From Rhodohalobacter sp. 614A (GTDB taxonomy: Bacteria > Bacteroidota > Rhodothermia > Balneolales > Balneolaceae): a stretch of DNA of 64,000 nucleotides. Made by a program: the position numbers and the translations under genes. Position 1 is the stretch's first letter; each line of letters begins with the position of its first letter. Below are positions 1 to 64,000 of this stretch, piece by piece. The notes under the pieces were generated by a model. That model had not been told where the DNA came from. It did not search any database and saw nothing but the letters and a program-made list of their open reading frames with translations. The stretch spans positions 2,080,273-2,144,272 of the forward strand of contig NZ_JAKEDS010000001.1 of assembly GCF_021462415.1 (NCBI RefSeq), in the 5' to 3' direction.

Positions 1-215
1 TCCAGCTTTTCTTCAAGGCTCATCGGTTGACTCTCTTTTTCTGCATGATACACTTCGGTTTCTTCCTGAACAGCAGGTTCAGGCAATTCCTGTTCTTTTA
101 GTTCATCGTGAATATCAGGTTCCGATTCTGATAATGTAAACGGTCCATACACCTCTTCCTCATATTCCAGAAAATGGAGGATATCTTCGTAAAGTTCTTG
201 TTCTTTATCGCTCAT
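1..215 (-). CDS. N-terminal fragment of an acidic protein, cut by the left edge
   Basis: A minus-strand ATG at 215 opens a frame that stays open to the window edge, giving 71 residues. It begins MSDKEQELYEDIL, a short amphipathic helix, followed by a Glu/Pro-rich acidic linker. No catalytic motif is visible in this part. A helix plus acidic linker ahead of the catalytic domain occurs in some family-4 uracil-DNA glycosylases, among others, but nothing seen here proves that identity. The frame and codon use look real; function is unassigned. Confidence 0.6.
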   Translation of the reverse strand, partial: MSDKEQELYEDILHFLEYEEEVYGPFTLSESEPDIHDELKEQELPEPAVQEETEVYHAEKESQPMSLEEKL

Positions 216-281
216 GTTGATTGGTTTTAGAAGAAGGTAATTGGTGGGGGAGATGGAATCAAGTTTTGCCCACTCCCTTTT

Positions 282-465
282 GCCCCATCCCTATTCCGTA
301 AAAGAACGGAACAAGGAAGGGGAGAAAAGAAGTTTCATTTCTGAAGATAGCGCGAGCGTCTCGCTCGTGCCTGGAAAAAGGGCACAAATAAGGATGTTTG
401 CGCCATCAGGTTACTTCAAAGTCCCTCCTTGTCCGTCAGCCGACGGATAGGAAGGGGTTGGGGTG
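282..465. repeat. Nested palindromic intergenic repeat (MITE/REP-like)
   Basis: Two related hairpins bracket this non-coding stretch. The first is 282-322, with arms around CCCTATTCCGT and ACGGAACAAGGAAGGGG. The second is 421-457, with arms CCCTCCTTGTCCGT and GACGGATAGGAAGGGG. The left arm of the first also matches the reverse complement of the right arm of the second, and the inner arms match likewise, so the whole unit can fold as one large imperfect palindrome. The centre holds a short hairpin at 353-367 (CGAGCG, TCT, CGCTCG) and a GTGCC/GGCAC pair. The layout suggests a non-autonomous mobile or REP-type element. No transposase is present. Confidence 0.6.
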
Positions 466-471
466 GGTTGC

Positions 472-3400
472 TTAAGGCAACGATTCTTGTTCTAATCTTC
501 TCAATCGTTCAAAATACTGTTCTATCAGCCTCTGATATTTTTCAGAAAAACGTGTAAAATTCGGATCCTGCATTCGGGCACGAATTTCCTGCTGAAGCTC
601 TTCCAGGGTTATATCAGGCGGAAGAATCCGGTCAAATTCGGATCGGGTGGTTCCTTCGCGTTCATCTTCCTCACCACGTTGCTGCATCGACTCTTCCGCA
701 CTAAGCATTCGGGATAAAATGTTTTGCTGTCGTTCAATCATGAGCGGATCGGTTACGCCACCACGCATGTCATTAATGGAATCCTCCATATCTTCCATCA
801 TGCGCTGCAACTCACTCAGCATGCGATCGCCTTGTTGTAAGGCTCCATTTCGTTGCAACTCTTCAAGCTGCTTGCGAATTTCGTTTTGCTGTCTGGCCAT
901 CTGGTTCAGGCGTTCCGACTGTTCCCGGGACAAGCGATCTCCCTGCGCGTCATTGATCATCTGTTGGAGCTGCTGATTTAGCTGCTGCTGATTACCGGAC
1001 ATATTTTGCAACTGCTGAATCATTTGCTGCATGGTCATCCCTTTGCCCATTCCGCCACCACCTTGCTGATTCATTAGTTGATCGAGCAACGAGGCAACCA
1101 TTGAGGTCAGGTCATTAATCCCCCCCAAAGCTTCTCGTGATGCAACGGTAGATCCACGCTGACTTCTATCCACCATTTGATCCATGGTTTGATTGAGCCT
1201 TCGTTCCACATCCTCTTTCTTTCGGTTGATTTGATTGGGAATCCCGGGCAATTCCGCCGAAACTTCAAAAAGGGTATCGGCAACGGCAGAAAACTGATCA
1301 TTTACATTCTGTTGAACTCTTGCCAAATCCACATAACCCTGACTACGGCTTCGGGTGTCTGCCACACTTTGAGCCAGATATTCTTCCATTTCTGAAAGTT
1401 CAAGTAATGTGTAAAGCGAGCGTTGTAAGGCCAAGATGTTTACCTGGATTTGCTGCCCGCTCATTTGTTGCATGGCTGAGCGGAATTTTTCAGCCTCTTT
1501 CTTCAGATTTTCGCTGATTTGCTGCTGCTGTTGCTGCATCTGTTCGCTTGGAGAGTTTTCTCCCTGCTCGCTTTCACTTTCTCCCTGTTCCTGAAGCTGG
1601 TTCATCTCCTGGCGTGTGGAGTCAAGTTGTTGTTGAGAACTCTCCTTAAGCTCCCTGAGTCGCTCTTCTGAATTTTTTGGAGGATTGGTATCGAGTTGTT
1701 CCAGTTGTTCCTCAATAGATTGCAGGTCTTCCCGTACAGTTTCCATTTCATTGGAGAGTTGTTCCAGAGAACTTCCCTCTTCCGGCTTCATCCGTTCAGC
1801 CATATCCTCATACTGTTGCGCCAGCTTGTCCAGATCGCTATTCATCTTTAGCCGCTTGAACAACTCAACGGTTCGTTGAAGCCGTTCACGATATAGATTT
1901 TCGTTGAATGATACATTCTCCATTGCCTGTTCAACTTCCTGTGGAGAAAGGTTTTCGAGTGCTCTTTGGAGTTCTTCCATAGCTTCGCGGAGAGAGGGAT
2001 CGTCCAGCTCTTCCATCAATTGCTGGAGTTCGCGGTATGACTGTTGCGTCTCTTCAGAAACGCGATTGCTCTGTTCCATTTCATTTCGCAACTGCTGGAA
2101 TTTCTCATTCAGGTTTTGCACTGTTTCATCAATCTGCTGCTGGCGTTCCTGAACTTCCTCAAGCATCTGTTGTTCTTCAAACCCGCCCTCAGGATTTTGC
2201 CGGAGTTTATCCAAAAATTCCTGGTACTCTCTTTCGATAGTTTCGAACTGATCCGATACTTCCTCAAGCTCACTTTGCACATCCTGTTCGCGGTCATCCA
2301 GTTCATCGAAATATTCGGTGAGTGATGGAATCTGTAACACTACTTTTTCAGACTCGCTCATTTTTGAACCGGCAATTTGATCATTATCCCAAACGCGAAT
2401 GCTGAATGTGAGTTCATCACGAGGCCGCAAATCGAAATTCTCCAAATTCCATTGATACCGCGTTACTTTTCCATTGCCGGGACGAGATAGCCGAATGGAC
2501 CCGGTTTCCGGTTCTTCCGTGAAAGCACGCGTATGGCTCCAGGTTAAATCGGCCCGTGACAAGCCAAAATCGTCAGTTGCCTGGTAAATAAGCTGCAATT
2601 CCGAAGGCTCGGTTTGCATCACGGTTCCGGTTGGTTCCTGAATCACAATGACCGGGTACTGGTCTTCCCTGATATTTAATATGGTTCGAAACGGATTTCT
2701 GTTTTTCAGGCCTTCCTGGTCAGTCATCGCGAAGGTAAGTGTGTCTGTCTTTTCCGGGTTGATGGAAATCTCGAATTGATTATCAACGGTATCGGATCGT
2801 TGTAAATCCAAAGTTTCTTCGGCCTGATTCAACCGTACAAATTGAACAGGTTTATTGGTAATTCCCCGGAAGATGAGTTCCGATCCGGGATACATCGGAA
2901 TTTCTGAAAACGGATATTCGTATTCGCTGACCGGTAGTCCGGTGTAGGAGGGAGGTGTAACCGTTGCGGTTAACTGATCAAAACGCGGCTGTAGCTGAAC
3001 ATCAATCGTAAACTCCTCGCTTTGAAATCCATCCATGGTTACCCGATAGGTAATATCGTTGGTCAGTTCAATTTCGGATGACCGGAAAGTTCCCTCTTCT
3101 GCCGCCTGCATTTGTCTCTGGCGATAGTTTTCCTCAACATTGGTTTTAAATTCCAGGACAGATTCACTCGGATAGCTTCCATTTTGATATTGAATCCCAA
3201 CGGTTATTGCCGATCCATGTTCGATGGTTGTATCGGCCGGATGGACGGTAAACGTAAACGGATTGGGCTGATCATAACCATTCCAAAAGTGAAGAGCCCG
3301 AACACTTTCGTTCGGGAGAGAAAGAGCCACAATTACGGCTAAGATCAACGACAGACCGCAGGCAATGGAACTGAATGTTGCTCCTTTTGAAATTTTGGAT

Positions 3401-3846
3401 TGATCAATATAATCTTGAAGATCAGAAGAGAGTTTTTGAGTTTTTACATCTTTCAGATTTGCATGAATGGCCGCCGTATAAAACCTGGATTTTTTTTGAT
3501 TGTCATCCAGATAAAGGTCAATCGCACTTAAAACTTCTTCCTGTCCGCGTTTGGTAAAGAAATCTTCATAAAAAGAACGGAAAGAATCAGTCTTGTATGA
3601 ATTGGAAAGCTTTATAACGGCACCAACCGCTCCAATCAAAAACAAAAGAAGTACACCGGATTTGACCCATGCCGGGAAATAGAAACTGCCTTCAAAAAGA
3701 ATCAGAATAGAAACTGAAGCCACCAGAACGGCGATAAATACTGCAATTTTTGCAATACTTTTTTTGCCGTCCAGATGTTGATGGTACTTCTTAAGGAGAG
3801 AGACCACCTCACGGGCTTTCGATTCTGATGGATCGTTTTTTTGCAT
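472..3846 (-). CDS. DUF4175 family membrane-anchored coiled-coil protein
   Basis: This 1124-aa protein has three hydrophobic segments near the N-terminus (about residues 34-52, 63-80 and 158-176). A beta-rich extracytoplasmic region with Ig-like patches follows (about 190-560). The C-terminal half is extremely Gln/Glu-rich and predicted coiled coil, with a short Gly/Met-rich break (QGGGGMGKGM). This order and length match the DUF4175 proteins widespread in Bacteroidota. Their function is not established; an envelope or scaffold role is inference. It stands alone, with the palindromic repeat just downstream and 113 bases to the next gene upstream. Confidence 0.8.
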   Translation of the reverse strand: MQKNDPSESKAREVVSLLKKYHQHLDGKKSIAKIAVFIAVLVASVSILILFEGSFYFPAWVKSGVLLLFLIGAVGAVIKLSNSYKTDSFRSFYEDFFTKRGQEEVLSAIDLYLDDNQKKSRFYTAAIHANLKDVKTQKLSSDLQDYIDQSKISKGATFSSIACGLSLILAVIVALSLPNESVRALHFWNGYDQPNPFTFTVHPADTTIEHGSAITVGIQYQNGSYPSESVLEFKTNVEENYRQRQMQAAEEGTFRSSEIELTNDITYRVTMDGFQSEEFTIDVQLQPRFDQLTATVTPPSYTGLPVSEYEYPFSEIPMYPGSELIFRGITNKPVQFVRLNQAEETLDLQRSDTVDNQFEISINPEKTDTLTFAMTDQEGLKNRNPFRTILNIREDQYPVIVIQEPTGTVMQTEPSELQLIYQATDDFGLSRADLTWSHTRAFTEEPETGSIRLSRPGNGKVTRYQWNLENFDLRPRDELTFSIRVWDNDQIAGSKMSESEKVVLQIPSLTEYFDELDDREQDVQSELEEVSDQFETIEREYQEFLDKLRQNPEGGFEEQQMLEEVQERQQQIDETVQNLNEKFQQLRNEMEQSNRVSEETQQSYRELQQLMEELDDPSLREAMEELQRALENLSPQEVEQAMENVSFNENLYRERLQRTVELFKRLKMNSDLDKLAQQYEDMAERMKPEEGSSLEQLSNEMETVREDLQSIEEQLEQLDTNPPKNSEERLRELKESSQQQLDSTRQEMNQLQEQGESESEQGENSPSEQMQQQQQQISENLKKEAEKFRSAMQQMSGQQIQVNILALQRSLYTLLELSEMEEYLAQSVADTRSRSQGYVDLARVQQNVNDQFSAVADTLFEVSAELPGIPNQINRKKEDVERRLNQTMDQMVDRSQRGSTVASREALGGINDLTSMVASLLDQLMNQQGGGGMGKGMTMQQMIQQLQNMSGNQQQLNQQLQQMINDAQGDRLSREQSERLNQMARQQNEIRKQLEELQRNGALQQGDRMLSELQRMMEDMEDSINDMRGGVTDPLMIERQQNILSRMLSAEESMQQRGEEDEREGTTRSEFDRILPPDITLEELQQEIRARMQDPNFTRFSEKYQRLIEQYFERLRRLEQESLP

Positions 3847-3959
3847 TATAGATTTAAATCTGAATGAACCTGCTAAGGATCGGCAGTGTTAATTGGCACT
3901 GGTTAAAGATAGAATCAGCCGGAAATTCCATACATGTGGCTAACGGACAAAATGTAATT

Positions 3960-4841
3960 TTATGAGATTTCAGCAAGTGAAAGTGTATTTTTTAACATAA
4001 ATTTTCCATTCTCCTTTTGCACGGTAACCACTTCGTGATCAGCATCGTGTTCCAAAAAGAGATGCCAATTTTCGTCCGCTGCCTGGTTTAAGAACGCCTC
4101 TTTTTCCTCTAACGTTTGAATCGGTTTCATATCATACCCCATAACCCATGGAAGCGGAATGTGGGTGAATGTGGGAATCAGATCGGCGGCATACACAAGG
4201 ATTGTCTCGCCATTCCTTAGAACAGGAAGTTGTTGTCCGGTGGTATGGCCATTCATGATTAGAGTGTCAAGATTGGTTTCAAACTCATGATAATCATCAA
4301 CCAAATTCAGGCGGCCGCTGTTTTTAATCGGATCGAGATTTTCGGGAAAAAAGCTTGCTTTTTCACGGGCGTTGGGATGGTTTGCCGTTTCCCAATGCCG
4401 TTTGTTTACATGATAGGTGGCCTTCGGGAAAACTTCAGAAATTTTTCCCTGTTCATTATACGTTGTTGTGCCACCGCAATGATCAAAATGGAGATGTGTG
4501 AAAATGATATCGGTAATATCAGCAGGTTCAAATCCACAATTTTTGAGGGATGAAATCAAGTCACTGTGGTCGTAATCAAGATCGTAAATGGAAGCCATTT
4601 TATCGTTGAATTTATCACCGCTTCCATTATCAACAAGATAGGCTTTATCTGTTTTTTTTGATTTGATCAGGAGACATCGCATTCCCATTAAGATACGGTT
4701 TTTATCATCCGCGGGGATCTGCTTGCTCCAGAGCGTTTTTGGAACCACTCCAAACATGGCTCCGCCGTCTAATCTAAATCGTCCTGCTTCGATGGGGTAA
4801 AGCTCAAAGTTTCCAAACTCAACCGGTTTTACATCAGCCAT
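3960..4841 (-). CDS. MBL-fold metallo-hydrolase (YtnP/lactonase-like)
   Basis: The 293-aa protein carries the metallo-beta-lactamase motif FTHLHFDHCGG (HxHxDH), a downstream GHTTGQ histidine (NGHTTGQQLP), a later aspartate (YAADLIPT) and a C-terminal histidine (LEHDADHE), so a binuclear zinc site is likely complete. Length and the long N-terminal strand region resemble the YtnP/AttM-like group, which includes N-acyl homoserine lactonases. Substrate cannot be read from sequence. There is no signal peptide, so it is probably cytoplasmic. An AAGGAG sequence lies about 30 bases upstream of the ATG, too far to be a normal ribosome binding site. Confidence 0.8.
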   Translation of the reverse strand: MADVKPVEFGNFELYPIEAGRFRLDGGAMFGVVPKTLWSKQIPADDKNRILMGMRCLLIKSKKTDKAYLVDNGSGDKFNDKMASIYDLDYDHSDLISSLKNCGFEPADITDIIFTHLHFDHCGGTTTYNEQGKISEVFPKATYHVNKRHWETANHPNAREKASFFPENLDPIKNSGRLNLVDDYHEFETNLDTLIMNGHTTGQQLPVLRNGETILVYAADLIPTFTHIPLPWVMGYDMKPIQTLEEKEAFLNQAADENWHLFLEHDADHEVVTVQKENGKFMLKNTLSLAEIS

Positions 4842-5000
4842 AATTCTTTATCACGTACTTGTTGATGGTTAACTCCTTAACGCAACAAAATACAAAATAA
4901 TAAATTGGAGACGAGCCACGAACTCTTAATTATGTGGTTTGAATATTGGCAATGATTTGGCAAAAAAAGAATTAGAATTGATGATCACATCGCGGAAACA

Positions 5001-5031
5001 AAAAAAGCCGGCTTCATTGAAGCCGGCTTTT
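5001..5031 (-). terminator. Rho-independent terminator of the ACIII-caa3 operon
   Basis: A perfect inverted repeat, AAAAGCCGGCTTC / GAAGCCGGCTTTT with a short loop, is followed in the minus direction by a run of T (plus strand AAAAAA at 5001-5006). It lies 23 bases beyond the stop of the last oxidase gene and should end the 13-kb respiratory transcript. Confidence 0.85.
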
Positions 5032-5053
5032 GAAATTCTGTGAAATACGTTTC

Positions 5054-5362
5054 TTAAAAAGCTGGAATAGGGTCTGTTCTGAAAAGTGTATCTAACAAGG
5101 TTAGCCCAATCAGAAGCCCGAAAAAGATAAGGGATGTGATGAGCAGCATGCCGTTGAACTTTGAATCCCAATAAAGGTTCATGAAAAATGCGGCTACCAG
5201 AGTAGCTTTTACAACTGCAATACTAATTGCCACTACAATATTCCAAGGGGCGGGAAAGTGAATATAGGTTACTGCAACGGTAATCACTGTAAGTATGAAA
5301 AGAGCAATCCCAATACCCCATAAGAATTTTGCTGATGAAATGTGATGATCGTGTCCGGACAT
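5054..5362 (-). CDS. ctaF: caa3-type cytochrome c oxidase subunit IV
   Basis: This small 102-aa protein has three predicted transmembrane helices, a His-rich start (MSGHDHHIS) and the KFLWGIGIALFILTVITV-type first helix typical of the prokaryotic cytochrome c oxidase subunit IV family (CtaF/CoxD-like). It follows subunit III by 19 bases and is the last gene before the operon terminator. The subunit is thought to help assembly or stability of the oxidase in the cytoplasmic membrane. Assignment rests on size, topology and position; individual residues are poorly conserved in this family. Confidence 0.85.
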   Translation of the reverse strand: MSGHDHHISSAKFLWGIGIALFILTVITVAVTYIHFPAPWNIVVAISIAVVKATLVAAFFMNLYWDSKFNGMLLITSLIFFGLLIGLTLLDTLFRTDPIPAF

Positions 5363-5381
5363 AGTCAGTAAAGTTTATCGG

Positions 5382-6041
5382 TTAGTCAATTAAGTATAAA
5401 AGTGGGAAGAGGAAAATCCAGATGATATCCACAAGGTGCCAGTATAGGCCGGTGATTTCAACCGGAGTGTAATATCCACTGTGCAAGGCTCCCCGTTTTG
5501 CTTTCACAACAAGCCATATCATCAGGCCGATTCCAATGGTAACGTGAAGGCCGTGAACACCTGTCATCATGTAGTAAATACTGAAAAAGATATTCGCTTT
5601 TTCGTGTGCAATCCCTTCGTAGGTGTAGTATGAACCGGGATAGATTCCAAGGTGGAATTTATGGCTGTATTCAAAAAACTTAATCACCATAAACACGCAA
5701 GCCAAACCGATCGTGATATAAAGGTTGTAAATCAATCCTTTAATCTGATTTAACTGGGCAGAACGGATTGCCATAGCCACTGTCAGCGAACTACCGATGA
5801 GTACAACCGTGTTTACACCACCCCAAAGGGTATTTAATTCTTCTGAAGCCATGGTATAGAGTTCGGGATACCAGGATCGGTAAACGATATATGCGGCAAA
5901 AAGCCCGCCGAAGAAAAGTATTTCCGTTACAAGAAAGATCCACATTCCCAGTTTTGCCGATTCAAATTGTTGATCGGAATCTATAAAATGGTGTTGCAGA
6001 TGTTCCGTTCTATGCTCACCTGTTGCAGTAGTTACAGCCAT
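5382..6041 (-). CDS. ctaE: Cytochrome c oxidase subunit III
   Basis: The 219-aa protein has five predicted transmembrane helices, with the family patterns KLGMWIFLVTEILFFGG near the N-terminus, MTGVHGLHVTIGIG and YWHLVDIIWIFLFPLLY at the C-terminus. This is the five-helix form of subunit III that lacks the first two helices of the mitochondrial protein, as usual in caa3 operons. Subunit III stabilises the catalytic core and proton uptake. The gene lies 18 bases after ctaD and 19 bases before the subunit IV gene, so the three are surely co-transcribed. Confidence 0.93.
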   Translation of the reverse strand: MAVTTATGEHRTEHLQHHFIDSDQQFESAKLGMWIFLVTEILFFGGLFAAYIVYRSWYPELYTMASEELNTLWGGVNTVVLIGSSLTVAMAIRSAQLNQIKGLIYNLYITIGLACVFMVIKFFEYSHKFHLGIYPGSYYTYEGIAHEKANIFFSIYYMMTGVHGLHVTIGIGLMIWLVVKAKRGALHSGYYTPVEITGLYWHLVDIIWIFLFPLLYLID

Positions 6042-6059
6042 AGTCGTGCGATCTAATAT

Positions 6060-7799
6060 TTATGCTTTTTCTTGTTCAGGTTTGATAACGTCCACCGGCT
6101 CGTCTGCATGGTGACCGTTGTGGTGGGGTGTTGCAATCCCAAGTTGAAATTCAGACATGGGTTTGTGGTAATCATAAGGCCCGTTGATAATAACCGGCGT
6201 ATAATCAAAATTGTGAAGTGGTGCCGGTGATGGTGTTTGCCATTCAAGTGAGCGGCTTCCCCACGGGTTTGCCGGAGCTCTTTCACCTTTTTTGAGTGAG
6301 TAAAAGAGATAACCTGCCATCAATAAAAATCCAACGCCCATTGTATAAGCTCCCAAAGTAGAGAACTGGTGGAACGGCTGGAATTGATCGATATAGTTGA
6401 AATATCGTCTTGGCATTCCCTGAGCTCCCATCACAAACTGAGGCAGGAATGTCATGTTAAATCCTGCAAACACAATTCCACAGGCAATTTTTGCGAGTCG
6501 TTCGTTGTACATTTTACCGAACATTTTTGGCCACCAGTAGTGCAGTCCGGCAAGAAATGCCATTACCATTCCACCCATCATCACATAGTGAAAGTGGGCA
6601 ACTACGTAGTAGGTATCGTGGAGGTGAACGTCTACGGCAAGGGCTCCCAACATAATGCCGGTAAATCCGCCAATGGTAAACAGGAACAAAAACGACATGA
6701 CATAAAGCATGGGCGTTTTTAGTTCGATTGAACCTTTGTACATCGTTGCCAGCCAGTTAAAGATTTTAATACCTGTGGGAATTCCTACAAGGAAAGTGAG
6801 GAATGAGAATACCATACTGGCAAGGGTTGACTGACCAGAGGTAAACATGTGGTGTCCCCAAACCAGGAATCCGATAAAAGCAATGGCGAGAGATGACAAT
6901 GCAATGGCCCAGTATCCAAAAATCACTTTCTTTGAAAAGGTGGAGATAACTTCCGACACAATACCAAAGCCGGGAACAATCATAATGTATACAGCCGGGT
7001 GAGAGTAGAACCAGAAAAAGTGCTGATACAGAACCGGATCGCCGCCAAGAGCGGGATCAAAAATACCGATTCCCAAAGCCCGTTCCATCGTAAGAAGAAG
7101 AAGCGTAATAGCCAGAACAGGAGTAGCAAGAATCTGGATCAAACTGGTAGCGTAGAGTCCCCAAAGATTCAGGGGAAGTTTATCCCACGTAATACCGGGT
7201 GAGCGGAGTTTGTGAATGGTTACAATAAAGTTCAATCCTGTCAGGATCGATGAAAATCCAAGAATAAATACCCCGAGTGTCATCATCATAACACTTCCTC
7301 CCGTGGTGGTACTGTAGGGAGTGTAGAAGGTCCATCCGGTATCAATTCCGCCGGTGAAAATAGCTGTCAATGTAAACAGAGCACCAATTACATAAATGTA
7401 GAAACTGGCGAGGTTTAATCGGGGGAAAGCCACATCCTTTGCTCCCAACTGTAGCGGCAAAATAAAGTTACCTAAAGCAGCGGGTACAGACGGAATCAAA
7501 AAGAAGAAAATCATAATGGCGCCGTGCAGTGTAAACACCTGGTTGTACACATCGGCGGTCATGAAATTACGGGCAGGTGTAAGCAGCTCGGTACGAAGAA
7601 GGAGAGCTAAAACGCCGCCAACAAAGAAAAACAAGGCAACTGACATGAGGTACATCAGGCCGATCTTCTTGTGATCAACCGTTGTGAGCCATGCCCATAG
7701 ACCTGTTTCCTGGTTTAAATAATGTTTTTCAGGATATTCTTCCGGCTTGAACCGTTTTACCTGAATCTTTCGGGTGCTAATTGCTTCGTTCGTAGCCAT
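6060..7799 (-). CDS. ctaD: caa3 cytochrome c oxidase subunit I (A2-type heme-copper oxidase)
   Basis: This 579-aa protein has twelve or more transmembrane helices and the full set of metal ligands: His92 (heme a), His267, His316-His317 (CuB), and His402/His404 (heme a3 and heme a, in VVAHFHYV). The helix VI motif reads FYSHPAVY (265-271). The Glu of the usual GHPEVY is therefore absent and replaced by the Tyr-Ser pair that defines A2-type oxygen reductases such as the Rhodothermus marinus caa3 enzyme. The protein reduces O2 to water and pumps protons. It starts 4 bases after subunit II. Confidence 0.96.
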
Positions 7800-7803
7800 G
7801 TAC

Positions 7804-8745
7804 TTATTCTAAGGTTTTAATGTACTCGATAATTGCATTGATCTGATCGTCGTCCAGTGTGCCGGCAAAAGCAGGCATTACCGGTTGAAAGCCTTCATGA
7901 ATTTTTGCCTGTGGATTGAGAATACTTTCGCGAATGTAGTTTTCGTCAGCAACAACGGTTTCTCCACTTTCAAGTGGCCTTTCAGAGCCAAATAAGCCCT
8001 GGAAAGAGGGGGCCTGTAAAATACTTCCGTCGGTTGAATGACATGTTGTACATGCATTTCTTTGCGTAAGTACTTCTCCAAGTTCAACAGGTGGTAAATC
8101 GTCATCAGCAGAACCTGCATTTGCAAGCCAGGTTTCGAAATCCTGTTGGGTGTGAACGAAAGCGGTAGCCATCATATTCGAGTGGGCATTTCCACAATAT
8201 TCTGTACAGAACACAACAGATTCCCCGGTTTCGGTAGCTTCAAACCATAAAGATGTGTACCGGTTTGGAAGAACATCCTGCTTTACGCGGAAATCGGGAA
8301 TGTAAAGCGAATGAATAACATCCACAGAACTCATAACCAGTTTTACAGGCCGATCTACGGGGACGTGTAATTCACCAACACTTACATGGCCGGTTGGGTA
8401 ATGAAATTCCCAGAGCCATTTTTTTCCAACAGCACGAATCTCGTAGGAATCATCCGGTGGAGTGGCTTTGTTCATATAGCCTGTATATCCCCAGCCAAAT
8501 ACAATAATTACCAAAATCAGCGGAATAACCGACCAGGTAATTTCAAGCCTGTTATTATGGGTAATAACAGGAGTTACATCGTCTTCTGATTTGCGTCTGT
8601 ATTTCCATGCAAAAAAGATAATTGCAATGGTGATACCAATCAGGAAAACCAGACTGGTAACATTAATGAAATTGAATAATGCATCCGTTTGTCCTGCCAC
8701 AGTACTTTTGGCAGGTGGGAGCATAAAATCACTAAGATTATTCAT
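7804..8745 (-). CDS. ctaC: Cytochrome c oxidase subunit II with fused cytochrome c domain
   Basis: The 313-aa protein has two N-terminal membrane helices (about 28-48 and 72-90) and a CuA domain with ligands His145, Cys180, Glu182, Cys184, His188 and Met191 ([12 protein letters not shown]). A C-terminal class I cytochrome c domain follows, with CTTCH at 232-236 and a likely axial Met in PVMPAF. That makes it a caa3-type subunit II. Electrons enter the fused heme, pass to CuA and on to subunit I. The ATG overlaps the stop of the upstream SCO gene by 4 bases (ATGA). Its heme domain closely resembles the C-terminus of ActE in the same operon. Confidence 0.95.
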
Positions 8746-9578
8746 CGATTAATTTCAATTTTTGGTGGTTTGGAAGAGTTCCGCTCGCGCTTCCAGAAAA
8801 CGCCAAGAAATATACCCAGAATAATTACGGTAGCCAAGCCACCGAGCTTCATTATATTGAGCGCAACGGGTACATAACTTTTGGAATCCGGATCGTAAGT
8901 AAAACAGTATAAAACGACTTGATCGACGGTTGAGCCAATGGTTCCGTCGGCAGCTTCGTAGAGTGCATTCCGTAAATCAAATTCACTGAATGTTGCTCCG
9001 TAAAGATACCGCACGATTTCGCCCTCCGGGCTGAGCAGCATAATGCTTGCCATGTGAATATATTGGTCTTTGTCTTCGTCGTATTTATAACGAAAACCGA
9101 TGGCTTCCGTCAATTTATCAATGGATTCTTGAGAACCGGTTAAAAAATGCCAGCCTTGTTCGGCACCGGGCCTGTTTAAATCCGATAAATATTGTTGTTT
9201 GCTTTCAGCAGCAATCGCCGGTGTTTCACCGGGATCTATGCTGAAGGATATAATGGTATAATCTGTACCGGGTGTCCATTTCAATTCGTCAGCTACTTCA
9301 AAAACTCCATCAAGAACAACACTGCAAAGTACAGGGCATTCATAATACAATGGATTCAGAAGTACAGGTTTTCCTTTTTCAATCAGATCGCCAATGCGAA
9401 CAGAGTCGCCCTGAGAGTTAACAAAACGGAGATCCAGGGGAATGGTATCTCCAAGATTCTCATCAACGCCAATCTCATCGAGAATGGCAGGCTTACCCTG
9501 GTTTAACTGTGCATGTGAACTATCAAAAAGAAAAAACACTGAAAGGTACGCCAGTATGCTCAGTGTCAGTTTTCTCAT
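8742..9578 (-). CDS. SCO1/SenC/PrrC family copper chaperone
   Basis: The 278-aa protein has an N-terminal signal peptide, a thioredoxin-like SCO domain with the copper-binding CPVLC (Cys81, Cys85; CxxxC) and a later His (YIHMASIM), and a C-terminal membrane helix followed by a basic tail (KRERNSSK). SCO proteins deliver copper to or reduce the CuA site of oxidase subunit II. It is encoded directly ahead of ctaC with a 4-base overlap, which fits that role. The C-terminal anchor is a common variation in Bacteroidota and differs from the N-terminal anchor of mitochondrial Sco1. Confidence 0.92.
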   Translation of the reverse strand: MRKLTLSILAYLSVFFLFDSSHAQLNQGKPAILDEIGVDENLGDTIPLDLRFVNSQGDSVRIGDLIEKGKPVLLNPLYYECPVLCSVVLDGVFEVADELKWTPGTDYTIISFSIDPGETPAIAAESKQQYLSDLNRPGAEQGWHFLTGSQESIDKLTEAIGFRYKYDEDKDQYIHMASIMLLSPEGEIVRYLYGATFSEFDLRNALYEAADGTIGSTVDQVVLYCFTYDPDSKSYVPVALNIMKLGGLATVIILGIFLGVFWKRERNSSKPPKIEINR

Positions 9579-9593
9579 ATTTGATAAAAAACG

Positions 9594-10103
9594 CTATTCA
9601 TTTGCAATCTGTGTGATTGCACTATCTATTGGGATTCTGTAAATACCCGCTTCGGCATCTACAACACCAAAGGAATTGAGCGTTTCCTGTTCATTAAGCT
9701 TCATTTCGTCAATTTCGTAGAATTGGCTTTGCTCAGATCGAAGAATGGTGGCCGAGGATTCGGTATAATTATGTATAAACATAATAGACTGGATAATGAC
9801 CAACATCATAACAATTCCAAAAACGGACCAGAACATTAATCGTTTATAGTTGAGCCGGTCAAAATTGGCTCCATAATTTACAGACTCTATAAACTCCTCT
9901 GTAGCTTCCAGGGAAACGTCTTCTTCCTTGGTAACAGTTGCAACGTCGCTGACGTCGGTTTCGCGTATCCAATTTCTAATTTCTTCTTCAGAAACACCAT
10001 GTTTTTCAGAAAGCTTTGTGATGGCATCTTCGCCACCGGAGGCTGCCTCTAAAGCAATCTGCTTTTTTTCTTCATCAGTAAATGTTTTTTGCTGCTTACT
10101 CAT
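9594..10103 (-). CDS. Unrecognised HTH-plus-transmembrane protein in the ACIII/caa3 operon
   Basis: This 169-aa protein is not a known ACIII or oxidase subunit. Residues about 8-46 (FTDEEKKQIALEA through SEEEIRNWIRE) look like the helix-turn-helix of IS3-type transposases (HTH_Tnp_1 pattern), but no transposase domain follows. A linker and one strong transmembrane helix (about 90-110) come next, then a 55-residue region that would lie outside the cytoplasm. It sits 21 bases after actF and 15 before the SCO gene, inside the operon and with similar codon use. An assembly or redox-sensing role is possible but is inference only. Confidence 0.8.
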   Translation of the reverse strand: MSKQQKTFTDEEKKQIALEAASGGEDAITKLSEKHGVSEEEIRNWIRETDVSDVATVTKEEDVSLEATEEFIESVNYGANFDRLNYKRLMFWSVFGIVMMLVIIQSIMFIHNYTESSATILRSEQSQFYEIDEMKLNEQETLNSFGVVDAEAGIYRIPIDSAITQIANE

Positions 10104-10124
10104 ACTGGTAAAATTTACAAATGA

Positions 10125-11324
10125 TTATTGATGATACGTTTTGTGAAGTGAATCCGAAAGTTTGGGATCGTTCACCGGAACCATGTTGTGTTTCTTGAAC
10201 CGTTGGAAAAAGAGTCCCATAAAAATGCCGCCGAGACCGATCAATGTGGCAAAATCAAGCCAGCTAAAAGAAATTCCGTGTTGGTGCAGTGTTGGCATCG
10301 CAATCCAGTACAATTCGAGGAAATGCATGACAATTACAAGTACGGATATACCGATTAATATTTTGTGATTGTGTTTGGTATCGCGGTTTAACAGAACAAT
10401 AAACGGAATGGCAAACCGGCAGATAATCAAAGCATAGCTGATGTAAGCCCAGCTTCCTTCAAGCCTGTGATAAAACCAAAGAGTTTCTTCCGGAATGTTT
10501 GCGTAATAAATCAAAAGTAACTGGCTGAATGCGATATATGCGTAGAAAACAGTGAATCCAAAGAACCAGGCTCCAAGATCGTAAATGTGGGATTTTTGGA
10601 TGGTATTTTCGAGAATACCTTTTCTGTGCATCCAGAAAATAAAAAGAATTAAAATAGGGAAGAGTGCCTGGAAGCTCATCGCAAAAAAGTAAACGCCGAA
10701 CATCGTTGAAAACCAATGTGGATCGAGCGACATCAACCAGTCAAAACTTGCAAATGCAACGGTTAAGGCAAAGGCCAGAATACCGGGTGCACTCAGTTTT
10801 TTGAGCAGCTCCGTAAGGCCCCAGTCATTCGTTCTGTCCATCTTCACAGATACCTGATGCAGTTTATAACCCAGGAATCCCCAAACAGCGAAGTAGATAA
10901 ACTGTCGAATAACAAAAAACGAGGTGTTTAAATACGCTGTTTTTTGGGATAAAATAGGATCATGTGCAACGGCATCAACATGTGTCCAGTGGTAGAGGCT
11001 ATGCATTCCCAAAAGTACAGGGATAACAAAGATGGACCAAATCCAGAGGTTTGAAGCAAAGGATTCAGGAATTCTGCGGATCACCGTTCCCCAGGATGAT
11101 CGGGTAATATGATGAATCATCGTAAGAATGAGGGAAGCAAGTGCAATACTTGTATAGAAGGCAAAACTCGTCAGGTACGAAAAGAAGAACTGCTCTGAGT
11201 TCAGAAAATAACCTACGCCACTGGCAATTAAACCAACAATGCCAAACCCATAGAATGTTTTGGAAACGTCCAGGTTTTCCGGGAATTGGATTGAATCAGT
11301 AATTTTTGGACTTGTTGAAGCCAT
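10125..11324 (-). CDS. actF: Alternative complex III subunit ActF (quinol:cytochrome c oxidoreductase, membrane subunit)
   Basis: The 399-aa protein has about ten transmembrane helices (for example FYGFGIVGLIASGVGYFL, IFVIPVLLGMHSLYHW and FALTVAFASFDWLMSL). It matches ActF, the second NrfD/PsrC-like membrane subunit of ACIII. The motif SLDPHWFSTMFG is characteristic of the family. ActF pairs with ActC in the membrane and may contribute to quinol handling or proton conduction. It carries no cofactor motif of its own. It lies 24 bases downstream of actE and upstream of the oxidase genes, the usual order. Confidence 0.92.
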   Translation of the reverse strand: MASTSPKITDSIQFPENLDVSKTFYGFGIVGLIASGVGYFLNSEQFFFSYLTSFAFYTSIALASLILTMIHHITRSSWGTVIRRIPESFASNLWIWSIFVIPVLLGMHSLYHWTHVDAVAHDPILSQKTAYLNTSFFVIRQFIYFAVWGFLGYKLHQVSVKMDRTNDWGLTELLKKLSAPGILAFALTVAFASFDWLMSLDPHWFSTMFGVYFFAMSFQALFPILILFIFWMHRKGILENTIQKSHIYDLGAWFFGFTVFYAYIAFSQLLLIYYANIPEETLWFYHRLEGSWAYISYALIICRFAIPFIVLLNRDTKHNHKILIGISVLVIVMHFLELYWIAMPTLHQHGISFSWLDFATLIGLGGIFMGLFFQRFKKHNMVPVNDPKLSDSLHKTYHQ

Positions 11325-11348
11325 TTATTCTAAAATTTTTGATCGAAA

Positions 11349-12347
11349 TTATTCTTCAGATTCAGACTGGTCAGATAATGATTTAATGAATTCGATAAGC
11401 GATTCAATTTCGCTGTCGCTCAGATAATCGAACGGCACCATAGAAGGTGCAAACCCTTGAACAATCTGGGAGTTAGGTTCCCGGATAGATTGCCTGATGT
11501 AATCCTCGTCTGCAACTACGGTGGAACCATCTTCTAATGGTACATCATGACCAAAAAGATTCTGGAAAGTAGGGCCAACCAATCGTGTTCCGTCGGTTGA
11601 GTGACAGGTCTGGCAGGCATTTTGTGTATAAAGTTGTTCTCCTCTTTCAGCAGAAACTTCATCGCTTGCACCGGCGCTTCTTGCTTCTTCAAGGGCTGCC
11701 AGCTCTTCTTGTTCGGCCTGGTATTCCTGCTGAAGTTCGGCAAGGTCTACATCAAAACGACCCATTTCAGATTCAGGAACATTCTGACTTCGCTGCAATG
11801 CCCGGATATACGCAACAATAGCCCAGCGGTCTTGAACCTTAATCTGGGTAGCGTATGAAGGCATGGTTCGAATTCCGTTTGTAATAGCTGAGAAAAAGTG
11901 TCCATCCGGCATTTGGCGAATCAGATCGGTATGGAATGATGGTGCGGGTACATATCCGTATTGACCTGTCATAATAATTCCGCGACCGTTACCTACACCT
12001 CCGTGGCAAACGCTGCAATAAATGTCATATCGTTCTTTTCCGCGGTAGATCAGCTCTTTGGTTACTTCAACCGGAATTTCTGCGACCAGATCGCCACTTT
12101 CATTTAAACCCCGGTAATAGGCATCGTCTTGTTTAAGCATGCCGCGTGCAATGGTTCCTTCAACCTGGCGTCTCATCGCCATACTGTCTTCAAAAAAGGT
12201 ATTCACTTCCTGCGCATTATACCGTTCCTGGAAATCCATATTAGGATTTGGGTGAATCGGTGGCTTTTCAGAGATGTGCCCCCGGCAGGAGAGCATAAAC
12301 AAACCCGATAAAAGAAGGATGCTGATATTTTTCTTCGATAATCTCAT
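11349..12347 (-). CDS. actE: ACIII cytochrome c subunit ActE with an additional C-terminal cytochrome c domain
   Basis: I start at the ATG at 12347, 10 bases after the actD stop, because it gives a lipoprotein signal peptide (MRLSKKNISILLL, Cys21 after FMLS). A longer in-frame start at 12398 would overlap actD by 41 bases. The 332-aa product has the ActE heme site CSVCH at 111-115, a charged Glu/Gln/Ala-rich helical linker (about 205-235) and a second site CQTCH at 245-249. Ordinary ActE is monoheme, so the second domain is an addition. By hand alignment it matches the heme domain of CtaC in about 46 of 84 positions. ActE is the electron exit side of ACIII. Confidence 0.92.
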   Translation of the reverse strand: MRLSKKNISILLLSGLFMLSCRGHISEKPPIHPNPNMDFQERYNAQEVNTFFEDSMAMRRQVEGTIARGMLKQDDAYYRGLNESGDLVAEIPVEVTKELIYRGKERYDIYCSVCHGGVGNGRGIIMTGQYGYVPAPSFHTDLIRQMPDGHFFSAITNGIRTMPSYATQIKVQDRWAIVAYIRALQRSQNVPESEMGRFDVDLAELQQEYQAEQEELAALEEARSAGASDEVSAERGEQLYTQNACQTCHSTDGTRLVGPTFQNLFGHDVPLEDGSTVVADEDYIRQSIREPNSQIVQGFAPSMVPFDYLSDSEIESLIEFIKSLSDQSESEE

Positions 12348-12357
12348 AGTTAAGAAA

Positions 12358-12909
12358 CTATTCATCATAAATGGTTTCGATGTTTGTAGCTCCGGCATCT
12401 TTGAGGAACTTTGTCACTTTTTCTTCTTCGAACTGTGGATCTTCTGATTCTATGCAAACAAAAAATCCATCATCAGTTGCTCGTTGAAAATTTTCTGAAT
12501 TAAAAAGAGGATGATTGAATTTTGGCAAGCCATTCAGGAAAAACATTCCGAAAACAGCTCCAAAAGCCGAAAGTAATACGGTGAGCTCAAATGTGACTGG
12601 AATCCACGCCGGCACATTCGCCAAAGCCTTACCACTGATATTCATCGGATAGTCGAAAACCATAGTAAAGCTGATTAATGACAGAGCGCCAAGAAAACCG
12701 AGCATACCATGACCGAGAACAATCCATCCCAGTTTCGACTTTTTCAGGTTCATTGCCTTGTCGATACCGTGAATGGGAAAGGGGCTGAATGTATCAAAAT
12801 GCTGATAGCCGCTTTCAACAATAGATTTTGACGCGTCTGTCAATTCCTTTGGATTCCTGAACTCAGCAAGAATACCATAGATCGTCTTTTCTGAATTGTC
12901 TTTATTCAT
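12358..12909 (-). CDS. actD: ACIII subunit ActD (DUF3341)
   Basis: The 183-aa protein has a soluble N-terminal alpha/beta region containing the YGILAEFRNPKEL start and the FDTFSPFPIHGID stretch typical of DUF3341. Two central transmembrane helices (about 60-82 and 98-123) and a soluble C-terminal tail follow. ActD is a cofactor-free membrane subunit of alternative complex III. It sits between actC (7 bases) and actE (10 bases) in the canonical actABCDEF order, which makes the assignment secure even though the family has no enzymatic signature. Confidence 0.93.
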   Translation of the reverse strand: MNKDNSEKTIYGILAEFRNPKELTDASKSIVESGYQHFDTFSPFPIHGIDKAMNLKKSKLGWIVLGHGMLGFLGALSLISFTMVFDYPMNISGKALANVPAWIPVTFELTVLLSAFGAVFGMFFLNGLPKFNHPLFNSENFQRATDDGFFVCIESEDPQFEEEKVTKFLKDAGATNIETIYDE

Positions 12910-12916
12910 GACGTTA

Positions 12917-14347
12917 TCAATTAGTCTGATTTTTGTATGGTTCAGGGACTTCTACCTTCGGTGGTACATATTCACCGTTCTTATCATAATTATGAGGATC
13001 TGCCTGTGGCATGACTCCTTTTATTTCAGCAACCGCTACCATCGGCAAGAACCGAAGGAAGAGCAGGAAGAAGGTGAAGAACAAACCGAAGGTTCCAATA
13101 TATGTTGCCATATCCCAAATAGTGGGAGAGTAGTATCCCCAGGATGAAGGCAGGAAGTCGGTTGAGAGGGATGTAACGGTAATTACAAATCGCTCAAACC
13201 ACATTCCAATATTCACAATGATTGAGATGACAAACGTAAATGCTACGTTTCGTCGTAATTTCTTAGACCAGAAAAACTGGGGTGAGAATACGTTACAGGC
13301 AAACATAATCCAATAAGCCCAGGCATAAGGTCCGGCGGCACGAAGCATAAAAATTGCTTTCTCATATTCTACACCGCTATACCAGGCAATGAATTGCTCC
13401 ATAATGTAAGCGAAACCGACCATGGTACCGGTAACCAGTATAATCATATTCATCTTTTCCATATGATCGATGGTCATAATATCCTCAAGACCATAGATTT
13501 TTCGGCAGATGATCATCAGGGTTAATACCATGGCAAAACCTGAAAAAACAGCTCCGGCAACGAAGTAAGGAGGGAAAATTGTAGTGTGCCAACCAGGAAT
13601 GATGGACACGGCAAAGTCGAACGATACAATGGTGTGTACCGAAAGTACAAGTGGAGTCGCAAGACCCGCAAGAATCATATAAGCTTTTTCATAATTCCAC
13701 CAGTGTCGGTTACTTCCTCTCCAGCCGAGGGCAAAGGTTCCATAAGCCATTTTTCCGATTTTGCTTTTGATACGATCTCTGATCGTGGCAAAATCCGGAA
13801 CAAGGCCTACGTACCAGAATAAAAGCGATACTGTAAAATAGGTTGATACGGCAAACACGTCCCAAAGCAGCGGACTGTTAAAATTAGGCCACATCGACAT
13901 TTGGTTTGGAATCGGGAATACCCAGTAAATAACCCAGATACGACCTACGTGAATGCCCGGAAATATACCGGCACACATTACGGCAAAAATGGTCATAGCT
14001 TCAGCAAAACGGTTAATAGCCGTTCTCCAGCCCTGACGAAACAGGAATAAAATCGCTGAAATCAGTGTTCCGGCGTGACCAATACCCACCCACCATACAA
14101 AGTTGATAATTGCCCAACCCCAGCCAACAGGAGCATTAAGTCCCCAAATTCCGGTTCCTTGCCAAATGAGGTAGGCTATTGAAACAAGCAGAAGTAAGAG
14201 AAGCATGTTGGCAATGCCGAATGCAATGTACCACCCTTTCGGGGTAGGCCGGACATTAATGTCCGTAATCATTGCAGTTATGTCTTTAAAATCATGATTC
14301 CCCTTTATAAGAGCGGGCTCTGGAACGTATTTGTACGTTTTACTCAT
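12917..14347 (-). CDS. actC: ACIII subunit ActC (NrfD/PsrC-like quinol-binding membrane protein)
   Basis: This 476-aa polytopic membrane protein of about ten helices belongs to the NrfD/polysulfide reductase C family. Visible family stretches include [34 protein letters not shown] and [19 protein letters not shown]. In ACIII, ActC binds the quinol at the periplasmic side next to the ActB iron-sulfur clusters. It is 5 bases downstream of actB and 7 bases upstream of actD. The charged C-terminal tail is cytoplasmic by the usual topology. Confidence 0.94.
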
Positions 14348-14352
14348 GTTTA

Positions 14353-17300
14353 CTAATGTTGCGAGTGAGTATCGTTGGTGGTTGTTTCTAATTCGGAATT
14401 CGGATTGCTCAGCTTGGCCAGGTAAGAAGTTCTTGGCCGAACATTCATTTCCTCGAGCATTACATAATTTCTGCTATTCATCTTTTGCTGAGAAACTACG
14501 CTGTCAGGATCTGTCAAATCGCCAAACGTAATGGCATTAGACGGGCAAGCCTGCTGGCAAGCGGTCTGAAAAGCTCCGTCTTGCGGCCTTGGTGTACCAC
14601 GTTCAATCTTGGATTTGATTTTAGCCCTGTTAACGCGCTGAACGCAATAGGTACATTTTTCCATCACACCACGGAAACGAACCGTTACATCCGGATTCAT
14701 TGCCATCTGTATAATTTCAGGATCATCTCCGGTGGTTAAATATTCTTTCGAGTAATTAAAGAAATTGAACCGGCGGACTTTAAATGGGCAGTTATTTGCA
14801 CAATATCGGGTACCAATACACCGGTTGTATGTCATTTGGTTCATGCCATCTTCACTATGTGTAGTGGCTGCAACCGGACAAACCTGCTCGCAAGGAGCCA
14901 TTTCGCAGTGCATACATGGTACCGGCTGGTGGTATGCTTCGGGATTTTCCATGTCACCCGCATAATATCGGTCATTTCGAATCCAGTGCATGATTCTTCG
15001 CCGGGCTACTTCCCGCTTACCTACAACAGGAATATTGTTCTCAGCCTGGCAGGCAATGGTACAAACTCCGCATCCAAAGCATGAGTTCAGGTCAATAGCC
15101 ATTCCCCATTGCGGTTCGTGGTTAGGGCCATATTGTTCATTAAAAAGCGAAATTGGCCCTTTTGAATCTCCTTCGTGAGCTGCTTCTTCCAAACCGGGAA
15201 CTTCATAACCGTGTTGACTTTCATAAGAAGCAAAGTCCGGGTTTTCTCTGTACTGTTCGATAGACGCTTTTCGGATCATGTCCCGCCCTTCGAGGCTTTG
15301 ATGATCCTGTGTACACGCAATGGTGTATGTAGAACCTGTTGCTTCCACTTCAGCAGCCTGGAAAAACAGATTTGAAGAGGTTCTTAATGGGAAGGTATTA
15401 ACACCCACTCCATCGGCTACGCGCCCAATATTCTCGCGTCCATATCCTGTTGTAAGTGTAATAGAATCATCGGCATGGCCAGGTTGAACCCACGCTGCAA
15501 TTTCAATCGCAGTATCTTCATTAACCGAAATTCGAACCATCGGAACTTCGTCACTGCTAAAGCTTCTTTCAGGATCAATTCCTAAACTTTCAGCGGTAGC
15601 CGGGCTCATTAGTGCCACATTATCCCACGTTACTTTTGTCATGGAATCTGGTAATTCCTGAAGCCAGCTAATATTGGCAAATCGTCCGTCGAAAAGTTTG
15701 CTATCTGGTTTGATAACTATTTCGATACCATCGACCATTTTGCTGCCCTGATCTTCCTGTATGGCCTGTGCAAAATTACCCGTTAATGAAACAGCAACAT
15801 TGTTGAACCCGCTGTCTGCATCAATACCGTCATGCAGGATCTGTTCCCATTGATCTTCAAAATTTCCGGGAAGCGAGCCTTGCCAGGTTTCTCTGACGAG
15901 ATCGTAACCAGAGGGTTCTTCTCCGCTGAGAATGGCATCTAATAATTCAATTTCACTGATTCCGCCGAACAAAGGCTGAATTTGAGGTTGAATAATAGAG
16001 CGTTGGCCGGAATAAGAGAGGCCGTCACCCCAGGATTCAAGAAAGTGTGCACGATTCACATGCCATGTACACAGGCGTGAAGTTTCGGTCACATAATCAG
16101 ACAGATGGATCGTGGTATCTGTATTTTCAAGTGCTTCCACGATACCCAAATCAGAAGGAGCTGTATAGGCTACATCGGTTCCAATAAGAACTGCAGTAGA
16201 ATAAGTTCCTGATTTTAGATCACTAATAGCTGTTGAAAATGCCTCATTTTCATTTCGGTCATTCTGGAATGGCAATTCGTGATACGTTACAGTAGTATCT
16301 ACATTGCCAAGAGCCGCATTCATAGCTGCAACAGCTGCATGAACGGCCGGTGAATACTGAGAACCAACGGTAAGAACCGAGCTTCCCTGATTATTCAGTA
16401 AATCATCAACAAGAGCATTCATCCAATCGCTCTGGCTATAGTCGTTGGAAATACCTCTGAATGCATCCAATCCGCTTACTTGTTGAGACAATCGTCCCGC
16501 AAGCGCATAAATAAAAGAAGGGATGTGAGAGGTTTTAACCCGTAACCTGTGATCAGCAAAAGAACCGGTACTTGTGAAACTGTTTTCTACACAGTAAATC
16601 CGTGAAATTTCGTCTTCAGGAGAGGTAACCTTACGGGTTTCATTTACATTGTAGACATTCTCAACGCTATTCTTATTGGCATGCGGACTCATGAAGTCAT
16701 CATCGAGCGAGACAATAATATTTGCGCTTTCAAAATGATTAACTGTTCGCAGCCGCTGTCCAAAAGCGATTTGAGTACCTTCAATCGCATTGTTATCGTT
16801 GAATGGTTCAAATGTTACCCATTCGGCATTTGGAAATTGTTCTAAAATCTGTTCCTTCAGCCTTTGATAGGTAGGCGAGGAGTTTGCTTCATCAATAAAA
16901 AGAATGGGTTGTTCGCGATCTTCAAAATGTTCTGCCGCAAAAAGTACAAAATCTGCAGTGGTTGAATTTTCTCCATTTAAAATAGGAGAGCGTGAACGAT
17001 CGGGATCGTATAAACTGAGAATGGCGGCCTGGTGATAAATATTTGTACCGCCGTGGCTGCTGGGATGCTCCTCATTCCCTTCAATTTTTCTGGGACGCCC
17101 TTCAATGGTTTCAACTAATAGTCCTGTAACAGCATCCTGAAAAGGCATGGCTGTTGCGTAAAAAAGAGGTTCTCCCAACACAACATCTTCCGGCATTTTC
17201 GAAAATGGAAGAATTTTTTGAACCGGTTTACGGCAAGAAGCGAAACCCGCGAGAGCAATAGAAGCGCCCATAACCCGAAGGAAACTTCTTCGGGATACCT

Positions 17301-17421
17301 GGTCAGTCATTTCTGTGGCATTCTCGGGAAATTCTCGTTCTACATATTTTTGATACTCTTTATTTTGAGCAAGCTCGTTTAAGCTTTTCCAGTATGTAGT
17401 TTGATTTGACTGATCACTCAT
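14353..17421 (-). CDS. actB: ACIII subunit ActB (fused molybdopterin-like and four-cluster ferredoxin protein)
   Basis: The 1022-aa protein has a twin-arginine motif ([10 protein letters not shown], residues 43-52) followed by Cys63 in GFASC, consistent with Tat export and lipidation as known for ActB. A long region related to molybdopterin oxidoreductases follows; in this family it binds no molybdopterin. From about residue 780 the ferredoxin part carries cysteine clusters [31 protein letters not shown] and CTYC with CQQACP. These hold the Fe-S clusters that take electrons from quinol at ActC. It lies 55 bases after actA. Confidence 0.95.
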
Positions 17422-17476
17422 TCTTTACAGAATATTTTGTTTAAAACTCATAATTAATAAGGGAGCGAAACAACGG

Positions 17477-18121
17477 TTAGTAATGACATCCCTGGCAATA
17501 CGTAGGAGCACTGATGTTGTGTTTAGCAACCAGCTCAAGTCCAAGTTCAATTTGATTTTCAACACTGTAACCCATCGTGGTTACTTCAGATACGGGACGC
17601 AGATGTTGTTCCGGCGCCCGGTGGCAATCGAGGCACCAACCCATACTAAGCGGTTTGGCCTGGAAAACCTGTTCCATTCTGTCGATTCTTCCGTGGCATG
17701 ATTCACAACCAACTCCAACGTTTACGTGCGCTGCATGATTGAAATAAGCATAATCGGGAAGCATGTGTACCCGTGTCCATTGCATGGGCTCTCCGGTCTC
17801 CCAGCTTTCCCGAATGGGCGCAAGATTTTCACTGTCCGTTAAAATCTGGCTGTGACAGTTCATACAAGTTTGTGTTGCAGGGATATTTGCATATCGTGAC
17901 TCTTCAACCTGAGTGTGGCAGTATTTACAATCCATTCCCAACTGGCCGGCATGAATTTTATGGCTGAACGGAACCGGTTGTTCTGGAGAATAGCCAACGT
18001 CTATAAATTCAGGAGAGAAGAAGTACCAAATACAAAAAACGATAGCATTTAAAAATATAATAGAGCCTAAAAGAATTCGTCGGGGTGCTTCGTTTGTCCA
18101 CTTAGGAAAAATCTGAGCCAT
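17477..18121 (-). CDS. actA: ACIII pentaheme cytochrome c subunit ActA
   Basis: The 214-aa protein has one N-terminal membrane helix (about 16-36) and exactly five CxxCH heme c sites: CKYCH (65), CMNCH (86), CESCH (139), CLDCH (163) and CQGCH (209). This is the ActA pattern. It accepts electrons from ActB and passes them toward ActE outside the cytoplasmic membrane. It is the first gene of the minus-strand respiratory operon, preceded by a 445-base divergent promoter region. Confidence 0.95.
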   Translation of the reverse strand: MAQIFPKWTNEAPRRILLGSIIFLNAIVFCIWYFFSPEFIDVGYSPEQPVPFSHKIHAGQLGMDCKYCHTQVEESRYANIPATQTCMNCHSQILTDSENLAPIRESWETGEPMQWTRVHMLPDYAYFNHAAHVNVGVGCESCHGRIDRMEQVFQAKPLSMGWCLDCHRAPEQHLRPVSEVTTMGYSVENQIELGLELVAKHNISAPTYCQGCHY

Positions 18122-18566
18122 AAATGAATTTGGATATAACCTGTTTCAAAAAAATGCTTTGGTATTTAGCGTCAAAAGGTACCGAATATATTCAAATCTG
18201 CATACCTGATTTGCACTCAAAATTAATATTTAAAATGAATCTAAATAACCAAAGGTGTTATTGATTAAAACCTCATTGAAAATGCGGCAGTAAGATAGGA
18301 CACAGAGCAAATAATTGCTCATAAAACAGCAATTTTTTTTGAGTTTTGGTTTGAAAGCGAATGAGGTTTGAATTCGAACATGACTATCACTTTAAAAAAT
18401 CTTGAATGATAGGTATTTAGCAATTGTAACAAACCGAATGAAATGGAGATAAACAAATGTTTATTTCGGGAATTTTTGATGAACCGATGGAATTATACTC
18501 ATCAAAAAAGTAATAAAACCGTATTTTTGTGCGTGGAAAATTTTTTAAAATTCTAAAGAAGTTTGA
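18122..18566. promoter_or_regulatory. Divergent control region between the ACIII operon and the DUF420 gene
   Basis: This 445-base AT-rich stretch has no convincing gene. It holds a near-perfect 14-base palindrome at 18366-18379 (GTTTGAATTCGAAC) and a 6-base-stem hairpin at 18305-18320 (GAGCAA, ATAA, TTGCTC). Elements like the Bacteroidota -7 box (TAnnTTTG) occur on the plus strand at 18522-18529 (TATTTTTG), ahead of the DUF420 gene, and on the minus strand at 18218-18225 (TAATTTTG), ahead of actA. A CAAA/TTTG at 18250-18253 is spaced too widely from the latter to be a good -33 box. Both promoters are guesses; the palindrome is a candidate operator. Confidence 0.35.
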
Positions 18567-19136
18567 ATGAAATCGACATTAGATAAAGAACTAACGGTAC
18601 AATTTTTAAAAGAAATTAGTGTCAAGAAAGCAATTGCTACCATTTTAGTAGTGAGCCTTGCTGCGTTCCTGTTTTTAATTTACCTGCTTTACTTCAGTGA
18701 TTCTGCCGGCGCTTCGGAAAGCTGGGTTCGGCAATTGCCGGCTCTTAATGCTTTTTTAAACAGCGTAAGCACTGTTCTGATTCTCTCAGGATACGTGGCT
18801 ATTCGAAAGAGGAAATACAAGGTTCATATGCGGTTTATGCTTACTGCCTTTATTACATCGAGTTTATTTCTGATTAGTTACCTGGTTTATCATCATTATG
18901 CCGGTGATACACCCTTTCCCGGTCAGGGATGGATTCGGCCGGTCTACTTCACCATTCTGATTTCGCACATTATACTCTCAGCATTTGTAGTGCCATTGGT
19001 TTTAACGAGTTATTATTTTGCATTCTCAGGCAAGTTTAAGACACATCGAAAAGTTTCGAAGTGGACATTCCCAATCTGGCTCTATGTTTCTATAACAGGA
19101 GTTGTGATTTTCTTTTTGTTGAATGCTTATGTATGA
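18567..19136 (+). CDS. DUF420 family membrane protein
   Basis: The 189-aa protein has about five transmembrane helices with the DUF420 patterns LPALNAFLNSVSTVLILSGY, YKVHMRFMLTAFITSSLFL and HRKVSKWTFPIWLYVSITGV, and conserved histidines (HMRFM, ISHIILS, HRKVSKW). DUF420 proteins are repeatedly found beside heme-copper oxidase genes and resemble CtaM-type assembly factors. Here the gene is divergent from the ACIII-caa3 operon, which supports a role in oxidase assembly; that role is inferred. Its start is unambiguous, with no SD sequence. Confidence 0.88.
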   Translation: MKSTLDKELTVQFLKEISVKKAIATILVVSLAAFLFLIYLLYFSDSAGASESWVRQLPALNAFLNSVSTVLILSGYVAIRKRKYKVHMRFMLTAFITSSLFLISYLVYHHYAGDTPFPGQGWIRPVYFTILISHIILSAFVVPLVLTSYYFAFSGKFKTHRKVSKWTFPIWLYVSITGVVIFFLLNAYV

Positions 19137-19145
19137 AAATAAAAA

Positions 19146-19170
19146 TGGCGCAAGCGAAACGCTTGCGCCA
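19146..19170. terminator. Hairpin between convergent genes, probably a bidirectional terminator
   Basis: A perfect 11-bp stem with a 3-base loop (TGGCGCAAGCG, AAA, CGCTTGCGCCA) lies 9 bases after the DUF420 stop and 41 bases beyond the stop of the convergent UPF0173 gene. The A-run on its left gives a T-run for minus-strand transcripts. The plus side has only a weak T stretch. The core GCGCAAGCG/CGCTTGCGC also resembles the central hairpin of the repeat at 353-367, so it could be a repeat remnant used as a terminator. Confidence 0.6.
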
Positions 19171-19211
19171 TCAAAACAGGTTCGCTGACCTGCAAAAATG
19201 ATTGGTGTACT

Positions 19212-19919
19212 CTAATCACCTAAAAATTGTTCACCTGCTTTTGGAATCAGAACTTTTGTATCCGAGTATTCTTTGGTGAACTTTTTGAATTCCTTTGGAT
19301 CCCCAGTTAAAACCGGAAAGGTTCCATAGTGGATGGGTACGGCAATTTTGGGATTCAGCATCTCGATGCACATCGCCGCTTCCTGAGGCCCCATTGTATA
19401 GTAGTCTCCTATGGGGGCAGCTACAACATGTGGTTCATACATTCCCCTGTAAAAATCGAGGTCGGCAAAAATGTTTGTATCTCCCATGTGGTAGAAGCAA
19501 ATATCATCTTCAAAGGAGATGACAAGTCCGCCAGCTTCACCGGCATATTCGCCCTGATAAGAAGAGCTGTGATTTGCATTGACCAGAGTTACAGAGAAAT
19601 CATCATAATGAATCGATCCGCCTTTATTAAATTCTACAGCCTGATCTTCAAGCAGCCCATGTTTTTTCAGCAATCCGGACAGTTCCACTTGTGAAACTAC
19701 TTTACACCCGGTTTTTTTGGCGAGATCAACCGTATCGCCCACATGATCTCCATGCCCGTGTGTTAGAAGTATAAAATCAATATCGTTCGGGTTTTTATGC
19801 TCATCTGGCGTAGATGGATTATCCGATAAAAAAGGATCGATATAAATGACCAGTCCTGACGGCGATTCAAGTCGAAAAGCCGAGTGTCCCAGCCACCACG
19901 CTTTTATGTTTGTCTTCAT
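19212..19919 (-). CDS. UPF0173 family metal-dependent hydrolase (MBL fold)
   Basis: The 235-aa protein has the metallo-beta-lactamase-type motif LLTHGHGDHVGD (HxHxDH), NANHSSSY, a metal-ligand Asp in YHMGDTNIF and the C-terminal PIHYGTFPVL. This matches the UPF0173 (YtkL-like) family in motif order and length (about 225-240 aa). Family members are cytoplasmic and their physiological substrates are unknown. It is a single-gene unit; its 3' end faces the DUF420 gene across the hairpin at 19146-19170. Confidence 0.88.
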   Translation of the reverse strand: MKTNIKAWWLGHSAFRLESPSGLVIYIDPFLSDNPSTPDEHKNPNDIDFILLTHGHGDHVGDTVDLAKKTGCKVVSQVELSGLLKKHGLLEDQAVEFNKGGSIHYDDFSVTLVNANHSSSYQGEYAGEAGGLVISFEDDICFYHMGDTNIFADLDFYRGMYEPHVVAAPIGDYYTMGPQEAAMCIEMLNPKIAVPIHYGTFPVLTGDPKEFKKFTKEYSDTKVLIPKAGEQFLGD

Positions 19920-20094
19920 CCTGTTCCTCGTATTTATTATTGTTTATTCTCAAAATATGTAACACAAAAATTCTTTGAATCGTTGGAATCGGTTTTTCCA
20001 TTTTCTTCCAAAAAATGATGCAACTTTTTTCCATTAAAAAGATTTAATTGTAGTAGACGATCATATCCAACAATCATAAATCATGTAATATTTT

Positions 20095-20772
20095 ATGGCA
20101 AAACGAATTAAGATTCATCCGGATACCCCTCATCGTGACAAAATTTATGAAATCAGTGATGATTTAAGGAAGGAGGCGGTAGCACTATTACCAACCGACA
20201 GCCAATATGCTTTGATTTGTGATTATCAGAATAAAAAGGGGATGGACCGAATCCGTAAGATCCGCCAGATGGGGAAGAAGGATCATCTGACTGTAATGTG
20301 CCATTCTCTTGAGCATGTTTCTACTTTTGCCCATTTGAGTGATGACAATTTTAAATTGATAAAGCGCCTTATTCCCGGGCCTTATACGTTTATTCTGCCC
20401 GCTACACGCGAAGTGCCGCGGTTATTAACGCATCCCAAGAAACGAACGGTGGGCATACGTGTACCGGAGTATCCAATCTGTCTGGAGTTGATCAAAGAGC
20501 TTGGCCGGCCGGTTTTGGCAATCACTGCAAAACTGAAAGGAGTTGAGCATGGACACCCGGAAGATGGAGATCGTGAGCTCTTTTTGAGTCGGTTTGATAA
20601 AATTGTGGACGTAATCATTGACAACCAAGAGCCCCTTGTTGCAGACGAAACAACCATTCTGGATCTTACCAATCAGCCATCACAGCTTTTACGTGAAGGC
20701 TTGGGGATGGATCGCCTGAATGAAGCTTTGGCCTTGGAAACCCGTGAACTCGAAGGATTTGAAGCCGTTTAA
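20095..20772 (+). CDS. Sua5/YciO/YrdC/YwlC family protein, YciO type
   Basis: The 225-aa protein has the YrdC-like fold signatures PTDSQYALICDYQNKKG, KKDHLTVMCHSLEHVS, PGPYTFILPATREVP and KRTVGIRVPEYP. The wording of these motifs is that of the YciO branch. YrdC/Sua5 proper makes threonylcarbamoyl-AMP for tRNA t6A, while YciO is a paralogue whose cellular role is less certain. RNA binding or the same chemistry is possible. Its stop codon abuts the stop of the convergent mtnA-like gene with no intergenic base. Confidence 0.87.
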   Translation: MAKRIKIHPDTPHRDKIYEISDDLRKEAVALLPTDSQYALICDYQNKKGMDRIRKIRQMGKKDHLTVMCHSLEHVSTFAHLSDDNFKLIKRLIPGPYTFILPATREVPRLLTHPKKRTVGIRVPEYPICLELIKELGRPVLAITAKLKGVEHGHPEDGDRELFLSRFDKIVDVIIDNQEPLVADETTILDLTNQPSQLLREGLGMDRLNEALALETRELEGFEAV

Positions 20773-21825
20773 TTAGCTCAACAGGCCTTCAAAATTCTTT
20801 TTAAAGTCCGGTTTTATCAACCCTTTTTCTGTGATAAAACCTGTTATCAGTTTATTGGGGGTGATGTCAAAGGCGGGATTGTATACATCAATTTTGTCAG
20901 GGGCGGTTTGTTTATTGCCGAAATGAGTTACCTCGTCCGGTTCACGCTCTTCAAGTTCAAATTCATCGCCTTTTTCAAGGTTCATATCAACGGTTGAGAG
21001 CGGGGCCGCGATATAAAAAGGGATATGATGGGCATTTGCCAAAACGGCCAGGTTGTATGTACCAATTCGGTTGACAGTATCGCCATTTTTCGAAATCCGG
21101 TCAGCTCCGGTAATCACCAAATCAATCTTGCCTTCTTTCATAAGGATTGCTGCGGCTGCGTCGACATTCAGGGTGTGCGGAATTTCTGATTTTTTAAGCT
21201 CCCATGTTGTCAGCCGGGCACCCTGTAAAAGCGGACGGGTTTCATTTACCCAAACCATTTTCAGTTTCCCGGCATTGTGAGCATGTGAAATTACCGACAA
21301 TGCCGTTCCGTATTCTCCGGTGGCAAGTCCGCCGGTGTTGTCATGAGTTAGAATACCGGCATTTTTTGGAACTATATCCAGGCCATTCTTCCCAATGGTT
21401 TTGCACATCCGGCGATCTTCCTGGTGAATGGTTATAGCTGTATCAAGTACTTTCTCTTTTATAAGATTAATATCTTCTTCTTTGTGTGCAAAAATGGTTT
21501 TCAGCACTCTTTGTAATGACCAGGAGAGATTCATTGCGGCAGGCTGGGCCGATTTGATGTAATCTGCAATCCGCTGGCACTCGCTGTGAAAGGTTTGGAA
21601 TGCTGAATCGGGCAGGTTCAGAACTCCGAAATAAAGCCCATAAGCTCCTGCAATTCCTATTGCCGGGCCTCCGCGGAGTTTTTGTTTCTTGATGGCATCC
21701 CATATTTGTCCAACTGAATTCAGATCAATATAAACCTCGCGGTCGGGCAGAAATGTTTGATCGAGTATGGTTAAATGGTCGTCTTCCCATCGAAGAGATT
21801 GAAATGATGAATCATCCTGAGACAT
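20773..21825 (-). CDS. mtnA: MtnA-like protein (methylthioribose-1-phosphate isomerase family) lacking the catalytic Cys
   Basis: The 350-aa protein aligns along its length with MtnA and the related eIF2B-like family: KLRGGPAIGIAGAYG, NETRPLLQGARLT, ITGADRISKNGDTVNRIGTY, AAPLSTVD and NPAFDITPN. The catalytic Asp is present (Asp242, equivalent to B. subtilis Asp240). The catalytic Cys in the usual LTHCN is replaced, however: the sequence here is ILTHDNTGG, with Asp162 where Cys160 should be. RGGP also replaces the usual RGAP. The enzyme may be inactive on the classic substrate or have changed function. No other methionine-salvage gene is nearby. Confidence 0.8.
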   Translation of the reverse strand: MSQDDSSFQSLRWEDDHLTILDQTFLPDREVYIDLNSVGQIWDAIKKQKLRGGPAIGIAGAYGLYFGVLNLPDSAFQTFHSECQRIADYIKSAQPAAMNLSWSLQRVLKTIFAHKEEDINLIKEKVLDTAITIHQEDRRMCKTIGKNGLDIVPKNAGILTHDNTGGLATGEYGTALSVISHAHNAGKLKMVWVNETRPLLQGARLTTWELKKSEIPHTLNVDAAAAILMKEGKIDLVITGADRISKNGDTVNRIGTYNLAVLANAHHIPFYIAAPLSTVDMNLEKGDEFELEEREPDEVTHFGNKQTAPDKIDVYNPAFDITPNKLITGFITEKGLIKPDFKKNFEGLLS

Positions 21826-22062
21826 AGAGCAAATTACTTCCGTTTAAATTGGCGTCCCCTAAACATAAGTAATTCAAAAGAGAGTATAGGAAAAATCCTT
21901 ACATCAAATTAAGGAGGCACCTTAGAGTACGATCAGGTTTGGTCTCTTCACTCTTCAGCAGAGAAATTTTTACTATTTAAATAGCATTGAGAGAGAAACT
22001 TATTGAGAGATTTTAGCGGTACCATAACTTGAGTATTAAAAAAAAGACTTGAGGTGATCGCC

Positions 22063-22269
22063 ATGATTATGAAGAAAAATGTAGGATACTGGGATTCAAT
22101 AATCAGAACAATAGCAGGTGGGATAATTGTCAGTTTAGGTTTGTTTTATGAGAATTATTGGGGATTGGCAGGCCTGATTTTGATCTTTTCCGGAGTAGTG
22201 GAGTTTTGCCCGATTTATCGGCTGCTTCATTTTACTACCATGGATCCCAATCTGGAGAGAGAAAATTAA
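22063..22269 (+). CDS. DUF2892 family small membrane protein
   Basis: I use the ATG at 22063 (68 aa, MIMKKNVGYWDS) because GAGG at 22051-22054 sits 8 bases ahead of it. The upstream in-frame GTG at 22054 overlaps that ribosome binding site. The protein has two transmembrane helices (TIAGGIIVSLGLF and GLAGLILIFSGVVEFCPIY). The FCPIYRLL ending is the DUF2892 signature, seen also at the C-terminus of YgaP rhodanese. Function is unknown. A strong terminator follows at 22337. Confidence 0.85.
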   Translation: MIMKKNVGYWDSIIRTIAGGIIVSLGLFYENYWGLAGLILIFSGVVEFCPIYRLLHFTTMDPNLEREN

Positions 22270-22336
22270 CGAATGTTACTCTCTGGTTTCTTGATACCAT
22301 TCATATCATAACCTGAGTTCAATCATGGAATAGAAG

Positions 22337-22366
22337 GGGAGCCGGATTATGTTCGGCTCCCTTTTT
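22337..22366 (+). terminator. Rho-independent terminator after the DUF2892 gene
   Basis: The stem GGGAGCCG (22337-22344) pairs with CGGCTCCC (22354-22361) across a 9-base loop, followed by TTTTT. The T-run is on the plus-strand side only, so it serves the DUF2892 gene. Confidence 0.85.
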
Positions 22367-22398
22367 AATTTGAACCACTTATTTTGATAAAGTCGTTG

Positions 22399-23001
22399 CT
22401 ACCGATATTTGTCGTTCAGCCCAATTCCTTGTCGAATCAAATCAAGCGATTTTTCCAGACGACGTTGCTTGGTGGTATCCCGTTTGGCTGTTTCAATGTG
22501 TTCGATGAATTCTTTCTTTTTGTAATCGGGAAACTTATCAAATTCAGTTTTTGCTTTCGGGTCAAGCGAAAGTGCATTTTGAAGCAAATCTGATGAATAT
22601 TCTTTCTTTTCCGACTTGTCTGGTACCGTTAATTCTCCATTTTCTTCCTGAAACTTCACCGCTTCACGGATCAAATCACTGAGGGCATCTACATTCAAAT
22701 CTTTGATACTGTGAAGAATATATTTTCTCATGTATTTGGTATCGTCAGAACTTGCTTCCAGCAGATTTTCGGGATCATCAAAGAAAGCGCCTTTATGGAA
22801 CCATACCGCTGCAAATTTTTTGAATTTTACCGTGGTCATCATAATCCCGTTATACTCGTAGGAAGGAGAACCCCACTTGATGGCTTCTTCTACCTCAGGA
22901 ACTATTTCAAGAATCATCTCATGGATTTTGGAGAGTATCGGATGAGCAAAAGTACCTTCGGTTGCCGAAATATATTCATCAATAGTTTTTGGTTTCGCCA
23001 T
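22399..23001 (-). CDS. DUF1801 / YdeI (OmdA) family protein
   Basis: I start at the ATG at 23001 (200 aa, MAKPKTIDEYIS), since AAGGCAG lies 7 bases upstream. A longer frame to 23037 lacks this support. The N-terminal part has the DUF1801 pattern: EEAIKWGSPSYEYNG, a hydrophobic strand and AVWFHKGAFF. The C-terminal part (about 140-195) has the YdeI/OmpD-associated signature FPDYKKKEFIEHIETAKRD with KRRLEKSLDLI-like helices. Such proteins are cytoplasmic and of uncertain role; some are annotated as bacteriocin-protection proteins. It is a monocistronic unit. Confidence 0.85.
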   Translation of the reverse strand: MAKPKTIDEYISATEGTFAHPILSKIHEMILEIVPEVEEAIKWGSPSYEYNGIMMTTVKFKKFAAVWFHKGAFFDDPENLLEASSDDTKYMRKYILHSIKDLNVDALSDLIREAVKFQEENGELTVPDKSEKKEYSSDLLQNALSLDPKAKTEFDKFPDYKKKEFIEHIETAKRDTTKQRRLEKSLDLIRQGIGLNDKYR

Positions 23002-23123
23002 AGTGTTCTGCCTTGTTAAGATTCGCTGCCGAATCATTCATGCCGATGGTTTATACGGTTTTGAACAGGTAAATAAACATAATTATATGAATGATAGAAA
23101 TATGAATCCTTACCTATCAAATC

Positions 23124-24578
23124 TTAGTTCTCATCGGGTTCACGTGTTCTAACCTCAGCATTTTCTACACCTGGTTGATTTTCGAGATATCTCAAATATT
23201 TAGGAGGCAGTTCAAAGGGCCGTTCTTCTGGGATGGGAGGGAGGCGTGGTGTTTGAACGTCGGGTCTCTCAGGTCTCAGATCCGGGTTCCATTGAAAATT
23301 ATCGAGTCTTCGCTGAACATTTGTTGAGTCTTCAGGAAGATAGGAACCATCAATGTTTTGTTGAGCTTTAAAGAAATCAAATTCTCCATTTTCGAAATAC
23401 ATGATGGAAGGACCGGCAGAGATAAGCTCTATCAAACCGTCAGGCTGATCATTTTCGTCCCGTTGGTGGAAAATAATTTCTGTATTGTTAAAGACCCGGA
23501 TTCGCTCCAACTCGCCCTCTTCAAAATAGGCATTCAGCGTATCGCCGGTCATTTGATGCAACCGGCCGGTCAGAGAGTCCTCCTGAACAACAATTGGCCG
23601 TGGAAAGGATGTCAGAAATCGAATATTGTCATCCTCCATGTACGCTTCTGTATAGGGACCGCTAAGCTGGATATTTTCGTGCCAAAGTTTGGGTGACGAA
23701 CGCAAAATAAACTGGTCTAAATCATCTCTGTAATTTGCTGTATCAGCAATGGCCGAAAATTCAAGCGACCACATTCTCACGTTACCAAAAGCATCCATGT
23801 AAGATACCGTATCCACTTCCGTCAATTCAATGGTTTCTGCGAAAAGGTGGGTGGTATCTTCTTTTGATTCACTTACTTCCATCAGCCAGGCATCGTCCTT
23901 CAGCAACCGGTAATCGGTTGAATCTGCATACAGATATTGACCAGAGAACCGGACGTCATCCTCATAATCGTGAGCAAAAACATTTCCAAACATCTCGTAC
24001 AAATCACTCGTTCGATTCATGAATAACGAATCTGCTTCGATGTATTGAGTGGTATCGGATAACTGAACGTTTCCCCTGAAAACGGCGCTATCAACTTCCT
24101 GGTAATAGAGTCCGCTCTGTGCGATCAGTGTTCCGTCCTGGTCCTCAAACCTAACGGGTACTTCAAATGTGGCAATATCGGTTTCCATATCAACATCAAT
24201 GGAATCGCTGAACATAATGTTTTGGTCGGACTGGACAATAACACGGCCACGCAGCCGGCTGAATTCTGCTTCCGTATCGTGGTACAGAGTATCAGCCCAG
24301 ATCATTTCGTTATCGGTTTCAATCTGGATGTTGAATGCCATCAATAAATTTCGGTCGATATATTGGTAGACGCTGTCCGTTTCGAGAACCATTTCGTCCG
24401 TAGTAAGAATGACATTTCCAAGGATTTTCCGAACACTTTCGCCATCAATAGTCACCCCCTCAGCCTGGTCGGCCTGGTTGATGATCACCCGGTTCTGAGC
24501 ATTGACAGATTGAGTGAACGCCAAACAAATCAGCGATAAGGAAATAGAAAGAAAACAATATGTGGCAAATGTTCTCAT
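23124..24578 (-). CDS. OstA-like protein, LPS transport (LptA/LptD-like)
   Basis: The 484-aa protein has a signal peptide (SLSLICLAFTQSVNAQ) followed by repeated short beta strands of the OstA/LptA beta-jellyroll type, for example GNVILTTDEMVLETDSVYQY and RGRVIVQSDQNIMFSDSID. The C-terminal 70 residues are Pro/Arg/Glu-rich and disordered. Bacteroidota carry such OstA-like periplasmic proteins, thought to bridge LPS from LptC toward the outer membrane. The start overlaps the stop of lptC by 1 base, so translation is coupled. The acidic Pro-rich tail is not part of classic LptA. Confidence 0.85.
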   Translation of the reverse strand: MRTFATYCFLSISLSLICLAFTQSVNAQNRVIINQADQAEGVTIDGESVRKILGNVILTTDEMVLETDSVYQYIDRNLLMAFNIQIETDNEMIWADTLYHDTEAEFSRLRGRVIVQSDQNIMFSDSIDVDMETDIATFEVPVRFEDQDGTLIAQSGLYYQEVDSAVFRGNVQLSDTTQYIEADSLFMNRTSDLYEMFGNVFAHDYEDDVRFSGQYLYADSTDYRLLKDDAWLMEVSESKEDTTHLFAETIELTEVDTVSYMDAFGNVRMWSLEFSAIADTANYRDDLDQFILRSSPKLWHENIQLSGPYTEAYMEDDNIRFLTSFPRPIVVQEDSLTGRLHQMTGDTLNAYFEEGELERIRVFNNTEIIFHQRDENDQPDGLIELISAGPSIMYFENGEFDFFKAQQNIDGSYLPEDSTNVQRRLDNFQWNPDLRPERPDVQTPRLPPIPEERPFELPPKYLRYLENQPGVENAEVRTREPDEN

Positions 24579-25153
24579 TAATCGACGATTAACCGGCCTC
24601 GGGGTTCGATAATTGTGTATGATGTAAGATCAGTCTGTCCATCAAAACCGCGGCCCGAAATACTGTCTGTGGGGGTTATGATTGTAACAAATTGCGGAGA
24701 TGAAATGCGATCAGAATCCTGAATGTATTTTAAATATTCGGTATATAATTGCCGGTCATCCACAGTTTGAACCCGCACAGAATCAATCAGCTCAAACTCT
24801 CTCACATCTTCCAAATAGACAGCTTCTTTGCTCCATGCCTCTGTTTCAAGGGCTCCAGTAGTATCATATAGTTGGACATAGACCGGACCATCTATCGTAG
24901 TTCTTTTATTCTCTTCACTTTGATATTGAACAGCATGAGAGCCTTCAATAATCATACGGGTTCGACCTTCACGCAACAATGAAATTTCTACATCCCAGCT
25001 TTCTGAAGTGGTAATGAGAGAGTCGTTGAGAGCGGCCTGAACCTGCTGGTTATCGTATTCGGAAAGTTCGGTACAGGAAAACGTGAGAAATACAGCCGGT
25101 AAAATCAGTCCGTATTTAAGATTCCGTCCCGAAGTAACGGTCTCCGGCGTCAC
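24578..25153 (-). CDS. lptC: LPS export protein LptC (predicted lipoprotein)
   Basis: I take the GTG at 25153 (about 191 aa), which overlaps upp by 38 bases. ATGs at 25177, 25195 and 25222 extend further into upp and remain possible. The N-terminus is a lipoprotein-type signal (KYGLILPAVFLTFSC). The LptC features follow: VQAALNDSLITTSESWDVEISLLREG-type first strands (WDVEIS) and repeats of beta strands ending in SGRGFDGQTDLTSYTI. LptC links the LptBFG transporter to the OstA-like protein encoded next, with a 1-base overlap. Confidence 0.82.
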   Translation of the reverse strand: MTPETVTSGRNLKYGLILPAVFLTFSCTELSEYDNQQVQAALNDSLITTSESWDVEISLLREGRTRMIIEGSHAVQYQSEENKRTTIDGPVYVQLYDTTGALETEAWSKEAVYLEDVREFELIDSVRVQTVDDRQLYTEYLKYIQDSDRISSPQFVTIITPTDSISGRGFDGQTDLTSYTIIEPRGRLIVD

Positions 25154-25754
25154 CCAATCCCGGAACGATGTAAGCATTGCTGTTAAGTTTTTCATCCACG
25201 GCTGCTGTAATAATCTGTACATCGGGAAAATTCTTTGAAATTCGTTCCAATCCTTCCGGGGCTGAAATCAGGGAGATAAAGCGAATATTTTTTGCTCCTT
25301 TTTTCTGAAGGAATTCAATAGCGTCCTTTGCACTTCCGCCGGTTGCCAGCATCGGATCCACCAAAAGAACCATCGCTTCATCCAGCCCATGAGGAAGGTT
25401 TGAATAATAGTCAACGGGCTCGTGGGTGGTTTCGTCTCTATACATGCCCAGATGCCCAACTTTTGCATCGGGTACAAAATCAATAATAGCATCTACCAGG
25501 CTCAAACCCGCTCTTAAAATAGGAACAACGATAATTCTTTTGTCGATCTCATATCCCTTGGCGGTTGTAATGGGAGTCTGGATTTCTTTTTCCGACAAGG
25601 GAAGGTCTTTGAGAGCAAAATAGGCTAAAATCCTTGCAATTCTCGCCATCGCCATCCGAAAATCTGCCGTTTTAGTACCAGAATCCCTGAGGATTGTGAG
25701 ATCCCTGGCTACAACCGGATGTTGAATGACGGTTGGCTCATTCGAATTATTCAT
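25116..25754 (-). CDS. upp: Uracil phosphoribosyltransferase
   Basis: This 212-aa protein of normal length has the PRPP-binding loop VLLVDPMLATGGSAKDAI, the VVPILRAGLSLVDAI motif and the C-terminal uracil-binding region YIVPGLGDAGDRYFG. It converts uracil and PRPP to UMP in the pyrimidine salvage pathway and is cytoplasmic. It overlaps the end of the AGCS transporter gene by 8 bases and the start of lptC, so it is embedded in a transporter-upp-lptC-ostA transcript with no obvious functional link. Confidence 0.96.
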   Translation of the reverse strand: MNNSNEPTVIQHPVVARDLTILRDSGTKTADFRMAMARIARILAYFALKDLPLSEKEIQTPITTAKGYEIDKRIIVVPILRAGLSLVDAIIDFVPDAKVGHLGMYRDETTHEPVDYYSNLPHGLDEAMVLLVDPMLATGGSAKDAIEFLQKKGAKNIRFISLISAPEGLERISKNFPDVQIITAAVDEKLNSNAYIVPGLGDAGDRYFGTES

Positions 25755-27396
25755 TGTCTTCAGAATCCTTCAGCCGTTGGAAATAATCTTTTGTTGTGGC
25801 ATAGACGACTCCGGAGAGAGCGAATAATGCAATCAGGTTTGGAAATGTCATCAACCCAAGGGCAATGTCACCAATTGCCCAGATGGTTCCAAGTGCTGTA
25901 ATTGCACCAATAAAGTGCAGAATAACATATACACCTTTATAGTAGATAATGGATTTATCACCAAATAAATATTGAATGGAACGGTCTCCATAGTAACTCC
26001 AGGATATGGAAGTTGATATCGCAAAAAGTAACACAGAAATGGTTACAATATATTTGCCTCCCGGGAAAAGAGGTGCAAGGCCCCGTTCAAATCCTTCGGA
26101 AGTGAGTGTCGCGCCATTATAAATTTCATTCCCATACACAATTCCACTTTGTTCACCACTTGCATCGCTTCTGGCAGTTAAGTTTTGTGTGTTGATGGTT
26201 CCAGTGAAGTATTCTGTTTGCTCTAAGTTGGCAAAAACCGTGTCAATCGGGAAAGCACTTCTAAGCATCGTTCCATTTTGAATGATTCCTTCTTTTACAA
26301 CGAGAGTGGTTTCATCATCGAGAGTTTCTGTGATCTGGAATTCGAGATCCGGTGAATTCAAGTTTACTTCCGTGGCATGTTTCATATCCCATACTCCGGT
26401 TGAAATAATTACAAGTCCGGTCATGGTACAGATCAAAATGGTGTCAATAAACGGTTCAAGAAGGGCCACTACACCTTCGCGGACAGGTTCTTCCGTTTTG
26501 GCGGCGCCGTGGGCAATAGGCGCGGACCCCTGGCCGGCTTCATTCGAAAAGAGCCCCCGTTTTACGCCCCAGACCATCGTGGTGATAAACAATCCTGAAC
26601 CAACGCCCCAAGTTCCGGCTTGAGGATTAAATGCGTTGGAAAAGATGGTCCCGAAAGAGGGAATGATTTGATCATAATTTAAAAGCAGAATAAAAAGTGC
26701 TCCCAAAACATAAACAAGAGCCATAAATGGTGTGAGGCGTGCCGTCACATAACCGATACGTTTTATTCCGCCGATGATAACAATTCCTACAATTGTAGCG
26801 GTAATGAGGCCGGTTACATAGGTGGGTACAATGATGAAGAATGAATTTTCCATCACATCGGCCACAGTGTTGGCCTGAATTGCATTACCCGTAAAAAATG
26901 AGCAGATAACGGCAAGGCTGGCAAAAATTACAGAGAGCCATTTCCAATTGGGGCCAAGTCCTTTTTCTATGTAGTACATCGGGCCGCCGGAAACAGATCC
27001 GTCAGCATTTTGTATTCGATATTTTACGGATAGTGTACATTCAGAAAACTTAACGGCCATGCCGAAGAAAGCGGTCACCCACATCCAGAAGAGTGCCCCG
27101 GGTCCTCCAAAGTGAATGGCGATAGCTACTCCCGCAATATTACCAATTCCAACAGTTGCAGAAAGTGCGGTAGAAAGTGCCTGAAAGTGATTTACATCTC
27201 CTGTGTCATCCGGGTTATCATAAAAACCACTTACAACTTTAACACCATGGGTAAATCTGCGTATTTGAATGAAACCCATTCTGAGCGTTATAAATATACC
27301 ATAGCCGAGCAGCAGAATAACCATGGCGGGTAAAACTTCAGGTGTATTCCAAACAAGATTATTTAAAAACCCAACGATTCTTTCTAATACTTCCAT
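25747..27396 (-). CDS. AGCS family sodium:alanine/glycine symporter
   Basis: The 549-aa polytopic protein carries the AGCS signatures FQALSTALSATVGIGNIAGVA and FSNEAGQGSAPIAHGAAKTEE. It has about ten helices and would import alanine or glycine with Na+. It is longer than typical AGCS carriers (about 450-480 aa). The extra length is an acidic, Thr/Ser/Asn-rich insertion at about residues 335-420 between STGVW and GNEIYNGATLTSEGF, where the standard protein has a short loop. Specificity for alanine is assumed from the family. Confidence 0.92.
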   Translation of the reverse strand: MEVLERIVGFLNNLVWNTPEVLPAMVILLLGYGIFITLRMGFIQIRRFTHGVKVVSGFYDNPDDTGDVNHFQALSTALSATVGIGNIAGVAIAIHFGGPGALFWMWVTAFFGMAVKFSECTLSVKYRIQNADGSVSGGPMYYIEKGLGPNWKWLSVIFASLAVICSFFTGNAIQANTVADVMENSFFIIVPTYVTGLITATIVGIVIIGGIKRIGYVTARLTPFMALVYVLGALFILLLNYDQIIPSFGTIFSNAFNPQAGTWGVGSGLFITTMVWGVKRGLFSNEAGQGSAPIAHGAAKTEEPVREGVVALLEPFIDTILICTMTGLVIISTGVWDMKHATEVNLNSPDLEFQITETLDDETTLVVKEGIIQNGTMLRSAFPIDTVFANLEQTEYFTGTINTQNLTARSDASGEQSGIVYGNEIYNGATLTSEGFERGLAPLFPGGKYIVTISVLLFAISTSISWSYYGDRSIQYLFGDKSIIYYKGVYVILHFIGAITALGTIWAIGDIALGLMTFPNLIALFALSGVVYATTKDYFQRLKDSEDNE

Positions 27397-27498
27397 CTGT
27401 TCCTTTTAAATTCCGAGTTGAATTCAAAACGAAGGTATAAAAGATTTGACAAAACTTTTTATAAAATTTCGCATTAATAATGAACGATTAGGGGTAAG

Positions 27499-27527
27499 TT
27501 TGACATTAACTGTATTACATTATTAAG
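27499..27527 (+). promoter_or_regulatory. Weak candidate promoter for the HU gene
   Basis: TTTG at 27499-27502 is followed 18 bases later by TATTAAG at 27521-27527, close to the Bacteroidota -33/-7 layout (TTTG, about 19 bases, TAnnTTTG). The -7 box is a poor match. The same stretch also contains TTGACA. It lies about 55 bases ahead of the HU start. Confidence 0.25.
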
Positions 27528-27582
27528 AGCTATATCGTTATCAGCACTACTTAGTTAAGAATAACAGATCAAAAGAAAAACT

Positions 27583-27867
27583 ATGACAAAAGCCGACATT
27601 GTAGATGTAATCGCATCGTCCACGGGGTTAACAAAAGTAGAAACCGAAGCCGTCGTTAACGGGTTTATGGATACGGTTATTGATGCCATGAAACGAGGTG
27701 AAACCATTGAGCTCAGAGGATTTGGAAGCTTTAAGGTGGTGAAACGTGCACAACGGGTTGCAAGAAATCCTAAAACCAACGAAGAAGTAATTGTACCGGA
27801 GCAATATGTGCCCATGCTGAAAGTCTCGAAAGATTTTAAGCAGGCAGTTAACGAAGCCAATAGCTAA
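27583..27867 (+). CDS. HU/IHF family DNA-binding protein
   Basis: This 94-aa protein is a standard-length HU. It has an N-terminal dimerisation helix pair (MTKADIVDVIA and VNGFMDTVIDAM), ETIELRGFGSFKVV, and the DNA-binding arm with RNPKTNEEVIVPE. The usual Pro of the arm tip region is present in KTNEEVIVPEQYVPMLKVSK, which gives an IHF-like flavour. It bends and compacts DNA. It is a single gene, divergent from the AGCS transporter, with an A-rich leader (GATCAAAAGAAAAACT) and no SD. Confidence 0.93.
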   Translation: MTKADIVDVIASSTGLTKVETEAVVNGFMDTVIDAMKRGETIELRGFGSFKVVKRAQRVARNPKTNEEVIVPEQYVPMLKVSKDFKQAVNEANS

Positions 27868-27906
27868 GGCATTTTTTTAAGGGTACAAAGCGTGAGGGTT
27901 TTTCGA

Positions 27907-27928
27907 GTCCCAAATTACAATTGGGGAC
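27907..27928. repeat. Hairpin between convergent HU and GH16 genes
   Basis: GTCCCAAATT and AATTGGGGAC form a stem with one mismatch around a 2-base loop. There is no adjacent T-run, so it is a weak terminator candidate. The right side (GGGGACAGACT) recurs as GGGACAGACT near 46428, which suggests a small dispersed repeat. Confidence 0.4.
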
Positions 27929-27940
27929 AGACTGTTCTTA

Positions 27941-28741
27941 TTATTTTTGATAAACCCTTACATAATCCACGATAAATGCTTGAGGGAATTCTGTGGATTC
28001 ATCCGGATTTGGAAGGAAATCTCCGCCAACGGCTAGATTCAGAATGATATAAAACGGCCCGGAGAAGGGATCGAACTCAGCTTCAATTTCTTCGAAAGGA
28101 ATGCGTTGATACTCTTGGTCATCCAAATACCAAATGAGTGCATCATTTGTCCATTCAAGGGAATAGGTATGGAATGTGTCGTTTAACTTATTTTCTTGCG
28201 TAAACTCTTCAACAAAGAATTTCCGGCATTCAACGGGATTCCCTTCGCATTCTTTTTTCCAGAAGTGGATGGCCCCGCTGGTGGTGTATGGTTCATTGCC
28301 GCGGTATTCCATGATATCGATTTCACCACTTCTGGGCCAGCCCAGATCTTTGATGGGCATCAGCCAAAATGCAGGCCAGAATCCTTTTCCCTCGGGCATT
28401 TTTAATCGGGCTTCAAACCGGCCCTGCTCCCATCCAATACTTGTGCTATCCGTAGATATTCTCGCAGATGTAAATCCTCTGCCCATATAATTCTCTCTAT
28501 GTGCTTCAAGATAGAGTTTTCCATCTTTGATATAGGCGTTTTTACTTCTGGGAGTATAGTACTGAAGTTCGTTATTGTACGCCGTTCCCTCCCAGAATTT
28601 CCACGTTTCTGTATTAATGGCGTCTCCGTTGAATTCGTCTGACCAAACCAGTTTGTATTCTTGTGGGAAAGCCGGCTTGGTTGCCACCAACATGAAGGCA
28701 AGGCAGAATAAAAAAATGCCGGAAAAAGATGGTTTATTCAT
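27941..28741 (-). CDS. Glycoside hydrolase family 16 beta-glucanase, secreted
   Basis: I start at the ATG at 28741 (266 aa); an upstream TTG/GTG pair in frame is less likely. A signal peptide (SGIFLFCLAFMLVATKPAFPQ) is followed by a single GH16 domain: YKLVWSDEFNGD at the start, the catalytic GEIDIMEY (ExDxxE) near the middle and a C-terminal VDYVRVYQK strand. Family GH16 members of this type cleave laminarin or other beta-1,3-glucans, as expected in a marine Bacteroidota relative. No SusC/D genes are nearby. There is no carbohydrate-binding module or secretion tail. Confidence 0.9.
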   Translation of the reverse strand: MNKPSFSGIFLFCLAFMLVATKPAFPQEYKLVWSDEFNGDAINTETWKFWEGTAYNNELQYYTPRSKNAYIKDGKLYLEAHRENYMGRGFTSARISTDSTSIGWEQGRFEARLKMPEGKGFWPAFWLMPIKDLGWPRSGEIDIMEYRGNEPYTTSGAIHFWKKECEGNPVECRKFFVEEFTQENKLNDTFHTYSLEWTNDALIWYLDDQEYQRIPFEEIEAEFDPFSGPFYIILNLAVGGDFLPNPDESTEFPQAFIVDYVRVYQK

Positions 28742-28835
28742 CACCAATTTTTCCCGGCAAGTTATAAATCTTATCAGTTTGTGCCAACAAGTTCAGTTGG
28801 TTATCTGACACCTGAAATATATAAGTTCAAATTGC

Positions 28836-31800
28836 TTAGAAGTCTATTCCGATAGTAAAATAGTGGATAGGTTTGCCCTGGAATCCACCCCGGCCGTAAG
28901 GCCAGCCGATATCATATCGGAAAGGAAGCCCCAGAAGAATGGTTCGAAGGCCAAATCCGGCACCGATCAGGATATCACCATCAACAAATGTTGTTTGAAT
29001 ATCACCCTCTACAGGTTCTCCATCACGAAGCTGACCAGTATTTGGGTTGATATATTCCGTTCTTTTTGTTCCAACGCGCCAGTCGAGTTGGGAGGGGTTT
29101 TCATAATAAACAATCGGATTTCCATTTTGGTCGGCAAATCTTGAATATGGTATATCAAAACCCCAGGCAGCCCCTGCATCCACAAAAGCCACTCCTGTCA
29201 AATTATAAAGCGGTAACAGCGGAACCGGACCAGGCAGAATAGCTGCAAAAAGCGGGAACCGGAACTCTGCATTTACCATGCTAAACTTGTTACCAAAGGT
29301 AGTATTAAATTCGTGTCCGCGAAGGGGTGTGGCCGGCAGTGTAAAGAACGTATCGGCAAGCCGGTCGAATGGAATTTCGGCATCAGACCATTTCTGATTT
29401 ATCCATCCGAGCATCCCGCCCATAAAGAATGTCTGCGAATCCCGGCCAAAAGATGCAGAACCGGTTCCGCGAACGGCGACTGAATATCTGCTTCCAAGAT
29501 TAAAATATTTGCGGAAATCACCGAGAACAGTTGCAAATTGTGGAATGTCTCCACCTAATGGCGGGCTGCCAGAAAACCCAATGGCATACCTGGTTCCGCC
29601 GGAGGGTGTAATAAAACCGGGGATTGTATAATCACCCGTAAACGTTACCTGCGGGTAGATAAACCATGTATTTGCGTTGCTAGGCCTGTTCAAACCTCCA
29701 CCAGGATTAAAAAAGGTGCTGACTGTACTGAAATCTCTTGCAATTCCAATGGCAGATACCCCGTAATCAATACGCTGGTAACGATTCAGCGGATATTGGA
29801 AATCGATAGATCCACCAAAAGTTCTGAACCTCAAGAGCTCACCGTAATAGGTTTGGTAATTCCTGGATTGGTGAAAGAATGATGCAAAGAAGTTGGTTCG
29901 GCCCCCGAGGTAACCATACTGAAATGTGTAATCGCTATTTCGGAGGTCAAATACGAGATTGGAACCAAACGAGATCTGGTGGTCGCCAAAGAGATCCGTC
30001 AGGGATACAAAAGCGTATGCCGAGGTTCCATAATAAGTACTCAATTGCCCCGCAGAATAACTGAAATTAGGCGAAAATCTTAGTTTGTATTCTTTCGGCT
30101 GAAAGAGCCCTTCTGCAGTTACATTGCCTTCGGGTTCAAAATTGCTGGGGTCGTCCCGAAGTTCTAGCGTTGAATCCCGCACAACAGCTTCTCCAAATTG
30201 ATAATTTCTAAAATCAATTCGGTCGGATTCGGATACCTCCGTTGTATCTTGTCTCTCCGGTGCGATATATCTGTTGAAACCGGATAACGACGGATCCGTA
30301 ATCATTCGCGATGAAATAGCGTTGCCCTGAGTTCTGGCATTAATCATTTCCTGAACATATTGTACTGCCGGAACTCTGTCACCGGGATTTTCCTGTTGCC
30401 TTTCCTGTGCCCATGTGTTTGGCGTCAATGTGTCTCTCCGTTGGGTGAGCGGGGATCTCATCATAAAAATATCAGGGTAGCCTTCATTCAGCGAGTTGAA
30501 TACCAAACGGGTGCCATCCGCAGAAACTGACATTTGCATAATTCCCGATTGTAAATCCGTAAGTGGATACACGGACCGGCTGGATAAATCATACTCATAA
30601 ATATTAGGAATACCATTTTGATCGGAAACAAAAAGAAGTTCTCCGTTTCTGGTCAGTCTTGGATTTGTTTCAGACCAGCTTGGTGTATTGGTAAGCCGAT
30701 CTATCCTGCGTGTATTCGTGTCAATTGAATACATATCACTCTGGAAAAATGAATTCTCTTTCATTCCGGAATAACCGGCAAGAAAAGTGTTCGGTTGTGT
30801 GTGCTCTCCCCGGTTTGATATAAAATAGATAGTTTCGGAATCCGGTCCCCAGGCTGCTTCAACATCCGTAAACACATCATTTGTGAGATTTACAAAATCA
30901 CTCGTTTCAAGATTGTAAACAAAGATATCCTGGTAAGGCCCGATATTGCCGTCAAAGGCAATTTTGGTACCGTCCGGAGACCACGCCACAGAATTGATGG
31001 CATCCAATTTGGGAAAGCGAATTGTGCGCGTATTCTGGGTTTCATAGTCTACAATTGCAAGGTTATAAGATCCCTGGGATTTACTTGAAAGCGCAATTTG
31101 AGAACCATCGGGAGACCATGAAAGGTTTGGGTTCAAAATATTAAGTTCTTCAAACATGGGATTGTCGGCCCCGTTTACAATGGTTTTCAGCCTTTCACCA
31201 GTATTTGCATCAACAATTACTACATCGAATACCCCTCTTCGGTTGGTAATCATAGCGATACGGTCGCCTCTTGGAGAAATGGAGGGACTGGTGTTGTATG
31301 ATCCGGAACGGGCTCTGTTTGTGATTTGTGTAGCCACACTACTCAAAGATTGCCGATTGGCAACTTCGGGAAAATATCGTTGCCTGTAATATTCGTGCCA
31401 GCGGTCGGAGAGCTCTTCAAGATCTAATCCCAACGACTGAACCAGCGATTGCGGAATATTTCGCGTGGTTTTTATTCTCTGCAGAATTTCTGTGATTTTA
31501 GGCCGGCCGTATTGATCTGCAATGAAATACCAGAAAGACTGGCCTCCACGATATGCCATAAACCCGCTCAGTTGATTCAATGGAGGAAGGTAATCATTTA
31601 GTGTGGCATCACGGATGTACATATCGGTTTGGGTATCCCATTCAAGGGCTAGAAATTCTGCAAGCCCCTCTTCGAACCATGTAGGAAAAACAAGCTGAAT
31701 ATTATTCGACATGATCGATTGTACAGAACCGCCATAATAAACGTCATTAATATAAGCGTGGGTCAGCTCGTGATGAATGGTTCGGCGGAAGTCGGCGTAA

Positions 31801-32204
31801 TCAGCCATGAAAGGTTGGGTCATGCGGTTTTTATACTTATCCGTTACACCGCCAATTCCCTGGGCATCTACCGGAAGGCGAACCACATTGGTTTGGGAAA
31901 AATCGCTGTGAGAATCATAAATAATAACCGGTATCCGCTGGGTGAGCTGATCTCCAAAATCTTCATTCAACTGTTTGAGGCCGGATTCAACAGATTCTGC
32001 TGTAAATTGAGCGAGGTGATAATTTTTGGAGTCGTAGTAATAAACGTCGAAATGATCGGTTTCAATAAACCGCCATTCGAACTCTTCGTATTGAACCCGG
32101 TTCTTTCCGAAATTAAAAAATTGGGCCGACGCCTCTTGTATCGCTGATGCTGTAAATAGAAAAGCCATCAGCGAGATGAGTAATGATTTGGATAGTGTAC
32201 TCAT
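28836..32204 (-). CDS. Gluzincin peptidase-like, TolB-type propeller and Omp85-like barrel fusion
   Basis: This 1122-aa protein is built from four parts. A signal peptide (residues 1-27) is followed by a peptidase MA-like domain with HELTH at 145-149 and a matching third ligand Glu183 in EEGLAEF. A WD40/PD40 beta-propeller of TolB type (about 300-600) has repeats such as LSWSPDGSQIALSS and VAWSPDGTKIAFDG. The C-terminal outer-membrane barrel (about 720-1122) has Omp85-family marks: TPLRGHEF, VNAEFRFPL, FVDAGAAWG, GAGFGLR and a terminal aromatic strand ending in IDF. It lies 18 bases after rnr and one gene from tamB. Surface proteolysis or protein export are possible roles. Confidence 0.88.
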   Translation of the reverse strand: MSTLSKSLLISLMAFLFTASAIQEASAQFFNFGKNRVQYEEFEWRFIETDHFDVYYYDSKNYHLAQFTAESVESGLKQLNEDFGDQLTQRIPVIIYDSHSDFSQTNVVRLPVDAQGIGGVTDKYKNRMTQPFMADYADFRRTIHHELTHAYINDVYYGGSVQSIMSNNIQLVFPTWFEEGLAEFLALEWDTQTDMYIRDATLNDYLPPLNQLSGFMAYRGGQSFWYFIADQYGRPKITEILQRIKTTRNIPQSLVQSLGLDLEELSDRWHEYYRQRYFPEVANRQSLSSVATQITNRARSGSYNTSPSISPRGDRIAMITNRRGVFDVVIVDANTGERLKTIVNGADNPMFEELNILNPNLSWSPDGSQIALSSKSQGSYNLAIVDYETQNTRTIRFPKLDAINSVAWSPDGTKIAFDGNIGPYQDIFVYNLETSDFVNLTNDVFTDVEAAWGPDSETIYFISNRGEHTQPNTFLAGYSGMKENSFFQSDMYSIDTNTRRIDRLTNTPSWSETNPRLTRNGELLFVSDQNGIPNIYEYDLSSRSVYPLTDLQSGIMQMSVSADGTRLVFNSLNEGYPDIFMMRSPLTQRRDTLTPNTWAQERQQENPGDRVPAVQYVQEMINARTQGNAISSRMITDPSLSGFNRYIAPERQDTTEVSESDRIDFRNYQFGEAVVRDSTLELRDDPSNFEPEGNVTAEGLFQPKEYKLRFSPNFSYSAGQLSTYYGTSAYAFVSLTDLFGDHQISFGSNLVFDLRNSDYTFQYGYLGGRTNFFASFFHQSRNYQTYYGELLRFRTFGGSIDFQYPLNRYQRIDYGVSAIGIARDFSTVSTFFNPGGGLNRPSNANTWFIYPQVTFTGDYTIPGFITPSGGTRYAIGFSGSPPLGGDIPQFATVLGDFRKYFNLGSRYSVAVRGTGSASFGRDSQTFFMGGMLGWINQKWSDAEIPFDRLADTFFTLPATPLRGHEFNTTFGNKFSMVNAEFRFPLFAAILPGPVPLLPLYNLTGVAFVDAGAAWGFDIPYSRFADQNGNPIVYYENPSQLDWRVGTKRTEYINPNTGQLRDGEPVEGDIQTTFVDGDILIGAGFGLRTILLGLPFRYDIGWPYGRGGFQGKPIHYFTIGIDF

Positions 32205-32222
32205 ATAAAAACGTAATTATGA

Positions 32223-34373
32223 TTAGAAATCAGATAATGCCAGATCAATTTGCCTTTTTTCAAGGTCTGTTCGTGTCACTTTTGCTTTGATGGTATCGCC
32301 AAGCCGGAATTTCTTACCCTTCGATCTTCCCACCAAGCAGTGCATGTTCGGATTATAAATGTAATAATCATCAACTAAATCACTAACGCGAATCATGCCT
32401 TCACAGTATATATCGTCAAGCAGAACATACAGACCGTTTTCGGTAACTCCGCTGATGGTACCCTGATAGGTTTCACCCAGCCGTTCGGAGAGGTATTCTA
32501 CCTGTTTCAACTTCACCGAATCGCGTTCTGCTTCAACAGCATAACGTTCGCGCTCGCTACAATGTTCGCCAATCTGCTCAAGTTGTGTATATGTATACTC
32601 TGTTGAACCTGAATTGTAGCGTTTTAAAAGCCGATGCACAACTACATCCGGATAACGGCGAATGGGACTTGTAAAGTGTGCGTAATTTGCGAAACCCAGC
32701 CCAAAATGCCCGATGTTTTTGGGAGAATATTCTGCCTTGGACATCGCGCGAAGCATCAGGTCGTTAATGATTTTTTCGATAGATGTTCCTCCCACCTCTT
32801 TCAATAATGCATTGATTTTACTTGAGCTTATAGAACCGTCTACATCAAAATGAATACCTAATGGTTTGGCAGTTTCCCGGATGTTATGAAGTTTTTCCAA
32901 ATCGGGTTTGTCATGGACCCGGTAAAGATACGGATGGTCATTTTTCACGCTTTTGCCACCTTTCTTTCGTAATGTATTTACATGATAGGCTACTGTTTTA
33001 TTTGCCATGAGCATGCATTCCTCAATCAGTTTGTGCGCGAACAGTCTTTCCTTTACGATCACGTCAACGGGTTTGCCGTTATCATCCAGGATGAATTTGG
33101 GTTCAGGTGTTTCAAAAGCGATCGAACCTTTTTTGAACCGCTGATCCATCAATGTATTTGCAAGTTTTTGGAGAATTTTGAGCTGAGGTTTCAGCGAATG
33201 ATCATTCTTTCCGTCAAGAATATCCTGAACTTCATCATACACAAATCGCTCATTGGAATGGATTACGGTTTCTTCGATCGAATAATCCACAAGTTTTCCA
33301 TTCGGAGCAATTTCCATAAAACAACTATAGGCCAGCTTGTCCTCACGCGGTCGCAAACTACACATGTTATTACTTAATCTTTCCGGCAGCATCGGGATGA
33401 CACGATCGACCAAATAGACGCTTGTTCCACGATCAAAGGCTTCATCATCCAGTGTAGAGCCGCGGGGCATGTAATGAGTTACATCGGCAATGTGGACGCC
33501 GAGATAGTAATTGCCATTATCCAGGATTTCTATACTCAGTCCGTCGTCAAAGTCTTTGGCATCGGCCGGATCGATGGTGAGAACTACTTCATCACGCATA
33601 TCCCGCCGGCGCTGGATTTCCTGCTCCGGGATTTGATCGGGAATATTGGCCGCAAACTGTTCAACTTCCGGAGGAAATTCTGCATGAAACTGTTTTTCGG
33701 CAAGAATGGACAAAACATTGGCTTCGTTTGATCCGGATTTTCCGAGAACCTGTACCACTTTGGCTTGAGGATATCCGCGAACATCATCCCATTGTATCAT
33801 CCGGCAGGATACTTTCTCTCCGGGTTTTGCACCATTCAAATCGTTCAGTTCCACAAAGAAATCCACCCGGGAAGAATGGGAATCCGTTTTTATGATGTAC
33901 GTGTTTTTTGCTACCTCATCGAGGGTTCCTACAAAAAGGGTACTCGCTCTCTTAATCACTTCTTCGATCCGGCCGAGAGGCTTATTGCTTTTTTTGTGAT
34001 ACCCCATGAGTTTTACTTTCACGATGTCGCCATCGAGAGCGGTGCTCATATATTTTCGGGAGATTTTTATATCCTGATCCCGGCCTTCAACAATGACGTA
34101 TCCATCGCCGTGGCTGGTTACATCAAGTTTGCCTTGTACAATATTTTTGTCGCCCGATGCCGTTTCATTCAGCCGAACCAGGTTTCCTTTCGATACCATC
34201 ACATGCTCGAGCTGTTTCAGCCGATTGATAGCGTTCTTTAACTTTCTTTCCCCTTTCTTTTTAGACAGGCCAAGTGCTTCTACCAAAAGGGGTATAGGAA
34301 TGGAAGCATCAGGATAGGATTGAAGGATTTCAATGATTTTCTTTTCTAGTGAACTAAGGTTGTTTTGAGACAT
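32223..34373 (-). CDS. rnr: Ribonuclease R
   Basis: The 716-aa protein shows the RNase R/VacB order: N-terminal winged-helix region, cold-shock domains (GKLDVTSHGDGYVIVEG), the RNB catalytic domain with TIDPADAKDFDDGLS and the signature HFTSPIRRYPD, and a C-terminal S1 domain (YQGTISGVTENGLYVLL). It is a processive 3'-5' exoribonuclease for structured RNA. It is slightly shorter than the E. coli protein because the basic tail is missing; it ends right after the S1 domain. It sits in a tight run, 24 bases from tamB and 18 from the propeller-barrel gene. Confidence 0.95.
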   Translation of the reverse strand: MSQNNLSSLEKKIIEILQSYPDASIPIPLLVEALGLSKKKGERKLKNAINRLKQLEHVMVSKGNLVRLNETASGDKNIVQGKLDVTSHGDGYVIVEGRDQDIKISRKYMSTALDGDIVKVKLMGYHKKSNKPLGRIEEVIKRASTLFVGTLDEVAKNTYIIKTDSHSSRVDFFVELNDLNGAKPGEKVSCRMIQWDDVRGYPQAKVVQVLGKSGSNEANVLSILAEKQFHAEFPPEVEQFAANIPDQIPEQEIQRRRDMRDEVVLTIDPADAKDFDDGLSIEILDNGNYYLGVHIADVTHYMPRGSTLDDEAFDRGTSVYLVDRVIPMLPERLSNNMCSLRPREDKLAYSCFMEIAPNGKLVDYSIEETVIHSNERFVYDEVQDILDGKNDHSLKPQLKILQKLANTLMDQRFKKGSIAFETPEPKFILDDNGKPVDVIVKERLFAHKLIEECMLMANKTVAYHVNTLRKKGGKSVKNDHPYLYRVHDKPDLEKLHNIRETAKPLGIHFDVDGSISSSKINALLKEVGGTSIEKIINDLMLRAMSKAEYSPKNIGHFGLGFANYAHFTSPIRRYPDVVVHRLLKRYNSGSTEYTYTQLEQIGEHCSERERYAVEAERDSVKLKQVEYLSERLGETYQGTISGVTENGLYVLLDDIYCEGMIRVSDLVDDYYIYNPNMHCLVGRSKGKKFRLGDTIKAKVTRTDLEKRQIDLALSDF

Positions 34374-34397
34374 TAAGTTATTTATAAATTTCTTCAG

Positions 34398-37300
34398 TTA
34401 ATTTTCTACTATTGATTGGTCGTCCTCTTCATCCTTCGTTTCTATGCCAAACAACGACCGAAATGCGTTTGAGATTCTGGCTCTCAATTTTTGCCATGTG
34501 TTAAATTGAACCTGCGCTTCAACTCCAATTCCATTCATTTCCTGGGCTTGCTGGGTTTCAAAGTCGCTGGTGTTCGTTATCGTCGGATCCTGCCGGTGAA
34601 AGGCCGTCAGTGAAAATGTTTGATTGATACGATAGGTGGCACCGATATCACCAATTTCACTTTGTTCACCGGTGATCTGACCTTCACGCCGGAGAACAAT
34701 CCGGTCATCAAAAAGCCGTAAGGCTACACCCAGATCTACTTCGTTTAAGGTGTTAAGATTTACATCAATATCAAATGTTACATCACTTCTAAGGAGTGAA
34801 CTGATTTGATTTGAAAGAAGAGGGTTGATTAATTGGCTGGTAATGAGTGGATTTACAACAACCGCCGTACCCGAAAAACTTTCAGTGAGCCCGAGGCCCT
34901 GCGTTTGAGATGGAGGCAGGAAGTTTCCGCTCAACAAAATGCTGGTTGCCTGGATCAGTTTCTCATCTTCATTTTGGTTCAAGTTGCTGATCTGAGTAGC
35001 AATCGTGGGATCTGCATTGCTTTCGATTCCGGTAGGCATGCGAAAAAAGAAATCGTTCTCTACCGATGTCATCGTACCGGTTATTTCAAGGACTAACTCA
35101 ACAGGCACGCGTTGAGCCGGTCCCTGGCTTGCCGCATCTACACCGGTTACCTGTAACGTATTGATATTTGGCCTGGCCCTGTAAACAGCAGTCACATCTA
35201 AATCTGCATCGGCTAAATCCCCCGACCAGCTGATGGAACCGCCTTCTTCAAGTGAAAATCGCCGGGTAAAAATGTCACCACTTACAAACTGGTAGGTTCC
35301 GCTTTCGATATTGAACCGGCCAAACATGCTTACATTCTGATCATCGAGGATTAACCGCATTTGTCCCGTTCCATTTGCGTCGATCATATCATTGGTAACG
35401 CGATCAAAAATCACATCCACATTAATGGGATTATTTGCCTGGAACTGGAGATCCATCGTAAACCTCTCCATGAACGAGAGTTCTTCGGTTAATTCTTCCT
35501 GTCCATTTTCGCCATTTATCGGCGAAAGGCTGCTTTCCCAATAGGGAATGTCGAAGGATTCAACAAACCGGATAAAGCGATGATCTTGTTCGTATTCGGT
35601 TGTTGGCTCAAGCGGAATGGAAATACTGGAATTTGACGAAATGGCTAACGGACGAATTGTACGCAACAAGGGTTGAAAATTGGTGCCTGTGATTTCCGCC
35701 CGGCCGGTACCAAAAATACTTCCGTAGAAAGGAATGTCGGGATCGTATGGATTATTCATGAACTGAAGGTCATCCAGATCAAGAATAAGATCGATGTCTG
35801 TTACCGGCGCGAAATTATTCAGATCCACCTGCCCATTCAGTGTGCCGGTTCCTCCGTGTTGGTCGGCAAGTTGCACATCCTGGAATATAAGTCCATCGGT
35901 TTTGTTGAACCGGATATCACCATTCAAGGTATACTCAACATTGGTAAAAGCCGGAACTCCATACACATCATTTGTATTGAAGGTGGCATCAAAGTCGAAA
36001 TCAGTTGCATTTCCCCGGATGTATCCGTTGCCGGTAGCACTTCCCTCCATATCTATGATAATATTGGGGACAATTACGGAAACAATCCACATATCGATTT
36101 GCCTGAAATCAGCATCGAAATTGAAAAGTTCTTCATCCGGAGGAGTGTTTTCGTTCGGCAGTTTAAAATAGCCGTCAAGTCTAAGATCCTGCCCAATTCC
36201 GTCATTTCTATTGTAATATCGCTGATATTTTTGAGGATCGGTATAAATGTGGACGTTGGTATCAAACCGTTCAAGCTCACTGTTAAATGTACTATTGAGG
36301 GTTACATCTCCAACAACCCGTCCCAGCATTCTTCCCTCTTCAATCGCCAGGTTACCGGTAATAGACGGTATTTGTGAAAGAGTACGGGTTTCAAAATCGC
36401 CATTCAGCATTCCTGAAAACGTAACCCGACCGTCAATAAGACCGGATATTCGGCTTAAATCCAGGTTTTCGATTTGGTAGTTTACCGAATCTTCAAAGTT
36501 GTCACTGTAGGTTCCGTTGATTTCTATGTAATCGGTATCGCTGACCAATACAAAATTGTCTACTACAAGGCTGTGTTGATTTGTGTAGGCAAGTTTGGGA
36601 ATATTTTGAGTTGTCCATTTATAAACCGATGTACCCATTGCAAAATTTTCAAGTGTCACTTCAACTGTATCCGCCCGAAGATGACCGTTGAAAACCGACT
36701 CAAGGACAAGATCATCTTCCAATCGTTCAAAATTTTGATGAACACGGAACGAATCATCCCGCATCGTAAAATTGATGGAACTTTCTTTGAGGTTGAGATT
36801 TTTGAATCCGGCCTGCGAACTGTTAATCTGGAGATCGACGGTGCTTGAAGATTTTAAATCTGCATCGTGCCGGAGACTTGCGGTAAAAGTGGTATTAAAA
36901 TTTTCCGCATGAATTTGTTCAGTTCGGAAAGACTGATCGGAAATATCCCCGGTTATTAGCAGCCGTTCTGGCGAGGCATTCACGGATGCAGTTAACCGCG
37001 CTTCACTTTCAATTTCCGGAAAATCAGGATAATATTTTCGGAAGAGAGAAAGGTCTTTCACATTCATGTCAACGGATATATCAACGGCAGAATCTTCACC
37101 ATCACTGAAAACCGGGGTTTCTAATTCACCAAAATAATCGGGGTTAAAAAGAAACTCCTGCTCAATTCTTTCCCGGAGATAGGCATTCCAATATTGAAAC
37201 TGTTTGCGGATGAGGCCGAAGGTGAGCGTGCCCTGCATTTCGCCATCAAAGAAAGACGAAGTAAAACGAAACGTTCGGGTATTGTCTGGATTTTGATTGA

Positions 37301-39083
37301 TGTCCGCATAAAACTGGTGTGGACGCAAAGTGTCCGCATCAATGGTGGATTGCTCCATTTCAAAGCTCACCCTTCCCACTAAATCATCGATGGATGAAGC
37401 TTCAACATCAGCGGAAAACGTACTATTAAAACTGGTCGAGTTGGCGTGAAATTCCGGGTAAAACTTGTTGATGTCCATATTTTGAACATCTCCGTCTGAC
37501 GTGAAAACATGCTGGTTCCCTTCTTTGCGATAGTTGCCGTCAGCAGAGACAAAAAATTCACCGTCGCTTGCATCAATATCATACTCCAGTTCGCCGGTAT
37601 CAAAATCGAAATCAGCGATAAATGATTCCAGATCTACAGCCAGCAACGTGCTCTCACTCAAATCAACAGAACTTGTAAAACGGGCATTACTTCCCGTTCC
37701 TGTTCCCTCCAGGGTCACATCTCCCTGGATAACCGAAGCTCTTGTGGTATCACTCAAAAAGGGCGTGATATCCAGCGAATCTACTTCAAACAGTAAATTG
37801 TAATTAAGCGGCCGATTAAGTGAAAGAGAACCATCCAGATGAAAGGCACCGGCCTGTGTTTCTGCCTGGAAATTGGCGGCCAGTTGTTCGGTGTCGCCAT
37901 CCAACTCGCCGCGAATAGTACTCAATTGGTAACGCTGAAGATTGTATTCGTGATCAAAATAGTTTTCGGAAACCCAATCGAGCATGTTCGGCTGAATGAC
38001 CACATTGTCCAGTTGAGCGTGATACGAAAAATTATCGGCAAACAGGTTTTCTGCCCGGGCCGTAATTAAAAATGATGACTCGCCGATATTTGCCTGTAAA
38101 CGATCCAGGAAATATTCATCGAGTGTTCCTTCTGATTGCAACACGATTTGAAGATCGTCCTCAAACGGCGGATATTTGTCGGCAAAAAGGTTTACAAATG
38201 ATGTGGCAAATGAACTGTTGCTTATTTGAAAACGATAGGTAGCATCTTTAAACTGCTGGGCCAGACTGTCGTTATAGAGCGATACGGGAGATGCTTCAAA
38301 ACTGAAATCGGTTTCGCTGATGGCCGTACTCAATCTGAACCTGTTGAGTTCGAAAAATTCATCATCATTGTAAAACTGACCGCTCATCTGGAAAAACCGG
38401 TAAGATGTGCCGGGGATATCTGCGTAAAAGTTGGGCAGATCAAAAAAGATTTGTGATTCAGTGACTTCGAGGAAGACTTCCAAATCCACATTTTCAACAT
38501 TAAATGGAGGATTAAGATGAAGTTGTTCCGGCAGGCGAACGGATCGGTCAACCACAATTCTTCCATCCAACACCTTTATTTCCGGCGCATAAATATGGAT
38601 TCTTTCCAGGATTCGTATTTCTCCTTCAAGAATATCGGGTTGTTGCTGTTCAGGCAACTCTCTTTGTTTCAGGGCATTGAAGAAAGTAATCTCACCGTTC
38701 TCATTCTCTTTCAAGTGAAAAGTGGGTTCAGAAACTTCAAATGAAGAGATAGATAGATTTTGCTGAAGTAATTCCCACATGTTTACACGGACCTCAGCTT
38801 TGTCAAATGAAAAAACGGCCAGCGTTGAATCGGATGGAGAATATATTTTCCCATTTTCCACACTGGCAGAAAAAGGCAGAAATCCTCCTACATCTTCCAC
38901 TTCCAGGCTGCCCTCAAATTGGTTGTTGAAGGCAGTAATAACCTCATTTTTCATGTAATTCTTGCTGACGGGAAGTTGAAGAGCTCCAATAGCCAGAGGA
39001 ATGGTAATCGCAACAAGTGCGAGCAGAACGAATACCATTCGCCAAAAGAAAATCCAGATTTTATGTAGGTATCTTAGAAACAA
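34398..39083 (-). CDS. tamB: TamB-like translocation and assembly module / AsmA-like protein
   Basis: The 1561-aa protein has a single N-terminal membrane anchor (WRMVFVLLALVAITIPLAIG). A very long repetitive beta region follows, then the C-terminal DUF490/TamB domain with FNIESGTYQFVSGDIFTRRFSLEEGGSISWSGD-type motifs (for example SWSGDLADADLDVTA). TamB-like proteins span the periplasm as lipid-carrying grooves between inner and outer membranes. The first codon is TTG at 39083, 24 bases after aroB; the first ATG is at 39038, within the anchor, so TTG is preferred. It is nearly adjacent to an Omp85-like gene. Confidence 0.9.
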   Translation of the reverse strand: MFLRYLHKIWIFFWRMVFVLLALVAITIPLAIGALQLPVSKNYMKNEVITAFNNQFEGSLEVEDVGGFLPFSASVENGKIYSPSDSTLAVFSFDKAEVRVNMWELLQQNLSISSFEVSEPTFHLKENENGEITFFNALKQRELPEQQQPDILEGEIRILERIHIYAPEIKVLDGRIVVDRSVRLPEQLHLNPPFNVENVDLEVFLEVTESQIFFDLPNFYADIPGTSYRFFQMSGQFYNDDEFFELNRFRLSTAISETDFSFEASPVSLYNDSLAQQFKDATYRFQISNSSFATSFVNLFADKYPPFEDDLQIVLQSEGTLDEYFLDRLQANIGESSFLITARAENLFADNFSYHAQLDNVVIQPNMLDWVSENYFDHEYNLQRYQLSTIRGELDGDTEQLAANFQAETQAGAFHLDGSLSLNRPLNYNLLFEVDSLDITPFLSDTTRASVIQGDVTLEGTGTGSNARFTSSVDLSESTLLAVDLESFIADFDFDTGELEYDIDASDGEFFVSADGNYRKEGNQHVFTSDGDVQNMDINKFYPEFHANSTSFNSTFSADVEASSIDDLVGRVSFEMEQSTIDADTLRPHQFYADINQNPDNTRTFRFTSSFFDGEMQGTLTFGLIRKQFQYWNAYLRERIEQEFLFNPDYFGELETPVFSDGEDSAVDISVDMNVKDLSLFRKYYPDFPEIESEARLTASVNASPERLLITGDISDQSFRTEQIHAENFNTTFTASLRHDADLKSSSTVDLQINSSQAGFKNLNLKESSINFTMRDDSFRVHQNFERLEDDLVLESVFNGHLRADTVEVTLENFAMGTSVYKWTTQNIPKLAYTNQHSLVVDNFVLVSDTDYIEINGTYSDNFEDSVNYQIENLDLSRISGLIDGRVTFSGMLNGDFETRTLSQIPSITGNLAIEEGRMLGRVVGDVTLNSTFNSELERFDTNVHIYTDPQKYQRYYNRNDGIGQDLRLDGYFKLPNENTPPDEELFNFDADFRQIDMWIVSVIVPNIIIDMEGSATGNGYIRGNATDFDFDATFNTNDVYGVPAFTNVEYTLNGDIRFNKTDGLIFQDVQLADQHGGTGTLNGQVDLNNFAPVTDIDLILDLDDLQFMNNPYDPDIPFYGSIFGTGRAEITGTNFQPLLRTIRPLAISSNSSISIPLEPTTEYEQDHRFIRFVESFDIPYWESSLSPINGENGQEELTEELSFMERFTMDLQFQANNPINVDVIFDRVTNDMIDANGTGQMRLILDDQNVSMFGRFNIESGTYQFVSGDIFTRRFSLEEGGSISWSGDLADADLDVTAVYRARPNINTLQVTGVDAASQGPAQRVPVELVLEITGTMTSVENDFFFRMPTGIESNADPTIATQISNLNQNEDEKLIQATSILLSGNFLPPSQTQGLGLTESFSGTAVVVNPLITSQLINPLLSNQISSLLRSDVTFDIDVNLNTLNEVDLGVALRLFDDRIVLRREGQITGEQSEIGDIGATYRINQTFSLTAFHRQDPTITNTSDFETQQAQEMNGIGVEAQVQFNTWQKLRARISNAFRSLFGIETKDEEDDQSIVEN

Positions 39084-39107
39084 TCGCGATCAGAAAGATT
39101 TACACTG

Positions 39108-40199
39108 TTATAATTCATCAAATACAACATCCCAGGCCTGATTGATGAATGCTTCATTTTCAACTGTTTTTACCTGTGGATGTTGCCAGGATTTAAGTAG
39201 AACAAATTTTATATGCTGATCGGTTCTTTTTTTATCCGATTTCATATACTCGTTTAACCGTTCGTAAGACAATTCATCTTTCGAAATCCTGTATGCATAA
39301 AGAGAACGGTACAAATCGAGTTTCGTTGTTTCGAGACGGCCTCCCGTTAAAGTTGACAGTTTTTGAGCCGCCAGCATTCCCAGGAAAACGGCTTCGCCGT
39401 GGCTAATCGTATCAAAATCACAAGCCTTTTCCAGCGCATGTGCAAAAGTGTGGCCATAGTTCAGAAAAGCCCTGACTCCGCTTTCAAACTCATCTTCTTC
39501 AACCACATCGGCTTTTATCTGAATACATTTGGCAATCAATTGAATCAGTTTTTCCGGATTGATGGATGATAAATCTGGTTCCAGAAATATTTCCGCCTCT
39601 TTGAATATTTTATCGTCACGGATTGCTCCATACTTCAAAATTTCGCTCAGCCCGTTAATCCACTCTTTTTTGGGAAGTGAACTCAGAAAATGAATATCTG
39701 CAATCACCATATCGGGTTGGTAAAACGATCCAATCAGATTCTTTCCGGTGGTGTGATTCACTCCGGTTTTCCCGCCAATTGAACTATCTACCATCGCGAG
39801 AACGGTTGTTGGAATGTGAATAAGCGGTACACCACGGAGGGCCGTTGCAGCTGTAAAACCACCGAGATCTCCGGTTACGCCGCCGCCAATAACTACAATC
39901 GGGATGTTTCTGCGAATCCCTTCGTTGAGCAAAAAGTCGAGGGTTTTTTGCCACATTTTTATTGATTTACTGCTTTCTCCCTGCGGCACTTCCAGGTAAT
40001 GAACCTGTTTCACAAGTCCGGACAATACGGGTTCAATGAAGCCCCAGTGTTGCTTAAAAACATTTTCATCGATCAGTACAAACAACTTATCTGCGTTTTT
40101 GTCATCGAGATATTCTGCTAAACTTTCTTCCAGAATATTTTTTCCAACAAGAGCTTTGTAGCTGCTTGAAGTTGCATTAATGGTAATCTCGGCCTTCAT
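39108..40199 (-). CDS. aroB: 3-dehydroquinate synthase
   Basis: This 363-aa protein of normal length has the NAD and substrate motifs GGGVTGDLGGFTAATALRG, DSSIGGKTGVNHTTGKNLIG, SEILKYGAIRD and the metal-binding NYGHTFAHALE. It makes 3-dehydroquinate from DAHP, step two of the shikimate pathway, with NAD+ and a divalent metal. It overlaps aroK by 23 bases, so the two shikimate enzymes are translationally coupled. Confidence 0.96.
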   Translation of the reverse strand: MKAEITINATSSSYKALVGKNILEESLAEYLDDKNADKLFVLIDENVFKQHWGFIEPVLSGLVKQVHYLEVPQGESSKSIKMWQKTLDFLLNEGIRRNIPIVVIGGGVTGDLGGFTAATALRGVPLIHIPTTVLAMVDSSIGGKTGVNHTTGKNLIGSFYQPDMVIADIHFLSSLPKKEWINGLSEILKYGAIRDDKIFKEAEIFLEPDLSSINPEKLIQLIAKCIQIKADVVEEDEFESGVRAFLNYGHTFAHALEKACDFDTISHGEAVFLGMLAAQKLSTLTGGRLETTKLDLYRSLYAYRISKDELSYERLNEYMKSDKKRTDQHIKFVLLKSWQHPQVKTVENEAFINQAWDVVFDEL

Positions 40200-40722
40200 A
40201 AATCTTCAGCTTTTTTACTATTTCGGTGGTTACCTGTTCTACGGATTTTTTTTCGGTTTGGATGGAGAAATGAGCCTGCTCATAAAATTGCATTCGCTGA
40301 TCAAACAATGTTGAAATGCGTTGTTCGAGTTCAACAGAATTTTCGAGCATGGGGCGGCCGGTTGTATCACTCAGTCGGTTCAGTATCTCAACTTGAGAAG
40401 CATCGATATACACCAGCCATCCATACAACTTCAGGTGATCTACAATCTGTTGGTTTTGAAGCGATCCGCCGCCTAAAGCTACGACACCCTCCACAGAACC
40501 GGCAATTTTCACAATTTGTTGCTTTTCAATTTCCCTGAACCTTTTTTCTCCCTTTCGATTGAAAATTTCGGGGATAGTCATCTTTTCAGATTCTTCAATC
40601 AGTTCGTCAAGATCGGTAAACGGTACTTCCAGGTCTTCTGCAAGTTGTTTCCCAATGGTGGACTTTCCGGAGCCCATCATGCCGCAAAGAAAAACAGGAT
40701 GAGAAATAGTTTTTCGGTTCAT
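40177..40722 (-). CDS. aroK: Shikimate kinase
   Basis: The 181-aa P-loop kinase has CGMMGSGKSTIGKQLA (Walker A), TDLDELIE for shikimate binding, the GEKRFREIE Arg, VVALGGGSLQN and the lid Arg in TGRPMLE. It phosphorylates shikimate at the 3-hydroxyl. Its ATG overlaps the stop of rqcH by 4 bases, and its end overlaps aroB by 23 bases. Confidence 0.95.
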   Translation of the reverse strand: MNRKTISHPVFLCGMMGSGKSTIGKQLAEDLEVPFTDLDELIEESEKMTIPEIFNRKGEKRFREIEKQQIVKIAGSVEGVVALGGGSLQNQQIVDHLKLYGWLVYIDASQVEILNRLSDTTGRPMLENSVELEQRISTLFDQRMQFYEQAHFSIQTEKKSVEQVTTEIVKKLKIYEGRDYH

Positions 40723-42302
40723 GAGGACATTTTTTGCGGTTTCACTATTTCTACTTCTTCCCGGTTCACGCGTACAGATCCTGCAGGTGCGCCTTTCGGT
40801 TTTACAACATATTTTCGTTTTGTGATAATAACCGGCGCCAGACCCGAACCCCTTGCTTTAGAATTCCAGGCAGCAACGGAAGCTGCTTTTAATAACGTAC
40901 TTTTCGGCGGCATCTCTTTGTGATTATCCATTCGTATAACCAAATGAGATCCGCTTACACCTCGGGCATGCATCCATACATCTTCTTTGTGAGCATCGGT
41001 CGTCAGCTGATCATTACTTTTGGCATTTTTACCCACCCAGATTTCATAACCATCAATTTCAAGCACGCGATAGGGCGGGGCTTTTTTGGCAGCTTCGGCT
41101 TTCAGAACACCAGCATCTAACAATTCCTGCTCATGGTTTTTGTACCAATCCTGGAACTCGTAAAGTTTATCAACCTCATTGAGAGAGGTTTGCAGTTCCT
41201 TCAAATGGTCCAATTTCTTTTCAATTTCTCCAAGACGTCGCCTAGACTCTTTTACATTTCGTTTCGATTTCGCCGATTTTTCGTAATAATATTGCGCATT
41301 TTCAGCCAGTGAAAGTTCAGGTTTTACAGGTATTTCAACTTCATCTTCAGGACTATAAAGATCGGGAAATGTAACCGAATCATTAAACGCTTTTTTTTCG
41401 TGAGCGTGCGCCATTAAAATATGTCCGTATTTTTCGTATTTGTCAGCCCGTTTCAATCCTTTATCAGCTTTTTGGAGTTCCTGAAGGGTTGATTCGTACT
41501 TGTTGATCATCTTCTCCATTCTCGGGCGAATGGATTGCCGTTGACTTTCCAAACGTCTTTGGTAAGATGATTTGTAATAAGCAAAGCGAATAGCATCATT
41601 CACATCATCAAAAACCTTGAGATTGCCATAGGGGAGGAGGTCTTCCGGAATCAAACAGAGGTTTCCATTTTCGAGCACACGAAACTCCGGCCGATTCAGC
41701 ATGGCGTGGATGAGCGAATCAACAACTTCTTTAATTTCTGAAATGGATTTCTCTTTAAGTCCAAACTCATAAATAATCAGGGGAATCAGGTGCCGCGGGA
41801 ATTTTGGATCGAGTTTGGTAATAACTCTTTTTACCGAATCATCAGAATTTGGTGATTTTGCCACCGAAGCCTGGCGGGGTTTTGGCGCAGGTTTTCCTTC
41901 AAATTCATCGGGTGACTTGAAAGATTCAATAATTTCATCATTTTTTAATAGAAAGATATTCGGAGTATTTCCAAAAATTTGGAACATTAAGGAAAACTCC
42001 TGATCAAAGATGAAAGTGATGTAGCGATCATTATCTGCCATGATAACGTCGCGTATTGTTTTTCCCGAAAGGGAATCAAAAAAGCTTGTGATATTGGCCT
42101 TCTTGGGAGGTCTGTCGGAATCGATGAAGAGAGCTGTCTCAGCTGGATCGGACGAAAATTTTATTCGAAATCGATTTTCTTCGAGCGATATATATGCATC
42201 CCAGACATTTTTATGCGGCGAGATACTAAATTGAAAGGATCGGCCTTTGCATTTGTTTTTTAGTACCTTCGTTAGATATATTAGTGCATAGAAATTATTC
42301 AT
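40719..42302 (-). CDS. rqcH: RqcH/NFACT-family ribosome quality control protein
   Basis: The 527-aa protein has the NFACT-N domain (about 1-210) with the Asp92-Arg93 pair that RqcH needs for tRNA handling (NDRYITFIF). A helix-hairpin-helix region and a long charged coiled coil (about 260-400) follow, and then the NFACT-R (DUF814) domain with DVWMHARGVSGSHLVIR. RqcH binds obstructed 50S subunits and adds C-terminal alanine tails to stalled chains. It is slightly shorter than the roughly 570-aa Bacillus protein. It is the first gene of the rqcH-aroK-aroB-tamB-rnr run. The neighbours are unrelated in function. Confidence 0.9.
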   Translation of the reverse strand: MNNFYALIYLTKVLKNKCKGRSFQFSISPHKNVWDAYISLEENRFRIKFSSDPAETALFIDSDRPPKKANITSFFDSLSGKTIRDVIMADNDRYITFIFDQEFSLMFQIFGNTPNIFLLKNDEIIESFKSPDEFEGKPAPKPRQASVAKSPNSDDSVKRVITKLDPKFPRHLIPLIIYEFGLKEKSISEIKEVVDSLIHAMLNRPEFRVLENGNLCLIPEDLLPYGNLKVFDDVNDAIRFAYYKSSYQRRLESQRQSIRPRMEKMINKYESTLQELQKADKGLKRADKYEKYGHILMAHAHEKKAFNDSVTFPDLYSPEDEVEIPVKPELSLAENAQYYYEKSAKSKRNVKESRRRLGEIEKKLDHLKELQTSLNEVDKLYEFQDWYKNHEQELLDAGVLKAEAAKKAPPYRVLEIDGYEIWVGKNAKSNDQLTTDAHKEDVWMHARGVSGSHLVIRMDNHKEMPPKSTLLKAASVAAWNSKARGSGLAPVIITKRKYVVKPKGAPAGSVRVNREEVEIVKPQKMSS

Positions 42303-42346
42303 TGGGATGAGAACTGATAAAAAAAGTTTTCAAATAAAAAGTAAGC

Positions 42347-42997
42347 ATGCAGTATCCTATTTTTCAGTCCGTTGTTAACAAAATTAACGGCTCATTAAAC
42401 AAGAGGAATATAAATGTTGTTAAGTTTAAAACGTGGGAAGAATCAAAGATAAATGCTGCAGGACTTGAAATTCTGATTGATCTGAAAGATTCCACGAATC
42501 ACTTAACACATCTTTCTATTAATTTCGACTGGGACAGTTTTCGGGAAGCCGCCATGGCTAATAAGTTAGACGGTACCGGCGATCATCCCATGTTGAAGTC
42601 GAAGCGTTTAATGGAAGCCAATGTGGTGCCTTCTATCGACATCGAGCTTGTCTGGCATTTTGATGTTCAGCGCTGTCAGCCGGAAACGGGTACAGATGAT
42701 GATAATTACAGAATTCAGATGGCAAGCGAGTGGATGGACCGAGCCAGCAAGAAAGTGAATGAGCTGCTGATTTCAGATGATATCATCACCCGATGGCATA
42801 TTGAAATTGACGGTGATGAATATGGGAAATATCTCACTGCCATCAACCTGCTTTCCTATTTTCAATTCTCCATCGGCAATCTGGATAGCCTGAATGAGGT
42901 TCACAATTACATTGGTAGAAAACTCACACATTTGTTGTATAAGGCTAATAAAATCATCAAAATTGCCGACAGCAGTGTTGTTGTAAATGCCGCCTGA
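42347..42997 (+). CDS. Conserved-looking protein of unknown function
   Basis: The 216-aa soluble protein has no signal peptide, no membrane helix and no motif I recognise. It is mixed alpha/beta, with an acidic, aromatic-rich centre (INFDWDSFREAAMANKLDG, SIDIELVWHFDVQRC) and a helical C-terminus ending at SSVVVNAA. It is divergent from rqcH with only 44 bases between starts, so they may share a control region. Codon use matches the neighbours and the frame is uninterrupted, so it is a real gene. No function can be given from sequence. Confidence 0.8.
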   Translation: MQYPIFQSVVNKINGSLNKRNINVVKFKTWEESKINAAGLEILIDLKDSTNHLTHLSINFDWDSFREAAMANKLDGTGDHPMLKSKRLMEANVVPSIDIELVWHFDVQRCQPETGTDDDNYRIQMASEWMDRASKKVNELLISDDIITRWHIEIDGDEYGKYLTAINLLSYFQFSIGNLDSLNEVHNYIGRKLTHLLYKANKIIKIADSSVVVNAA

Positions 42998-43019
42998 GTT
43001 GAGTATGGCCATAAAAAAA

Positions 43020-43039
43020 GGGCACAAAAAATTGTGCCC
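43020..43039 (-). terminator. Terminator of the small COX24/bS22-like gene
   Basis: GGGCACAA (43020-43027) pairs with TTGTGCCC (43032-43039) across a 4-base loop. On the minus strand the stem is followed by TTTTTTT (plus A-run 43013-43019). It lies 23 bases beyond the stop of the 30-codon gene and also faces the end of the plus-strand gene at 42997. Confidence 0.85.
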
Positions 43040-43062
43040 TTGAAATGGTTCTGACCTAAAAA

Positions 43063-43155
43063 TTACTTTTTCTTTTTATGCCTGTTTTTTCTCAGACGTT
43101 TTTTGCGTTTGTGTTTCGCAATTTTTGCTCGTTTTCTTTTTTTTCCGCTTGGCAT
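43063..43155 (-). CDS. 30-residue COX24/AURKAIP1-domain (bS22/mS38-like) ribosomal protein
   Basis: A minus-strand ATG at 43155 opens a 30-codon frame that starts MPSGKKRKRAKIAKHK and ends RLRKNRHKKKK. Two thirds of the residues are Lys or Arg, and the KHKRKKRLRKNRHK core is that of the COX24/AURKAIP1 family, to which mitochondrial mS38 and actinobacterial bS22 belong. GGGTGA lies 5 bases upstream and a proper terminator follows, so this is a complete gene. Similar peptides are common in Bacteroidota genomes and often go uncalled because of size. Ribosome association is from the family, not shown here. Confidence 0.88.
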   Translation of the reverse strand: MPSGKKRKRAKIAKHKRKKRLRKNRHKKKK

Positions 43156-43410
43156 AAAATCACCCGGGTTATTTTGTTAAGCTTCCAATTTCTTCTGTTA
43201 CAGGGAACAGTCGTGTATTGACACAGACAAACAAAATAAGAAATGTTTTCCAGAAATCTATACAGGTTTCATTATTTGAAAAGGGATGGTTCCTGAAACC
43301 CATCAAAAATTACACCGGTTACAAACATTTTAGAAATTTCCTTCAAAACAATTCTGCCAAAGGGCTTGAAATTCATTATTTTGGATGCTTGAATATATTT
43401 TAAAATCAAC

Positions 43411-44760
43411 ATGCCAGATTTAATTAAAGTAGCAAAGTTCGGAGGCACCAGCATGGCAGATCTTACCGCCATGAAACGATGTGCCTCCATTGTTTCATCT
43501 GATCCCGATAAAAAAGTAATTGTAGTTAGTGCCACCTCCGGTACAACAAATTTGCTTACAGAATTATGTACCGAAGAATCGGTTGAAACCAGGGTTGAAA
43601 TTGTATCACAAATCAAGGAGAAGCATCTTGCTATTTGTAAGCAATTTGGAAATCCAAAGACACTCCTGGATGAAGTAACGGCCTTATTAAGTGAGCTTGA
43701 GGCCATTGCTTCGAGAAAACAGATTATGACGAAAATGCTTCGTGATGAGATCCTGTCGTTCGGTGAACGGCTCTCGTCCAGAATATTTTCCGAAGTTTTA
43801 AAGGTGGATTCCGGTGACGATATTCAATGGCTCGACGCCAGAACCGTCATAAAAACGGATAACCATTATGGGAGTGCAGAACCGGATATTGATGAAATCG
43901 GAAAAGCTTCATCAGAGATATTACAGCCGTTGCTAAAAGATGCGAGAGTGGTAACACAGGGGTTCATCGGATCCGATTCTAAAGGAACCACCACCACACT
44001 GGGACGCGGCGGAAGTGATTACTCAGCAGCACTTTTTGCTGAAGCTGTGGATGCTGATGTGCTTGAAATCTGGACTGATGTCACTGCAATCTATACAACC
44101 GATCCGCGAATTGCGCCGGATGCTCGTCCCATTACAGAGATCAGCTTCGATGAAGCCGCGGAGCTATCCGTTTTTGGAGCGAAAGTTTTGCATCCGGCAA
44201 CAGTTGTGCCTGCTATTCGGAAAAATATCCGGGTGTATGTAGGATCCAGTATTCATCCCGAAAAACCGGGAACCTGGATTGTCCGGGATACAAAAGAAAA
44301 GCCGGTCATTCGGGCCATTAGCCTGCGCCGAAGACAAACACTGGTAAAAGTTCATAGCCTTGATATGCTTCATCGGTATGGCTTTCTTGCAAAGCTCTTC
44401 CAGGTTTTGGGCGATCATAAAATTAGTGTGGATCTCGTAACAACGAGTGAGGTTAGCGTGGCTTTGACACTCGACTCGGACATTAATAACCCCGGTCAGC
44501 CGATGCTCGGTGAAGAAGTTTTAGAGGAACTACAAAAGTTCAGTGAAGTAGAAATTATTAAAGACTTGTCGCTCGTGGCGCTTGTTGGAAATAATTTGAA
44601 TCAAACGGCTGGTTTAAGCGGCCCGATTTTTGGATCTCTTCTGGATGTTAATATTCATCTGATCTGCCACGGCGCCAGTTCATACAATTTGTGTTTTCTT
44701 GTTGCTGAAGAGGATGCCGAAAACGTTGTACAAGTATTGCATAAACAGTTTATTAAGTAA
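43411..44760 (+). CDS. lysC: Aspartate kinase (monofunctional)
   Basis: The 449-aa protein has VAKFGGTSMADLTAM at the N-terminus, TTLGRGGSDYSAALFAEA (catalytic and ATP region), EIWTDVTAIYTTDPRI and two C-terminal ACT domains (about 310-449) that normally bind lysine or threonine for feedback control. There is no homoserine dehydrogenase part. It catalyses the first step from aspartate toward diaminopimelate and lysine. The stop overlaps the dapB start (TAATG), and dapA follows, so this is a dedicated lysine/DAP operon. No lysine riboswitch is recognisable in the 255 bases upstream. Confidence 0.95.
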   Translation: MPDLIKVAKFGGTSMADLTAMKRCASIVSSDPDKKVIVVSATSGTTNLLTELCTEESVETRVEIVSQIKEKHLAICKQFGNPKTLLDEVTALLSELEAIASRKQIMTKMLRDEILSFGERLSSRIFSEVLKVDSGDDIQWLDARTVIKTDNHYGSAEPDIDEIGKASSEILQPLLKDARVVTQGFIGSDSKGTTTTLGRGGSDYSAALFAEAVDADVLEIWTDVTAIYTTDPRIAPDARPITEISFDEAAELSVFGAKVLHPATVVPAIRKNIRVYVGSSIHPEKPGTWIVRDTKEKPVIRAISLRRRQTLVKVHSLDMLHRYGFLAKLFQVLGDHKISVDLVTTSEVSVALTLDSDINNPGQPMLGEEVLEELQKFSEVEIIKDLSLVALVGNNLNQTAGLSGPIFGSLLDVNIHLICHGASSYNLCFLVAEEDAENVVQVLHKQFIK

Positions 44761-45455
44761 TGAAGGAATCTACCAAAAATAGAAAATATGCCGTTATAGG
44801 AACGGGAAAAACGGGTGGAACAATAGCGGATCAACTTGAAGATGCGGCCATCCCGTTTGATGAGAACAATAAACCAACACCGGAAAAACTTTCAGAAGCC
44901 GATGTTGCGATTGTTTTCGTGCCCGGAGAAGCAGCCGAAGAAGTAATTGAAATTTTAATGGAAACCAAAATTCCCGCAGTGTTTGGAACTACCGGTTACC
45001 AATGGCCACAGGAGTTACCGGATCGGGTAAAGTTAAAAGGCAATCGCTGGGTGATTGGATCGAACTTTAGCCTTGGTATGAATCTTGTCAGGAAGGCCAT
45101 CAATATTTTGGGCAAAGGATCGGAATTTCTGGATAATCCACAGTTTCATATTCATGAAATCCACCATGTTCATAAAAAAGATGCCCCGAGCGGTACGGCG
45201 CTTTCCTGGAGAGAATGGCTCGGGAAGGATGCGACTATTTCGTCTGATCGTCAGGGCGATGTAAAAGGAATTCACAATTTACATGTAAAGACATCCGGCG
45301 AATCCATCTACCTGAAGCATGAAGCACACAGCCGTTCCATTTTTGCCGAAGGCGCAATTTGGACCGCAAATTATATTCTCGATCACCCGGAAATTGAACC
45401 GGGAGTTTATCCTTTTTCTGAATTGTTTGATCGTGCATTTAAAGAACTGTTATGA
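44760..45455 (+). CDS. dapB: 4-hydroxy-tetrahydrodipicolinate reductase
   Basis: The 231-aa protein has the Rossmann start YAVIGTGKTGGTIADQL, the FGTTGYQW nucleotide/substrate strand, SNFSLGMNL and the catalytic HEIHHVHKKDAPSGTAL with the essential His and Lys. It reduces the product of DapA with NAD(P)H. It is short for the family (about 240-270 aa) because the N-terminal domain has reduced loops. Overlaps of 1 base with lysC and 4 bases with dapA indicate translational coupling. Confidence 0.94.
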   Translation: MKESTKNRKYAVIGTGKTGGTIADQLEDAAIPFDENNKPTPEKLSEADVAIVFVPGEAAEEVIEILMETKIPAVFGTTGYQWPQELPDRVKLKGNRWVIGSNFSLGMNLVRKAINILGKGSEFLDNPQFHIHEIHHVHKKDAPSGTALSWREWLGKDATISSDRQGDVKGIHNLHVKTSGESIYLKHEAHSRSIFAEGAIWTANYILDHPEIEPGVYPFSELFDRAFKELL

Positions 45456-46330
45456 CTGATATTCAACTTTGGACAGCGCTTATTACTCCCATGTATGAGG
45501 ACGGGAGTATTCACTTTGAAGATCTCGAACGGCTCTTAAACCGCCAGGAAGATGCGGGAAACGGTATTCTTATTCTTGGAAGTACGGGAGAAGGTCTGGC
45601 TCTTTCTGATGATGAGAAAAAACAGGTTGTAGATTTTGTTTCGGAACGCGAAAATTTGTCTCCAATTATGGTTGGTGTTGGTGGATTTAACCTTCAGCAT
45701 CAGACCGAATGGATCCAATACTGCAACCAGAAAAATATTGATTGTTTTTTGTTGGTGAACCCGTTGTATTCAAAACCGGGTTTAAAAGGGCAAATTGAAT
45801 GGTTCCGGTCATTATTGGATGCATCTGAAAAACCATCCATGATTTATAACATCCCGTCACGAACGGGAGTGAAGTTATTTCCACAGGTTTTGAAGGAGCT
45901 TGAACATCACAAAAATTTATGGGCTGTAAAAGAGGCGAGCGGAAGTATTGAAGAGTTCCAGCAGTTCAGGAAAACAGTGCCTTCGATTCCATTGTTTAGC
46001 GGCGATGATGGATTAATGCCGTTCTTTTCAACGGCTGGTGGCAGCGGATTGGTATCTGTGGCTTCCAACGTTTGGCCGAAAGAAACAAGGCTCTATGTTG
46101 AAAAATGTCTGAAAGGAGATGTAGTTTCGCTGTTTCCAATTTGGACGGATGCCGTTAAAGCACTCTTCTCTGCTTCAAACCCGATTCCCTTAAAGGTTTT
46201 AATGAAAGAAAAAGGATTGATAGATACATCCGTTCTTCGATTGCCTTTGACGGATAAAGAACTTTCGGATACGGAACATTTACACGCTTCTGATGGAGCG
46301 ATTGCAAATTGGTATGAATTGAATACATAG
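45452..46330 (+). CDS. dapA: 4-hydroxy-tetrahydrodipicolinate synthase
   Basis: The 292-aa TIM-barrel protein has ALITPMYEDGSIHFEDL, GSTGEGLALSDDEK (usually GTTGE), the catalytic Tyr in YNIPSRTGVKL and the Schiff-base Lys in WAVKEASGS. It condenses pyruvate with aspartate semialdehyde. It is joined to dapB by an ATGA overlap. A 188-base gap separates it from dapD, so dapD may have its own promoter. Confidence 0.95.
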   Translation: MTDIQLWTALITPMYEDGSIHFEDLERLLNRQEDAGNGILILGSTGEGLALSDDEKKQVVDFVSERENLSPIMVGVGGFNLQHQTEWIQYCNQKNIDCFLLVNPLYSKPGLKGQIEWFRSLLDASEKPSMIYNIPSRTGVKLFPQVLKELEHHKNLWAVKEASGSIEEFQQFRKTVPSIPLFSGDDGLMPFFSTAGGSGLVSVASNVWPKETRLYVEKCLKGDVVSLFPIWTDAVKALFSASNPIPLKVLMKEKGLIDTSVLRLPLTDKELSDTEHLHASDGAIANWYELNT

Positions 46331-46518
46331 AATCAATTCATAAAGCCTTGTGCGATTCCAATAATCCGCCATATTGAATGAAAATTCGAGTGTGCGTTTC
46401 CTGAGTTTTTTGACTTCCTTACGATTTGGGACAGACTTTTTTACAAAAGTGATCGAAACCGCGCTTAATCTGATGTTTACAAATACAATTAATCGAATAA
46501 ATTTTATAAAAAATACAA

Positions 46519-47265
46519 ATGGACTGGGAAAAAATTTTAGATCAACTTGAAGAAGGAACTGTTCGTGCAGCCACACCCGAAGGCGACGGGTGGAAAGCAA
46601 ATGTTGAAGTAAAAGAAGCCATTTTGGCTGCGTTCAAAGCCGGCAAAAACGTGAATTACGGGGGTATCTATGAAGGGTTTGTTGATAAAGGCAATCTCCC
46701 GCCCCGGATGTTCGATTCAAGTGATGGCGTACGCCTGGTACCTGGCGGATCATCTGTGAGAAGAGGAGCTTATGTGGCTAAAGGCGTAATCATGATGCCG
46801 CCGGCGTACGTAAATATCGGTGCGTATATAGATGAAGGATCCATGATTGATAGTCATGCTTTGGTGGGTTCCTGTGCTCAAATCGGGAAAAATGTGCATC
46901 TTTCCGCCGGAGTACAAATCGGAGGTGTTCTGGAACCCGTAGGTTTAAGCCCCGTTGTAGTTGAAGACGACTGTTTTATTGGAGCAGGCTCGGTGATTGT
47001 TGAAGGAATTTTAGTGAAGAAGCGGGCTGTTATTGCCCCGGGAGTTACTCTGTCAAAATCTGTTCCGGTTTACGATGCCGTAAACGAAGAAATTCTTGGA
47101 AAAGGAGCTGCGATTCCGGAAGGAGCAGTAGTGGTGCCGGGTACACGCCCCATCAATACTGATTGGGGAATTGCAACAAAATTATCCGTCTCTTGTCCAA
47201 TTATTATAAAGTACAGAGACAAAGACAGCGACGCTTCTTTAGTGCTTGAAGATGCCCTCAGATAA
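46519..47265 (+). CDS. dapD: Tetrahydrodipicolinate N-succinyltransferase
   Basis: The 248-aa left-handed beta-helix acyltransferase has the DapD pattern [60 protein letters not shown] and [14 protein letters not shown]. The NVHLSxGVxIGGVLEP run is typical of succinyl- rather than acetyl-type enzymes. It acylates tetrahydrodipicolinate, so this organism uses the succinylase branch of DAP synthesis. It is a little shorter than the E. coli enzyme, at the N-terminus. The ssb gene starts 74 bases downstream. Confidence 0.92.
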
Positions 47266-47339
47266 AAAAATCTGTAAGGGATTGTAAAATTTCAGTTCTT
47301 ACAAGTAGAACAATAACGAAAAATGTAAATACAATTATT

Positions 47340-47783
47340 ATGAGTTCATTAAACAAAGCGATGATAATAGGCAGGCTTGGAGCTGATCCGGAAGTCCGTT
47401 ATACGCAGTCTAATACGGCTGTTGCTACGTTAAGTGTTGCCACAACCGAGCGATATAAAGACCGAAATGGTGAACTGCAGGAGAGTACTGAGTGGCACAG
47501 AATTGTGGCATGGGGACGTCTCGCAGAAATTTGCCAGGAATATCTTAAAAAAGGATCGTTAGCTTATTTCGAAGGCCCAATTCAAACACGTCAGTGGGAA
47601 GATAAAGATGGTCAGAAGAAGTATACAACTGAGATCAAAGCATTGACCATGCAGATGCTGGACAGCCGCAGTGATTCAATGAGTGGAGGAGGAGCCCCGT
47701 CCTCCAAACCGGGTAAAAGTGCCGCTACATCGGTAGAGATTGATGACTCATTCGATGACATGGATGACGATCTCCCATTTTAA
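47340..47783 (+). CDS. ssb: Single-stranded DNA-binding protein
   Basis: The 147-aa protein has an N-terminal OB fold ([59 protein letters not shown]), a short Gly/Ser/Pro linker and the acidic tip DDDLPF that recruits partner proteins. It is a normal homotetrameric SSB. It is followed by a terminator and then by the gldE-like gene, a neighbourhood common in Bacteroidota. Confidence 0.96.
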
Positions 47784-47805
47784 AAAAGAAGTTTCGTACA
47801 TTTAG

Positions 47806-47838
47806 AGGTGGCGGTGGCTTTCATCGTCACCTTTTTTT
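47806..47838 (+). terminator. Terminator after ssb
   Basis: AGGTGGCG (47806-47813) pairs with CGTCACCT (47825-47832), an 8-bp stem with one G-U pair and an 11-base loop, and runs into TTTTTTT. It separates ssb from the gldE-like gene starting at 47884. Confidence 0.75.
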
Positions 47839-47883
47839 ATTCATATTTAGTCAGGTTTTACCTATCAACCAACAAAGTCATTA

Positions 47884-49278
47884 TTGGAATCTTTAGACGA
47901 ACCTCCGAGTCATAATTTCAGATTTATTCTTGTGCTCACCGCATTTTTTTTGATGGCAGCTGATCAAGTCGGGTCTCTTCAGATCGGTGAAATATCTCTT
48001 GAGGTAGGAGTGATGATTGTTGGCCTCATCCTCAGTGCACTCTATTCAGGATCAGAAGTAGCCTTCTTTTCTCTCGTTAATCAAATGGAGAAATTGAAGG
48101 ATACGGGTTCCCATGCCCGGAAGGATGCCAGAATCCTTACAATGTTAAACAAGCCCCGCCGATTACTGGCTACTATTTTGATCGGAAATACGTTTGCCAA
48201 TATTGTGAGTTCCGTCCTTGCAGCGGTTCTTGCAGGAAAGATTGCCGTGTATTATGATCTCTCGACGGTTGTGATTTACACTATCCAGATTTTTGTGCTC
48301 ACATTCATGATTTTGATTCTGAGTGAAATCACTCCTAAAATCATTGCAATTAATAATCCATTGCGGGTCTCCCGGATTATGAGTGGATTCGTTTACTTTA
48401 ATTTTATCTTGTTTACGCCGGTCTCCAAGTTAATTGCAAACAGTACGTTAAGCCTCGAAAAAAATCTTCCGAAACCGGATAACCGAATGACCGCCCAGGA
48501 TTTGAAAACCATGGCAGAAATGGGAGAGAAAGAAGGATCCATCAGGGGTGATGAGCGTGAGATTATCGAGAACGTCATTGAGTTTGGAAATACAACCGTT
48601 CGTGAAATTATGACGTCTCGTGTAAATATTGTTGCGGTAAACGTTCATGCCACGCTTTCGGAAGTAATATCTGTGATCAAAGATAAAGGATTATCCCGAA
48701 TGCCCCTGTATGAAAATGATCTGGATACAATTTTGGGCGTCATTTATTCCAAAGATGTTCTTCCTTATATCAATACGAATTTGGTGAAGAGCGGAATCAA
48801 TTGGAAAACCATTGCGAGAAAGGCTCTTTTTATTCCGGCCACAAAAAAACTGGATGACCTTCTCCGTGATTTTCAGCATGAAAAAACACACATTGCCATT
48901 GTGGTGGATGAATATGGCGGAACCGAGGGGATTGTAACACTGGACGATATTCTCGAAGAAATTGTGGGAGATATCGGAGATGAATATGATGAGGAAGAGG
49001 AGAAACTCTACACCAAGTTCAAAAATGGAATTTACATTTTTGATGCAAAAATAGACCTCGATGATCTTGACGAGATTCTCGGAACTACGATTTCTTCAGC
49101 GGGTGATGAGTTTGAAACCCTGGGTGGGCTCGTATACCATTTAACTGAGCGAATTCCCAATGTGGGCGAACGTGTTAATTACAAGAATCTTGAGCTTACG
49201 GTTCACTCGGTGAAAAATAATCGTGTAAGAAAACTGAGAGTGAAACCACCTGCATCTGTTACAAATCCGGAAAATTAA
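47884..49278 (+). CDS. gldE: GldE-like CNNM/CBS/CorC transporter-family protein
   Basis: The 464-aa protein has an N-terminal CNNM domain with four helices (VGLILSALYSGSEVAFFSLV motif), a CBS pair (IMTSRVNIVAV; IVVDEYGGTEGIVTLDDILEE split over two repeats) and a C-terminal CorC_HlyC domain (about 380-455). The TTG at 47884 is preferred because the LDEPPS N-terminus resembles GldE proteins; no good SD is seen. In Flavobacterium gldE also lies beside ssb. Whether it acts in gliding, as a Mg2+ transporter or otherwise here is unknown; no other gld gene is in the window. Confidence 0.85.
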   Translation: MESLDEPPSHNFRFILVLTAFFLMAADQVGSLQIGEISLEVGVMIVGLILSALYSGSEVAFFSLVNQMEKLKDTGSHARKDARILTMLNKPRRLLATILIGNTFANIVSSVLAAVLAGKIAVYYDLSTVVIYTIQIFVLTFMILILSEITPKIIAINNPLRVSRIMSGFVYFNFILFTPVSKLIANSTLSLEKNLPKPDNRMTAQDLKTMAEMGEKEGSIRGDEREIIENVIEFGNTTVREIMTSRVNIVAVNVHATLSEVISVIKDKGLSRMPLYENDLDTILGVIYSKDVLPYINTNLVKSGINWKTIARKALFIPATKKLDDLLRDFQHEKTHIAIVVDEYGGTEGIVTLDDILEEIVGDIGDEYDEEEEKLYTKFKNGIYIFDAKIDLDDLDEILGTTISSAGDEFETLGGLVYHLTERIPNVGERVNYKNLELTVHSVKNNRVRKLRVKPPASVTNPEN

Positions 49279-49296
49279 ACGACGTAATTCTTATTT

Positions 49297-50337
49297 GTGA
49301 TTAAGAAAAATAGTCTCAAAATCTGTTCTGACGTAGATCTCTCTTCTTATAACACACTCGGGGTTTCTGCTGTAGCATCTGTTTTTGTAGAGATCACTTC
49401 GCGGGATGACCTTTTAGTTTTAGCTGACCAGGATTTTTTTAAACATCATCAACCGTTTATTCTAGGAGGCGGCAGTAATGTTCTCTTTCTTGATGATCCT
49501 TCCAAAGCCATCATCAAGATGTCTGTTAAGGGAAAAGATATTGTGGATGAGGATGCTCAATATGTGAAAGCTCAGATTGGTGCAGGCGAAAACTGGCACG
49601 AATTTGTATCCTGGGTTGTGGAGAATAACTTTGGAGGTGTTGAGAATCTTGCCTTAATTCCGGGCACTGTTGGGGCGGCGCCCATCCAGAATATTGGTGC
49701 TTATGGAGTAGAATTAGAACAAGTGTTTGATTCCCTGGAACTCTTTGATATGCAGACGGGTACGTTCAAAACCTTTTATAAGAAAGATTGTGATTTCGGG
49801 TATCGCGACAGCATTTTTAAGAATGAGCTGAGAGGACAAGTAATTGTAACGAATGTTACACTCAGGCTCTCAAAATTGAATCATATAATTCATGATAGTT
49901 ATGGTTCACTTCAATCTTATCTTCAGGAGAAAAGTATTCAAAATCCGGGGATAAAAGACGTTTACCAAGCGGTTATTGATATTCGAAGATCAAAACTTCC
50001 CGATCCAAAGGATATTGGAAATGCCGGAAGCTTTTTCAAAAATCCTGTTGTAAGCAAAGAAATATTTGAGGATTTACAATCTCGATTTGAAGACATGCCT
50101 TTCTATGAAGTAAGTGAAAATGAGATAAAAATCCCGGCCGGGTGGTTGATTGAAAAAACGGGGTGGAGAGGTAAACAAATCGGCCATGTTGGAACCTATC
50201 AAAATCAGGCGCTTGTGATTGTAAATCATGGGAATGCAAGCGGATCTGATATCTTTCATTTTTCAAAACAGGTTCAAAAATCTGTGAAAGAAACTTTTGG
50301 AATTGAACTGGTACCTGAAGTGAATATCGTGGAGTAA
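49297..50337 (+). CDS. murB: UDP-N-acetylmuramate dehydrogenase (MurB)
   Basis: The 346-aa protein begins at a GTG. It has the FAD-binding motifs LGGGSNVLFLDD and NLALIPGTVGAAPIQNIGAYG, the catalytic Ser in GNAGSFFKNP and C-terminal GWRGKQIGHVG, with the type I MurB C-terminal extension. It reduces UDP-GlcNAc-enolpyruvate to UDP-MurNAc for peptidoglycan synthesis. It is 18 bases after gldE and 2 bases before the DUF2779 gene, so the three are probably co-transcribed. Confidence 0.95.
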   Translation: MIKKNSLKICSDVDLSSYNTLGVSAVASVFVEITSRDDLLVLADQDFFKHHQPFILGGGSNVLFLDDPSKAIIKMSVKGKDIVDEDAQYVKAQIGAGENWHEFVSWVVENNFGGVENLALIPGTVGAAPIQNIGAYGVELEQVFDSLELFDMQTGTFKTFYKKDCDFGYRDSIFKNELRGQVIVTNVTLRLSKLNHIIHDSYGSLQSYLQEKSIQNPGIKDVYQAVIDIRRSKLPDPKDIGNAGSFFKNPVVSKEIFEDLQSRFEDMPFYEVSENEIKIPAGWLIEKTGWRGKQIGHVGTYQNQALVIVNHGNASGSDIFHFSKQVQKSVKETFGIELVPEVNIVE

Positions 50338-50339
50338 CT

Positions 50340-52220
50340 ATGGCCGGGAAAGATACCATTTTAATAAATGACGATCTTTTTCAACAGACGATATCCTGTC
50401 CCCTCAAATTTACTCATATCACGAAGAGCCAGAAAGCGAGAAGACAGTCCGGCATGTTGTTTCGACAGCGAAACAAATTGCATATTCGCGATGCGATTGC
50501 TCATCAGTTTGAGAATTGCAGGTATACTTCCAGCCCGACTCAACAGGCACATGAAGAAACAGCAAATTGGTTAAAGCAGGATTCCGTAGCTATTTGCGGC
50601 GCAGTTGTTAACAAGGGAAATCTCCTGACAAGAATTCCAATTTTAATCAAAGAGAATAATCACCTTACAATTATCCAGGTTCACGGGAAACTTCGGAAAC
50701 GATCTGAAGGCGATGAAATTTCTCCAACGATAAATAAGCGAAGCATTCTGCGCTATTTATTGAAAGCGGCATATCGTATGGAAGTTCTCAAGAGAGTTTT
50801 TCCTGAAAGTGATGTAAAAGTTGACTTTTACTTTCCAAACAAACACTTCAAATCATCGTTGGATCATCTTCATTTATTTTTAAGCGAGGAATTTGAAAAC
50901 GATGACGATATCCGGTACGAATTCAAAGAATTGTTTTCGAAAGTGAAAGCAACGGATGCAGTTGTAAAAATAAATGAGAAGATACCTGAATCTATTGCTC
51001 ACCAAAGCTTTGCCGATTTGAGTGTTGCAAAAGCTATTGAGCAAATGATGAATTTAAATCAGGATCAGTCTGAAAAGACTGAGATCAATAGACATACGGG
51101 GTGTAAGTATTGTGAATTCCGGTTGCCGGAGATGGAAAAAAAGGATGGCTGTTGGAACAAGTTTTTCTTCACAAAAGAGCTCCATCATCCGGAAAAACAT
51201 GTGTTTGAATTGATTGGACACGGCAATAGCAGCGAAACGGATCATGGCACTTTTTACCAGGAAGAGGCAGAACTTTCCAGAGGATTCACGTCTTTTGAAG
51301 ACACTCAAAAATATGGCGGATCAAACATTACCATTCTGCAGCGGCGAAATCTCCAAATTTTACAGGCCAGGGATGAATCCGTGCCCTCACTTTGGATGAA
51401 GCCGGGAGTTAAATCCCTGGAAAAATTGGAGTATCCGTTACATTTTCTGGATTTTGAAGCGGCAACCTACGCCATCCCGCTGAGGGGCGAAAATCGTCCA
51501 TATACCCCAATCTTCTTCCAGTTTTCCTGTCACACATTAAAAGAAAATGGTACGCTTGTTCACACCGAATGGCTCGATCAGCAGGAGGAGGAAACTTATC
51601 CTCATGTGGAGTTTGTAAATCAACTCGGAAAAATTCCTGACATTTTTGAGGGAACAATTATGCAGTATTCGCCCTTTGAAAAACAGGGAGTTAACCGATT
51701 GATTGGTGATTTAAAAAGAGAACCGAATCAATTTCAAACTCAAATTGAAATTCTTGAAAAAATCAGGAAATCTGAATTTCCGGGTTATGAAAATCGTTTT
51801 TTTGATATAAGCAGAATCATTAGTGATTTCTACTTCAATAAATTTTTTAATGATGGATTGGGGTTAAAACAGGTGTTGTCGAGTATTTTACTTTGGGAAA
51901 AAACATTCGGTAACATGGATTTACCCCAAATAAGAATTGATGATAGTGTGATCGATATGAAGGCTTCGTTCAGCAACGGAGGAATTCCTGATCCATATAA
52001 ACAAATACAGAATTCTGATTTTTTAATTGCTGATGGAGCCGCTGCAATGAATGCCTGGCTCTCTTTCAAAAACGGTTTATTGAGCGGGGAGGAAGAACTT
52101 CAAATCCCTAAAATGTTGAGAAAGTATTGTTCCCTGGATTCGTTTGCATTGTATGTGATTTATCGTCACATCAGGAAATTTACGGATTCAATTGAGAACG
52201 AAGATTTGATACTATTTTGA
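50340..52220 (+). CDS. DUF2779 protein: decayed Cas4/AddB-like domain plus predicted DEDDy exonuclease domain
   Basis: The N-terminal half of this 626-aa protein has four cysteines placed as in Cas4/AddB iron-sulfur nucleases: Cys20, then Cys255, Cys258 and Cys271 (CKYCEF, GCW). The PD-(D/E)xK region reads TRIPILI and IIQVHGK where family members usually have a metal-binding Asp and ExK, so it looks catalytically dead. The C-terminal half is DUF2779 with Asp371/Glu373 (FLDFEA), an FFDISRII segment and Tyr596-xxx-Asp600 (YCSLD), as in DEDDy 3'-5' exonucleases. It probably acts on DNA or RNA. It follows murB by 2 bases. Confidence 0.82.
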   Translation: MAGKDTILINDDLFQQTISCPLKFTHITKSQKARRQSGMLFRQRNKLHIRDAIAHQFENCRYTSSPTQQAHEETANWLKQDSVAICGAVVNKGNLLTRIPILIKENNHLTIIQVHGKLRKRSEGDEISPTINKRSILRYLLKAAYRMEVLKRVFPESDVKVDFYFPNKHFKSSLDHLHLFLSEEFENDDDIRYEFKELFSKVKATDAVVKINEKIPESIAHQSFADLSVAKAIEQMMNLNQDQSEKTEINRHTGCKYCEFRLPEMEKKDGCWNKFFFTKELHHPEKHVFELIGHGNSSETDHGTFYQEEAELSRGFTSFEDTQKYGGSNITILQRRNLQILQARDESVPSLWMKPGVKSLEKLEYPLHFLDFEAATYAIPLRGENRPYTPIFFQFSCHTLKENGTLVHTEWLDQQEEETYPHVEFVNQLGKIPDIFEGTIMQYSPFEKQGVNRLIGDLKREPNQFQTQIEILEKIRKSEFPGYENRFFDISRIISDFYFNKFFNDGLGLKQVLSSILLWEKTFGNMDLPQIRIDDSVIDMKASFSNGGIPDPYKQIQNSDFLIADGAAAMNAWLSFKNGLLSGEEELQIPKMLRKYCSLDSFALYVIYRHIRKFTDSIENEDLILF

Positions 52221-52284
52221 TTAAAATGGTTAGGAAAACCTGTATGATTAATTTTGAATTTAATGACAACATAAATTGGTGAAT

Positions 52285-53775
52285 ATGCGACGATTGCAAT
52301 CTTATTTATTAATTTTTATTTCCCTGTTTGTTTTTTCCAGTGCATGTACCGTTCAGCGAAGTCCGGTTACCGGAAAGAAACGTGCGTACGGATACTCATG
52401 GGAAGAGGAGAAACAAATTGGTGCCGACGCTGATAAACAAATTCAGCAGCAATATGGTATTTATGATGACGAAGGCCTCCGAAATTACGTAGATGATGTA
52501 GCTCAGGATGTACTTGCGAACAGTGATATGCGCGGAGATGATGTTGATGAGATGTACCGCACCACTGAATTTACGTTTCGTGTACTTGACAGCCCCGTAG
52601 TGAATGCTTTTGCACTTCCCGGCGGATATGTATATGTGACCCGAGGTTTACTTGCAAATCTTAGAAATGAAGCTCAATTGGCTGTGGTTCTGGGTCACGA
52701 AATTGGTCACGTTGCAGCTCGCCATGCATCCCAACGGGCTTTTGAACAGCAAATTGGTCAGCTTGCATTAATTGGCGGAGCTGTTGCAGGACAGGAATTA
52801 TTAGGCGTTCCGGGAGAAAGTATTCTGAATTTGGGAGGTCAGGCTGCACAATTAATGTTCCTGAAATATAGCCGTGACGATGAAAGTGAATCTGATAAAT
52901 TAGGTGTTGAATACGCCGCAAAGACAAAGTATGAAGCGGCTGAAGGTGCAGACTTTTTTACGACGCTGAAAAGGCTTTCGAATCAGTCCGGGCAAAGCAT
53001 TCCAACCTGGGCATCTACTCACCCCGATCCGTCTCAGCGAGAGGAAAGAATTCCACAACTTGCAGAAGGCTGGCGCCAGCAGGGATACGAAATGAATATT
53101 GAGAACATGGATCGATTCATGGGCCAAATTGATGATATCGTTTATGGAAATAATCCTCGGCAAGGTTTTACTGAGGACGGTGTATTTTACCATCCCGATC
53201 TGGAATTTAAATTTCCCTATCCCGAAGACTGGCAATTGATCAACACTCCAACAGCAGTTCAGGTTGTGAATCCGGATCAGAATGCAATTATGATTTTTCA
53301 GATTGACGGCCAGAACAATAGCGCTCAGGCATCTGTACAGGAATTTTTGAACCAGGAAGGGGTGAATGCAGTGAATAGTTCCTCTGCTTCCAATCATGGT
53401 CTCAGCGGGTATGAAGCTGTTGCTACTGCTCAAACGCAAGAAGGCGCTGATGTGAGATTATATTTGTATAGCGTTGAATACGATGGGAATATCTACCGGT
53501 TTGTAACCTACACATTGGCCGATCAGTTCGATTCTTACGACGATATATTTATGCGAACATCCAATGGATTTGATGAGTTGAATGATTCAAGAATTCTCAA
53601 TATCCAACCGGTTCGGCTGAATGTGTTCAGAGCAAATCGAACGGGTTCACTTCAATCCTTCCTTCCATCCAATCTCCCTATGGATATTACTCCGGAGGAT
53701 GTGGCCATTGCCAATCAGGTTGAGCTTGATCAAACCATTCAGGAAGGGACATGGATTAAAATTCCTCAGCAATAG
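52285..53775 (+). CDS. M48 family metalloprotease, predicted lipoprotein
   Basis: I start at the ATG at 52285 (496 aa); an upstream in-frame TTG at 52276 is less likely. It has a lipoprotein signal (LFVFSSACTVQRSP), then an M48 peptidase domain with VVLGHEIGHVAARHAS (HExxH) and the third ligand in DESESDKLGVEYA. A middle beta region (VFYHPDLEFKFPYPEDW) follows, and then a short LysM-like end (LPSNLPMDITPEDVAIANQVE, ending in KIPQQ). It resembles BepA/YfgC-type periplasmic proteases that help outer-membrane protein quality control; the exact role is inferred. Confidence 0.9.
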   Translation: MRRLQSYLLIFISLFVFSSACTVQRSPVTGKKRAYGYSWEEEKQIGADADKQIQQQYGIYDDEGLRNYVDDVAQDVLANSDMRGDDVDEMYRTTEFTFRVLDSPVVNAFALPGGYVYVTRGLLANLRNEAQLAVVLGHEIGHVAARHASQRAFEQQIGQLALIGGAVAGQELLGVPGESILNLGGQAAQLMFLKYSRDDESESDKLGVEYAAKTKYEAAEGADFFTTLKRLSNQSGQSIPTWASTHPDPSQREERIPQLAEGWRQQGYEMNIENMDRFMGQIDDIVYGNNPRQGFTEDGVFYHPDLEFKFPYPEDWQLINTPTAVQVVNPDQNAIMIFQIDGQNNSAQASVQEFLNQEGVNAVNSSSASNHGLSGYEAVATAQTQEGADVRLYLYSVEYDGNIYRFVTYTLADQFDSYDDIFMRTSNGFDELNDSRILNIQPVRLNVFRANRTGSLQSFLPSNLPMDITPEDVAIANQVELDQTIQEGTWIKIPQQ

Positions 53776-53885
53776 AAAACGGGTAATTTTTTAAAATGAA
53801 ATGACGGATCTGCATTTGTAACCTGTCATTTATCTGTATTTCTGCTATTTTTGATGCTGGATTTTAATCGTATAAAAAGAATCAC

Positions 53886-55181
53886 ATGATAGAACGTTAT
53901 TCCCGAAAGGAAATGTCTGATATCTGGTCGGAGCAGAACCAGTTTCAGGCATGGCTTGATGTTGAACTTGCTGCTTGTTGGGCATGGAGCCAGATGGATA
54001 AAATTCCAGCTGAAGATGTCGAAAAACTTTATGAAAATGCTTCCTTCGATATAGACCGAATCAAAGAAATTGAGAAAGAAACCCGGCACGATGTGGTTGC
54101 CTTTACCCGGGCTGTTTCTGAAACACTGGGAGACGAAAAAAAATGGGTGCACTACGGCTTAACATCCACGGATGTTGTAGATACCGCAAACGGTTATCGC
54201 CTCAAACAGGCGAACGAGCTGCTCAAAGAAGGTTTGAGTCGATTTTGTAACGCACTCGCTGAAAAAGCCAAAGAGCACAAACTGACGGTAATGATGGGCA
54301 GAACTCATGGAGTTCACGCTGAACCGACAACATTTGGGCTGAAGTGCGCGCTCTGGTATGCTGAAATGCAACGAAATGTGGATCGTTTTGAACGAGCCGC
54401 TAAAGATGTGGAATTTGGAAAGCTTTCCGGCGCTGTGGGCACCTTTGCACACATTCCGCCAAAAGTGGAAAACCTGACTTGTGAACGGCTTGGCATCCAG
54501 CCCGCTTCAATTTCCACCCAGACTTTGCAGCGGGATCGCCACGCATATTATATGGCCACGCTGGCGGTAATCGGATCCACTCTCGAAAAAATTGCTGTGG
54601 AGATTCGTCATTTACAGCGAACCGAACTTCGCGAAGCGGAGGAATTTTTCAGCAAAGGACAGAAAGGCTCTTCTGCCATGCCTCATAAACGCAATCCCAT
54701 CAGTTCGGAAAATATTTCGGGATGTGCCCGGGTACTTCGCGGATATATGGTTTCATCGTACGAAAACATCCCGTTGTGGCATGAGAGAGATATTTCCCAT
54801 TCTTCTGTGGAACGAATTATTCTGCCGGATGCCACCATTCTGCTTGATTACATGCTCAACCGTTTTTCCGGAGTGATTGAAAAATTGATGGTTTATCCGG
54901 AAAACATGAAGGAAAACATGCAGAAGACTCATGGATTGGTTTTTTCTCAACGGCTTTTATTGATGTTGATTGAAAAAGGCCTTTCAAGAGAAACTGCTTA
55001 CGATACGGTTCAGCCTCTTGCCATGCAAGCGTGGGAAGAAAAACGACCATTCAGGGATCTCGTGGAATCGGATTCTACCATTCAGGAAAACCTGTCATCA
55101 GAAGAAATTGATGACGCTTTTGATGTGAGCTATCACACCAAACGGGTGGATGAAATTTTTGAGCGGGCAGGTTTGAGATAG
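53886..55181 (+). CDS. purB: Adenylosuccinate lyase
   Basis: The 431-aa protein has the fumarase/aspartase superfamily signature [20 protein letters not shown], the substrate motif [16 protein letters not shown] and [16 protein letters not shown] with the catalytic His. Length and motifs match the Bacillus/Thermotoga type of PurB. It catalyses two steps of purine synthesis (SAICAR to AICAR, and adenylosuccinate to AMP). It has no other purine genes beside it and is followed by a bidirectional terminator. Confidence 0.96.
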
Positions 55182-55196
55182 ATAAATCTTGAGAAT

Positions 55197-55226
55197 ATCA
55201 TCCTGGGTCACACTCAGGATGATTTT
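55197..55226. terminator. Terminator between convergent purB and fur-family genes
   Basis: ATCATCCTG (55197-55205) pairs with CAGGATGAT (55215-55223) across 9 bases, followed on the plus side by TTTT. It lies 15 bases after purB and 22 bases beyond the end of the minus-strand Fur-family gene. Confidence 0.75.
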
Positions 55227-55248
55227 ACATGGGTTTTTACCCTAATAA

Positions 55249-55761
55249 TCAGGCCTGTTTCTCTTTTATGGATTTGATCTTGTCGCCGCTCTCTTTTCTG
55301 CGTTGGCACGCTTCCCGGTCATTACACCGTCCAAAAAGGTGCAAAGAATGCCCTTCTACTTCGAAGTCATGGATTTTCTCCATCAGGTTTTGAATTTCAA
55401 GAATTCGCGGATCGCAGAATTCAATCACTACACCACACTCTTTGCAAATCATGTGGTCGTGTTGCTGGTATGCATATGACCGCTCGTAATAGTACTGGTT
55501 CTTTCCAAACTGCTGACGTTGAACAAGTCCGCATTCAATCAGAAGGTCAAGCGTGTTGTAAACAGTTGCGCGAGAGACTCTTGTGCCTGCTTTCTTCATG
55601 TTGAAAAAAATATCGTCCGCGTCAAAATGTCCGTCTGACCGGTAAATTTCTTCCAAAACCATGAACCGCTCCGGAGTCTGGCGTTGATTTCTCTCTTTGA
55701 GATAGGTTCTGAAAATCTGTTTTACTAATTGTATAATCTCTTCAGGTGCCTGATGTGCCAT
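55249..55761 (-). CDS. Fur family transcriptional regulator
   Basis: The 170-aa protein has the winged-helix DNA-binding half with RATVYNTLDLLIECGLV and the metal-binding dimerisation half with HDHMICKECGVVIEF (His-rich and CxxC) and a second Cys pair in GRCNDREACQ (CX5C), as in structural-zinc Fur proteins. The HFDADDIFF motif matches Fur/PerR. Whether it senses Fe, Zn or peroxide is not readable from sequence. There is no target gene beside it; it is divergent from the acyl-CoA ligase. Confidence 0.93.
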   Translation of the reverse strand: MAHQAPEEIIQLVKQIFRTYLKERNQRQTPERFMVLEEIYRSDGHFDADDIFFNMKKAGTRVSRATVYNTLDLLIECGLVQRQQFGKNQYYYERSYAYQQHDHMICKECGVVIEFCDPRILEIQNLMEKIHDFEVEGHSLHLFGRCNDREACQRRKESGDKIKSIKEKQA

Positions 55762-55916
55762 GGTAAACGTTTTTAAATGTGAAAACTGTTGATATTCAAA
55801 ACGAATTGATTGAAATGTTCTTGCAGAATATATTGCTAAAGATTTTACAGAAGTATACTAAAAAAGCTCGAACATTTTATCTTATTGAAATCTACCATTA
55901 AACGAATTGGAAAATT

Positions 55917-57800
55917 ATGCCTACAGTCGTTGCTTTTGAAACTCTGACGGATCTTTATCAAAATCTTACCAAAAAATACGAAAATTCTGATAAAACAGCT
56001 TTCGCTTATAAGCCGTCTCCGAATAAAGCGTACAAGACGGTTACATGGGATACTGTTAAACAAGATGTGACAGCGGTGGCCTCTTATCTTCTGGAACAGG
56101 AAGTGCAAAAAGATGACCGGATTGCCATCTTGAGCGAAAACAGATATGAATGGATGGTGGTAGATTTGGCTATCCAGATGGTAGGCGCTATAAATGTATC
56201 TCTCTACACAACTCTTCCTCCGAATCAATGCGAGTATATTCTGAAAGATTCCGAAGCCAGAATCTTTTTTGTATCGACCGGAATTCAATTAAAAAAAGCA
56301 GTCAAGGTTTTTGATAACTGCCCGGATTTGGAGTCCATTATTGCCTTCGACCAGCCAAAAGTAAAAAAGTATATGAAGGGTGATGAAGTAAAGTTGTTTG
56401 ACACCATCTGTGCGGCCGGAATGAAAGCTGAGCAAAAAGTAGCCGGCGAGTTAAAAAAACGTTCAAAAAGCGTGACTACTGAGGATGTGGCTACACTCAT
56501 TTACACATCCGGAACAACAGGACAGCCCAAAGGAGCCATGCTTACGCATCGGAATATAGTTAGTAATGTAAAGGCTGCTCATGATGCAATTGACATTTCA
56601 GAAGAAGATCGGTGCCTGTCTTTCTTACCGCTTTGCCATTCGTTTGAGAGAACCGCCGGGTATTATGCAATGATTGCCGGCGGGGCAGAGATTTATTATG
56701 CAGAGAGTGTTGATACGGTTGCCAGGAATATGACGGAAGTTCATCCTACAATCGTGATAAGTGTACCGCGCTTGTTCGAGAAAATTTACAACCTTGTGAA
56801 TAAGAGTGTGAAGGAAGGCAGTGCCGTTCAGCAGTATATTTTTTCCTGGGCTTTGGAAGTTGGAGAACGATATTGGAATGGACACAGGGGACTGACAGCT
56901 CTGCAAAAAACGATCGCAGATCGACTTGTCTTCAACAAACTGAAAGAGCGAACCGGTGGACGAATTCGTTTCTTCGTATCGGGCGGAGCAGCCTTACCCC
57001 CGGAGATTGGCATTTTCTTTATGGCGGCCGGACTAAATATTATTGAGGGATATGGGCTGACCGAAACGTCTCCGGTGATGTGTTGTAATCCCTATGGCGG
57101 TGAGATTATCGGTACGGTAGGACAAGTGCTGAATGGAATAACGGTGGGGATTCAAAGCCTGGAAGATAATAGAATACTGGCCCAGGTAAGTGGTGAGGAT
57201 TATCCGACAAATGTAACTTCTGAAGCCGGAGAAATTTTAAATCGCGGGCCAAATACCATGAAGGGTTATTGGAAGAACGAAGAAGCGACCCGCGAAATGA
57301 TTGATGAAGATGGATGGCTGCATACCGGTGATGTCGGGAAGTTTGTGAATGGACGGTTGAAGATTACCGACAGAATCAAGCATATGATTGTAAATGCCGG
57401 AGGCAAAAATATCTATCCGGGCCCGATAGAGGATATGTTCAAAACCAGTCCTTGGATTGACCAATTGGTTGTGATTGGCGAGAAAAAAACCTTTATGGCA
57501 GCTATCATTGTTCCGGATTTTGAAGCTCTTGAAAAATACGCCAAACAAGAAAATATTGAGTATTCAAACATTGAAGAGCTTCTCCAAAAAGAGTCGATAC
57601 AAAATATTTACAGCAAAGAAATTCGTGAATTCTCAAAAGAGCTTGCTTCCCACGAAAAAATCAGGGATTTCAGGTTGGTTGCCAATGAGTTTACAGTTGA
57701 AACCGGAGAACTGACACCAACACTGAAAGTGAAACGGCGAATTATTGAAGAAAAATATGCGTACCTGATCAATGATATTTTTGAGAATGACCAGGATTGA
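55917..57800 (+). CDS. Long-chain acyl-CoA synthetase (AMP-dependent ligase)
   Basis: The 627-aa ANL-superfamily enzyme has the ATP loop LIYTSGTTGQPKGAMLTH, the adenine motif EGYGLTETSPVM, GWLHTGDVG and the C-terminal IVNAGGKNIYPGPIED, which carries the catalytic region. Length and motif wording match the FadD15-type long-chain fatty acid ligases. It activates fatty acids to acyl-CoA through an acyl-AMP intermediate. It is a single gene, convergent with the small membrane protein at 57822. Confidence 0.93.
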   Translation: MPTVVAFETLTDLYQNLTKKYENSDKTAFAYKPSPNKAYKTVTWDTVKQDVTAVASYLLEQEVQKDDRIAILSENRYEWMVVDLAIQMVGAINVSLYTTLPPNQCEYILKDSEARIFFVSTGIQLKKAVKVFDNCPDLESIIAFDQPKVKKYMKGDEVKLFDTICAAGMKAEQKVAGELKKRSKSVTTEDVATLIYTSGTTGQPKGAMLTHRNIVSNVKAAHDAIDISEEDRCLSFLPLCHSFERTAGYYAMIAGGAEIYYAESVDTVARNMTEVHPTIVISVPRLFEKIYNLVNKSVKEGSAVQQYIFSWALEVGERYWNGHRGLTALQKTIADRLVFNKLKERTGGRIRFFVSGGAALPPEIGIFFMAAGLNIIEGYGLTETSPVMCCNPYGGEIIGTVGQVLNGITVGIQSLEDNRILAQVSGEDYPTNVTSEAGEILNRGPNTMKGYWKNEEATREMIDEDGWLHTGDVGKFVNGRLKITDRIKHMIVNAGGKNIYPGPIEDMFKTSPWIDQLVVIGEKKTFMAAIIVPDFEALEKYAKQENIEYSNIEELLQKESIQNIYSKEIREFSKELASHEKIRDFRLVANEFTVETGELTPTLKVKRRIIEEKYAYLINDIFENDQD

Positions 57801-57821
57801 TGCGGCACATTTAATTTTTTC

Positions 57822-58196
57822 TTATTGAGCTTTTCTCGCGGCAATAAATGATTTGATTCCGGCAATCAAAAAGATAATGCATAGAACAGCCATGATAGAC
57901 TGACTGACAGCAGCGCTCATGCGTTCCGGCATAGTTCCTGAAATGGCACCAATCAGCGCGATAAGTCCGCTGAAAGAACCGAAAAGACCCAACAAAGCCA
58001 GTAATAGAGCGGCATGCATGGCGTGTTTTCGCATGGACTCGCTACTTTTTGCAAGGAATCCAAGTCCGGCGAGAACAACTCCAAAGAATGCCGGAATCAG
58101 GGCGGTAATACTTACAAAATCAGTCAAAATAAAAGAGAGGATTCCCAGTAAAGTCAGAAGAATCCCAATGTTAATGGATAGTTTCGGTACGCTCAT
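57822..58196 (-). CDS. Small four-helix membrane protein, unrecognised
   Basis: This 124-aa protein is almost entirely four hydrophobic helices (for example GILLTLLGILSFILTDF, LIPAFFGVVLAGLGFLA and ALLLALLGLFGSFSGLIALIG), with a basic tail RKAQ. There is no motif or charged active site. It is 5 bases after the DUF1499 gene, so the two form one small unit. DUF1499 proteins are often linked to envelope or sterol-like lipid functions, but nothing more can be said. Confidence 0.75.
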   Translation of the reverse strand: MSVPKLSINIGILLTLLGILSFILTDFVSITALIPAFFGVVLAGLGFLAKSSESMRKHAMHAALLLALLGLFGSFSGLIALIGAISGTMPERMSAAVSQSIMAVLCIIFLIAGIKSFIAARKAQ

Positions 58197-58201
58197 AATA
58201 A

Positions 58202-58609
58202 CTACGTTAATTGTTTATTTACGGCTGATAAAATTTGTTTGATTCGACGTCTGTTTACTCCCAAATCACTTCTGCCAACCCGGCTGGCGCTTTTGATATG
58301 CAACATACTTTTGGCTGATTCAGCGGGTTGAATGATGATTTTTACATCATCTTTGAAACCAAACACACGTATCCGAAATACAGCATTTATTTGAAGAGAT
58401 TGTGAATTTTCTTTCAATTCAAAAGGGGAGAGCTTTTGTAGTACAGACTTTGCGATGTTAAAAAGTTCTTTTTCATTCAATGGATATTCGACAGCATGGA
58501 TCGTACAGTTCGGTGAATCCGGACAAGGTTTGAATGGATGATTTTTAGTATCAGGTTCAAAATCACCGGGTGTTGAGCCAAAGAAATACTTGATGACGGA
58601 GGTTATCAA
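58202..58609 (-). CDS. DUF1499 domain protein
   Basis: The 135-aa protein shows the DUF1499 signature: PDSPNCTIHAVEYP at the start (usually CPxSPNCVSS), a middle strand region VFRIRVFGFKDDVKIII and the ending IKSASRVGRSDLGVNRRRIKQIL, which is highly typical. Function of the family is unknown. No signal peptide is evident. It is followed within 5 bases by the small four-helix membrane protein. Confidence 0.9.
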   Translation of the reverse strand: MITSVIKYFFGSTPGDFEPDTKNHPFKPCPDSPNCTIHAVEYPLNEKELFNIAKSVLQKLSPFELKENSQSLQINAVFRIRVFGFKDDVKIIIQPAESAKSMLHIKSASRVGRSDLGVNRRRIKQILSAVNKQLT

Positions 58610-58646
58610 AAGTAAAGTATTTAAATTTTCAGAAGATGATTTGCAG

Positions 58647-58718
58647 TCATTGGGAGTTTGTGAAGCAATCTCCTCCTATCATTTATGTTTGGGGATTGAC
58701 GCGCTTCGCTCGCAATGA
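58647..58718. repeat. Degenerate palindromic intergenic repeat
   Basis: The left arm begins TCATTGGGAGTTTGTGAAGC and continues to CTCC. It pairs imperfectly with the right arm at 58691-58718, whose reverse complement begins TCATTGCGAGCGAAGCGC. The sequence type (TCATTGCGAGCGAAGC, then CAATC) is a common dispersed intergenic repeat in this group. It ends 4 bases before the stop of the LOG-family gene. Confidence 0.6.
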
Positions 58719-58721
58719 ATT

Positions 58722-59261
58722 TTACAATTCCTGTTCACAAAACTTCATACAATCCTCAAGCGTTTCAGCAACGCGCAGAATTTTTCTGTTTCCCGGTTTG
58801 ATGAATCCAACATCCACAGCGTGATCAATCATCTGAATCAATGAATCGAAATAGCCGTTCAGATTATACACCACCACCGGTTTGCTGATGATTCCGATTT
58901 GATTCCAGGTAATGATTTCAAACAGTTCTTCGAGTGTACCGAATCCGCCGGGAAGGGCAAGAAAAGCGTCGGCACGATCTGCCATAATCGATTTTCGCTG
59001 ATGCATTCCATCCACCGTAATGAGTTCTGTAATTCCCTTGTGAGCAACTTCCTTTTTGAAAAGATTCTTTGGAATAACACCCACAACCTCTCCGCCATTC
59101 TGCATGACAGAATCTGCCAGAACTCCCATAATTCCGCGAGACGCACCGCCGTAGACTAAATGATGGCCCCGCTTACACATCAATTCTCCCAAAGAGATAG
59201 CTTGTTCTTTAATCTTCTCATTCTTGCCAAGGGACGATCCGCAGTAAACACAAATATTCAT
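58722..59261 (-). CDS. LOG-family protein (TIGR00730, lysine decarboxylase-like fold)
   Basis: This 179-aa protein of normal length has the two family motifs YGGASRGIMGVLADSV and PGGFGTLEELFEI, and an N-terminal VYCGSSLG. LOG proteins are nucleoside 5'-monophosphate phosphoribohydrolases, known for releasing cytokinin bases in plants and bacteria. In most bacteria the natural substrate is open. It stands alone, with a palindromic repeat on each side. Confidence 0.93.
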   Translation of the reverse strand: MNICVYCGSSLGKNEKIKEQAISLGELMCKRGHHLVYGGASRGIMGVLADSVMQNGGEVVGVIPKNLFKKEVAHKGITELITVDGMHQRKSIMADRADAFLALPGGFGTLEELFEIITWNQIGIISKPVVVYNLNGYFDSLIQMIDHAVDVGFIKPGNRKILRVAETLEDCMKFCEQEL

Positions 59262-59287
59262 ATATATAAAAATTCAATCTTCGTCAG

Positions 59288-59380
59288 GTCAAGCGCATCT
59301 TGAGCGAAGCGAAAAGGAAGTCGAAACCTAATGCGGCCATCAGAAACCTTTCGACTTCGATACGCTGCTCTCAAAATGAC
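59288..59380. repeat. Imperfect inverted repeat upstream of the LOG gene
   Basis: The left arm (59288-59328, with CTTGAGCGAAGCG and GGAAGTCGAAACC) matches the reverse complement of the right arm (59346-59380, with CTTTCGACTTCGATACG and AAAATGACA). The unit resembles the common intergenic GTCATnTTGAGCGAAGCG repeat family. It lies between the LOG gene and the 218-aa gene. Confidence 0.6.
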
Positions 59381-59408
59381 ATTTAGTAGTGCAGTCAAAG
59401 GAATTAAT

Positions 59409-60065
59409 TTACAATCCCCACCAGGAAAAGACGAGCCAGTTTTCGGCAGAATCGGCGTATTGAGAAACCAACTCCCGATTGACTTGAGGAACTTGTTGTT
59501 CCATCTCGTCCTGTTGTTTCTCGTACTCCTCCAGATTCATGTTGAAGTTACCTTCACTCGCAGCTTCAGCAATTTGGTCGATATTATAGGAAAAGAGCTC
59601 CATTCCAAGTGCGTTGTAGAACGATTGCTGAACAAAGCGATACTCGGTTAGAGAGAAATCATGTTCATTGAGGGCTTCCACCTGGATTTGTTTGGCGTCG
59701 GAATAAAGATCAACAATATCGCCCCAGGCATTCATAATTTCGGTAAGGGTTGGTTCACGATTCTGAAGTTCAGAATCAAGCTCTTCGTATTTTTGTTCGA
59801 ACTCGGCCAGGCGTTCTTCAATTCCACTTTGAATTTGTTGCTGGACAGATACAAATCGTTCAACCTGGTTTTCGGTCAGTTCATTATCAGCCGGAGGCTG
59901 GTAGGTCGACTGATTGTCGATCTGTTCATTTTTTTGATGAATTTCCTGCAGAGAAGAAACACTGCCCATTACAGGTTTGTAAACAAAATTGTAAGTAAGA
60001 AGGCCTCCGCCGATCAATACAACCAGCCCGATCACCAAACATCCGATTGCTATTTTTTTTCCCAT
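59409..60065 (-). CDS. Membrane-anchored protein of unknown function
   Basis: The 218-aa protein has one N-terminal membrane helix (AIGCLVIGLVVLIGGGLLTYNFVY). A coiled-coil-prone region rich in Glu and Gln (about 60-125) and a helical C-terminus ending SAENWLVFSWWGL follow. The helix with a short cytoplasmic start places most of the protein outside the cytoplasm. The overall look recalls LemA-like anchored helical proteins, but no diagnostic motif is seen. It lies 84 bases downstream of the cysteine desulfurase gene. Confidence 0.75.
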   Translation of the reverse strand: MGKKIAIGCLVIGLVVLIGGGLLTYNFVYKPVMGSVSSLQEIHQKNEQIDNQSTYQPPADNELTENQVERFVSVQQQIQSGIEERLAEFEQKYEELDSELQNREPTLTEIMNAWGDIVDLYSDAKQIQVEALNEHDFSLTEYRFVQQSFYNALGMELFSYNIDQIAEAASEGNFNMNLEEYEKQQDEMEQQVPQVNRELVSQYADSAENWLVFSWWGL

Positions 60066-60149
60066 AAGATATACCTGTCGTTTTTTAAGTTATATGCGAA
60101 TAAGTTGAGAAAAATCTCTCATTGCCAACATTTTCCGATGATAGCCAAA

Positions 60150-61310
60150 TCAACCGGCGATAGCCAGCATTCTATCCAGAATATTTTCGAGCTTTTCTGA
60201 CAGGGTTTCAATTTCTTGTATGGTATTGTGCTTCCCAAAGCTGATGCGAATACTTGAATTAGCACGATTCTGGCTTAACCCGATTCCGCTCAATACGTGA
60301 GAGGGTTCCATCGCCCCGGATGTGCATGCCGAGCCGTTGGATACACAAATCCCCTCAATATCCAGGTTCAGCAAGAGCATTTCCCCGTCAAGACCTCTTC
60401 CGTCTGGCGAGAGGAAGGCAATATTCAGAATATGGGGAGCGGCGTTCGAACGGGGACCATTAACATAAAAGCGATCTCCAAATTGTTCTTCCAGCTTTTC
60501 AATGGCAGATTCCCGTAAATTCTGGAAGTGTTTTGTATTTGTATCCATCTCCTCAATGGCAAGTTCCATTGCTTTCGCAAGGCCTACAATTCCGGGAACG
60601 TTCGAAGTTCCGCCACGTCTTTTTCTCTCTTGCGATCCGCCTTGCAGCCAGGGCTCCCATGGCGTACCGTTTTTTACGTAAAGAACACCAATTCCTTTCG
60701 GGCCATAGATTTTGTGAGCACTTACACTCAAGGCGTGAAGGCCGATTTCTTTCACATTAATGGGAATCTTGCCAATACTTTGTACAGTATCTGAATGGAA
60801 AATCACATTTTTTTCCCTGCAAACGTCTGCAATCTCCTTAATGGGATTGATAGCCCCAACCTCATTATTCACATGCATCAGGCTGACAATCGCCGTCTCT
60901 TCAGAAATGGCTTCCTCAACCTGTTGGGCCGTTATTATTCCTTCCTCATTTGGTTGCAGATAAGTTACCGTAATTCCATGAGGTTCAAGTGATTCCGCCG
61001 GGTGAAGTACTGCATGGTGCTCAATCGGTGAAGTGATAATCTCCTTTTTTCCGGTTCCGGCTACAACGCCCTTTATAATTGCATTGTCACTTTCCGTGCC
61101 TCCGCTGGTAAAGATAATTTCAGACGGCTCGGCACCAAGCATTTTGGCGATGTTTTCCCGGGCATCTTCAATCGCTACTTTTGAGGTTCGCCCCAGTTGG
61201 TGGGCAGAATTGGCGTTTCCGTAACTTTCGGTCAGATACGGCATCATGGCTTCAAGCACTCTTTCATCAAGAGGTGTTGTTGCAGCATGGTCAAAATAAA
61301 TAGAATTCAT
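60150..61310 (-). CDS. Cysteine desulfurase (NifS/IscS family)
   Basis: The 386-aa PLP enzyme has the start YFDHAATTPLDERVLEAM, GGTESDNAII, the PLP Lys in SAHKIYGPKG, RGGTSNVPGIVGLAKA and the catalytic Cys in NGSACTSGAMEPSHVL. It takes sulfur from cysteine for Fe-S cluster or thio-tRNA synthesis. The NifS-like IscS group fits best. No iscU, sufB or mnmA gene is adjacent, so the partner is unknown. It is divergent from pgk across a 343-base region. Confidence 0.95.
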   Translation of the reverse strand: MNSIYFDHAATTPLDERVLEAMMPYLTESYGNANSAHQLGRTSKVAIEDARENIAKMLGAEPSEIIFTSGGTESDNAIIKGVVAGTGKKEIITSPIEHHAVLHPAESLEPHGITVTYLQPNEEGIITAQQVEEAISEETAIVSLMHVNNEVGAINPIKEIADVCREKNVIFHSDTVQSIGKIPINVKEIGLHALSVSAHKIYGPKGIGVLYVKNGTPWEPWLQGGSQERKRRGGTSNVPGIVGLAKAMELAIEEMDTNTKHFQNLRESAIEKLEEQFGDRFYVNGPRSNAAPHILNIAFLSPDGRGLDGEMLLLNLDIEGICVSNGSACTSGAMEPSHVLSGIGLSQNRANSSIRISFGKHNTIQEIETLSEKLENILDRMLAIAG

Positions 61311-61653
61311 CCCTTTTTTGTTGGCTTAGCTTTTCAATTCACAAAATATCCAAAATGATTCTCAAATACAGGTTAAAATATCTTCTGATTATGGTGACTG
61401 TGAGACTCCCCATTCATCGGTTCCCCCCATAATTTTATCAGTTTAAGAGAGTCATCGGATGAAGGTCAGAGCAAAATCCATCATGTTAAGTTTGCTACAT
61501 TCATATAGTAACCGATTAGGGATAAGAATTACGAAAAAATGGTCAACAATATTTTTTTGTTAAGTGCTAAAAAAGTGGAAGGAAACTTTCTTTTCGAGCA
61601 TTTAAACCTGTATTTTTAAAAGAAATTGAACATCAATTTAAACAACTATCATA
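61311..61653. other. Intergenic region between the cysteine desulfurase gene and pgk
   Basis: These 343 AT-rich bases contain no credible gene, tRNA or strong hairpin. A TATTTTTA stretch about 40 bases ahead of pgk could serve as a Bacteroidota -7 element, without a good -33 partner. The region must contain at least one promoter for each divergent gene. Confidence 0.4.
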
Positions 61654-62847
61654 ATGGCTAAACTAACACTGAAAGATGTTGACCTGAAAGGGAAAACAGT
61701 ATTAATGAGAGTTGATTTCAACGTGCCGATTAAAGAGGGAGTAATATCTGACGATAACCGAATGGTGCAGGCGTTGAAATCCATCAATTTTGTAACCGAT
61801 GCAGGAGCAAAATTGATTTTGACGAGTCACCTTGGCCGGCCAGCGGATGCGCCCGATCCTGAATTTAGTTTGAAACCGGTTGCCGAACATCTCAAGACTT
61901 TGGTTGATGTACCCGTACATTTTGCAAGTGATTGTATTGGCGAAGAACGGGAAAAAGTAGTAAACGAAGCCAAACCCGGAGAAATCGTATTGCTCGAAAA
62001 TGTGCGATTCTATGCCGAAGAGAAAAAGAACGATTCCGGCTTTGCTGAAAAACTTGCCAAAGGCGCCGATCTTTTTGTGAACGATGCGTTTGGAAGCAGC
62101 CACAGGGCACATGCTTCTGTAGCAGGCGTAACGGATTATTTGCAGCCGGCCGTTTCAGGATTTCTGCTTGAGAAAGAGATAAAATACCTCGAGGAAAGTG
62201 TAAATAACCCCGAACGTCCGTTTGTAGCGATTCTTGGCGGAGCAAAAGTTTCCGACAAAATCGGTGTGATAGAAAACCTGCTTGGGAAAGTAGACAACAT
62301 CCTGATTGGCGGCGGTATGACGTATACCTTCTACAAAGCCAAGGGACTACCGATTGGAAACTCTCTCGTTGAAGAGGATAAAATTGATTTGGCAAAAGAG
62401 CTGCTTGAAAAAGCCGAAGAAACCGGCGCCAACGTGATGCTCCCGGTTGATTCCGTTGTAGCCAAAGAGTTTAAAAATGATGCCGAACATAAAGTAGTTG
62501 GCGAAGACGGAATTGAAGACGGCTGGATGGCATTAGACATCGGTCCTGAAACAACAATTGCATTTGGAAACACCATCAAAAATGCAAAAACGGTTGTGTG
62601 GAACGGACCCATGGGCGTTTTCGAAATGTCGAACTTTGCGGATGGAACGATCGAAGTTGCCAAAGCTCTGGCTGAAGCAACCAAACAAGGCGCAACCACT
62701 ATTATTGGCGGGGGAGATTCTGCATCCGCGATTAAGGTGGCGGGACTTGAAGATGAAGTTTCCCACGTTTCAACCGGTGGGGGAGCAAGCCTCGAATATC
62801 TCGAAGGAAAAGAGCTTCCGGGTGTTGCTGTTTTGACGGATAAATAA
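61654..62847 (+). CDS. pgk: Phosphoglycerate kinase
   Basis: The 397-aa enzyme has the start [50 protein letters not shown], a hinge-region [15 protein letters not shown] and the ATP site [10 protein letters not shown] with [18 protein letters not shown]. It transfers phosphate from 1,3-bisphosphoglycerate to ADP in glycolysis and runs in reverse for gluconeogenesis. It is monocistronic, with a terminator immediately after. Confidence 0.97.
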
Positions 62848-62873
62848 ATATTCGACCTTACATCGTATTTGCT

Positions 62874-62912
62874 AAAGGCCATTTTGAGTTGAACTCGGAA
62901 TGGCCTTTTTTT
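62874..62912 (+). terminator. Terminator after pgk
   Basis: AAAGGCCATT (62874-62883) pairs perfectly with AATGGCCTTT (62899-62908) around a 15-base loop, followed by a T-run to 62912. Confidence 0.85.
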
Positions 62913-63027
62913 GTGCCTTCCTACATCTTCTCAGTTGCCAAAAAGCTTCATTTTGATTTATTTACATAAGTATAGAGGTCTGGTTTTGGTATTTAAAATT
63001 ATTCATCGAGTAAAAATAAGTTTCGTT

Positions 63028-63579
63028 ATGAAGATTGCCCGCTTTTTGTATCTGCTATTTGCTTTAACAATTATGCTTGGAGCAAATTTATATGCTCAAG
63101 ACTATCCTCAACCTTTTCCGGATCCCCGGGTTCAAGATCCGCCGGATGACTGGCTACTTGAGATATTCCTCAATAATTCATTTAGAATAGGCGGAGTGGA
63201 AACGGGAATCTCAACTTATGGCGGGCAAGTTGGTTTGCCAGTACTTTGGGCAGGAGATCAGTTAAAAATTGTTCCCACGCTGGGGTGGTTTTGGGATACT
63301 CCGAATGGATGGGGAGCAGAAGCTGCCCTCGGCGGAAGAGTTTTGTACTATCTTAGCAAGCAAGAAGATTTGGAGAGGGGAAATATGAATCCATACGCCG
63401 GAGGTTTTTCTTTGATGCAGGGAAGCGGTCTTCATAATAGCGGAATTGCCATTGGGCTTGAGCCGCGTATCTCAAAATATTTCAAGCTTGGTTTTGAAAT
63501 ACAAGCGGGACTCAGATCCAGGCATGAGGAAGACAAAGCTTTTGGAGGTGCCGCCATTACAATTGGTTTGGGATGGTGA
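63028..63579 (+). CDS. Small outer-membrane-like secreted protein, unrecognised
   Basis: I start at the ATG at 63028 (183 aa), because it gives a clear signal peptide (KIARFLYLLFALTIMLGANLYA cleaved after YAQ); the 39 codons before it look non-coding. The mature protein is rich in Gly, Trp and alternating strands (QVGLPVLWAGDQLKIVPTLG, GGFSLMQGSGL, FKLGFEIQAGLRS) and ends in ITIGLGW, a beta-barrel type C-terminus. It is probably a small porin-like or OmpW-like outer membrane protein. No partner gene is nearby. Confidence 0.75.
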   Translation: MKIARFLYLLFALTIMLGANLYAQDYPQPFPDPRVQDPPDDWLLEIFLNNSFRIGGVETGISTYGGQVGLPVLWAGDQLKIVPTLGWFWDTPNGWGAEAALGGRVLYYLSKQEDLERGNMNPYAGGFSLMQGSGLHNSGIAIGLEPRISKYFKLGFEIQAGLRSRHEEDKAFGGAAITIGLGW

Positions 63580-63598
63580 TGATCTTGATTTTTTCTAC

Positions 63599-63967
63599 TC
63601 ATGACACAGGTTCTGCGTCTTGGATTAAAACTTCGGCAGGAATCCCCAGCTTTTTATACAGCAGTTTAATTTGACGAAGAGAAAGCGAGCGTTTGCCCGA
63701 GAGTATTTCACTGGCCCGGGATTTCGAGCCTAATATTTTAGCCAAATCTTTTTGTTCCATTCCCAATTGTTCCATACGAAATTGAATGGCTTCAACCGGT
63801 TTTGGTGCTTCAATTGGGAAGCTTTTTTTCTCGTATTCATCTACCAAAATGCCAAGAATTTCCAGTTCATCTCCTTCTTTACTTCTGGGTTTTGCATCAA
63901 AGATTTCTTCGATACGCTCTAATGCTTTTTGATAATCTTCTTCGGTATGTATGGGTTGAATATACAT
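63599..63967 (-). CDS. higA: HigA-type antitoxin (XRE-like HTH)
   Basis: The 122-aa protein starts MYIQPIHTEEDYQKALERI and has an acidic middle. A C-terminal helix-turn-helix (about 65-115) includes GMEQKDLAKILGSKSRASEILSG and RSLSLRQIKLLYKKLGIP. This is the COG5499 HigA pattern. It neutralises the HigB mRNA interferase and represses the operon. The toxin gene lies just upstream (ending 14 bases before this ATG), the reversed toxin-first order that defines higBA. Confidence 0.88.
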   Translation of the reverse strand: MYIQPIHTEEDYQKALERIEEIFDAKPRSKEGDELEILGILVDEYEKKSFPIEAPKPVEAIQFRMEQLGMEQKDLAKILGSKSRASEILSGKRSLSLRQIKLLYKKLGIPAEVLIQDAEPVS

Positions 63968-63981
63968 GATTAATATCCGTT

Positions 63982-64000
63982 TTAAATTGTCGTTGCATCA
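63982..64000 (-). CDS. higB: C-terminal end of a probable HigB toxin, cut by the right edge
   Basis: Reading the minus strand, GAT GCA ACG ACA ATT TAA gives DATTI and a stop at 63982-63984. HigB toxins of the PF09907 group commonly end in a stretch such as DAxTI, and the position 14 bases before higA fits. Only six codons, including the stop, lie in the window, so the identity rests mainly on the neighbour. Confidence 0.5.

Follow-up and report, generated by a model that had tools for sequence, protein, structure and literature searches.

A heme domain of the caa3 oxidase subunit II type on the ActE subunit of alternative complex III in Balneolaceae: a candidate electron relay between the two complexes

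The window analysed here is a stretch of 64,000 nt from Rhodohalobacter sp. 614A (GCF_021462415.1, contig NZ_JAKEDS010000001.1, positions 2,080,273-2,144,272), and all coordinates are positions within it. Alternative complex III (ACIII) and a caa3 oxidase are associated in this window by operon linkage of their genes, all of which lie on the minus strand. The act genes encode the pentaheme cytochrome ActA (17477..18121; five CxxCH motifs, Pfam Cytochrome_C7/c3), the molybdopterin-like plus Fe-S subunit ActB (14353..17421; Pfam and NCBIfam), the NrfD-like membrane subunit ActC (12917..14347; PF03916), ActD (12358..12909; PF11821, E 4.2e-65), ActE and the membrane subunit ActF (10125..11324), which has no family match in Pfam or NCBIfam and was named by its position and by homologues located between ActE and SCO. 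A 169-aa membrane protein with an HTH_Tnp_1-like N-terminus (9594..10103; PF01527, E 1.4e-6) is probably an ActG-type subunit, a name that we take from its position, and is accompanied by a SCO1/SenC copper chaperone (8742..9578; PF02630). Oxidase subunit II, CtaC (7804..8745, 313 aa; Pfam COX2_TM, COX2 and Cytochrom_C, TIGR02866), combines a transmembrane part and a COX2/CuA domain with a C-terminal heme domain (residues 221-312, 7810..8085) that holds its sole CxxCH motif, CTTCH at residue 232. Subunit I, CtaD (6060..7799), gave a COX1 match of 8.5e-155 in the search of the own genome. The reading frame at 5382..6041, whose homologues adjoin CtaD, we take from its position to be subunit III, CtaE, and the one at 5054..5362, whose homologues occur in the operon, is presumably, on the same grounds, the subunit IV-like CtaF.

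The gene for ActE, the c-type cytochrome subunit of ACIII, is located between actD and actF inside the act operon (11349..12398) and encodes 349 residues when counted from the first ATG. The start at 12347 (Met18) is likelier than that at 12398, as the latter overlaps actD. A lipobox, FMLSC, ends at Cys38 (Cys21 with the later start); the simple pattern used to find it missed several ActE homologues. The protein is homologous to the solved ActE chains 6f0k_E, 8k9e_E, 6lod_E and 6btm_E, and these monoheme chains align to its N-terminal part alone. This part contains the N-terminal heme domain (ActE-N; residues 119-198, 11805..12044; PF13442) with CSVCH at residue 128; its best solved match is Rhodothermus marinus ActE (6f0k_E, E 1.7e-72), and it is matched weakly by the profile NF050122. 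No COX2 (CuA) domain was found in ActE by the Pfam search. In total ActE carries two CxxCH motifs, at residues 128 and 262, whereas a single heme c is described for the R. marinus and Flavobacterium johnsoniae proteins, and we therefore refer to it as a diheme variant of ActE.

The second motif, CQTCH, belongs to a C-terminal domain (ActE-C; residues 250-342, 11373..11651; PF00034). The initial annotation had noticed that this domain nearly matches the heme domain of CtaC, with 46 of 84 positions identical by hand count, and local alignment of ActE 241-349 with CtaC 206-313 bears this out: 54 of 104 columns are identical, with a score of 256 against a mean of 26.5 and a maximum of 50 in 200 shuffles. 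ActE-N aligns weakly with CtaC (score 41, shuffle maximum 40) and at chance level with ActE-C (31, shuffle maximum 49), which rules out that ActE-C is an internal repeat of ActE-N. A profile built on ActE-C scored 106.7-134.8 bits on 40 Balneolaceae CtaC domains and 80.3-131.4 bits on 47 CtaC domains of other origin, but at most 30 bits on other heme domains around the 15 Cytochrom_C matches in the own genome. Together, the alignment and profile scores exclude that two class I cytochromes merely look alike here by chance. The nearest solved structure is the heme domain of the R. marinus caa3 oxidase (1W2L, E 1.4e-26), and Foldseek superimposes the predicted ActE-C model on 1w2l with an rmsd of 1.4 and a TMt of 0.89. 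ActE-C is thus of the caa3 subunit II (CtaC) heme-domain type and did not group with unrelated cytochromes; unlike the heme domains of subunit II, it is not fused to a CuA domain. Its sequence includes a predicted His-Met ligand set for heme c, made up of the CxxCH motif, conserved in 41 of 41 aligned ActE C-domains, and Met320, which aligns with the Met ligand of CtaC; all 41 have a Met in this column (31) or in the next (10).

ActE-N and ActE-C are connected by an acidic linker of 42 residues, in which AlphaFold2 predicts a helix spanning residues 219-243 (11670..11744). The helix is present in both AlphaFold2 models: the full-length model is poor (mean pLDDT 57.5), and in the fragment model the means of ten-residue blocks over the helix lie at 70-93 pLDDT. 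At 1.5 Å per residue, the predicted 25-residue helix would be about 37 Å long. Linker length is 40-44 residues in all 41 ActE sequences and 42 or 43 in 36 of them; the ActE of f4, with 44, fits this range. A predicted helical linker of fixed length would also suit a mainly structural role, in which ActE-C holds an ACIII-caa3 supercomplex together and its heme is incidental, and passages of PMC5928083 describe an unassigned density above R. marinus ActE, which shows that something can bind there. Against this stands the retention of CxxCH and the Met ligand in every one of the 41 sequences, and we regard a mainly structural domain as highly improbable.

Full-length two-domain ActE occurs in 86 of 92 Balneolaceae genomes, and in each of the 40 loci fetched (39 from f1, one from f4) a two-heme ActE and a one-heme CtaC are encoded in the same operon. 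Two genomes of genus g3 have a third domain, which could make ActE a three-heme protein if the frame is recoded. In the three sister families ActE is monoheme in all 28 genomes with a readable ActE end, the count leaving out a 29th (G108) where a contig end cuts the gene. Two-heme ActE is the rule in Balneolaceae and not in the phylum, where it is excluded as a rule by the monoheme sister families together with loci in other Bacteroidota. Elsewhere in Bacteroidota, long reading frames (about 380-420 aa) had the appearance of two-domain ActE, and all twelve that were fetched are ActD-ActE fusions. The initial annotation would have counted two-heme ActE as the rule of the phylum against its reading; it is the norm within Balneolaceae but not across the phylum, none of the 28 sister-family genomes having it. 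The literature searched, as far as its accessible text goes, yielded no description of an ActE with two hemes whose second domain is CtaC-type, and an earlier mention is possible. On CtaC itself the domain is present in 40 of 40 f1 and f4 loci, 20 of 20 loci of other classes and many loci of Bacteroidota and Myxococcota.

As to its origin, the profile scores support the CtaC type of the domain, while the proposed duplication from the CtaC of the own operon is plausible. Identity of ActE-C to CtaC is not clearly higher in the family (43.3% within the same genome, 41.8% across other genomes) than across other lineages (40.5%). Random pairings reached the same-genome mean in 0 of 5000 trials, in a test that ignores relatedness and for an excess of 1.5 points. 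Agreement of ActE-C and CtaC at 59, 71 and 47 of 101 first, second and third codon positions indicates that the copy is old. There is no support for a recent copying event or for continuing gene conversion between the two, the CtaC of the same genome being the closest family CtaC for one of 41 ActE-C domains. Each tree was built on f4 and a subsample of f1, with 24 of the 40 pairs in one and 15 of the 40 in the other, and rows L014, L011, L009 and L131_EX were removed ahead of the first AU tests. None of the groupings, ActE-C of f1 with f4, of f1 with Myxococcota, or f1 ActE-C with CtaC, was rejected in any AU test (p-AU 0.10-0.44). ActE-C of f4 stands apart in both trees, the bootstrap of the 24-pair tree not having settled, and may be an independent fusion.

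Two other Balneolaceae records (L139, L010) contain large DUF6797 proteins with a CtaC-type domain at their end, and in the tree these domains group with ActE-C (92/95). This raises the alternative that the source of ActE-C was a cytochrome either soluble or linked to DUF6797, its likeness to CtaC reflecting a common cytochrome subfamily. Such an origin would agree with the grouping of ActE-C with DUF6797-linked and standalone domains, with its comparable identity to CtaC domains of the family and of other lineages, and with AU tests that reject none of the groupings. CtaC is, however, the most widespread source of the domain, since it carries it in all the f1, f4 and other-class loci counted above and in many of Bacteroidota and Myxococcota, and we consider the alternative origin rather unlikely. 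The same fusions could suggest that ActE-C is an inlet through which periplasmic dehydrogenases feed electrons to the oxidase, bypassing quinol. DUF6797-type matches, in frames some 950 aa long, occurred, however, in 4 of 12 genomes of g3, the sole genus searched, whereas ActE-C is near-universal in Balneolaceae, and among the Cytochrom_C matches of the own genome no CtaC-type domain was found besides ActE and CtaC; such an inlet appears very unlikely.

Two-domain ActE was found, unexpectedly, in 23 of 195 Myxococcota genomes. In all 11 of these loci with CtaC in range, the linked CtaC lacks the heme domain (in the remaining 12, CtaC was not readable), whereas CtaC retains it in 15 of 15 Myxococcota loci with monoheme ActE. 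As the 12 Myxococcota ActE-C domains placed in the tree form one clade and the oxidase linked to them is of a distant type (CtaD 448-477 bits, compared with 801-928), the pattern probably reflects one evolutionary event. Further heme ORFs lie near the cta genes in six of the 11 loci (L182-L185, L187, L188), and four of these (L182, L184, L187 and L188) encode a SCO1 protein with a terminal heme domain that matches the CtaC type more weakly (47-64 bits), so that ActE-C is not the sole candidate carrier there. The absence of the CtaC heme domain where ActE has two domains, and its presence where ActE is monoheme, suggests an exchangeable docking domain, which in Balneolaceae is found on both partners. 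In Planctomycetota, matches were obtained in at least 98 of 149 genomes, and among the matches listed no single frame paired ActE-N with a CtaC-type domain. Eight rows among these matches span both heme positions: seven (L215-L221) are di- or triheme cytochromes with no other act subunit recognised around them beyond a weak ActB-like match, and in the eighth, the act operon L214, the ActE frame contains seven CxxCH motifs with weak CtaC-type scores (16-20 bits), so the heme number of ActE varies in other ways too.

An inter-complex role of ActE-C, as initially proposed, is plausible from the sequences, and the Myxococcota pattern lends it some support. We consider it probable that in Balneolaceae ActE-C relays electrons on an arm from ACIII to the caa3 oxidase without free cytochrome c. 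Electrons from menaquinol would travel by way of ActB and the five hemes of ActA to the heme of ActE-N, as in the R. marinus complex, and from there to the heme of ActE-C, borne on the arm of about 42 residues with its predicted 25-residue helix. The arm would let ActE-C dock with its oxidase partner and deliver electrons to the CtaC heme domain, or straight to CuA, and on to oxygen; with such docking a free cytochrome c would not be needed. Docking cytochromes on both complexes probably pass electrons without a free carrier protein. From the sequences we infer this electron path, which partner ActE-C docks with, that its arm moves and that no free carrier takes part. More tentatively, and with somewhat less than even confidence, the domain may be a mobile docking module shuttled between complexes, usually on CtaC, on ActE in one Myxococcota lineage and on both in Balneolaceae, where a helical arm of fixed length would complete a carrier-free chain of eight c hemes (five in ActA, two in ActE, one in CtaC).

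What speaks against the relay is a second heme-copper oxidase of the COX1 family in the own genome, which, judging by the neighbouring sequence, is probably cbb3-type; given the heme domain on CtaC, ActE-C may moreover be redundant or serve another acceptor. ActE-C could accordingly be a branch outlet, with ActE-N feeding caa3 as in R. marinus and ActE-C feeding the second oxidase or soluble cytochromes. The heme domain that CtaC itself carries in each of the 40 loci would agree with this, as would the speculation, in a passage of PMC8552683, that ActE sends electrons outside the supercomplex. ActE-C is, however, of the oxidase subunit II type, and Myxococcota ActE bears the domain where the linked CtaC is without it, and we judge a branch outlet unlikely.

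On how ACIII hands electrons to the oxidase, R. marinus ActE is reported as the donor and F. johnsoniae ActE as dispensable. Balneolaceae, with the domain on both partners, and the Myxococcota lineage, with it on ActE and an oxidase lacking it, provide natural gain and loss variants for this route and hint at a cytochrome whose covalent tethering is constant and whose attachment point varies.

Among the closest known systems is that of R. marinus, whose ACIII (6F0K) and caa3 oxidase share the operon logic, a pentaheme ActA, a close homologue of ActE-N and a CtaC heme domain of the same 1W2L type. Passages of PMC5928083 report its ActE as the direct donor to caa3, near subunit IIc in a 20 Å map, and describe it as monoheme, in contrast to the diheme protein studied here; its chain matches residues 27-211 alone of our ActE, and ActE of the Rhodothermus-like loci L121 and L122 has 209 aa and one heme. 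In F. johnsoniae, according to PMC8552683, electrons still reach the aa3 oxidase when ActE is deleted, so the route does not have to run through ActE in every organism. The ACIII-aa3 supercomplex of this organism (6BTM) likewise has an extra tethered heme domain on ACIII bridging to the oxidase (parts of PMC8552683 and PMC5928083), namely the N-terminal sixth-heme domain of ActA, which is said there to stand in for the subunit IIc domain; in the present operon the extra domain is instead on ActE, ActA has five CxxCH motifs and CtaC keeps its copy. For Melioribacter roseus and Caldithrix abyssi, passages of PMC3534657 and PMC5317091 describe a second ActE-like monoheme cytochrome in the act operon, as separate genes or an ActD-ActE fusion. 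Loci L142-L152 and L161 have a similar layout, with a CtaC lacking heme and a further cytochrome that is not CtaC-type (9-26 bits). In the actinobacterial bcc-aa3 supercomplex, the two heme c domains of diheme QcrC, on the quinol-oxidising complex, form the bridge to CuA, an arrangement that works alike but in an unrelated complex of the bc1 type.

The act-cta operon is complete in the window on the minus strand and reads actA-B-C-D-E-F, a gene for a 169-aa membrane protein, SCO and ctaC-D-E-F. ActE, the cytochrome subunit of alternative complex III (ACIII; 11349..12398), carries two heme sites (CSVCH at 128 and CQTCH at 262), and CtaC, subunit II of the caa3 oxidase (7804..8745), carries one (CTTCH at 232). 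The initial annotation had claimed that the second heme domain of ActE (ActE-C) nearly matches the heme domain of CtaC, and this is borne out: 54 of 104 aligned columns are identical, and the alignment scores 256 where the best shuffle reaches 50. Alignment of ActE-C with the first heme domain (ActE-N) revealed no comparable similarity. As third codon positions of ActE-C and the CtaC domain match at only 47 of 101 sites, the pair is old and not a recent copy. The small ActG-like membrane protein (9594-10103) begins with a helix-turn-helix of the transposase type (PF01527, E 1.4e-6); its homologues in the fetched loci L092, L095, L099, L103, L109, L121 and L122 are shorter and, judged by eye, lack it.

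The best solved chain for the N-terminal part of ActE is R. marinus ActE (6f0k_E, E 1.7e-72); three further solved ACIII ActE chains also match, all of them within residues 27-211. For residues 250-340 the match is 1w2l, the subunit II heme domain of the R. marinus caa3 oxidase (E 1.4e-26 for the C-domain alone). A predicted model of linker plus ActE-C (12 sequences, mean pLDDT 86.7) is likewise closest in structure to 1w2l (rmsd 1.4, TM 0.89 by target, E 1.3e-11; runner-up 8.8e-5), and the full-length model, at a mean pLDDT of 57.5, is too weak for placing the two hemes. Counted from where ActE-N ends (ALQ or its equivalent) to 17 residues before the second CxxCH, the linker comprises 40-44 residues in 41/41 proteins (42 or 43 in 36), is acidic and rich in helix-forming residues, and contains a [YFG]x[VIL][DNS][LVI] motif in 37 of the 41; monoheme relatives end soon after the ALQxSQ segment. 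In its fixed length the linker is unlike a free tether, and structure models predict a helix at residues 219-243.

The mechanism with most support would be a relay from ActA through ActE-N and ActE-C to CtaC (or CuA), in which ActE-C could either be a stationary wire or swing on its arm. We favour a hinged arm between the two domains, since the predicted 25-residue helix in the linker would span about 37 Å and leave the two ActE hemes too far apart for direct tunnelling if the arm does not fold back. Counting against the relay, F. johnsoniae is reported to tolerate the loss of ActE (PMC8552683). As the window's genome holds a second heme-copper oxidase, the second ActE heme might possibly have a branch role instead; the relay is the better supported reading.

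A full-length two-domain ActE match is present in 86 of 92 Balneolaceae genomes; the ActE of R. sulfatireducens is 73% identical to that of the window (L001). Five of the remaining genomes have no match, and one (G087) has C-domain matches only, in CtaC-sized frames. The two-domain ActE also occurs in f4, a family of one genome (G107). An ActE N-domain match was obtained for 29 genomes of the sister families f2, f3 and f5; it stands alone in 28 and is cut by a contig end in the other (G108), and six further f5 genomes gave no N-domain match. The rest of the class shows the N-domain only, among the matches listed. On reading of the operons, a two-heme ActE together with a one-heme CtaC was found in 40/40 Balneolaceae and f4 loci (ActA having five CxxCH in all 36 with ActA in range), 0/20 sister-family loci, 0/20 loci from the rest of the class and 0/20 fetched from other Bacteroidota. 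The two-heme ActE is thus the rule within Balneolaceae but not in the phylum, and of the sets examined only Balneolaceae and f4 have the CtaC-type domain on ActE as well as on CtaC.

Profile medians of the family's ActE-C domains are 113.6 bits with the family CtaC model and 122.9 bits with the other CtaC model; with the ActE-C model, none of the remaining heme domains read in the window's genome exceeds 30 bits. In two trees Balneolaceae ActE-C forms one clade (support 91/86 and 97/81), placed among CtaC domains alongside two standalone domains and the heme domains in which DUF6797 proteins end. Large DUF6797 proteins ending in this type of heme domain lie in two other Balneolaceae records (L139 870-3746, L010 553-3336). 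Transfer from CtaC to ActE is the likely direction, given that most loci examined have the CtaC-type domain on CtaC. The proposed intra-operon duplication is plausible, but AU tests do not single out the operon's own CtaC as the source: groupings of Balneolaceae ActE-C with that of f4 (0.44, 0.17), with Balneolaceae CtaC (0.28) and with Myxococcota ActE-C (0.20) were all not rejected. One gain in Balneolaceae plus f4, two gains, or an older gain followed by loss are all possible, since a quick tree of ActB, ActC, ActF and CtaD gives f4 no firm place beside Balneolaceae and the three monoheme families.

Another Balneolaceae genus has, in 2/12 genomes, actE directly followed in another reading frame by a third heme domain of CtaC type with no recognisable export signal (L061 9115-9459, plus strand, minus 1 at an A9 run; L072 7572-8039, minus strand, plus 1); the ActE of these two carries an additional acidic tail. 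A recoded three-heme ActE, a coupled separate gene and a decayed fusion are each possible. A similar split occurs in one Myxococcota locus (L213 4668-5586, G863:C703), where ActE has one heme and the C-domain follows in an overlapping second frame.

Variation in ActE heme number as such is neither new nor unique, as an ActE-like protein with four hemes is mentioned in PMC9386147 and a Planctomycetota act operon (L214, G752:C38) encodes a 788-aa ActE frame with seven CxxCH beside an ActA with six. Melioribacter roseus is reported to have an ActD-ActE fusion plus a second ActE (PMC3534657) and Caldithrix abyssi a duplicated monoheme ActE (PMC5317091). In 12/20 loci of the other Bacteroidota (L142-L152, L161), ActD is long and joined to an ActE-like heme domain, ActF is followed by a separate monoheme protein of roughly 300 aa, and CtaC is heme-less (11/11 with CtaC in range). 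The remaining eight loci encode a CtaC that bears a heme, L157 with a heme-less one in addition.

Searching 195 Myxococcota genomes with the two-domain ActE returned 23 full-length matches, all two-heme on reading, with N-domain-only matches below them; the choice of the first 20 loci was biased to long frames. The linked CtaC lacks a heme domain in 11/11 two-heme loci with CtaC in range (L163, L170, L182-L185, L187, L188, L206, L208, L209; out of range in the other 12 genomes) and has CxxCH in 15/15 such monoheme loci (L171, L174, L175, L178-L181, L192-L196, L198-L200; two in L171). Four loci do not enter these counts: L197, which has an ActD-ActE fusion and a CtaC with heme; L173 and L201, where CtaC was out of range; and L213, with its C-domain in a different frame. 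The twelve Myxococcota ActE-C domains placed in the tree, with linkers of 15-22 residues, many containing Gly/Pro, form one clade (100/93), and the oxidase is distant from the usual type (CtaD 448-477 bits vs 801-928), so that the pattern probably reflects one event, in which an ACIII with a different oxidase partner would bear the docking domain itself. ActE-C is not the sole candidate carrier there, since six loci (L182-L185, L187, L188) encode additional heme ORFs close to the cta genes and four of these have SCO1 with a weaker C-terminal CtaC-type heme domain (47-64 bits; L182 806-2023, L184 7933-9033, L187 9071-10213, L188 8822-10132), followed in three by a YHS domain; these arrangements would fit a mobile module. 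In F. johnsoniae a sixth heme on ActA is reported as replacing the subunit IIc domain (PMC8552683, PMC5928083). Together with the Myxococcota pattern, this favours a requirement for a tethered docking cytochrome whose attachment point is free.
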